This document shows, one piece after another, positions 1 to 64,000 of a stretch of DNA of 64,000 nt. Every line of letters starts with the position of its first letter. Position 1 is the first letter of the stretch. The translations under genes were made by a program, and so were the position numbers. The notes under the pieces are model-generated. The model searched no databases. It was not told where the DNA came from and worked only from the letters and a program-made list of their open reading frames with translations. This stretch comes from Sipunculus nudus. Lineage: Eukaryota > Annelida > Sipuncula > Golfingiida > Sipunculidae. Where the stretch lies: positions 15,876,164-15,940,163 of the forward strand of contig CM049315.1 in NCBI GenBank assembly GCA_026874595.1, written 5' to 3'.

Positions 1-330
1 TTTGGCCTGCTTTGGCTGGGAATGGACATTATGGAAAACAGTAAGAAGCCACATAAAAATTATCATTAAACCCTGTTATAAAACATAAGGAGCTGACCCG
101 GATGGTACCTGAACCATGTTTTCAATGCACTTGTGAGTAATGCAAAAATAGTTGAGTATCTAGAATATCCCAAAAGATACTATATATTCACAATATACAA
201 CGTTTCATAAACCTGATAAAGCCCAAAAAACCCGGTCTTAGGCCAATTTAAGTGACCCTTCACGGTGCATGCCCATGCTTCACTCGTCTACTGGTCATTA
301 TTAAATCTATGAATTAATAAATCTAAATCT
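1..330. other. Non-coding, nothing recognised
   Basis: AT-rich sequence with no credible reading frame on either strand. No repeat or RNA gene was recognised. Confidence 0.5.
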
Positions 331-331
331 A

Positions 332-379
<48 letters not shown>

Positions 380-582
380 TGATTATTCACGATAATTAAT
401 GCTATATGTGGAATAATAAAACAAGTGAGATAAAAAAAAGTTATTTTTTGGAGATTTGATGGAGGGGGGGGGGGGGGGGCGGTATGGGGGAGGTGAAAGT
501 GTCCTCCATCATTATCCAAACTACTGTTATAGTTTTATATTATCAATACTGAATAATAATAATCTAAAAAGCATACAAATAT

Positions 583-637
<55 letters not shown>

Positions 638-653
638 AGAGAAAGAGAGAGAG
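331..653. repeat. Microsatellite cluster: (CA)n(TA)n, poly-G, (TA)n(GA)n
   Basis: A (CA)n tract runs into (TA)n at about 333-380. There is a run of about 17 G at 463-479 and a (TA)n tract at about 587-634 followed by a GA-rich run. The short peptides that appear open here are translations of these tracts. Confidence 0.9.
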
Positions 654-892
654 ATCCGGCAATGTTTTCATGGATCATTTGTAACCATTCATAGGGCACC
701 CTACGCCGACCTAAACAATCTTGAAAATGGAAAAATAATCGCTTATTGCCGCTTAATGACCTTAATGCTTTATAACAGTACTAAGATCATGATTCATTTT
801 AAACTAGCCCGCATGGCGCCATTTCAGCAGAAATTTTCAAAATGTTTCTAGCTTTATACATCATTTGAATCCCCCCTTACTATTCCCCTCTG

Positions 893-940
893 CGCCCCCC
901 CCCCCCCCCGTCGATCTTAAATCTTATATCCGCCCCTGCT
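893..940. repeat. Poly-C tract with a 'ggatccgcccctg'-like element end
   Basis: A run of C is followed by ATCCGCCCCTGC. This resembles the right terminus of the element at 18910-19118 (GGATCCGCCCCTG), so it is probably a worn end of the same MITE family. No partner end is clear on the left. Confidence 0.4.
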
Positions 941-1111
941 ACAGTCCGTGAGGTCCTGCTTAGACGGAATTTTCTTATGAAGTTCTCATTTGGAAAGTGC
1001 CTGAATGATATTACTATAATTTGCAGAAAATCTTATATATATACGAAGAAGAAACAAAATTTTGAAATTTGATACAAATAACAAAATCCGTAAAAAAAAA
1101 TGTATTCCTAC

Positions 1112-1496
1112 CTCGGGGGTAGCTTCCATTAGGGAACGTGACGTTGACTGGACCGTCGTCTGTTTTCTCTGCAGGCAGCAGTAGACGCTGCTCCAGCAAA
1201 TCATTCACAGCCTTCAGCTGAGCCGCAATCTGCTTCATTTGCTGCGTCTGATCTCCAGAACTACAGCTCACATTAGACTTCATTTGCTGCAGCAGCCTTT
1301 CTACCGCTCCCAGTCTGGTGTCGAAGGTGTCCAGTTTGCTGACCAGTGGGCAGCTGTCTGGCACGGGCTGGACATTCACCGCCAGATAGTTACAGCCGTT
1401 CTCCAAGTTCATCTTCGTCTGGTTAATGGAGAATTCTGTCGTTGCCATGGAGGCACCGATCAGGACGAAAACGCCAGCAAAAGTAGACAAGTGCAT
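1112..1496 (-). CDS. Secreted coiled-coil protein, first coding exon (partial)
   Basis: The exon starts with ATG at 1496 and runs leftwards to a donor (CCCGAG|GTAGGA) at 1112/1111, encoding 128 residues and ending in phase 1. Residues 1-18 form a typical signal peptide (MHLSTFAGVFVLIGASMA). Three cysteines follow (35, 49, 78) and four N-glycosylation sequons (NQT 25, NVS 75, NVT 118, NGS 123). Residues about 53-107 have heptad spacing (LDTFDTRLGAVERLLQQM; MKQIAAQLKAVNDLLEQ), which predicts a coiled coil. Many molluscan fibrinogen-related, C1q-domain and lectin-like proteins begin with this layout and carry the recognition domain on later exons. Those exons would lie left of position 1, so the family is inferred, not seen. 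Reading past 1112 gives a non-conserved tail and a stop, as expected for an intron. Confidence 0.72.
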
Positions 1497-1578
1497 GATT
1501 CAGCTGCGTGAAGCGAAGGATTACTGGCTGAGACCTACTGCGTACCTACATGTAGCTGAACACAGCTTGGACACCACA

Positions 1579-1611
1579 TGATATATTACAGCTTAACTTC
1601 TTTGTGATTGG
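1579..1611 (-). promoter_or_regulatory. Likely core promoter (TATA-like and CCAAT) of the secreted-protein gene
   Basis: On the minus strand a CCAAT box (plus strand ATTGG, 1607-1611) is followed about 20 bp downstream by TAATATAT (1581-1588). The start codon is about 85 bp further on. Spacing and orientation fit a CCAAT/TATA promoter with transcription starting near 1550. This is inferred from motifs only. Confidence 0.45.
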
Positions 1612-1619
1612 TCCCTGTG

Positions 1620-2440
1620 ATATGTCATTTCTTGCCATGTGTATAGGGTTATTTCTTAAGAGGGTTTGGAATATTGTCAAGGGGACCGATTTGGGTCACG
1701 TGACTGTCACTAGTTGCATGTTACAGCACGAATGGGAAATTTTACTTTAGGTTTTCCAAATTCGCCGTTTGTATTTAAGACCAACAAGCAAATATGAAGA
1801 AAATCTATGCACCAACAATCGAGGAATTGTATGAAGATATTAACTCATAAGGACCTATATTACTGTTAATTTTAACATTTAACTGTTTTGCCTAATTCAA
1901 AGTTGCCATTATGACTGAGTAATAGTGTTTCAGATGTAATCTATCTCATGTTCATGATACAAAGCCAAAAACATAAATACATAGCTAAAACTTTCACTTT
2001 GCTGTCAGCCTAAAAAAAAATCATAAACTTGATTAGAAATTACAAGATGTATAAAAGATGGTGCTACTGGTCTCAAGCAACAGCAACTGCCCAAGATAAA
2101 TTAGCATGACTAGTTTCAAGGCAATCCGGTAACCGTCACAGTAAAATAAGAAGTTATAGGATATCATGACGTAATATCAGGATACCAAGGTTTGCCTAGA
2201 ATCTCCATGGATGTATCGTTAGAAGTTTCTAGATCTAACGGTTACGGTTTGTGCCCCTATAAAGAACGGACTGCTTGATTTGAAGGTCAAGTTCAAAAGA
2301 AAAAAATGTGTAAAAATTAGAAAAAAAAGTACAGGTGGCGCCGCCATTCTTCAGAAACTGATGAAACACTCCATGATCAATATACATGGAAATAATCATG
2401 GCAATCAATGCATTAGTTATTCAGATACTGGAGCTTTTGT
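1620..2440. other. Intergenic, no gene recognised
   Basis: AT-rich with no coding pattern. Around 2230-2290 and 2330-2350 short stretches (GGTTACGGTTTGTGCC; GGTGGCGCCGCCAT) echo repeats seen at 2580 and 60050, so old repeat fragments are probable. Confidence 0.4.
1695..1704. promoter_or_regulatory. Palindromic E-box GTCACGTGAC
   Basis: A perfect 10-bp palindrome about 200 bp upstream of the start codon of the minus-strand secreted-protein gene. It matches the CACGTG E-box core bound by MYC/USF/TFE bHLH-zip factors. The 8-mer TCACGTGA also sits near the starts of two other genes in the window. Confidence 0.4.
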
Positions 2441-2459
2441 TTCAAATTTTTAAGTATTC

Positions 2460-2680
2460 TTTGGATACTTATGAGCCCCCGTAGCTCGGAGGATATAGGT
2501 CGCATTGACCTGATTTTAGGTTCCAAGAAGATTTTTGTTTGGACCTCCATGCGTTTTCAGTTGGAGGTTTCTTGGTCCTGCGGTTACGATTTGTGCCTTG
2601 TTTGTAACGACCGGAATGACGGACGACGGACAAAAAAGAGTGATCGCTATAGCTCAGATGACTTTCAAAGAGCTGAGCAA
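2460..2680 (-). repeat. Interspersed repeat, family B fragment
   Basis: Read on the minus strand this starts TTTTGCTCAGCTCTTTGAAA, then CATCTGAGCTATAGCGATCA, then a GTCCGTCGTCCGTC run. The lead sequence parallels the start of the family A repeats at 21936, 47434 and 51092 but is clearly diverged. The open reading frame at 2471-2713 is repeat sequence, not a gene. Confidence 0.6.
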
Positions 2681-2694
2681 AAAAAAATATATTG

Positions 2695-3150
2695 TTGTTT
2701 AGTTCATATTTGAAATCAGCAGTCCTCTATATATACCATGTACGTGCCAGAGATTAGACCCATATTGCGTAATTTCTAGAAGTTAAGGACCAAAACATAA
2801 AGATATCTACTCAATTAATTCTTTCAGCTGAAGATTTATTTTCAGCTAAAATTGAAAGCAATTGTTAAAAAATTGGAGCTTATATTAAGTTTTGTATAAC
2901 TAAGTCTAGTATTGTTTATAACAATCCAGCCCAATGCTACATGCACAGGGATGCAGTTCCATGCAGGATATACGAACTGTAATGGAGCGCTCAGGCTTAA
3001 TTGAAAATTGAAAGCAGTTGATCAAAACTGGAGCTTTTATCCAATCTTCAGAAGACAATGTCATATTTCTGCATAGGTAGTGTGGCCTTTCCGGGCTTTT
3101 TATGTAACTTGACCTGGGCAGATAGCTTGCTCTAGGTCAGAAGGCTTAGA
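2695..3150 (+). repeat. Diverged fragment of interspersed repeat family A
   Basis: Phrases such as CCTCTATATATACCATGTAC, GTGCCAGAGATTAGACC and GAAAGCAGTTGATCAAAACT match, in the same order, the interior of the copies at 21936-24534 and 51092-55130. Neither end of the element is present. Confidence 0.55.
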
Positions 3151-3159
3151 AGCCAGCAC

Positions 3160-4300
3160 TAACAACCACAGAGACTGCACCCGACCCCGACCACTCTTTC
3201 TCTGTCCCACCTCAAATTGACAGGTTTAATAAGCAAAATGAATCTTATAATTTCATATAATATATTTTCCAGACTGTTGATAATTATTTCTGTATATATA
3301 ACAAAATTAATTTTCGGGTCTTCATTCCCATGCTGTATTATGGATTTTGTTAAATATTGAATAATAAAATACCAGATTCTAACACAAGTACTTATTGACA
3401 CATCTGAAGGTTTAATAATGGCATTTAGACACCTAGTTATTATATATTTTTTTGTAAAGAATTAAAAGCAAGTGTTCTGCAAGCTATATTTTAAAGTTAC
3501 ATTTGTACATTTTAATATGTTTAATCTTATAAATGATATATTAAAGCCAAGAAAGGTGGCACTTAGCCAATATTTAGATGTTTTGCGTATGTTTCCTATT
3601 TAATTATTAGTTGGGTTAATGTTCTAAATGAAATTCGTTTTAAAAAATACTGAAATAGTAATCGCAATACTCTTAATCAGTTTCAGCTGAGTACCGTAAC
3701 CCACAGTTCCTTTGTTATTCAATATATAAATATAATGTTACTTTTGCAATATACATCAACATATAGCATCATTTGATTGTCACATACATGCAGTTTTTCC
3801 ACGGAAGAACCATATGGATGATATATATATTTTATATATTTAAATATTTATGTTATAATATCTATATAGTCTAGCCTGTTTTCAAATCCAAGCTGTTTAC
3901 CATTGAATGATAATGTTACAATGAACATACAAGTAGCACAAATGTTCCTTTTTCAGTTTAAATAACACCACTTTATTTATGCCGTTTTGACTTGGGGGAA
4001 CTGTTATCATTCGTCCGCATGAACGGGAGGGGTGGTTGATTAATGACATGGGGAAACCCTGGAACTTCCAGATCCCGTATTATTTACAATTATAAGCAGT
4101 ATGTTTCCTCTGATACAACAAAGCCTTAATGCCAGGTTTCCTTAAAAACTCACATGAGAAATATGTTTGATCAAATATCAAATTGCAGATAAGTAATATT
4201 TTTTCTTCTTCTTCTTCTTCTTTTTACTTTTACTGTTAATTCAAGGGCATTCCAGGGATAAAGGTTACTGCGTCAAATGTGCGAGTATATTATGTGGGTT
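3160..4300. other. Intergenic, AT-rich, no gene recognised
   Basis: No supported exon, RNA gene or mobile-element end. There is a short TTC run at about 4203-4221. Confidence 0.45.
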
Positions 4301-4301
4301 G

Positions 4302-4316
4302 GACATATATATATAT

Positions 4317-4384
<68 letters not shown>
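4302..4384. repeat. (AT)n microsatellite at left edge of fold-back structure
   Basis: An almost pure AT dinucleotide tract directly abuts the left outer arm at 4385. A matching (AT)n tract at 9718-9790 abuts the right outer arm. Confidence 0.9.
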
Positions 4385-4387
<3 letters not shown>

Positions 4388-4535
4388 ACAGTGAATGTGT
4401 AAAAAATTTCAGTCAATTTACAAATTGCCTGATTCACTCAGGCACTTTATAAAATGACTGAAATTTCAGGCATTTTACAAATTGACTTCAGTCAGTTAAT
4501 TTGACACATTGACTGAAATTAAAAAAAAATGAAAT

Positions 4536-5532
4536 ACTATTGTTATAATTTTACAAAGATTTAAATGACATTTCATTTATTCATAAACCTTACCCTTACA
4601 AAACAAAATACATTTTACATCATATTATTGTACAATTTAATCATATATATAATCAAAAGCGTCCATCTGACATAATTTTAGTTCTTGCAGAAATAATTAT
4701 GAAATTATAAGAGATGTAAATATTGTATTTTCTCAGGGGCACAATTTACTTTTGCACTTTAGGAGCGGGTGTGGGTGGGATGACCTCCTCCCTCAATGCG
4801 GGAATATTGTCACAATTTTCTTTCAACATTTCATCACTTTTGAAGCGAGTTTGGTGTAAAATAACTGGAAATATTCTCGCTTCAGAAACCAAGGACACAT
4901 TAAATTGTTTGACCTAAACATACTTAGGGCAGCAAAGGTCCCCTGAGTGACCCCCCCCCCCCCCCGGATCCGCCACTTGTTTTTCACAATAGACTCCAAT
5001 TTCATGTTTAATTTCTCGAAATCTGCTTGGATCATTAAATTTGTGCTTTAACAATTGGGTCCCATGCCCAATTTCACGGAAAAGAGTGAATCATGCCATA
5101 TATAATCAGTCATTGTGTTAAGTTTTCGTAAATAACTTTTATTTTATTTGTCAATATGGGAGGGGGGGTTAGAGTATGTCCCTAAGGTCCTGCCCCCGAT
5201 TCCCCACAAAAGTGCGCTTCTGTACTGTCTTATTAACAGTTGACAACACAACAATACGAGCCATCATAGTTTGGCTCCAATCAAGGAATGTGGATGCTAG
5301 ACTCATTAAAAGTAACAAATGCAGTAACGGTAACAAGAACAGTTGGTATAATTGTGATTTAACCCTACCCTTTGTAAATCATTTGAGCTTATCTTAATTA
5401 TTTATTTGATATTACCAAACATTTTACTGTGGTTATCCTTCAACTTTATACATCATTCCTTTCACATGTTTTGCGCATTTAAATGTTTTTTATGTTTTAT
5501 CTTATTATAAGCTTCATTTGGTTTGATTCTTA
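4536..5532. other. Unpaired segment of the left fold-back arm
   Basis: No coding support. A poly-C run at about 4951-4966 followed by GGATCCGCCACTTG resembles the end of the GGCGGATCC-type MITE found at 18910-19118, so part of this segment is probably an inserted element. Confidence 0.4.
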
Positions 5533-5578
5533 CGGAAGCGTATTGCTGCCACCTAGTAAAAGAAAAATAAATTATTTA

Positions 5579-5746
5579 TCTCGTACGTACGACATAGTAT
5601 CTCGTACGTACGACATAGTATCTCGTACGTACGACATATTAACTCGTACGTACTACATACCATCTCGTACGTACGACATATTATCTCGTACGTACGACAT
5701 ACTATCTCGTACGTACGACATACTATCTCGTACGTACGACATATAA
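5579..5746. repeat. Tandem array, eight 21-bp units with CGTACGTACG core
   Basis: Eight consecutive units of TCTCGTACGTACGACATAGT plus one base, differing at one to three positions. The core CGTACGTACG is a perfect palindrome, so each unit is itself a small inverted repeat. It belongs to the left arm of the fold-back structure. Confidence 0.92.
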
Positions 5747-6589
5747 TCTACATTGTCTACCAGTCATACACAGAACTCTCATTTTTAGATAGGTGATTAA
5801 ATTCTGTTGCGTATGGTGCTATAATAGGGAACCTGTCATAATGATGATAAAAGAAATATTGCCTTTGCCAAATTGAAACTATTTTTTGGAGAAGAAAGGT
5901 TCGGACAAGAGTTACAGTTACCAAACAGCCTGACTGTAAGTGTTTGAGAAAGGATATTGGTGGGGCAGGTTTCTAATATTCTAAATCGATTTGTCTAGGA
6001 ACTAGATTTATGATATAACGCACAGTGCAGTGGATCGTTTAAAATATTGAATGCGTATACAGCCATTGATACATGATTAGTGGGTAGCTGAACAGTAAAC
6101 AACCCATTTTCATTTTGAAATAAATAATGATAAAAAAAATAATTAAAAACTATCACGCATGGACATGCCATCAATTTGTGACAGAAAAATATTTCGGGTT
6201 TAATATCTCCTGTTAACCAGTTTTATACGTTGTCATGGTTTTGTGTGTGAGTAAATACAGTTTGTATACCATTACAAGACCTCGTGACCAGAGGAAAGAT
6301 CTTGGTCGGGTCAATTATGAAAAGAGAACAAACATGAATGTATAAACACTGCGAGAAACTTGAAAACCCTTGATTTGTGAAGTTGGACTGTACCACCACC
6401 AAGTGGCGTGAGCGCTGTGTTTGTTTTTCGCCGTTGATTGCGCCCGGGGCAAGCTCTTTTCAACTTGTGTAACGGATTTAGCAATCGGTTTTAGAACGAA
6501 ATATTGACAGATACGGTAAACTTTAAGGAGACTACTTGTATACTTAATATACCATGTATGTGAAATGTAAATAGTTTCCGTTAGAAGCC

Positions 6590-6930
6590 ACTTTTCGTGG
6601 ATTTTAAACTCTCTACTACAATCGGCTCTTTCTCTCATATATACAGTGAAAACTGGTCTAACGGACACCTCACTTAGGCGGACGACTGGCTATAACGGAC
6701 AAGAGAATTTAGCCCCTTCGAAATTCCGTATATGTTGTGTATAAGCAGAACCTCTACAAGGCGGACACCTCGATCGCTACTGCGGACAACGGACAGCAGA
6801 TTGCAACTCAAACGAACATTCTAAGAGTAAATGAACCTGACAAATACGGACACGATAAGCCATCTCCGGCGGACACTGATCACTCGCCCCGGACAACATC
6901 AAAGGCCACAACTTTAGAAAGATTTCCCTG

Positions 6931-6993
<63 letters not shown>

Positions 6994-7556
6994 TTAAAAC
7001 GATTATGCGTGCACATGTAAAGAATCTAATCCCGTTGGAAATATAAAAGAACACAAATATGTAACGAATTTAATCGATTATAAAGGTAGCGATCAATCAT
7101 TGGTTAAACAGATTAATTGGCACACTACCAATACATATTGTATATAAATCAGACTATTGCTAAAAATAAGGCTATATACATATATGTGTGTTTTAATAAA
7201 AGTGAGTTTATTTCTAGAGGTATTCATGTTTGATGTTACTATCAGATCAAGGACAGTTATTTCATCGCATTTGAAACAGATGAACATTGGCACTTGTGCA
7301 TAGTCCTGTTTCTAAATTCTATTTCCATATTCAATTTGCTATATAAGCATAGTAGTCCCTCGCAAGTGACAATAACATAGCTGTATCCCTTGCACATGTG
7401 GGATATTTTATCTTGTCAAACAAGAACAAGAACTGATAGACCTTATACGTATTACTAATGATATTAATAGTATCCAACAGCTCAGCCATTCTAACACAGC
7501 GCTGGCAATATCTCCCGAGGCTTTCAGTCTTTTCACACACACACACACACAAATAC

Positions 7557-7625
<69 letters not shown>

Positions 7626-7660
7626 AAGGAGGATTGTAGTGGAGATTAAAATCCGTGAAG
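6590..7660. other. Loop of the fold-back structure
   Basis: No gene is visible. 6643-6800 holds a repeated 'CGGACACCTC/GGCGGACA' text beginning ACAGTGAAAACTGGTCTAAC, the style of pogo/mariner-like MITE ends, so a separate small element is likely nested here. (TA)n lies at about 6937-6991 and (GA)n at about 7573-7626. Confidence 0.45.
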
Positions 7661-9097
7661 AGTGAACCTATTTACCTTTCACATACCAGGTATATTAAGT
7701 ATATATGAAATACAGTGTAGTCTCCTTAAATATTACGGTATCTTTAAATATTTCGTTCTAAAACCGTTTGCAAAATCCGTTACGCAAGTGGAAAAAGGCT
7801 TGCCACGGGTGCGATGAATGATGAAAAACAAACAGCGATCACGCGACCTGCATGTTGGACGTACAACCCAACTTCACAAATCAAGGTTTTTTAGTCTCTC
7901 CGGGTGTTTCTTTTTTCATGTTTGTTCTCTTTTTTTATAATTTTCGCGTGTGCTCAACTAAGATCTTGCCTCTAGTCAAGGGGTCTTGTAATGGTAAACA
8001 GACACATGAGGACTGTGTTAACTCACAGACAGAACCATGACAACGTATAAAACCAGTGAACAGGAGTTATTAAGCTCGTGTGTCGGCATGGATTTGCTGG
8101 ACAACTTTCGTTTTCACCCAAAATGAGTTAATAACGTGAAACAATACACACATTATTGCAAATGAATATGAACCTTAAGTGTCACTTACAGAGGTGTCTG
8201 TAATACAAAGATGCCAACAAGGAGAGGTTAATGATTCCTATGTTAATTATGAAACGGAGTGCTTGATCCCATAAGTTTAACTTCATGGTGTCTACAGTAG
8301 TAGGACAAGTTACACTTACATGTACCACATATAAGATTTATACTTATCCGCAAATCAAACCGATCTGAGGTGTAGGCTTTACCACCACTTCAGCCTGACA
8401 TATGAACAAAAGACTTGTTTTATAATTTCGTATTCTTCTTTCACAGATTAATCTCATTTCCATTAGTTATAGTCTTTAATATTTTTTTTATCTAATTCAA
8501 ATAAAAAATTAAATTATATGTACCGCATAAAATGGGTTGTAGACTGTTCCGCTACCCACATATTACATCAATGGTTGTATATACATTAAATATTTTTAAC
8601 GATCCACTACACCGTGCGTTATATCATAAATCTAATTTTTAGGTCAATTATGAGTATTAGAAAACTGCACAATACTCAAACACTAAAATTTAGGCTATTT
8701 GGTAGCTGTCCTCTTGTTTTCAATTTGGCAAAGGCAATGTTTTTTTATTAATACTATGACAGGCTCATCATTTTAACATCATACGCTGCCAACAGAATTT
8801 AATCATCTATGAAAGTTCTGTATATGACCTGCAGACAACGACTTGATATATTTCGCTTCCTTGAAATATTTCAGAAACCCAGACACAGAAAAATGATATA
8901 ATCGAATAGCATTTAAATATATAGTATATATAAATAAATAAAGAAATATATATACGTTCGTTTCAACGGTGTTCAAACTGTTTGCAAGGAGGTGGAGAAC
9001 ATACATTATTAAACATATATATATATATATATATTGCTTATACATATATCAGTTGGTCTGTTTTGTAGTCTATGAAACAGATACGTAAGATTTATTA

Positions 9098-9215
9098 TGT
9101 CATACGTACGAGATAGTATGTCGTACGTACGAGATAATATGTCGTACGTACGAGATAATATGTCGTACGTACGAGATAGTATGTCGTACGTACGAGAAAC
9201 TATGTACGAGATAAA
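9098..9215. repeat. Tandem array, five to six 21-bp units, inverted copy of the 5579 array
   Basis: The reverse-complement unit (TGTCGTACGTACGAGATA) is repeated about five times and ends in a partial unit. It has fewer copies than the left-arm array, so the two arms have expanded or contracted independently. Confidence 0.9.
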
Positions 9216-9715
9216 TAATTTATTTTTCTTTTACTAGGTGGCAGCAATACGCTTCCGCAGATTCTCGTTCTTACATAAGCTAGCACAGATGTAGCCATAT
9301 GAGTTGTAAAATATAGTATATGCATATATTATTATGTTATAAAGTCTGCATATTTCAACTATATGACGCTGGTTACCCCTGACCAGTGAGTGTATTTTAG
9401 TCTAATACGTGATCAGTATTCTTCATAAATAGGTTAGAAAGAAAAAACAGAGATACAGCTTACTTAAAAGTAGCTGGTTATACTAAATGGCAATGTCTGT
9501 TTCACAATAATGAGATATTTGTAACAACTTAGTATTCAAAATCGATTCAGTCGATGTGTGTCAAATAAATTGACTGATTTTTCATTCAATTTATAAAATG
9601 CCTGAAAATTTCAGTCATTTTACAAAGTACCTGAGTGAATCAGGCAATTTGTAAATTGACTGAAAATTTCAGGCATTTTACAAATTGACTGATTTCTGAT
9701 TTTACACATTGACTG

Positions 9716-9717
<2 letters not shown>

Positions 9718-9790
<73 letters not shown>
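9718..9790. repeat. (AT)n microsatellite at right edge of fold-back structure
   Basis: A dinucleotide tract directly after the outer-arm phrase CACATTGACTGTA. It mirrors the tract at 4302-4384. Confidence 0.9.
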
Positions 9791-9793
<3 letters not shown>

Positions 9794-10290
9794 GTTATAT
9801 TTAAACCGGTGTCCTAGCGGATGCTTCTAGGTGGGCGCGGTCTGAGCTGTTGCCCCTTAACGGGTGCACCGCGCGCGGCTTCTGCGTTGTACCTCTCAAT
9901 GTTGCTCTCGCCAGTCTCCTCATATTCTTCTCTTGTTTGTCCCCCTGGGTACGCTGGCGGCTCAAACAACATTGTGCTTCAGCCTTGGCTTGGTGGTATC
10001 TGCGTCTTCGACTCCAATCAAAATTGTACGCCTAGGGAGCGCCAAGGATATTCCTTTTTGACGTTCCTAAATCCTGATCATGTGCCAGATCCGCACTACA
10101 ATCTAATCGATTCTTCATCGACCAGTTCCCCAAATGCCCTGAAAATTTCATAAGATTCCGTTCAGGATTGCGTCAATTATGTAGCGAAAACACACACACA
10201 CAAATACACACAACCCCCACTACCAAACACAAATACACACAAACAAGCACACACACAAATTAAGGTATACCCTTCTGGCGGAGGCACATA
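9791..10290. repeat. Repeat fragment with (CA)n tract
   Basis: GC-richer than its surroundings. It ends in a text of the type 'AAATTTCATAAGATTCCGT', then a CA-rich tract at about 10188-10255, then CTTCTGGCGGAGGCAC, which is typical of molluscan interspersed repeats whose tails include 'tggcggagg'. The overlapping open frames at 9821-10153 have no domain-like composition and are not called. Confidence 0.45.
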
Positions 10291-10459
10291 TTCCGTACGC
10301 TGGTCTGAACTAAATGTATACATACGTGTGAATTGGTCACCGTTCAGTAGTTCAGTAACTATCTTATAAATTACAGCCTAATGGAGCATCTGCATCACAT
10401 TATCTTTTCTTTTATTAAATTTCACAATTGGATCATATTTTTGCAAATAGCAGACTCTA

Positions 10460-10890
10460 ATTTAACAATATTCTGTTCTTGTTTTTTATTCTACTCAAAT
10501 ATTCTAATATGTCCTGATCTGCATAGTTCATCAACCAACGAAACGCCAGTGTCACATAAATTTAAAAATATTCCACCTCCAAGATAAGTGTCAATAACTT
10601 TTTCTTAAATGTAATTTCATTGATGATCTTTGCACTTTATTTATAAGGATGGCATACAATATTCCCATGTTTTTCGTGCTGTATGAATAGGCAGCATGTT
10701 CAATGGCATCAAGAGGTAATTTAAAATCATCAACAAACCCCGGTGCTTTTGAAACTTGAGGATTGACCATCCTTAATTTATCAAAGGATTCTTCACTTTT
10801 TTAGTTCAAATGAATTGTGTAACTTTTTTAAAGCAAAGTTGTCAGTGGAGCAATTTTTAACAAATTTTAACAAAATTTCCTGTAACCAGT
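10460..10890 (-). pseudogene. Decayed coding stretch of unknown family
   Basis: Minus-strand translation gives protein-like blocks in different frames: DDWLQEILLKFVKNC, then FDKLRMVNPQVSKAPGFVDD, FKLPLDAIEHAAYSY and STKNMGILYAILINKVQRSS, then GGGIFLNLCDTGVSLVDELC. Frameshifts and stops separate the blocks. Further protein-like text (NYKFPNPTLKRLGLL) appears beyond the adjoining hAT-type MITE, suggesting that the MITE inserted into or beside it. I do not recognise the family. Its setting suggests a former mobile-element protein. It could also be chance coding-like sequence. Confidence 0.4.
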
Positions 10891-10902
10891 CATCCTTAAG
10901 AA

Positions 10903-11378
10903 CAGTGATGTAGAGAACTCCAGTCGTGAGTTAGACAAGAGACTCGAGTCCATTTTCTAGTGACTCGGACTTGGACTCAGGGTCCTTGACTCAGACTTGT
11001 ATTCGGACTCGGACGAAAGGGCTCGAGATATCAGGCCAAGTCCATCTCGAGTCCAATAGATTAAAACCATGTCACATATTATAAAGACTTTTGTACATGT
11101 GCGAACTACTAACAGACTTATACAAAATAATAACACAAGTTAAATACAGTGGTTAACCAAAATAGTATATAAGCTTATGTGAACTACAACTAAAAAATAA
11201 ATATGATAATCGGAAATTTCCACTTTAAATTTCATTTTAAGGATATTTGAATTGGACTCTGACTCGGGTTCCAGCTGACGTGGACTCGAAGAAAGTGGAC
11301 TTGGACTCTAACCTCAAGTGGCCTGCATACTCTGACTTGCACGCGGACTCGGATGGTGTGGATTCGACTACACCACTG
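10903..11378. mobile_element. hAT-type MITE rich in GACTCGGACT repeats
   Basis: The ends are CAGTGATGTAG on the left and CTACACCACTG on the right, an imperfect inverted repeat with the CAGTG start common in hAT elements. The flanking 8-mers CTTAAGAA (10895-10902) and CATAAGAG (11379-11386) match at 6 of 8 positions, compatible with an aged 8-bp target duplication. The interior is full of near-repeats of GACTCGGACTTGGACTC. No coding capacity. Confidence 0.75.
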
Positions 11379-11399
11379 CATAAGAGTCCAAGTCTTTTT

Positions 11400-12950
11400 A
11401 ACGTGGGGTTTGGAAATTTATAGTTAATTAAATCTTGGCACTTAGTGGTGTAGGGAGTTGGAGGTAAGTATGAGTAGGTACCAGTCTACTTTGCTAGGAG
11501 CAGGTGCCCGTCCAGCGAAAGACATCAGCAAGACGTTGATTCGGAAGCGAGGTTGTGGACTAAAAGGCGATTTTGACGAGCGTTGGACTTAGGCCGAGTT
11601 TGAAAGGAAATACGATATGTCTAGGCTTTATTGACTGCTGTGGAGCAACCAGAGGGTGGTCAACAACCTACTGTTAATCGTTGATTAAACTCTTTGTTAT
11701 TGTTTATAGTCTTCGGCTGTTTTCTTCCCATCACCACATAATATCCCCCCCCCTATTTTGTGACGCCTCCATATAATATTCCAGCCAGGGTTCCTATTCG
11801 GACTGTACCTCCGTGAAATTGTAACAGCGGCTTTTGAAGCGCTATAGAGCAAAGTAACGGTACATTGGCGCTGTACCGTGGGGCTAGGGTGGAATTTCTG
11901 GCTGGGGCTTGAATGAAAACCAATGGGATATAGTGAAACAGGTCAGTCAGTCATAACGATAGTCTGAGTGACGTCACACTTGGCTACTGTATATACCATT
12001 GTAATATTAATAGAAAAGATCAAATTAATAGATTCATTAAATTGACAGTAAATGAATTGCCACGTGAATGACAAAATATAAATTGTCAATAGTGGACAGT
12101 ATTGTATCCATATCAAAAGTACTCTGCTGATATTTAACAGGCGGCACAGCCATATTCTGCATCCTGCTTAAACAAGGACGCAACCTCAGTCTGAAACTCT
12201 GAGCGAAGTAGTGTGTGTTAAATCAGCCATGTGATAACACAGAAAGTTATCTGTAAAGTGCATTAAATTTTACTTTGTGATTTACTTAGTTATCTCAATT
12301 GTCAACAATAAAATTTGTCGCTGACCCTGTGACTTTGTAGAGTGAAGTGTAAAATCAGTAATTACCCTGTGTTTGGAAATGACATAAATAGTGTGACAAG
12401 TAGTAGAGGGTAAAGGAATTCCTTAATTGGAGACACACACACCTTGCAGCATAATCTGTTTTATTTGGTAGTATATTGATACAATAGAAACTTGCATATA
12501 AGTCGAGATTATATTTTGGCCTTGCATCGGGTTACATTCATATTGTGGTAAACGGCCATAAATCTCAATTTTATGCTAAGAATGACGATTAAACAGAAAA
12601 GTATACGTGTGAGCTCACAACCCAAACTGAAACACTGTATCCATGGACACGGGTCATTTACTGTATCGCCTGCAAGCTGCCTGCATCCTGTAACCCGTGC
12701 GAGCCATGCTTGTGTTCATGCGGTCATAAATTCAACAAACATGCCGAGGGGTTTACCAATGTGCTGGGTTAAACAGGAACTTTTCTCGCTCATATTTGGT
12801 ATTATTAATGTACACAAAAAATGCTAACGATTGGTCTGGTTTATGTTGATTGACAGTGTACCTATAGGCCATGAAGCATTGTCAGAAATGACGAAAATAT
12901 TTGCATCTTCATAAGGCTTTATAATGCGTTCCTCAGACTTAGATGTAATG
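11400..12950. other. No gene recognised; may contain retrotransposon 5' LTR
   Basis: The stretch runs up to the primer-binding-site-like sequence at 12957. If the retrotransposon was inserted whole, its 5' LTR should end near 12955, but I could not find a start matching the putative 3' LTR start at 14721. No exon is supported. Confidence 0.35.
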
Positions 12951-12956
12951 ACACTC

Positions 12957-12979
12957 TGGCGCCAGTAATCTGGTCGTAA
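12957..12979 (+). other. Primer-binding-site-like sequence of a Gypsy-type element
   Basis: TGGCGCCAGTAATCTGG begins with the TGGCGCCA start often seen in retroelement primer-binding sites and sits about 35 bp before the gag-like start codon at 12995. Inferred from position and similarity. Confidence 0.45.
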
Positions 12980-12994
12980 TGCCAGAGGGTCAAT

Positions 12995-13395
12995 ATGACG
13001 CTAGAGAGCTCTATGCCCCCAATGTCAATGAGGCTGCTGTCGCCAGGCTCACCATGTGGAAGACTCCCCATTAAGAGACAAAAAGAACCTGATACATTTG
13101 ATTTCGACCGGGAAGAATGGGTAGACTTCCAGATTCACTTCGAAACAAACGCCGAGTGGAACGGCTGGACAGAAGCCGAGAGAGCCATGCAGCTCGAAAC
13201 GACACAATTACGTGGCCTTGAAGGATGCCTTGGCTAAGAGGTTTGGTCCACCGAGCGCAATCCAGGCGTTGTTCCGTGAGTGGAAGATGAGCGTTAAGGA
13301 AACCCTAATGGATTACGGAAGTGAGGTCTCTCGTCTTGCCCAGAGGGCATAGGGCATACCCAGGTTGGATAAACTCAGGGTTGGAAAATGTCAGC
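12995..13395 (+). pseudogene. Gag-like fragment of a Gypsy/LTR retrotransposon
   Basis: The first frame (12995-13237) has the layout of the Gypsy gag core: a proline/serine-rich lead, then FDFDREEWVDFQIHFETNAE and WNGWTEAERAMQLETTQLRG. After a frameshift near 13215 the homology continues as KDALAKRFGPPSAIQALFRE and then a segment ending SEVSRLAQRA, and then a stop. The zinc-knuckle and protease regions that should follow are missing. Only the N-terminal capsid-like part survives, so it is non-functional. Confidence 0.7.
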
Positions 13396-13451
13396 ATGAG
13401 GCGGGTTTGGTACAATCTCTAACATCATTGGTTTAGGAAACAGGACTCCTC

Positions 13452-14025
13452 ATGGGAACAGCTCTGGTCAATACCACAAAGGCAAACGTGCCAGTCACCT
13501 TGTTGAACCTAGGTGAAAAGACTACGCAATTGGCCGACGGACTCACGGTAGGAGTGGTGGAAGAAGTTAATAGAGTCTATGACGCAACTGAGTCAGTGGT
13601 GCGGAGCTCCCCCATTGACGCCTCAGTACCTGAACATTTTGAACATATGATAGAGGAGATATGGGATAGGTTGCGTCCTGACCAGAGAAAACAAGTACGG
13701 CTACTGGTAGCCGAATACGGGGATGTGTTCGCGTCACCAGACGGAGCTTTGGAACTCACTGATTTAATAGAACACATAATCGATACAGAGGGTTGCCCAT
13801 CGGTGAAACAACATCCACGGAGGTTGTCGTTAGCTCTTCAGGAAATAACTAACCAAGAAATCGACAAGATGCTCGATAAAGGCTTCATCGAGTGAAGTGA
13901 CCGTCCATGGGCTAGCCCTATAGTATTGGTGACTAAGCATGCTGGGTCCACCATATTTTGTATGGATTATAGGCGTTTAAACGAAGTGCCCCGTAAAAGA
14001 CACGTATCCGCTGCCGACAGTGGAT
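13452..14025 (+). pseudogene. Pol fragment: linker and start of reverse transcriptase, Gypsy type
   Basis: The frame 13452-13895 encodes the stretch that precedes the reverse transcriptase in Gypsy Pol: RPDQRKQVRLLVAEYGDVFA, then a H-I-I-D-T block, then the QHPRRL and DKMLDKGFIE segments. An in-frame TGA at 13893 interrupts it. The continuation SDRPWASPIVLVTKHAGST and CMDYRRLNEVP is the first reverse-transcriptase block. The catalytic YxDD region, RNase H and most of the integrase are deleted, because integrase-like text starts about 100 bp later. Confidence 0.8.
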
Positions 14026-14099
14026 GAAAGAGATGTGCTGGACATTCAGAAGAGAAAGACAACAGTTTTATGGAAAGATAGAACGATTCAATAGAACAA

Positions 14100-14590
14100 T
14101 GCCACGGATGCTTGCAGCTTTCGTGAAATAGAACAAGCGCGAATTGGACGAGTATCTCCCATACTTGACACTGGCTTACCGGAGTACGATGCATGAAAGC
14201 ACCGTGTCGAACCTGATGATGTTTCGGAGAGAGGTTGCCCTCCCTAGTGACATCATGGCTGGACGTTCCCCCTTTGAAGGAGTTGTATCCAAGTGTCAAG
14301 TAGCATACACCGAGTGGTCGCGTGATCTCCATGCTTCTGCATTTGCTTATGCTAAGAGATCCTGATGATGTTTGGGAAAGAGGTTGCCCTTCCTACTGAC
14401 ATTATGACTGGACGTTCCCCTGTGAAAGAGATGTATCCATGTGTCCAGTAGCATACACCGAGTGGTTGCGTGATGCCCTGGCTTCTGCATTGGCTTATGC
14501 TAGGAGACACCTAGCACAAGCAGCAAATCGACAAAAACGGCAGTACGATAGGGAGACTCCCTCTAGCCAAGAAGAAATAGAAGTAGTAGA
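14100..14590 (+). pseudogene. Integrase C-terminal fragment with an internal tandem duplication
   Basis: 14144-14365 reads DEYLPYLTLAYRSTMHEST followed by MMFRREVALPSDIMAGRSP, the end of the Gypsy integrase core. From about 14365 the same text returns in another copy (MMFGKEVALPTDIMTGRSP, then SALAYARRHLAQAANRQKRQ). The element therefore carries two partial integrase tails in tandem, with frameshifts between and inside them. It is not functional. Confidence 0.75.
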
Positions 14591-14720
14591 AGAGTTAGGG
14601 CGAGGTTAACATTCCCGGAAGCCTTCGGAACCCTTAGACTTATAATGGTCAGGAAACTTCTGGACTCATGGCTGATTTTTCTTTTGTATATTGTAGACTG
14701 GAGTGTTGGCCCCCAGGGTG

Positions 14721-14805
14721 TGACCGTCCCGCCATATTGTTTGATGAACCTCTAAATTAGGAGGAGGAAAAACCGCGTTCCTAGAAGGGCGAGGACGCCC
14801 CGCTC
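14721..14805 (+). other. Possible 3' LTR start of the Gypsy-type remnant
   Basis: A purine/pyrimidine-biased stretch is followed by TGTGACCGTCCCGCC. TG starts and a TGTGAC opening are common for LTRs, but no matching 5' copy was found, so the call is weak. Confidence 0.25.
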
Positions 14806-15911
14806 ATGCTTTGCGTCATTTCTTTCCCAAATGACCCCCTGCGGCCAAACCAGGATTTCCGGGTGATGGACCCTCGTACGGTAGACTTTGTGGCGCCAGA
14901 GAGTTTAGGTTACTGCCGGAACGTGTCTAGGAAACTGCGCCAGCTGTCGGAGGAAGAGTTCGGACGGTGGAAATTCGAGAAGGCCCAGAAGAAGAGCCGA
15001 GGGAGAGGCTCCCTCCACCAGTCAGGCTGGAAGATATCTTCCCTGTGGGTCCCGAGACTCCCTTGTCTGCCAAGTTACGGAGCAGCCAGCGAGGATTTAT
15101 CAGGGCTGGACGAAACAAGGAGGAGCGAGTTGTGGAAACTCCAAGCCGAAGCGTCAATCCACGGGGACGTGATCCATGTTTGAGGTGTGCGGTGGCCGCC
15201 TGACAAGGACAGCCGTCCGTTCCTAGCTTTCAATCCCTAGAGAAACATTTTCAATGGGGAGATCTTCCCCGGATCGTCAAGTGTGTGTGCCTGTGGGAGG
15301 AGAGGCTTGCTTCCTGAGTGCCCGGGACGACAGGATCAGGCGACATCTCACGCGGGATCAACACCCTGGAGTCTCGAGGGAGCACTTGCAGGATTTTGGA
15401 CGTCACCTACCTTGTGTCATCAGGCCAGATGATGAATGGAGATCTCACGCCACTCCCTGAGGATCCAGGCTAAGGAAGGCCCTTACGATTGGAACCTCGT
15501 CCACTCTCTCTTGGTGGAATCCGTGTGAACGTGGATTACGATGGAGCAGCTGCTCCTACTCGAGGGATCACTACAAGTGCAGTACCGGTACCGGGAAGCT
15601 CCTGGTCCCAAGTTGTTGTGGAGGCGCAGCCTGCAGCCTTCACTCCGTCGAGAGGTGGAGACGAGGCCATTCGGGTCATTCGGGTAGAGCTGAGCTCCGT
15701 CTGGCGTCAAAGGAAAGAAATTGACCGACGAAAGCGACACCTTGTGGACCGGCTCCACCAGATCCACATACGAGGAGATGTAGGAGTCGAATGCCATGCC
15801 GAGGAGAAGAGACGGACTTGGACGGAAGATTGGCCTTGGGTACGCGGTAAAGAGCAAAGAAACGGTACAAGTGGTTCTACATTTCTTGCCCCAGATGAAA
15901 AGCCTTTCTAA
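14806..15911 (+). pseudogene. Decayed 3' accessory reading frame downstream of the Gypsy remnant
   Basis: Four overlapping or adjacent plus-strand frames read like one protein broken by frameshifts. 14806-15183 includes CRNVSRKLRQLSEEEFGRWK. 14967-15203 includes LEDIFPVGPETPLSAKLRSS and ends near PCLRCAVAA. 15254-15460 includes a Cys/His-rich block (ACFLSARDDRIRRHLTRDQH) resembling a worn zinc finger. 15489-15911 is basic and ends shortly after RKEIDRRKRHLVDRLHQIHI. Base composition is GC-richer than the surroundings, like the gag/pol remnant, so they probably share an origin. I do not recognise the family. Confidence 0.5.
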
Positions 15912-16059
15912 AATCATGTTTTGTCAAATTTACTGTGAAGCTTGGTTCATTTTTTGTAAATGTTCTTCGAAGGTTGTATACAATCAGATTTTCAGCATAT
16001 GCCTCAACACCATCAGGAGTTTGATGAGAAATACCAATGCATGAGTCTTTGAAATAACG

Positions 16060-16905
16060 CTGATCATGGCGTTTCTCATGCCTGAAGATTTAACAGTATA
16101 TATTCTGTTAACAGAATCCATCTAAGTTACAAACGCTGATATTCCCCTCGCCTTCACTGAAAAAGGAACTCCCCAATAACCTCTTATCATTCACAATTTG
16201 TCACGTGGTTGGTCTATTGAACAGTGCTGTCATTCGTCTTTCTTTGGTATAGGATAGACTTGTCTGATGTGGTGACTACAATTGCTTTCGAAAATCAGGG
16301 CAAAATCTGATCAGATTTGGATCATGTTACAAATGAATATGTTGTCGTACACATACTTCGACTTTCTTCAACAGCAACATATATTAGATCGCTTCAAATA
16401 AAGATTCTAATGGCTCTTTCTCTCCTTCCTTCTCTAATAATATTAATTTGCAACATATATAAGATCGCTTCCGATAAAGATTCTAATAGCTTCTCTCTTT
16501 CTCTTTTTAACTCTTCAATCTTTTAGTTTCAATTAGTACTCGAATTGTTTAAATTCAGTACCCTAATAGGGTTCTGCTTTGCTATGTCAGATAACAATTG
16601 AAGGCTCTAACACATCATCATCTATAAAATAATCCACGATGATCCTCTTCAAATTTACTTTTCTCGGTTTCTCTACATCTTCTAATTTTTCATAGGATGC
16701 AAACATATCAAACTTTTCATCAGCTCTTCATCCTTATTCATTTTGTCAATCTAATTTACTCTCGGAAGAATTACCATGGAAATTGTCATGTAAATATTAC
16801 AACCATAATAATGCAAAATAATACACCCTTGTACTTTAAGACATGACAATACACCTAAGTCTTTACTATTTCAGCATCTTAAACAATACATATAAGGCCT
16901 AAAAA
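16060..16905. other. Intergenic, no gene recognised
   Basis: AT-rich with CT-rich runs and no exon or repeat end that I can support. A near-duplicate phrase (ACATATATTAGATCGCTTC / ACATATATAAGATCGCTTC) occurs at about 16378 and 16453. Confidence 0.4.
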
Positions 16906-16909
16906 ACAA

Positions 16910-17217
16910 GATTTTGTTCTCAGGCACTTTTGTTCATAAATCAATGCGGGCGGGCGGTTTTTTTTATTTTTAATTTTTTGGTATGTTTCAATAAAATTGT
17001 CATATGATAAGTGACAAGCATGATAATAACAGATTATTTTGCTAAACAAGTAAAAGCACTACATAGCAAAGGAAATTTTATCAAAATGTATGATTTTATC
17101 TCCTTGAAAGAAATGTCCGAACGGCTGGAGCTCAAAAGTTTCTATTGCAAATCAAAATAAATTTTTTTTTATGCGGGGGTTTAAAATTGACGCGGGCGGT
17201 GCATGAAAACCATATCT
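16910..17217. mobile_element. MITE, copy 1 of the TTCTCAGGCAC family
   Basis: The left end ATTTTGTTCTCAGGCAC and right end GTGCATGAAAACCATATCT form an imperfect inverted repeat. The interior (CGGGCGG, ATAACAGATT, AAGCACTACAT, ATGCGGGGGTTTAA, CGCGGGCG) matches the copy at 24740-25009 in order. No coding capacity. Confidence 0.75.
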
Positions 17218-18154
17218 TTAATTTATTATTTTTTTTTGCCTATAATTAACCATTTTAAAATGACTGTAATCTTGTGGTTTTGTAACAAGATAGAAATATC
17301 CAGCTTTGGCTGGAAGAGGCCCATATCATAATAGTCAACCGGCCAACCTCCTAAAAAGTTCTTAGAAAACACTTTTGATGGCCTTTTTTGTTTAAAGATG
17401 GCAACCACGCTAGAAGTATCACAATGGTCGAAATACACGGTAACTAAAACGACATTTATATTTCAAGGTCAAATTTCAACGTCAAAACGTCAATCGGGGT
17501 CATATTTTATAGATTTTTTTATTTTTACATATACTTTCATATTGTGTGCAGAAACTATCATCAAAATGAGGAATCACTGGAGCACAATAATTTTTATTCA
17601 TGGAATAAATGATAAATATGAAGGATTTTGTAATAACAAAAGCCCATTATTCCGTAAATATTGGGCTACGGTTAAACTCAAAGTCGCATTTGATCTTTTT
17701 TGTTAGTTTTGGGTTCCAATCTCTTGTAATGTCCGAACATGTCGGTATATACCTCTACAGGTTTAGTGCTATAGTTTGATTTTTTATAACGTTTTATAGC
17801 ACAATACAAGGTCATAAGGTCAAGGTTAAAGACTCCATAAAAACATTAACTCCGCCAAATACATTTATCCACCCGTATATTCTCGTTCATTTCCGTTTAG
17901 TTAATAGACGAAATGCAGAAAATCTTACAAAAAAATTGTTATTTTTTTTTACCCCAGTAAATGAGTATTATCGAGTTAGGCCTATAACAAAGAAAACGGG
18001 TGAATGTAAAGGATATTGTGACCTTCAAGGTCATTTTCAAGATCAAAATGTCAAATATTGTAAAATTTCAGTATTTATATGTGAATATAATAGTGAATAT
18101 AGCAAAATTTATTTCAATCATATGATATAATTATATTATATTAATTATATGATC

Positions 18155-18159
<5 letters not shown>

Positions 18160-18213
<54 letters not shown>
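18160..18213. repeat. (AT)n microsatellite
   Basis: A dinucleotide tract at the inner edge of the left terminal inverted repeat of the 3.6-kb element. Confidence 0.9.
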
Positions 18214-18217
<4 letters not shown>

Positions 18218-18779
18218 TAAAGAGGAAGAGTGACGCCTTTTAGATAAACTAACTTATTTATTTATTATAAAGTATTGTAACATTTAAACTAAAATGTTCG
18301 TATACCATGATCAACCACTTAGGGGTAGGGATAACCTTTAAGTACAAAATCAGTCATATTCTACAGAAATAAAGTATTTCGTCAAAATTTGTTTTAAAAC
18401 ACAGCCAAGGAAATTATCAAATGTTTCCCAGTATAACATACAACAATATGTGCATTAATGCAAGTTATGAGAGAGAAGTCTGTGAAGTGACCCTATGAAT
18501 ATACGCAATATTTTATGAAGAAAAATTTACCTAAAATCATAACACTTTTTAGTATCTAATGTCATCATACCTTTAGTTTTGCTCACTTAGTACCGTGGTT
18601 GAAAATGGTGTTAATGATTTGTAATGTCATTTATGTCAAAATATAAAATTAAAAAAAAATAGTGACCCCGGTCATAAGAAAAACGTCAAATATTCATATT
18701 TCCCATGGGTTGATTTTGGTAGACTTTTAGTACGTCTAACTACATACCTTACGAAAATGCATTGTGCAAACAGAAATTC

Positions 18780-19975
18780 TGAATTTTTCACAAATTCTAC
18801 TGGCCTCCAATAAATTTTCAACTACTCGAGGGCCAAATCCAATGTTACAGTGCAACTACGAAGAGGCTGATATGAGGACTGTCCTGCACGTGCTGGAAAC
18901 AATACAATCCAGAAGCGGATCCAGGGGGGGTCCGGACCCCCCCCCCCCCTTTTCATCAGAAACAACGTTTTTTAAGGGCTTCAGACAAAATTTTGCGGCC
19001 TGGACCCCTCCCCCCCCCCTCCTTTTTCAAACCTGGGGACCTTTTTTTAGGGTTTTCATCAGTCCTCCCGGGTTGGGACCCCCCCCCCCTTTTTTTCTAA
19101 ATCCTGGATCCGCCCCTGCAATCTGGTTTTGAGAATATAATCGTGAGGTGCCAAGGCACGGACGTCCTTCTACTGCTTATTCATTTTACAAGAGATAAAC
19201 CCTCCAAGGTATGGATGATCAGTGGCACCTCAAAGGAGGTTGAATGCTAACCCGTACATGACATCAACGTAAAACTTTCACAATCTGTAGCATTAAATAT
19301 TCTTGGCTTTCATGCATTAACTTTATAAGACACCGTGTCATCATTTGCTAGATATGGCAAGAATTCTTGCTGGGCCTTCCACATGCAATGTCCTAACCTG
19401 CTGAATGGTGTTGGCAGAAACGGTTCACTTTAGAACATCGAGGAATTGGTTTGTTTGTTGTACAAGGCACCATGCTCTAAGCAAGGTGTTGACAGGGCTA
19501 CAACGGACTTTTTCATGAAAGGGAAAAAGGCATTGGAACTGCTCCTACCTTCATCCAATACACTGCATGGATTTACATCTGATTTACATCTGTCACGTGC
19601 TAACTATCAACGGACTTTTCATGAAAGGGAAAAAGGCATTGGAACTGCTCCTACCATCATCCAATACACTGCATGGATTTACATCTGTCACGTGCTAACT
19701 ATCAGGCGAAGGTGTGGCTTCATGTCAGGCAGACAGAACTGTGATGGACATTCCTAGCCCCGTGGAGACAGGACGTTGGAGGGAAACATCAGAGGGACTT
19801 GAAGCAGTGTAGTCGAGGAAGCCCTTAGTTTCTAACACCTGCTTAGAACTGATCACTCGCAGATGTCAAACAAAATGCCGGACAGTATCTAGCATTTGCC
19901 AAAGAAAGAGGCACATATGTATCCAAGCATGTAGCTGTGATGCTGTCGAATGCTCCTCACAGCTGGAGAATAATA
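18780..19975 (+). pseudogene. Decayed mobile-element-type protein gene, uncharacterised family
   Basis: Protein-like blocks follow in order but in changing frames: QCNYEEADMRTVLHVLE; CQGTDVLLLLIHFTRDKPSK; VWMISGTSKEVE; LSQSVALNILGFHALT; EELVCLLYKAPCSKQGVDRA; a basic block around KALELL; ANYQAKVWLHVRQ; PLVSNTCLELIT; then a Cys-rich tail (CRCQTKC..CQRKRHICIQACSC). The order 'EEADxR ... xTDVLLLLxHF ... FHALT ... Cys-rich tail' recalls an uncharacterised protein family I have seen repeated in mollusc and cnidarian genomes; this is memory, not a search result. The gene is split by a MITE (18910-19118), has stops and frameshifts, and about 100 bp is duplicated in tandem (about 19500-19607 and 19608-19703). 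Confidence 0.6.
18910..19118. mobile_element. Poly-C/G-rich MITE with GCGGATCCAGG ends and CAATC target duplication
   Basis: The left end CAGAAGCGGATCCAGG and right end CCTGGATCCGCCCCTG form an inverted repeat. Both sides are flanked directly by CAATC (18905-18909 and 19119-19123), a convincing 5-bp target duplication. Removing it restores continuity of the surrounding decayed gene. The interior is poly-C runs and TTTTT blocks, and its Pro/Phe-rich translation is not a protein. Confidence 0.82.
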
Positions 19976-21109
19976 TAAGGAACGTCAAAATGTTAATCAG
20001 TATCAACTAAATGCTGGTTATTATTGGCCACCTACATTCCATATTAAGTCAACAACAAAACATTACACATCAGAGCTGATCAGCGTCATTTTCGATCAAA
20101 ACTTTTCTTTTTGTATTTTGACTTTACTCTCTAGAAATTCAAAGTAAAGATTAAGGTTAAAGAGTATTCCATACTGGAATGGACCATAGTTCGGAGATTT
20201 GGTAATTCTGAACAAGATGGAATTATCTAAGAAAATTAGGATATATAAATATAAAAATATAATAAATAAAATTATAATTATATAATCGTATAATTATATC
20301 ATATGATTGAATTATATTTTGCTATAAAAATATTATTTTCACATATAAATACTGACATTTCACGATATTAGCCATTTAAAGTCCTACCTCGATAATAAAC
20401 TCATTTATTGGGGTAAAAAGGGTAACAGTTTTTTTTTTTGTAAGTTTTCCTGCATTTCGTTTGTTAACTAAACGGAAATGAAACGGAAATCACGGGTGGA
20501 TAAATGTATTGGGCGGTGCTAATGTTTTAATTGAGCCTTTAACGTTGACTTTATGACCTTGAATTGTGCTATAAAACGTTATAAAATAATCAAACTATAG
20601 CATCAAACCTGTAGAGGTATATACCGACACGTATGCATATTATCACAGACTGGAACCCAAAACGAACAAAAAAAGATCAAATGCGACTTTGTGTTTAACA
20701 ATAGGCCAAATATTAACGCAGTACTGGGCTTTTGATTTTACAAAATCCTTTATATATAATTTATTCAATGAATAAAAATAATTGTTTTCTAGTGATTCCT
20801 AAGTTTTATGATAGTTTCTGCACACAATATGAAAGTATATGTAAAAATAAAAAACCCATAAAATATGACCCCGATTGACGTTTTGACCTTGAAATTTGAC
20901 CTTGAAATTCAAATGTCGTTTTGGTAACCGGCTGTTCCTGAAACCTTGGACCATGGTGATACTTTCTACCATCTCAGGCAGGCGCTTAGAAGTTAGACTG
21001 GCCAACTACATCTGCTGTAATTTAATTTCCCTGCAGCCAATGAATTAGTTGTAAAGTTTGCCGCAAGGTGAGAGAAAATAGTTCAATTAACTCATCACAT
21101 CGTCTGATT

Positions 21110-21480
21110 ATTACTATTATTATTACCGTTATTATTACTATTAGTATTATTATAACCATTATTTTTCTAATATAGGTATTATTTTTATTATTACTTCAAC
21201 ATCTATAACCAGTATTATTATTTCTTTTATTTTACTAATATCATTGCTATTATATTTTTGTTATAATCATTATTACTACTACGTGCGTACCACTATTACC
21301 ACTATTATAACCATTATTGTTATCATCATTATTATTACATTATTATAATTTATTATTATTATTTTGATAAATATTATGGGTTATTATTATTATTATTGCT
21401 TTTACTACTACTGCGTACTTCTAAGTACTACTACTATATATAGGCCTACCCAGTATTATTATTATTAATATTATCATAAT
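21110..21480. repeat. Imperfect (ATT)n trinucleotide-rich tract
   Basis: About 370 bp dominated by ATT/TTA triplets with occasional ACT and ATC triplets. It lies about 260 bp upstream of the selenoprotein-like start codon. Confidence 0.85.
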
Positions 21481-21741
21481 AGCTACCCATATATAAATCC
21501 GACACTTCATGAGAGTATTCATGTCTTCAAGTTTTCTACTATTTTTTTTAATTCACTATAAATGAAACAAATCGAAGTATTTTTGCCTCCTTGGCCTGGC
21601 CTGGTTGCCAATGGAGAACTAATGACGTAGGGGGCATGCAGGTGTCAACAGTTCAGAGGTCACTTGTACCTACGAACTGTGGACACGGTCGAGACTCCAT
21701 ATTCGGTCGATCACAGTGACACACAGTCCAACTGCAGAAAC

Positions 21742-21887
21742 ATGGCGTCAAAGATTGCAGCGGAATTGTCCGTCCTGACAGTTACGGACTCGGACGGACA
21801 CGAGCAGACAGCTACGTGTTTGCTGCCAAGTGATCCTGCACGGTTCACGCTTCTGGTGTTCCTCCGAAACTTCGCCTGAATAGCATG
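21742..21887 (+). CDS. Exon 1 of the UxxC protein (contains in-frame TGA)
   Basis: ATG at 21742 (AACATGGCG context) gives 45 codons to TGA at 21877-21879, then ATA GCA TG|GTTGGT. The donor is at 21888. The exon ends in phase 2 and the first base of exon 2 completes TGT (Cys). An earlier in-frame start could extend the protein to 21664 but gives a non-conserved leader. Confidence 0.75.
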
Positions 21888-24800
21888 GTTGGTAGATACA
21901 AGTCACGTGATCTTGCTACCTCTATAGCTCTACATTTTTAGCTCAGCTGACTATAAGTCATCTGAGCTATAGTTGTGGTCCATTGTCCGTCGTCTGTCCG
22001 TCCGTCCGTAGATGTGGCACGTTTTGAAACCGTAAGACCTAGGAATCCAAAATTCAGCATAATGTTAGATGTCCCCAAGATCTCCTACCAAGCCTAAAAC
22101 TGGGTCTTTGCGACTTCATTCCTTTGAGAAATTAAGGAAAAACCTCAATTTTTTATTAAAAACCTATATTCACACTTCAGGACTGCCTAATATCAAAACC
22201 ACTCATCTGTTTTTCCTCATATTTCCTATAAATAATCCTCTATATAATTCCTATGTACATGCCAGAAATTAGGTCTGTATTATATAATTTAAAAAAGTTA
22301 TGGGCCCAAACATAATGCATTTTGTAAATAATCAGGAAAGAAATTTTATCACTTAACACAAAACTTGTTAAAGCTAAGCACTTTTTTCCAGTAATATTAC
22401 TTTTATTAGTCAAAATTAAATTGTATACCCAAAATTAGATCAAAATCTTTTAAATTTTTTAAAATATTAGCAAAAATAAAAAATTGGTACCTTAAATTTT
22501 GCCCAACTTTGACCATGGCACGTTTTTTTGCTGAAACTGCTGTGGATTTAATTTTCACAGCATGTTTTTGTTAGCATTGTTAACACCAAAAATTTGAAAC
22601 CAGTTAATCAAAAACTGTAGATTTTATTCAAGTTTTCAAGCACCATGTCACATATTGCTAGTGTTATGCAGTTTGCTAGAGCTCAGCTCCCGAATTCAGC
22701 TCTAAATTCCTTAAATTTGGCATACAGTTAGATTTCTCCAAAATCCCCTACCATGCCAAGAATTTGGTCACTAGGACTTAATTCCTTCGAGATATCAATG
22801 AAAAACTTCATTTTTCCATTAAAAACCCATTGTTACACTTTAAGACTGCCTAATATCAAAACCACTGATCTGACTTTAATCATAAATAATATACATATTT
22901 TTCTATACATTCGCTATGCACATGCCAGAATGATATCAGTATTGCATAATTTGTTTTAAGTTATGGGCCCAAACATAATGCACTTTGTAAAAAAATCAAG
23001 AAATATATTTACTCCCTTAACTAGGGCATTGCTGAAGCTAGAGATTTTTTTGTCAGGGATGTAACCTTATTTAATCAAGATTTAATTGAATACCCAACAT
23101 TAGTTCTGAATTTTTCATAAATTTTCATGAATTTTTTTTATAAGTTATTAGTATAAATATAAAATTAGTACCTTAAATTTTGTCCAACTGTGACCATGGC
23201 ACGTTTGTTTCCCGTGAGCACTTTTGATATAATTTTCATATCATGCACACATAAGGATTTCAGCTTTTTAGTTTAGAAAGCTTAAAGAAATTGGCCAAAT
23301 ATTGAAGCTATTATTAATGTTTTTTATGAGACCCTGTCAGACTTTGGCTCTCTCCAGCCCCCCTTGAGTCACCTGTATGTTGACCTTGTTGACCTTTCAT
23401 CAAATTATGCACGCTTGAGGCGAGAATCCTGGCAGCTTATGGCCAGCCACAGTTGATCCAGGTGTCCAACCCAACTCATCTAGTAGTTTTAACCAACAAC
23501 ATAACAATAAACAATAAATTAATAAATTTTTATTGGTTTTTAATAACAAATTAAAGAAAAATAGAAAAGGAATTTGTTAGTTTATAATAACAGGAAATTA
23601 ACTTGCAGTTACTGATGATATAAGAATCTTGTATCGATGGGTAGAATGTCACATATTCCAAATAACACCATGCAGTCACCTATGGCATTTTTAGTTCAAT
23701 TTTAATGATAAAAAAGTAAATCATATTATTCATTACTAATCATTAGGGATTATATGAAGGAAATTAATGATAGACAAAGATGCAGTTGATAATATTAATC
23801 TAGATTTCTACTGTGTCTAGTGTGTACATTGATGTGAAATAAGTCCAGAATGAATTTTTTACAGTTATTTTTTAATATAAATAAAAGCCATAAAACCAGG
23901 TACTTATGATCATAAGTGTGATTTTTGTATATTCTGGATTCTCAACATCATTGTTTGGTGAAAACTGAATAAATACCAGACATGGTGCGAATACTTTGTA
24001 ATTGTATTTAAATACGAATATGATTATGTACTCCATTAAATTTCTTGCATAAAGAATGGGAATTCAGGTAAAAATGAAAGTATATGAATACTCGTGCAAA
24101 TACTTTCAAAATGTATTCATGAATGCATTCATGAATATATTCTTTAATATTATTATAATAATCATATCAGTTATATTTCATTTTAAAAAATCATACGATT
24201 CTCTTATTATTTTTAATAAAAATTATATTTGGGACAATATTTGTAATTTTTTTAATAAATAGTTAAACTCTTATATTATATGTTCTGCTTATAAGTTATA
24301 TGGCCAAGTCAAAATCTGTGTGACAGTAGTACTCCATTTGTTAATAAAATAAATGAAATCAATCCTCTTCCCTGTCTCCAAAGGTACTATCAAAATCATA
24401 CATAAGCTAAACAACAACAACTCATAATACAGCTTATATTTATTACCACACAAAACCAGCATGTGCCTCATTTCTAAATAATATTTTTTTATCATATATA
24501 ACAGCTGAGCGTCGTGACCCATAGGTCCCTTGTTTATTTTATATAACACGATACTTGTCGGAAACATCTTAGCCTGTATTACTATTAAAATATACTTTAG
24601 CTGACAACCCCTGTCATATATTTTCAAGGAAAAGTGAACGTGAATGACACTCCATAAATAAACAAATGTGTGTGTGAGGGTGTGTGCGTGTGCCTGAAAT
24701 TATGTTTCACTCGGTAAGCAGGTAAGGCCAACAAAAGAAAGGTATGGTTCTCAGGCACTTTTTTCAGGAACCATTGCAGGCGGGCAATATTTTATTTTTT

Positions 24801-27800
24801 TCAATTTTTGTATATTTTTAAAATGTCATATGATCAGGGAAACATAAAAATAACAGATTTTTTTTTTGCTAAACAGATAAAAACACTACATATCAAAGGA
24901 AAACTTATCAAAAATGTATCATTTTATCTTCTTGATTATGAAAATCAAAATAAGAATTTTTTATGTGGGGGTTTAATAAAAACGCGGGCGATGCCTGACA
25001 ACCATACCTAGCTTTTTATTTTTTTGGCCTAATGATAAATGTAAAAAAAATAAAATGTTTTTTGTTGCCTTAATGCCACTTAATATCACTTTTAATACCA
25101 ATTTTTCCAGGATATAACAATTGATTATTGATGTTAAAATGCCCTGGGTGACTATGATGTAGGCTCTCATCTGGGCTAGAACGGCCTGTAGACTGTTTCT
25201 CCCGCTAGCACTTTGCTGTGACTTGCATGTAATTTGTACCGTGTTGAGAGTTTTAATAGCTGCAGAGTCGTTTTAAATTAAAAACCATATTTGAAGGTCA
25301 CAATGTATTTTTAGTGCGTCTTTAAATTATTAATCCTCTTTCAGCTTTGAACTGATTACTAATGAATATTTATCTCTGCTCTGTGAAAAGAGTAGGTCAC
25401 AAGTTCATTCATATATATTATTGTTATTCAAAAATAAATATGGTCACATATTTTTAAATTTCAGTCATCTCCTGGTCCAAGCAATGCAGCCATTGTCCCC
25501 ACTCTTCATGAAGCATCATACTAGATTAATATTCATAAGCACATCAACCAATGAACAAACACAGGAGTTCTTAGCCAATCCAATTGTAGACATACCAGGT
25601 GACCTGTATGCTGATCCAAGTGTCAAGGTTCACCGTCTGTTCCAGCTGAAGAGAGGGGTTTTCCGCTCACTGGTGATGCCGCTGTGGTCTGGCATAAAAA
25701 AATATGGTTTCAAAGGCATTATTGAAGGTAACCATATCTTTCTGTTCTTTTGCAAGTCATAAAGTCGTTCTACATTTGTTTAAATAAACCATACTTTAAG
25801 GCACTACTTTCTATATAACTGTTTGCTGGGTATGGCCACTACAGAATTTAATAAAGAGCCAAGAATGTTTTCCCCAATTTATGCAAGCACAGTTTTGCTT
25901 GTTTCAAACTAGGTCAGACGTGATACCCATGCAGCTCTCATTGGTCAGAACACTCTTGGCCCAGTGCGAGCTTTTCTGATGGCAGTACTCAGCAAAGTGT
26001 TATAGAAAGCAATGGTTTTGTGAAAGGAATTATAAATTGAATCTCACCATGGCCTAATGAATGCACTTAAAAATTCACATGAACACAATCCATATCTCCA
26101 CTCATCTTATCGGGTTGCAGGTATTCTTGGAAATATATATCAGTTAAGTCATTAAAGATCAGGCTCGTCTTGAATAATACCAGCACTATCCCAAGTCAGT
26201 TTAACAACAAATGTACTACTAGATAGCTATTGTTAGAAATTTAACATTTAACTGTACATTAACAGGTGACAGGTAAGGGTACCTGCTTCAACCATGTCTG
26301 TACATTAACAACTGACAGGTAAGGGTACCTGACTCAACAATGTCTGTACATTAACAGGTGCTTATTAGGATACCTGACTCAACCATGTCTGTACATGAAC
26401 AGGTGCCTGGTTAGGATACCTGACTCAACCATGTCTATACATGAACAGGTGCCTGGTTAGGATTCCTGACTTAACCATGTCTGTACTTCAACAGGTTCCT
26501 GGTTATGATACCTGACTCAACCATGTCTGTACATTAACAGGTGCCTGGTTAGGATACCTGAATCAACCATGTCTATACATGAACAGGTTCCTGGTTAGGA
26601 TTCCTGACTTAACCATGTCTGTACATCAACAGGTTCCTGGTTAGGATACCTGACTCAACCATGTCTGTACATGAACAGGTGCCTGGTTAGGAAACCTGAC
26701 TCAACCATGTCTGTACATGAACAGGCGCCTGGTTAGGGTACCTGACTCAACCATGTCTGTACATTAACAGGTGCTTGGTTAGGAAACCTGACTTTGCCAT
26801 GTCTGTACATTAACACTTGCTCAGTAAGGATACCTGACTTTGCTATGTCTGTACATGATCAGGTGCTAAGTTAGGATACCTGACTCAACCATGTCTGTAC
26901 ATGAACAGGTGCCTGGTAAGGATACCTGACTCAACCATGTCTGTACATTAACAGGTGCCTGGTTAGGATACCTGACTTGACCATGTCTGTACATGAACAG
27001 GTGCCTTGTTAGGATACCTGACTTGGCCACGTCTGTACATGAACAGGTGCCTGGTAAGGATACCTGACTCAACCATGTCTGTACATGAACAGGTGCAAGT
27101 TGAGAATACCTGACTTGGCCATTTCTGTGTATAAACAGGTGACTGGTAAGGATACCTGACTCAACCATGTCTATACATTAACAGGTGCCTGGTTAGGATA
27201 CCTGACTTGGCCATGTCTGTACATAAACAGGTGCTCGGTGAGGATACCTGACTCAACCATGTCTGTACATTAACAGGTGCCTGGTTAGGATACCTGACTC
27301 AACCATGTCTGTACATTAACAGGTGCTCAGTAAGGATACCTGACTCAACCATGTCTGTACATGAACAGGTGCCTGGTTAGGATACCTGACTTGGTCATGT
27401 CTGTACATTAACAGGTTCCTGGTTAGGATACCTGACTCAACCATGTCTGTACATAAACAGGTGCCTGGTTAGGATCCCTGACTCAACCATGTCTTTTCAT
27501 TAACAGGTGCTAAGTTAGGATACCTGACTTTGCTATGTCTGTACATTAACAGGTGCTCAGTTAGGATACCTGACTCAGCCATGTCTGTACATTAACAGGT
27601 GCTCAGTAAGGATACCTGAGTTAGCCATGTCTGTACATTAACAGGTGCCTGGTTAGGATACCTGACTTGGCCATGTCTGTACATGAACAGGTGCCTGGTA
27701 AGTATACCTGACTCAACCATGTCTGTACATGAACAGGTGCCTGGTAAGGATACCTGACTTGGCCATGTCTGTACATTAACAGGTGCCTGGTTAGGATACC

Positions 27801-30800
27801 TGACTCAACCATGTCTGTACATTAACAGGTGCCTGGTAAGGATACCTGACTCAACCATGTCTGTACATAAACAGGTGCCAGGTTAGAATACCTGACTTGG
27901 CCATGTCTGTACATGAACAGGTGCCTGGTTAGGATACCTGACTCAACCATGTCTGTACTTTAACAGGTACCTGGTTAGGATACCTGACTTGGCCATGTCT
28001 GTACATAAACAGGTGCTCGGTAAGGATACCTGGCCCATCCATGTCTGTGCATTAACAGGTGCCTGGTTAGGATACCTGACTTTGCTGTGTCTGTACATAA
28101 ACAGGTGCTCGGTTAGGAGACCTGACTTAGCTATGTCTGTACATTAATAGGTGCTCAGTTAGGATACCTGACTCAACCATGTCTGTACATTAACAGGTGC
28201 TCAGTAAGGATACCTGACTTTGCTATGTCTGTACATGATCAGGTGCTAAGTTAGGATACCTGACTCAACCATGTCTGTACATGAACAGGTGCCTGGTTAG
28301 GATACCTGACTCAACCATGTCTGTACATTAAGAGGTGCCTGGTTAGGATACCTGACTTGGCCATGCCTGTACATGAACAGGTGCCTGGTAAGTATACCTG
28401 ACTCAACCATGTCTGTACATTAACAGGTACCTGGTTAGGATACCTGACTCAACCATGTCTGTACATGAACAGGTGCCTGGTTAGGATACCTGACTTGGCC
28501 ATGTCTGTACATTAACAGGTGCCTGGTTAGGATGCCTGACTCAACCATGTCTGTACATGAACAGGTGCCTGGTTAAAATACCTTACTTAGCCATGTCTGT
28601 ACGTGAACAGGTGCCTGGTAAGGATACCTGACTCAACCATGTCTGTACTTTAACAGGTATCTGGTTAGGATACCTGACTTGTCCATGTCTGTACATGAAC
28701 AGGTGCCTGGTAAGGATACCTGACTCAACCATGTCTGTACTTTAACAGGTACCTGGTTAGGATACCTGACTTAACCATGTCTGTACTTTAACAGGTACCT
28801 GGTTAGGATACCTGACTTGGCCATGTCTGTACATGAACAGGTGCCTGGTAAGGATACCTGACTCAACCATGTCTGTACTTTAACAGGTACCTGGTTAGGA
28901 TACCTGACTTGGCCATGTCTGTACATGAACAGGTGCCTGGTAAGGATACCTGACTCAACCATGTCTGTACTTTAACAGGTACCTGGTTAGGATACCTGAC
29001 TTGGCCATGTCTGTACATAAACAGGTGCTCGGTAAGGATACCTGGCCCATCCATTTCTGTGCATCAACAGGTGCCTGGTTAGGATACCTGACTTTGCTAT
29101 GTCTGTACATAAACAGGTGCTCGGTTAGGAGACCTGACTTTGCTATGTCTGTACATTAACAGGTGCTCAGTTAGGATACCTGACTCAACCATGTCTGTAC
29201 ATTAACAGGTGCTCAGTAAGGATATCTGACTTTGCTATGTCTGTACATGATCAGGTGCTAAGTTAGGATACCTGACTCAACCATGTCTGTACATGAACAG
29301 GTGCCTGGTTAGGATACCTGACTCAACCATGTCTGTACATTAATAGGTGCTCAGTAAGGATACCTGACTTTGCTATGTCTGTACATGATCAGGTGCTAAG
29401 TTAGGATACCTGACTCAACCAAGTCTGTACATGAACAGGTGCCTGGTTAGGATACCTGACTCAACCATGTCTGTACATTAACAGGTGCCTGGTTAGGATA
29501 CCTGACTAGGCCATGTCTGTACATGAACAGGTGCCTGGTAAGTATACATGACTCAACCATGTCTGTTCATTAACAGGTACCTGGTTAGGATACCTGACTC
29601 AACCATGGCTGTACATGAACAGGTGCCTGGTTAGGATACCTGACTTGGCCATGTCTGTACATTAACAGGTGCCTGGTTAGGATACCTGACTTGGCCATGT
29701 CTGTACATGAACAGGTGCCTGGTAAGTATACCTGAGTCAACCATGTCTGTACATGAACAGGTGCCTGGTTAGGATACCTGACTTGGCCATGTCTGTACAT
29801 TAACAGGTGCCTGGTTAGGATACCTGACTCAACCATGTCTGTACATTAACAGGTGCCTGGTAAGGATACCTGACTCAACCATGTCTGTACATAAACAGGT
29901 GCCAGGTTAGAATACCTAACTTGGCCATGTCTGTACATGAACAGGTGCCTGGTAAGGATACCTGACTCAACCATGTCTGTACTTTAACAGTTACCTGGTT
30001 GGGATACCTGACATGGCCATGTCTGTACATAAACAGGTGCTCGGTAAGGATACCAGGCCCATCCATGTCTGTGCATTAACAGGTGCCTGGTTAGGATACC
30101 TGACTTTGCTGTGTCTGTACATAAACAGGTGCTCGGTTAGGAGACCAGACTCTACCATGTCTGTACATAAACAGGTGCCTGGTTAGAATACCTTACTTGG
30201 CCATGTCTGTACATGAACAGGTGCCTGGTAAGTATACCTGACTCAACCATGTCTGTACATTAACAGGTACCTGGTTAGGATACCTGACTCAACCATGTCT
30301 GTACATGAACAGGTGCCTGGTTAGGATACCTGACTTGGCCATGTCTGTACATTAACAGGTGCCTGGTTAGGACGCCTGACTCAACCATGTCTGTACATAA
30401 AACAGGTGCCTGGTAAGGATACCTGACTCAACCATGTCTGTACATAAACAGGTGCCTGGTTAGAATACCTTACTTGGCCATGTCTGTACATGAACAGGTG
30501 CCTGGTAAGGATACCTGACTCAACCATGTCTGTACATTAACAGGTGCCTGGTAAGGATACCTGACTCAACCATGTCTGTACATAAACAGGTGCCAGGTTA
30601 GAATACCTGACTTGGCCATGTCTGTACATGAACAGGTGCCTGGTAAGGATACCTGACTTTGCTATGTCTGTACATAAACAGGTGCTCAGTTAGGAGACCT
30701 GACTTTGCTATGTCTATACATTAACAGGTGCTCAGTTAGGATACCTGAGTTAGCCATGTCTGTACATTAACAGGTGCTCAGTTAGGATACCTGGCTCAGC

Positions 30801-33259
30801 CATATCTGTACATTAACAGGTGCCCGTTAGGATACCTGACTTTGCTAAGTCTGTACATTAACAGGTGCCTGGTTAGGATACCTGACTTTGCTATGTCTGT
30901 ACATTAACAGGTGCTCAGTAAGGATACCTGACTCAGCCATGTCTGTACATTAACAGGTGCCCATTAGGATACCTGACTTTGTCATGTCTGTACATTAACA
31001 GGTGCTTGGTTAGGATACCTGACTTTGCTGTGTCTGTACATAAACAGGTGCCTGGTAAGGATACCTGACTCAACCATGTCTGTACTTTAACAGGTACCTG
31101 GTTAGGATACCTGACTTTGCTATGTCTGTACATGAACAGGTGCCTGGTTAGGATACCTGACTCAACCATGTCTGTACATTAAGAGGTGCCTGGTTAGGAT
31201 ACCTGACTTGGCCATGTCTGCACATGAACAGGTGCCTGTTAAGTATACCTGACTCAACCATGTCTGTACATTAACAGGTACCTGGTTAGGATACCTGACT
31301 CAGCCATGTCTGTACATTAACAGGTGCCTGGTTAGGATACCTGACTCAACCATGTCTGTACATTAACAGGTGCCCATTAGGATACCTAACTTTGTCATGT
31401 CTGTACATAAACAGGTGCCAGGTTAGAATACCTGACTTGGCCATGTCTGTACATGAACAGGTGCCTGGTAAGGATACCTGACATTGCTATGTCTGTACAT
31501 AAACAGGTGCTCGGTTAGGAGACCTGACTTTGCTATGTCTGTACATTAACAGGTGCTCAGTTAGGATACCTGAGTTAGCCATGTCTGTACATTAACAGGT
31601 GCTCAGTTAGGATACCTGGCTCAGCCATATCTGTACATTAACAGGTGCCCGTTTGGATACCTGACTTTGCTAAGTCTGTACATTAACAGGTGCTTGGTTA
31701 GGATACCTGACTTTGCTATGTCTGTACATTAACAGGTGCTCAGTAAGGATACCTGACTCAGCCATGTCTGTACATTAACAGGTGCCCATCAGGATACCTG
31801 ACTTTGTCATGTCTGTACATTAACAGGTGCTTGGTTAGGATACCTGACTTTGCCATGTCTGTACATTAACAGGTGCTCAGTAAGGATACCTGACTTTGTT
31901 ATGTCTGTACATTAACAGGTGCTCAGTAAGGATACCTGAGTTAGCCATGTCTGTACATTAACAGGTGCTCAGTAAGGATACCTGACTCAGCCATGTCTGT
32001 ACATTAACAGGTGCCCATTAGGATACCTGACTTTGTCATGTCTGTACATTAACAGGTGCTTGGTTAGGATACCTGCTTTGCCATGTCTGTACATTAACAG
32101 GTGCTCAGTAAGGATACCTGACTCAGCCATGTCTGTACATTAACAGGTGCCCATTAGGATACCTGACTTTGCCATGTCTGTACATTAACAGGTGCCCGTT
32201 AGGATACCTGACTTTGCCATGTCTGTACATTAACAGGTGCTTGGTTAGGATACCTGACTTTGCCATGTCTGTACATTAACAGGTGCTCAGTAAGGATACC
32301 TGACTCAGCCATGTCTGTACATTAACAGGTGCCCATTAGGATAACTGACTTTGCCATGTCTGTACATTAACAGGTGCCTGGTTAGGATACCTGACTTTGC
32401 CCATGTCTGTACATTAACAGGTGCTTGGTTAGGATACCTGACTTTGCCATGTCTGTACATTAACAGGTGCTCAGTAAGGATATCTAACTCAGCCATGTCT
32501 GTACATTAACAGGTGCCCATTAGGATAACTGACTTTGCCATGTCTGTACATTAACAGGTGCTTGGTTAGGATACCTGACTTTGCCATGACTGTACATTAA
32601 CAGGTGCTCGGTTAGGATACCAAACATCACACTTGGCTGGAGATTCCTGGCAGCAGGGTGGTCTGGTTCTGTTGGATCAGAAGGGAGATGTCTTGCATCA
32701 GGTGAGGCTATCAAAAGTGCATTTGTTTTTGTTAACATATTTCTTTAGAAATTTATCATTCTGTTTAAAACTATTTATAAGATATTAATCCTGGTTGTTT
32801 ATGTAGGCTGTGTTGTTTTCACAATGCTCTTTTGTATCAATTAAAACATGGTTTATACCTGGTAAATCAGATAATTAACCAGTAAAGAGGAGCATTATTA
32901 GGCTGAGTGCTCTGTGCACCATCACACTCACAGACATTGCACAATCAGTATGTATACAGACATTACACACATAATACACACACAAACTGAACAGAAAAAA
33001 TACATTACATTTGCAGAGGTTAAATCATGAAAGTATATGAATATGCATTCTAATCACCAGGACATCCCATATTATGTGTAAAATGTAAGATAAATTTCTG
33101 TATATATTCCTACAGCACACTGAGAACCATCCCGGTGACTGGAGTGATATGAAGGAGATATTTAACACAATAGGGGTCGATGATGCCAATGTGGATTACA
33201 AACAGGCTGTGGACCAGTGGCTTAAGGCACGGAAGGAGCACCAGCAAGATAAATCATAA
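21742..33259 (+). CDS. AhpC/TSA-like thioredoxin-fold protein, probable UxxC selenoprotein (4 exons)
   Basis: Exons 21742-21887, 25465-25727, 32616-32701 and 33116-33259 join in phase to 639 nt, 212 residues plus stop. All introns are GT..AG. The product resembles the peroxiredoxin-like AhpC/TSA group that includes PRXL2/SelU and selenoprotein L: first strand LLVFLRNFA, then the active-site loop, then FMKHHTRLIFISTSTNEQ, the linker KVHRLFQLKRGVF, and LAGDSWQQGGLVLLDQKGDV. Relatives have CxxC after the first strand. Here the reading is TGA-Ile-Ala-Cys (residues 46-49), with Cys49 formed across the exon 1/2 junction (TG|T). TGA at exactly the catalytic position, with good coding on both sides, points to selenocysteine. 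A sequencing error, a recent stop mutation or an unlisted exon are alternatives. No signal peptide is evident. It is expected to act as a thiol/selenol oxidoreductase; the substrate is unknown. Confidence 0.8.
21903..21910. promoter_or_regulatory. TCACGTGA palindrome just inside intron 1
   Basis: An E-box palindrome 16 bp after the exon 1 donor. The same 8-mer is found about 200 bp upstream of the secreted-protein gene and of the ANKRD46-like gene. Function is inferred. Confidence 0.3.
21936..24534 (+). repeat. Interspersed repeat family A, long copy in intron 1
   Basis: It begins TTTTTAGCTCAGCTGACTAT and ends with AGCTGAGCGTCGTGACCCAT followed by AGGTCCCTTGTTT. GCTCAGCTGA near the start is inverted near the end (TCAGCTGAGC in other copies). 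Inside, at least two diverged subunits of about 0.7 kb follow one another (from 22020 and from 22690), each with 'ACAGTTAGAT', 'GGACTGCCTAATATCAAAAC' type phrases. No protein gene. Same family as 47434-48366 and 51092-55130. Confidence 0.8.
24740..25009. mobile_element. MITE, copy 2 of the TTCTCAGGCAC family
   Basis: The left end AGGTATGGTTCTCAGGCA is repeated inverted at the right end (TGCCTGACAACCATACCT) with one mismatch. The interior matches the copy at 16910-17217. It lies in intron 1 of the UxxC protein gene. Confidence 0.85.
25465..25727 (+). CDS. Exon 2 of the UxxC protein
   Basis: Acceptor TTTCAG|T at 25464/25465, donor GAAG|GTAACC at 25727/25728. It encodes residues 49 (last base) to 137 (first base). 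It starts HLLVQAMQPLSPLFMKHH, directly continuing the helix after the active-site loop. Confidence 0.85.
26250..32615. repeat. 46-bp minisatellite, about 138 units, filling intron 2
   Basis: A continuous array of a 46-bp unit. Landmarks in order are GCCTGGTTAGGATACCTGAC, TCAACCATGTCTGTACATTA and ACAGGT. Variant units differ at GCCTGG/GCTCAG/GCCCAT, at TCAACC/TTGGCC/TTTGCT and at ATTAAC/ATGAAC/ATAAAC, and variants recur in blocks, showing higher-order duplication (for example, near-identical stretches around 28020-28290 and 29030-29300). The last unit reads GTTAG|GATACC, where GATACC is the start of exon 3, so every unit with GTTAGGATACC carries a copy of the real 3' splice junction. Open frames on the minus strand are repeat translations. 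Confidence 0.95.
32616..32701 (+). CDS. Exon 3 of the UxxC protein
   Basis: It follows the last minisatellite unit (GTTAG|GATACC) and ends CATCAG|GTGAGG. It encodes residues 137-165 including LAGDSWQQGGLVLLDQKGDV, the most conserved block of this protein type. An acceptor 12 bp upstream (TTAACAG|GTGCTC, exon from 32604) is also in frame and would add four residues. Confidence 0.82.
33116..33259 (+). CDS. Exon 4 of the UxxC protein, with stop codon
   Basis: Acceptor CCTACAG|CAC. It encodes residues 166-212, starting HTENHPGDWSDMKEIFNTIG and ending in a Lys/Gln-rich tail before TAA at 33257-33259. Confidence 0.85.
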   Translation, partial: HTENHPGDWSDMKEIFNTIGVDDANVDYKQAVDQWLKARKEHQQDKS

Positions 33260-34330
33260 ACACCATCCTGCACAAACACACAGATCCTAGCATCACTCAG
33301 TAACTGAACAGATCCTAGTCTAAGTGTCTTACTCTGTAACTGAACAGACCCTAGTCTCACTCTGTAACTGAACCATATACTGTGGTTGGCATTTTGGCGA
33401 GGGTTCAAAATTAGCACATGTCAGTAGTCATTTATGCCTTAGTCTCATTGGTATCTCTTGGTAGTAATGCTTGATGATAGTGACCAAAGTACCAGAGGGG
33501 CAAGAAATTGATATTACATGCCATCACAGATCTCATGTTACCTGTAAATTTAAGACGCATATAATAATTACTGTCAGATATTTAATTTATCTATCAAAAT
33601 TGAACAATTTCATTTAGTACAGTGCACGCTTTGGTCCTTTTTGAATGAGACATTTAAAGAGGTTTTGCTAATTTTCAACAGTTTATGACTTGATATCAAG
33701 TGTATATTGTGTTATGATGTTCAAGTCACTCTGTATAATCTCAGAATTCAACACCAGTAATATGAAGCCAATTACAGTATACTCATGAGTTACAGACATA
33801 AGCCAGTGTGCAAGAGGGTTGTTAATATATATTTATATATATATAGTGGAACCTCCCCTTACAGGTAACTCTGTAATAAGGGCAATTTTTATGGCCACTT
33901 ACGGGCAGTCCCTCGAAAGAAGGTCCCAAAATCTATAAGCACTCTACTAAGGGCACCTCTATATTGCCAGCAAAATGTCTGGTCCCATCAGTGTCCATAA
34001 TTCATAGGTTCTACTGTTTGTGTGTATATATATGTATAATGACATATTTTATTATCATGATGTGTTCCATTGAGTCCTGCCACTTATGAGGGTCACTGCT
34101 GAAAGCTCAGTAAAGGGGTAGCATATGATCTGATCACTATGGTTACAGGCATCATTGGAACATATTGTGTATAAAGTTTTTTATTTATTAAAGAACAAAC
34201 TATGCTTGTGTGTTGTCTTTATAATTCGTATATAAGAAAGTGAAAGTAGACTATGTTATATGGTTGTGTTTTATATAAAGATGCCATGCAGTTAGTCACT
34301 TGTAATAAATGAAGGGTTTAGAACTAAGCT
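33260..34330 (+). other. Probable 3' UTR of the UxxC protein gene
   Basis: No coding. An AATAAA signal lies at 34304-34309. Any SECIS element should lie here. By eye the least bad candidate is ATGA 33785-33788, AA 33800-33801, GA 33814-33815, but its helix is short and mismatched. Confidence 0.45.
33845..34016. mobile_element. Small pogo/mariner-like MITE in the 3' UTR
   Basis: The left end AGTGGAACCTCCCCTTAC and right end CATAGGTTCTACT give an inverted AGTRGAACCT. The interior 'AAGGGCA...' and 'GGTCCC' text is typical of short TA-targeted elements, and a TA precedes the left end. No coding. Confidence 0.5.
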
Positions 34331-34379
34331 GAAACACATATAACATTTACTATTATTATTTATAATTAATGGTTGATTA

Positions 34380-35640
34380 ATCATACACTGAAAAGGACAT
34401 AGTACGTTGGCCTATGCAGAATAATCCTACAGAATCTGCCCAGATACCCACCCAAAGTTTCATGGAAATTAGCCGTTTTTGCATAATTCTGCCAACAGAC
34501 CAACAAACCTACATGGGTGATAACACAATCTCCTTGGCAGTGGTAACAAAAAATTAAATACTAAAAATTACTTTCATGTGTTTTACGATCATGCAATTGC
34601 TACTTGTTACTTATGTCATGCCAACAGTAATAAAATATAGCTTCATTACATACTTTTTAAACCTTCAGTCTAACAAAATTTGTTGATGATATAACAATTC
34701 ACCATTAAGGAAAGCACACAGGATTGGCAAATTTTTGCGAAGGATGATAAAAACTATGGAAAAAATCTGAATTTTTTCAAGATAAAGAACTATGATATAT
34801 TTATTAATGATTTTCATGTGGCTACTGGTGTGTTATAGCATGTTGATTTGTCATCCATTAACCTTACCCTTGTGGTAATTCTGTCCGCCTAACCATGGAA
34901 GATGAGGGAATAACAGAACATCTGTGACACAGCAGGGCAGGGGTGCTGCCCAAGCCAGCCAGGCATGATTGATCTTTTACCAGGGAAGACGGTACTCCAT
35001 GCTTTGAAGTAACCAGAAGTGGGCTGGCTGCACTTGACAATGCAATATAACTGATATGGCCCCAAAGATACTTCAGTAAATGGCTCATTTTTTAAGCTTT
35101 TATTTCAAATTTCAAAATTTAATACCGGTAGTTTAAATTCATTTATGTGCATCATATGAAAATAAAATCAATGTTACTTACAGGGAATAAAATTCAACAC
35201 AGCAAAACAAATGTACTTTAAATTATAAGAGATCCCCTACAGTAAACATACTGTGGGGAAAAGCATAACTGTTAATGTTATATATTTTCAAATTACCTAA
35301 CTATACAAATTGAAAATATAATCATATTATGTTTAAAATCGTGAAACCAAGGGTCATGCATTTTTATGACATATTTCTATTCAAGAAATCTATAACTGTT
35401 TAGACAATTTTGGTACATATTTAACACAGGTCTATGTGATAGTAAATGGCATTTAAAACATGTTACATTGAAACAACATATATTTAGTCAACATTATTCC
35501 ATGTGATGCATTTCACTAGTGTCTGTCACACTGTGTGTCCATCCCACCAGCTGACTAATGCAATTACAAGTTGAAATAGGTCTCAACAGTCCCCATAAAA
35601 TGCATACTAAGTCATGTTAGCCATGAAGGCTAAGCTCTCT
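34380..35640. other. Intergenic between two convergent genes
   Basis: A repeat tail is probable at about 34430-34550 (TTTCATGGAAATTAGCCG ... CTCCTTGGCAGTGGTAAC). No exon is supported. Part of it may be the 3' UTR of the minus-strand ANKRD46-like gene. Confidence 0.4.
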
Positions 35641-35653
35641 GAATGATTCACTG

Positions 35654-36002
35654 TCATAGTTCCACTCTGATTTCTCCACCATCAACTGGTATGCGACTGT
35701 CAACTTGCTTGGCTATGCTTGTGGCCATATAGGCCACATATACTGATATCACAAGTATCACTAAAATCAGACACACAAGTCTCTCAGCTCCCAGGTCCTT
35801 ACAGAACCTGTACCAGTCATCTTGTATACTTTTTAAGAGTGAAGTTCTGCTCCCTTGTACAGGTGGCTGTGGATCAAGTAATGGATCTGTCTCTTGTTGC
35901 TGTCCTGCTGTTCCAGGTTCAAGCCTCTCCAGTAATTCTATTGCTCTTGGTTCAACTCCCCTCCTCCTCATCAGCAGGTCAGGCGTGTCACCGTTATGGT
36001 TC
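35654..36002 (-). CDS. ANKRD46: Exon 2 of the ANKRD46-like gene
   Basis: Acceptor TTGTTGTCAG|GAAC on the minus strand at 36003/36002. It encodes the last ankyrin helix, the acidic/Gln-rich linker and the C-terminal transmembrane anchor, then stops at 35654. Confidence 0.85.
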
Positions 36003-36877
36003 CTGACAACAAAAAGAATATTTCACCCTTGAAGAGTACAGCTATCAGATCAAGACCAGTATAAGACCCTTGTTTTATATATTGAAGAGAATAATAAAAG
36101 AAATACGGCATAAATTGCAATATTTATATCCTGACATCAGCAACATACAGAATAATGTTATCACTTATGGCGGACGAACAGAAAAAACGTCAATATTTCC
36201 GATTTTCAACACATTGTTATTCCAAAACAATCAGTCAATTCATTAAATATCCCTTTTTTTTATACAAATTAATGTCTCTGTTACATATATACAATAATCT
36301 ACAGCATAATACCTATATATAAACTGTCTTATATACCTTTACAAAAAAAACCCTAAACTACACCTTTACTGATATATATGTATATTATTATTTACATAAC
36401 TGTAATTAAGGGTGATAATATTTTATGTAGTCCATTAAGTGATCAGTGAATTACCATCAAACATCACCAGTGAGGACACTGGTAATTCTGATCACGCTTC
36501 TCCACAAAGTTTTATTTTAAATGATTTTTAAATAACTATAAATTAATTTATCCCTAAGATAAATGAACCCACCTGCTAATCTGAGCACCATGTTCTAGTA
36601 GGCAGCTAATTGTTTCTACGTGGCCAGCATAATGTAGAGGGGTGTTGCCATGACAGTCCACGCAGTTAACCTCTGCCCCATGGTCCAGCAGTAGTCTCAG
36701 CACTGACGCCCTGCCCCGGGAACACGCCCAATGAACGCCCCTTCTCCCTCTCTCGTCCGGGGCGTTTGGGTCCCATCCTTCGTCTAGCAGAGATTTTAAT
36801 TCATTAATATTACCAGCAGCAGATACATTTGGGATAGTGAATTCTCCCATCCTTGATCTATTTTTTTTTCTACTCAA
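35654..36877 (-). CDS. ANKRD46: Ankyrin repeat domain protein 46-like, membrane-anchored (2 exons)
   Basis: Exon 1 36877-36573 and exon 2 36002-35654 join in phase (AG|G, Arg) to 654 nt, 217 residues, close to the roughly 230 residues of vertebrate ANKRD46. Ankyrin repeats occupy about residues 17-135: NELKSLLDEGWDPN, RGRRGVHWACSRGRASVLRL, HGNTPLHYAGHVETISCLLE, then a repeat spanning the junction (GDTPDLL...RAIELLERLE). A hydrophilic Gln/Pro-rich linker follows, then a single C-terminal membrane segment at about 177-200 (LVCLILVILVISVYVAYMA). Vertebrate ANKRD46 has this same order: repeats, 'NTALHLCGHVDTI'-type motif, 'SLL' linker, tail anchor. The cellular role is not well established; an endomembrane tail anchor is expected. 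It converges on the UxxC protein gene. Confidence 0.88.
36573..36877 (-). CDS. ANKRD46: Exon 1 of the ANKRD46-like gene
   Basis: ATG at 36877 followed by a basic start (MSRKKNRSRMGE) and about two and a half ankyrin repeats. The donor AG|GTGGGT is at 36573/36572. Confidence 0.85.
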
Positions 36878-37088
36878 GTGTTGGCACTGTCGACCTTCAC
36901 CTTGCAGAATGTTGTTTACGTGCTCATTGACTGATACCTGCGTTATTACCGTTGACAGGGAGCAGTAGATTTCACGGCTGGGTACCAGGCTAAATCTTTA
37001 AGAGTAAGGTGCACTCTCTACAGTCAACCTTTGACCTTACGGTAAAGACCTGCCAAGAGAGCTTAGATGACCTGCCTTGGAATAGCCG

Positions 37089-37101
37089 TGACGTCACGTG
37101 A
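37089..37101. promoter_or_regulatory. Overlapping CRE (TGACGTCA) and E-box (TCACGTGA)
   Basis: GTGACGTCACGTGA lies about 215 bp upstream of the ANKRD46-like start codon. It combines a full cAMP-response-element palindrome with an E-box palindrome. Such sites are common in animal promoters, so this is a plausible promoter element of the minus-strand gene. Confidence 0.45.
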
Positions 37102-37121
37102 ATGAGTAAGGTGCAATCTAG

Positions 37122-37212
37122 GTAGACTGGTGCCCTGCTCTATGATGGCCCTCAGCCAAGCATAGATTGGCCTAGAGCAGCGGTGCCATAATAGAGCGGG
37201 GTACCAGTCTAC
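37122..37212. mobile_element. 91-bp MITE with AATCTAG target duplication
   Basis: GTAGACTGGTGCCCTGCTCT at the left is inverted at the right (AGAGCGGGGTACCAGTCTAC), and the pairing continues inwards for about 27 bp. AATCTAG flanks both ends directly (37115-37121 and 37213-37219); a following G extends the match to 8 bp. A related single end occurs near 11489 (GTACCAGTCTAC). Confidence 0.88.
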
Positions 37213-37239
37213 AATCTAGGTAGCCCGGTAACCCGTAGC

Positions 37240-39400
37240 TTGTAGAATCAAAGATATACATGATCTTGGTACACCGGGTATTTGCAAATTTTGCGACCCA
37301 TTTCAGCAGGTACAATATCTGAAAAATACCTTAATTCATCTCATATACATTTTATAGAGTCTCACATGGATATAAAAAATGTAAACTATATGAAATTAAT
37401 TTCAGCACAGCACTTTATTTCATGAAAAGTTATAGCTCTGGCTAATTTAAGGCCCTATGTGTATCATCAATTTCAACACCGTTACAGACTTTAAGCAGTG
37501 CTTGGAATAATTATAAAAAATTGAGTTGGATATTTCCATGCTAATTCACGGTCCCACATAAATAATTTAGAAAAAATAAGAAAGGTTCACCTGTATGAAG
37601 TATTTTAATATAATAATATTGTTTAACCCTGTAAAATGCATATTTTTTATTTTATGAGTTACGTTTAAATAAAAATTACGGGAGATAAGAGCATTTTCTA
37701 ATATGTTTCAAGTCAATTTATTTTCTTAAGTTTATGTCTATTTTCAAAATAAAACGGTGTTGAAGGAGGATAAAGGTTATGAATTTCAATAAATGTAATC
37801 ATTGGCAAAATTATTACTTAAAGCAAGCAGACTCCTTGTCACCCCAGACTTAACGTGATAACTTTACAACGGATATATCCTATAAAACAATAGGATGGGT
37901 TTACACTCGCCACTTGATTCACTAATCAAGAAATTAGATCCCGGTCATTACAGGTGACATTTCCAGGTTCTTTTAAGGACGTGTATAAAAATACCAGACA
38001 ATCATACACCCAGATCAATAGAAACTATATGAGACATCAGGTTAAATTCACAAACATAATTCAAGACAATACATACAGAGACATAGATGTGAGTGTGTGT
38101 GTGTTGATGTGTCAATACGACAGTCCTTCACATTAAAAATACAAGATATTTACTGAGTCCATGGTTTGTATAAAAACAATAAAGTCCAGTTCCTTCAGAG
38201 ATCTCTGGTTACTGTTTTGTGTAGAATTTAGCGTATGGTTAGTACCATATAGTCTTTCTGAGTTTAGCGATCTTCAACTGATCTTGCTTGACAGCGACCC
38301 GGGTAGGTTTACGTTCACATGAATGGTAATAGCTCTCTTTGTTTACATATGAGCTTAGAGTCCTTGACCTTACTCGTTTAGCAATTGTTTCACGGCTTAC
38401 AGCGATTATGTATCTAGGTCAAGCTGAACTAGGCCGGCAGGTGACGATGCTCTGTCGGCAGCACGGCTGTGATCTCGTGAGCTGGGCCCTTGCCTCATGT
38501 AGAAGCTTGCTTCTATGCCGTTCCTGGCGGGTTTAAGCGTTTCAATGTTCTTTCTGCCGTGCGTGCGTGCTGCCTCTTCAAGCTTCAAGACCCAACTGAA
38601 GCAGCGTCCCGCGTCTCTCCCTGAACTCTGACGTCACAATCGCCTGTGAACTGTGTACGGCGATCCGATTCTCTGATTGGCTTATGGCTCAAGTGTCCCA
38701 TATAAGGATATATGTGATCTAGTATGACTGCTAGCGTCCCCATGGCGACCCACATACCAGATGTAATACACGCAATGCGTGACACAGAAAATCAGCTGAT
38801 AGCCGATGGGATTTCATACAAGAATACACAATATATATATACAATCAAGACCTGTCAACGCTTTAGGATGACGCTTCACGTCAATATCAATAGAGAACAT
38901 GCAGACTTCGTTAAACTATGATACAAAACACCGTACATATTGTCACCGATTTTCTGGTGACACTCCTGTTATAATATTTCAAGTTTAAAATATAATAAAA
39001 TAACACAGTCGTCGTAATAAAAACTATAAAAGTCCTGAATAACATAATTATAAGTGAAAAGTAACGGTGTTGATGAATAATGGTGTTGAAAAAAAGATAT
39101 GATATTTATTCACACATGTAATCGCAATAAAAGTTGAAAAATTAGAAGATGTAAAGAAACTTGTAGAAGATTTTTTAAGTAACGGTTTTATTATACATGA
39201 AAAGTGCAAAAAATCATTGGCCTAATCATTTTTTAAAAAAATTAGAGGAAAATAATTTTCTTATTATGGCCTAGGGACAGGTAATTTTAATGACCTTTGA
39301 ACCATTAAGTATAGATTTAAAGCATTTTAGGTATTACTTTGTCAAATCAATAAGCCCAAATTAAGTAGAAAATATAAGATAATGAATTAAATCCAATCCC
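37240..39400. other. Intergenic, no gene recognised
   Basis: AT-rich, with a somewhat GC-richer patch at about 38230-38780 that has no conserved reading frame. The short open frames there (38339-38536, 38406-38588 minus, 38585-38785 minus) overlap each other and look like nothing known. Confidence 0.4.
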
Positions 39401-39417
39401 GAAAGAACAATGACAGA

Positions 39418-39576
<159 letters not shown>

Positions 39577-40149
39577 ATGGCACTGTGAATACTAGGGACA
39601 TAAATTTTCATGAATTGGGTCGTTTTCTGTAGAATGATCCTGAGATATTTTGAGTTAGCCTAGTCCACAGCCTCGATCAACTTGTCATAGAGTGACCTCT
39701 GGCGGAGATTGATGCGTTGAATCGAAAACGAGTTATTGCACGCTTACAGTGACTTTAACAATAAAGAGTAATTTTAATTAGTGAATGAAACATTTTCGTA
39801 GATAAAGACTATATATATACATTGTTTATTCTGTGTTGCGTTAGGTGTATAGTGATTAGGATTCACAACCGGACTCGTGAGCTGACGACCCACCAGCGGC
39901 ATCGTATATGCACACGACAACCCGTACCATTCAACATTGTTTGAAGAAACATTTAACGCAATTTTAAGAGAATTAAAGTGACGCTATTTTGGCTTACCTT
40001 AAAAAGATTTTAACCTGTGTCAACCGTTTGATCATTATCATATGTGTTTAACCTAATAGTAGATGCGATCGGCTCTGTCTACACTTTAACTCTGGCGAAC
40101 ATAGTTCGAACAGCCAGACCCAGACCTTATGCATAAATAAACATAAAAT

Positions 40150-40518
40150 ACTTTCTTGTTATGAAATGGTCATTTGATGGCGGGATATCTTGACATTTTT
40201 TTATTACATACAATTACATACAAAAGAAAACACCAACTACATAATTATACACAATCACATAATATATACATATTTAGTGCCTTTATATAATATTTACTTC
40301 ATTTTACTTTTAGTTCTTACAAAAAAGATGTCCTATTTATTGTTTAATATATAATAGATATATGACCAGGGAATTCTCAACTAATTATATTTTCACAATT
40401 TTTCCATTTTCTTTCATGAATCTGTAATTTACCATTACTTTTTGCTGTTTCAGTATAAATAATATCACAAAGAAAACATTTAAAATTTCTGAATGGAGGT
40501 TTTTTCTCCTCACACTGA

Positions 40519-40575
<57 letters not shown>

Positions 40576-40670
40576 TTGCGATAAATAAAATGGCATTCAG
40601 CGTTATATCTTCATAAGTGCCTAAAATAACATTTTTTATATTCAGGTGCTTCAAATTTTAATATTCTTTC
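40150..40670. other. Possible 3' UTR of the decayed LINE, with (AT)n
   Basis: Lies downstream, in the minus direction, of the LINE stop. Contains (AT)n at about 40522-40573. A short T run at about 40196-40203 could mark the element's poly(A) end, but this is weak. Confidence 0.3.
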
Positions 40671-40674
40671 CTTT

Positions 40675-41340
40675 TTAAGCCTTTTTAAGTGAGTCAGATA
40701 TATCTGACCATAACTTCTTTACAAAAATACATTTCCATATGATATGTTCAAGTGTTACCTCCTCATCTTTACAAAATTTACAATGATTATCTTCTTTAAT
40801 ACCAAATTTATACAATAAAGGATTCAAAGTCAAGCATATATGCATTAAACAAAATTGAAAATACCTTAATTTTGTTGAGTTTGAATTTTTATAAATATTT
40901 TTAAAACCTCTAAAAATCAACTTTTCTTCTAAAACAAGTTCTTCTTTCCAGCTTGAACTTATTTTTTTCTGGTTTCATATATTTCATATTAATTAAATAA
41001 TTGTATACAAATCTCGATCTCTCAATTTTGAGTTTACCGGAATCTTGAGTATCTAATTGTTTCAAGTAGCCTTTCCAGTCTTTTGGAATGGCATCTAATA
41101 AGCAATCATAATGGAAAAAAAATACATTTCCCATGAAAGTTATTTTCCAATTCTTTATGCGTTAAAAGTCTGGACCCTTTTATTTTATATCTTTTCTTAT
41201 TATATCTCTGATATAATTGCATTTTAATATTTTTATATCTTTATATACAAAAAAAATGTCCGTCAATTTAGATGTGAGAGTTAAACCATATATTTTGGTG
41301 TAATGCATTTTATTTGTTGATCTCATCATAATTAAAATTA
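40675..41340 (-). pseudogene. Non-LTR retrotransposon (LINE) Pol C-terminus, frameshifted
   Basis: Minus-strand blocks are RLLTHKELENNF near 41150; then CLLDAIPKDWKGYLKQL and YNYLINMKYMKPEKNKF (41134-40910); then, after a frameshift at about 40915, TKLRYFQFCLMHICLTL, NPLLYKFGI and CKFCKDEEVTLEHIIWKC. The last is the C-x2-C-x8-H-x4-C zinc-binding segment found at the C-terminus of many LINE reverse transcriptases (zf-RVT), followed by the usual W at KKLWSDI. The reverse transcriptase proper is absent, so this is a 5'-truncated, decayed copy. Confidence 0.82.
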
Positions 41341-41344
41341 TACC

Positions 41345-42310
41345 ATGCTTTTATAACATAATAAAAAAATTGGATTTAAATTTAAAGACATTGATCACAA
41401 CTTTTGTCTTAAGGTTGCAATCAAGCATGAAATCTGCTTTTAGTGCATTAGTGAAAAGCACATGTAATTTTGTACCTACTTTTAATCTTTTAATCCAGGA
41501 GACTTTTGAAGCTTGTTCTTGTGTATCTATTTCTGTTACATCAACTCCCCCTTTCTTTTGACCCGATAAGTGTCATCCATTTGACTCTCTTTCTTCCCTT
41601 TGACCATACAAATTCACGCATCAATTTTGTTACTGTATTTTTAATTCAAGAATTAGGGGTTGGGAGAACACTTACAGGATCAGCTCTGTCTGTCCATCTC
41701 TGTTTATCATTAAATATATAATGATTTTAAATCAACATTTTCCCTATAAACACTGTTGAATGCTCTCTTTCCCGTTCTCTCTCGCATTCTCTGTTTCTCT
41801 CACCTCCTCCCTCCCTACCTCCATCCAGACTTATTAATAACATTTACACACTTTTGTATGTCGAATGTATCCTTTCATACAACTCTTAAGCACATTTTTT
41901 TCCTTATTGCTTTATCAAATGGTTTCAGGACACAATTTTCATGTATCACACAATACAATATATACTTATCAGATATAGTTTATGCTCATTTGAAAATGGG
42001 ATCTTCTTTTTTTTGTTTACAGCATTTTATTTCATGTTATAAATTGAATGTGTAGGATATTACCATACTTCAGCTAATCTTCACTTTCTTGCTTATTCTA
42101 CAATTGACAGGTGTTCATACGTTCCCATGGTTATTTTATGAACAAATATTCCTGTCACATAGTGATACTTCTAGATATATTTGAACATGAGAGACTCCTG
42201 CATGTTTAAATTAGTCCACAAAAGTGCACAGTTTTAGTTCAGCGAATATATATTTAATATTTGATTTTCACCAGTGAGCAGGGAAATTTCCTCTTAGTTT
42301 TTCCAATGCT
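41345..42310. other. Intergenic, T/CT-rich, no gene recognised
   Basis: Plus-strand open frames here (41370-41561, 41506-41721, 41756-42055) are low-complexity and lack conserved patterns. Probably old repeat interior preceding the family A end at 42320. Confidence 0.35.
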
Positions 42311-42314
42311 AATA

Positions 42315-42400
42315 TATATAAATATTGCATTTGCATTTGCTAAAATTTTCCAAAAATTAGCTGAGCAACGTGACCGATGGGTCCCTTTGTTAATTCATTA
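42315..42400 (+). repeat. Right end of interspersed repeat family A
   Basis: GCTAAAATTTTCC then AGCTGAGCAACGTGACCGAT then GGGTCCCTTTGTT matches the right ends of the copies at 24500, 48330 and 55100. Confidence 0.65.
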
Positions 42401-43077
42401 ACTTAGGCCAACAGTTAACGTAAACTTTGGACACATCCGTTATTTTGTTCAATTAAGTTTGCAAAAGGTCAAATATGGTTTTTCTCCCTTTTCTTGCATA
42501 TTGTTTTATACTTAAAAAAAAGAAGCGTGAAGTGAAATTACGCTGACCTTGGCAGATCAGGCTTATTTTAACTTCATATTTCAGTTTTAAATTAACCCTA
42601 AAGGGCTAAACAATATGTGCAGTATATATAAAACATTAGTTTATTTGTTCTGTACCTAGACTGATATGCATTATATATGGCTAAATTGTATGACTGTAGT
42701 TTTTGTAAAGAATGTCGATCTACTCAGTAGCAGAGATCACCAGTGATCACAGGCGTTGGATGAACGGTCCAAGTTGCCTGGGTCCTCCACGTTTTAGCTT
42801 CAAGGTTGCTTGTTTGTAAACAAATATTGAAGGTCAGGGTCGTGCAGAAAATAACACGCCGCTTACAACGCCGAATAAAAACATATTCCGATTCTTTTTC
42901 ATAATGCATGTTATTCTTTTATTTATTTTATTAGTTTTAATATACTACAGTAAATTAATCTACATGCGAGACTAGACAAAGCATAATCGTGAGGAAATAT
43001 TATTCCTCAATGTTGTAGGTGGCATTTACACTTGATCTCAGGACAGAGGAACGAGAAAGGCGAACTGAAAACGGAAA

Positions 43078-43170
43078 TTATGGTGAATTGCTGGATCTGT
43101 ACAAGGACTGGGTCTCAGCTGGTCTGAACCATGGTCTCAGCTATATCTCTGAGAAAATCAACAAATTGAC
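43078..43170 (+). promoter_or_regulatory. Leader of TMEM185 with two short upstream reading frames
   Basis: If transcription starts upstream of 43078, the leader holds two short frames. ATG at 43080 reads 15 codons to TGA; ATG at 43131 reads 12 codons to TGA. Both end before the main start at 43171. Whether they are in the mRNA is unknown. Confidence 0.3.
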
Positions 43171-61979
<18,809 letters not shown>

Positions 61980-63110
61980 CACATTAGGTGGTCCTAAGCA
62001 ATATTTATTTTTATACATTTTGACTGATCTCTGGTTTTTATACAGTGGCTACTATTTAAATGCAGCTAGGGCACAATTAATAGTAGATTGTATTGAACCA
62101 TTCTACTTGTTAAAAATCATGCTATGAAAGAGGTGCAAGTTTTTTTTTACATATTTTAGAGGATGATATATATTGAAATGATTTTCAATATCTTTACATG
62201 AATGTAACATACATGATAAATGTAGTTTTCATTGAAAAATCTGCAGAAAGCATTATTTGGGCAAGATAAAAGATGTATTTAATATTTTAGATATATTTAG
62301 GGACAAGCCAGTTAAACAGTAAACAGAATAAACTTGTAGTAGTTTGTGTAAGGAATTTGTCTAAGTATTTATGACCAATTCATAATTGCACAGGAATTCT
62401 GAAATATGGTAGATATGTGTCAGTTTCAGAGCAACAAAGAAATGTATAAAATTTTAAAATGTGTTAAAGAAATAGTACTGATGGTTGGCCAGGGCTAATT
62501 TACATATGAGTCGAGCACATGCAGGCTTTATTTTTCAGAACTAATCCATACATTTAAAGCAAGACATGGGTCATTTAACCTGTAAAATTGTCTTAAAAGC
62601 ATGAAAAATTGGAATTAAAGATCTGGCAATATCAGGATTACTGAATTTTATCCATTAATTTTCATTAAACCTTATAAATCTATCAGTGACTCACATGGAC
62701 CATCTCCAATAGCCAGAATTCTCCTTTCACAGATTATAACAATTATGCATATTAAATATTCATCATTTTGTGAAGCAGTGGCAAATTTAGAATGTTCTGC
62801 GTAGTTGCTGTATGCATAAATATATACTGATGCTGTATATGTTAAATCTCATCATATTTATTACTATTTTCTTACACTTTTCACACAAAGAGGAATCAGT
62901 ATGATTGAATAAATGATATATCCTGTAGCTGCAGTATTAGGTAACTGTGGAAAGATTATGGATAAGGATGACAGCAACACTGTTGCAGGGTGGTTGGACT
63001 GTATAAATCTTGTTTCAAGTGAGCTGTTTAGTCTAAACAGCTAATTTTGTATTACTGCACAACCATGATACTGACCTTGTCATTTAATAAGAAAATAAAA
63101 ATAAAAATAA
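61980..63110 (+). other. Probable 3' UTR of TMEM185
   Basis: No coding. AATAAA signals at 62908-62913 and 63094-63099 are candidate polyadenylation signals. Confidence 0.5.
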
Positions 63111-64000
63111 GGAACAGAAAATTTTATATTGTATTTGGAAAATCGTAACAAAATGTGTACATTTACTCTCTGCATTCAAGCTAATTCAGTCTAAAGATGC
63201 ATTAATTAAAACAATTTGATGCTGGGCTTGGAGGAAAAGCTTCTATTCAAGACGATGAAGGTCTCTATAGAGTTAAAGGTCTGAGAGATGACGGTACAGT
63301 AATACTAGCATAGTGAACCTCATTGAGAAGTGACCCGTACCTTGTATATACATATACACCAGTGGTTTGTATATACATATAAACCACTGGCTTCAAGTAC
63401 AGGATAAAGATGTATATACTGTGTTCCTGCAGCTGAACAGAGCTCTGGCAACTGGTAGTGGCTGCTGTGAATATATATAAGCTTTTTTGTATCAATCACT
63501 GGAATTTATATGTAGATGTTGATGTATATGTCAGTGGAAACGTCACAAGGGACCAATATAGTAAAGCTTTATATGTGTCAGACTGATATGCTTGCTCTCG
63601 CACTCTCTCTCTTTTTCTCTCTCTCTTCATATATATATATGTATGTATGTGTGTATAAATCTTAACATTAACATTTATTAAAAGATGGGTTACTAATTTA
63701 TATATTGAAATAAGCATGCTTTTACTTTGAAAGGAGTGCTGTGGTCCTTTTCTCTATTGTTCAAGTAACTGTTCTTAGTGTAAAGATATGGTTATCTATC
63801 ACCAGGGGGCACTCCAGTCTGCATTCAAAGGATATAAATAAAATATATATATATGCAAATATTCCATAAGTCAGATATAAATACATGCCTTGAAAATAAA
63901 AAGCATTGCTGATCTCTGATCATCTTTATTCCTAACTTAAATAAACATGCTTGCATTATAAACTGCATCGCTATTTAATGATTTGTAGGTAATTGTATCT
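63111..64000. other. Downstream sequence, no gene recognised
   Basis: It contains a near-duplicated phrase (TATATACATATACACCAGTG / TATATACATATAAACCACTG) at about 63343-63390 and a (TC)n(TA)n tract at about 63600-63650. A further AATAAA lies at about 63940. Nothing coding is supported. Confidence 0.45.

Follow-up and report, generated by a model that had tools for sequence, protein, structure and literature searches.

A gene of the annelid Sipunculus nudus, contained in a 64,000-nt stretch of genomic DNA (hereafter the window), very probably encodes a functional UxxC selenoprotein related to selenoprotein L (SelL), in which the UGA at codon 46 would be decoded as selenocysteine (Sec) with the help of a candidate SECIS element. 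In the mechanism that we propose from sequence comparison, Sec would be inserted at this codon by the host tRNA-Sec, as directed by the SECIS about 830 nt into the proposed 3' UTR. The product would be a thioredoxin-fold, peroxiredoxin-like oxidoreductase of the AhpC-TSA_2 (PRXL2/SelL) superfamily, standing nearest to the 'SelL-related' proteins. Judging from fold and motif, the attacking residue, with a peroxide or disulfide as its target, is likely to be Sec46; Cys49 would resolve the reaction by forming a selenenylsulfide, which a thioredoxin- or glutathione-type system may in turn reduce. We infer that the SECIS works and lies within the transcript and that the protein is made at full length; the catalytic roles, the substrate and the reductant are put forward on the same footing. 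Because SelL is described as a protein with two Sec residues and the second Sec is absent here, we file the gene as that of a SelL-related UxxC selenoprotein and not as SelL proper.

Gene structure, redox motif and family

The gene occupies four exons on the plus strand of the window. Exon 1 (21742-21887) runs from Met1 to the first two bases of Cys49 and contains the TGA; exon 2 (25465-25727) begins with the third base of the Cys49 codon; exon 3 (32604-32701) starts GARLGYQTSHLAGDSWQQGG...; and exon 4 (33116-33259) closes with a TAA stop at 33257-33259. All three introns are GT-AG, with phases 2, 1 and 0. The coding sequence comprises 651 nt, or 217 codons, and the single in-frame stop before its end is the TGA at 21877-21879 (plus strand), the proposed Sec46, where the open frame 21631-21879 terminates. 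Once spliced, the frame reads U46-I-A-C49, so that the TGA takes the first position of a UxxC motif whose Cys codon is divided by intron 1 (TG at 21886-21887, T at 25465). The earlier note on this DNA had described four exons continuing in phase to a normal stop, with the TGA followed by Ile-Ala and a Cys made at the exon junction (TG|T); the exon coordinates, phases, TAA and spliced motif all bear it out. When the protein was compared with the whole 1.43-Gb genome, five matches were returned, namely the four exons, of which exon 1 carries the flag '1 TGA', and a fifth, weak one at another place (E=0.275). At the sensitivity of that protein search no second close copy was found in the whole genome, so that within its limits the gene counts as single copy.

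In its 3' part, intron 2 consists of a minisatellite (26252-32621 of the window) with a 46-bp unit repeated about 139 times, which crosses the exon-3 splice acceptor and takes in the first ~18 nt of exon 3. Since the repeat spans the acceptor, the acceptor has been copied more than 100 times upstream. Among the 128 AACAGG sites examined from 26251 through the real acceptor, one, the real one, opens a frame to the exon-3 donor. Downstream of the gene and convergent with it lies a minus-strand open frame of 122 aa (35654-36022) with a hydrophobic stretch near its C-terminus.

Two profile libraries place the protein in the peroxiredoxin-like family. In Pfam it passes as AhpC-TSA_2 (PF13911; E=1.3e-13), with 51.8 bits against a gathering cut-off of 27, and its best and only match in NCBIfam is NF040769, SelL-related redox protein (E=1.4e-24), at a score of 86.7 bits that lies below the curated cut-off of 120 bits. 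The latter alignment sets residues 20-187 on profile positions 11-172 of 173. Homology is found on both sides of the in-frame UGA: from residue 46 onward the score is 62.1 bits as compared with the 86.7 of the whole protein, residues 20-45, before the TGA, contribute about 25 bits, and the first 73 residues alone (motif included) match the model with E=1.5e-5. At residue 46 the model scores Cys about 8 bits better than Ser or Trp, and at residue 49 Cys about 5 bits better than Ser. The four residues U46-I-A-C49 align with C-V-V-C of a solved prostamide/PGF synthase (PDB 9us9; match E=4.7e-11), the TGA coming to stand on the first Cys, and PDB entry 9usa has Ser at both aligned positions. The UGA thus stands at the Cys/Sec site of a known family. 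Two Sec codons in a UxxU arrangement are not found in this gene, the second position being the TG|T Cys.

That the TGA sits where the attacking Cys belongs, as first proposed from the letters of the DNA, is backed by both the CVVC alignment with 9us9 and the Cys-favouring column of NF040769. The family comparison made at that time needs refining, the best model being the SelL-related redox protein. UxxC is unusual when set beside the UxxU of SelL, and it looks to reach beyond this one animal, as the four relatives that extend to the second position all have Cys there. Sec-form proteins of the SelU/PRXL2 group probably carry UxxC as well.

Selenoprotein L (SELENOL) resembles the present protein in being peroxiredoxin-like, in having Sec within a redox motif and in its aquatic distribution, and the SelL-related model is the best match. 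In published descriptions it carries a pair of Sec separated by two residues (PMC3316567), in a UxxU motif that forms a diselenide (PMC2397514, PMC12822975), and has a single SECIS, whereas the second residue here is Cys; the passages on SelL in PMC3316567, PMC12822975 and PMC2397514 jointly describe the two-Sec motif, the diselenide and the single SECIS. For the limpet Lottia gigantea, Table 1 of PMC3473315 lists one SelU and no SelL. The SelU/PRXL2A-C proteins (FAM213, AAED1, prostamide/PGF synthase) share the PF13911 domain and a redox motif at the same place, and section 8 of PMC3473315 has Sec forms in invertebrates, but their fit is poorer than that of the SelL-related model, and the GDSWQQGG and ExxPxDW blocks of the clade to which this gene belongs differ in the prostamide/PGF synthase 9us9. 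Sec in a peroxiredoxin-like protein is also known from bacteria, in a thiol:disulfide oxidoreductase (UxxC/UxxU) and in a PF13911 protein with UxxS, as described in the relevant parts of PMC13188914 and PMC9312934; these differ in using bacterial Sec insertion and are compared here by description only. The same kind of comparison applies to two eukaryotic AhpC-like selenoproteins, AhpC_b of Thalassiosira (UxxC), reported in one diatom, and AphC.like, reported in sponges (excerpts of PMC7539508, PMC3473315). No description of a mollusc UxxC selenoprotein of SelL type was found in the literature searched, a body from which subscription papers are mostly absent.

The SECIS candidate and the Sec machinery of the genome

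Scanning of 33260-35654 yielded one SECIS candidate, at 34067-34158 on the plus strand, with ATGA at 34086-34089, AAA at 34102-34104, TGAT at 34131-34134 and helix I in the flanks. Its AUGA/AA/GAU core (34086-34134) lies 827 nt past the stop, and a candidate polyadenylation signal, AATAAA at 34304-34309 on the same strand, is found downstream of it. The criteria applied were those given in section 27 of PMC2375036 (NTGA, 10-13 nt to AA or CC, 15-39 nt to GA), with energy limits of at most -12.6 and -3.7 kcal/mol and a single stem, the helix limits being our own reading; the candidate has an energy of -23.6 and a helix II of -9.8 kcal/mol. A SECIS 3' of the gene had been predicted before any scan, and this candidate answers the prediction in a positive though not decisive way.

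Several comparisons bear on how much the candidate means. The scan of the window as a whole (128 kb of strand) gave seven candidates; one of them, a GTGA candidate at + 27238 within the minisatellite, matches that of the gene in stability and three others have energies of -19.4 to -22.6, so energy alone does not single out the gene's candidate. Dinucleotide shuffles of 33260-34320 (n=1000) contained any candidate at all in 34 cases, one with ATGA and AA in 8, one with ATGA, AA and GAT in 3, and an equally stable one with ATGA and AA in 0; the corresponding counts for shuffles of 33260-35654 (n=1000) were 63, 15, 6 and 0. Its plain folding energy is unremarkable (z=0.62, with 146 of 200 shuffles folding at least as well), and as this z-score is not significant, reliance is placed on the published pattern criteria, the shuffles and the genome's own selenoprotein genes. 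The Rfam SECIS models found no match in the whole window at the gathering threshold, nor in 33117-36000 and 34040-34185 at E up to 10; genome-wide, where 150 of 30293 candidates were scored, SECIS_1 gave one match, which at 34.9 bits stayed just under the cut-off of 35.

Both a host tRNA-Sec and other selenoproteins are found in this genome. There are two tRNA-Sec loci, scoring 80.6 and 79.2 bits and each given the anticodon UCA by ARAGORN, which assigns the next match of that search (47.6 bits) to tRNA-Ser. A thioredoxin reductase (TXNRD) gene at C7:52785301-52805300 (L012-L014) ends ...TVTGCUG-stop and is followed at a distance of 1.6 kb by a strong SECIS. Glutathione peroxidase (GPx) Sec exons read NVASKUG on C4 and NVATYUG or NTATYUG on C2. 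The C2 exons of this type belong to a GPx cluster at 30.16-30.21 Mb (L032-L035, L038, L039), in which closely similar SECIS elements lie 61-87 nt past three GPx stop codons; the order of the exons suggests which Sec exon of C2 is paired with which downstream GPx exon.

These genes served as controls for the SECIS scan. The control set of 410,980 strand-bases consisted of the window together with L004-L008, L012-L014, L019 and L029-L039, leaving out L009-L011 and overlapping loci, and its GPx stretches were chosen for holding GPx genes. It contained 32 candidates, 9 of them with ATGA and AA and 5 with ATGA, AA and GAT, the GAT condition having been noted after the candidate of the gene had been seen. 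The five are that candidate, the TXNRD element and the three elements 61-87 nt past GPx stops (at L039 the Sec exon was not located). As the TXNRD element had been found by means of the Rfam SECIS model, it is a check on the script and not an independent count. Helix II of the gene's candidate (-9.8 kcal/mol) is weaker than those of the four control elements (-15.5 to -17.0), and an alignment of the five was too untidy to serve as the basis of a model. In the downstream DNA covered, no candidate with ATGA and AA occurs on the gene strand after the C4 GPx or the C2 GPx of L035 (Sec exon in view), and the minus-strand GPx of L032 (Sec exon likewise in view) has a TTGA candidate only and none with ATGA and AA downstream; with three GPx genes that have a Sec exon in view and show no such candidate, the scan is evidently incomplete. 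At the minus-strand GPx of L031, where the Sec exon was not seen, there are two ATGA and AA candidates, with GAA and GAG.

Relatives and their missing N-termini

Three protein searches of a set of 5.8 billion proteins, the last of which scored the 7996 candidates sharing most words, brought together 77 different relatives. Mollusc source names are attached to 11 of these (Haliotis asinina, Mytilus trossulus, Mytilus galloprovincialis, Tegillarca, Crassostrea virginica, Saccostrea, Nucella, Littorina, Pomacea, Babylonia and Batillaria) and protist names to two (Triparma and Balamuthia), the majority being without source names. Where proteins are named, the automatic labels include 'peroxiredoxin-like 2C' (PRXL2C), 'AAED1' and 'prostamide/prostaglandin F synthase-like'.

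In none of the 77 does the best alignment begin at or before residue 46; every one starts at query residue 47 or later. The extrapolated protein start falls after residue 46 in 71 relatives, and within residues 47-57 in 39, and the other six (P0018, P0023, P0034, P0037, P0050, P0073) have longer N-termini without similarity in that part. The earlier note had expected a routine gene caller to break or truncate the gene at the TGA; the protein models of all 77 relatives found lack residue 46. Three proteins, P0003 (MAC), P0014 (MAC) and P0007 (VAC), begin at residue 47, one past the TGA site, and all keep C49; given these starts, the intron after Cys49 is no explanation for them, though it could explain the later ones. 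The residues that precede the homology in P0018, P0050 and P0073 may represent translated intron that ends in an AG|C acceptor, with the Cys split at the same place. Cys holds the second motif position in all four relatives that reach it (P0003, P0007, P0014, P0037). One of the four, P0037 (214 aa), reads RVSC at the motif, with no homology before it, and the Arg where Sec is expected does not fit Sec in that protein.

From the protein starts, the TGA would be conserved in the relatives: automatic gene finders appear to cut these proteins short at its site, and UxxC looks to be wider than one animal. According to PMC12822975, coding sequences annotated from a start past the Sec codon are a common error, all the more where Sec is near the N-terminus, and SELENOL is among the worst annotated in Ensembl. 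Back-translated patterns brought up no relative in viral contigs and prokaryote genome contigs, and tblastn none in plasmid and phage records. Two viral stretches picked up with the GDSWQQGG pattern were rejected, as they gave no SelL-related match and their reading frames were unrelated by eye.

Competing explanations and wider meaning

Were the TGA a true stop, which we consider quite unlikely, the locus would make a shortened protein from a downstream Met or would be a decaying pseudogene. The relatives' protein models are short, most of them starting after the TGA site, and Met56 is available in exon 2, but a start there would give a protein without the redox motif, the N-terminal exon still shows homology to the family and retains the strand that precedes the motif, and the 217 codons hold no other stop or frame break. 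Moreover, the TGA falls on the conserved catalytic Cys column, and many relatives are truncated at or near the same residue. The position of the codon in the Cys column of the redox motif also argues against near-cognate readthrough of the UGA as an ordinary amino acid, and against its bypass through alternative splicing or editing; although the many copies of the exon-3 acceptor in intron 2 mean that splicing at the locus may be complex, skipping the codon would delete the motif, and with tRNA-Sec and Sec genes in the genome and a SECIS candidate downstream we hold this to be very improbable. A single base change would suffice to turn TGC or TGT into the TGA through an error of base calling or assembly. 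Such an error is extremely unlikely, however, as the break recurs at or close to this residue in relatives that come from other species and data sets, and the TGA is where Sec is expected.

A question of another kind is whether the gene belongs to the SelU/PRXL2 group (PRXL2C = SelU2 or PRXL2B = SelU3) and not with SelL, which is possible if somewhat doubtful; it concerns the family name and is compatible with the core of our preferred explanation. In its favour are the PF13911 score above the curated cut-off, the PDB match to prostamide/PGF synthase, the names given to the relatives and the Sec-form SelU3 reported from invertebrates in section 8 of PMC3473315. Against it, the SelL-related NF040769 fits better and over nearly the whole model, though with 86.7 of the 120 bits of its cut-off.

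With the gene read as a SelL-related UxxC selenoprotein, the balance tips slightly towards a broader proposal, namely that molluscs, and perhaps aquatic protists too, possess an entire SelL-related clade with a single-Sec UxxC motif, which annotation has missed because gene callers place the start past the UGA. The relatives in the 5.8-billion-protein set are without the catalytic residue apparently for that very reason, and in practical terms databases may hold a redox enzyme family that lacks its active site. Diselenide redox motifs are rare and SelL has one; the UxxC clade, if real, would be the natural counterpart to that UxxU diselenide, representing either the ancestral single-Sec state or the loss of the second Sec. 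With such a family, the contribution of the second Sec could be tested directly, in the potential of a diselenide as against a selenenylsulfide and in the choice of reductant.
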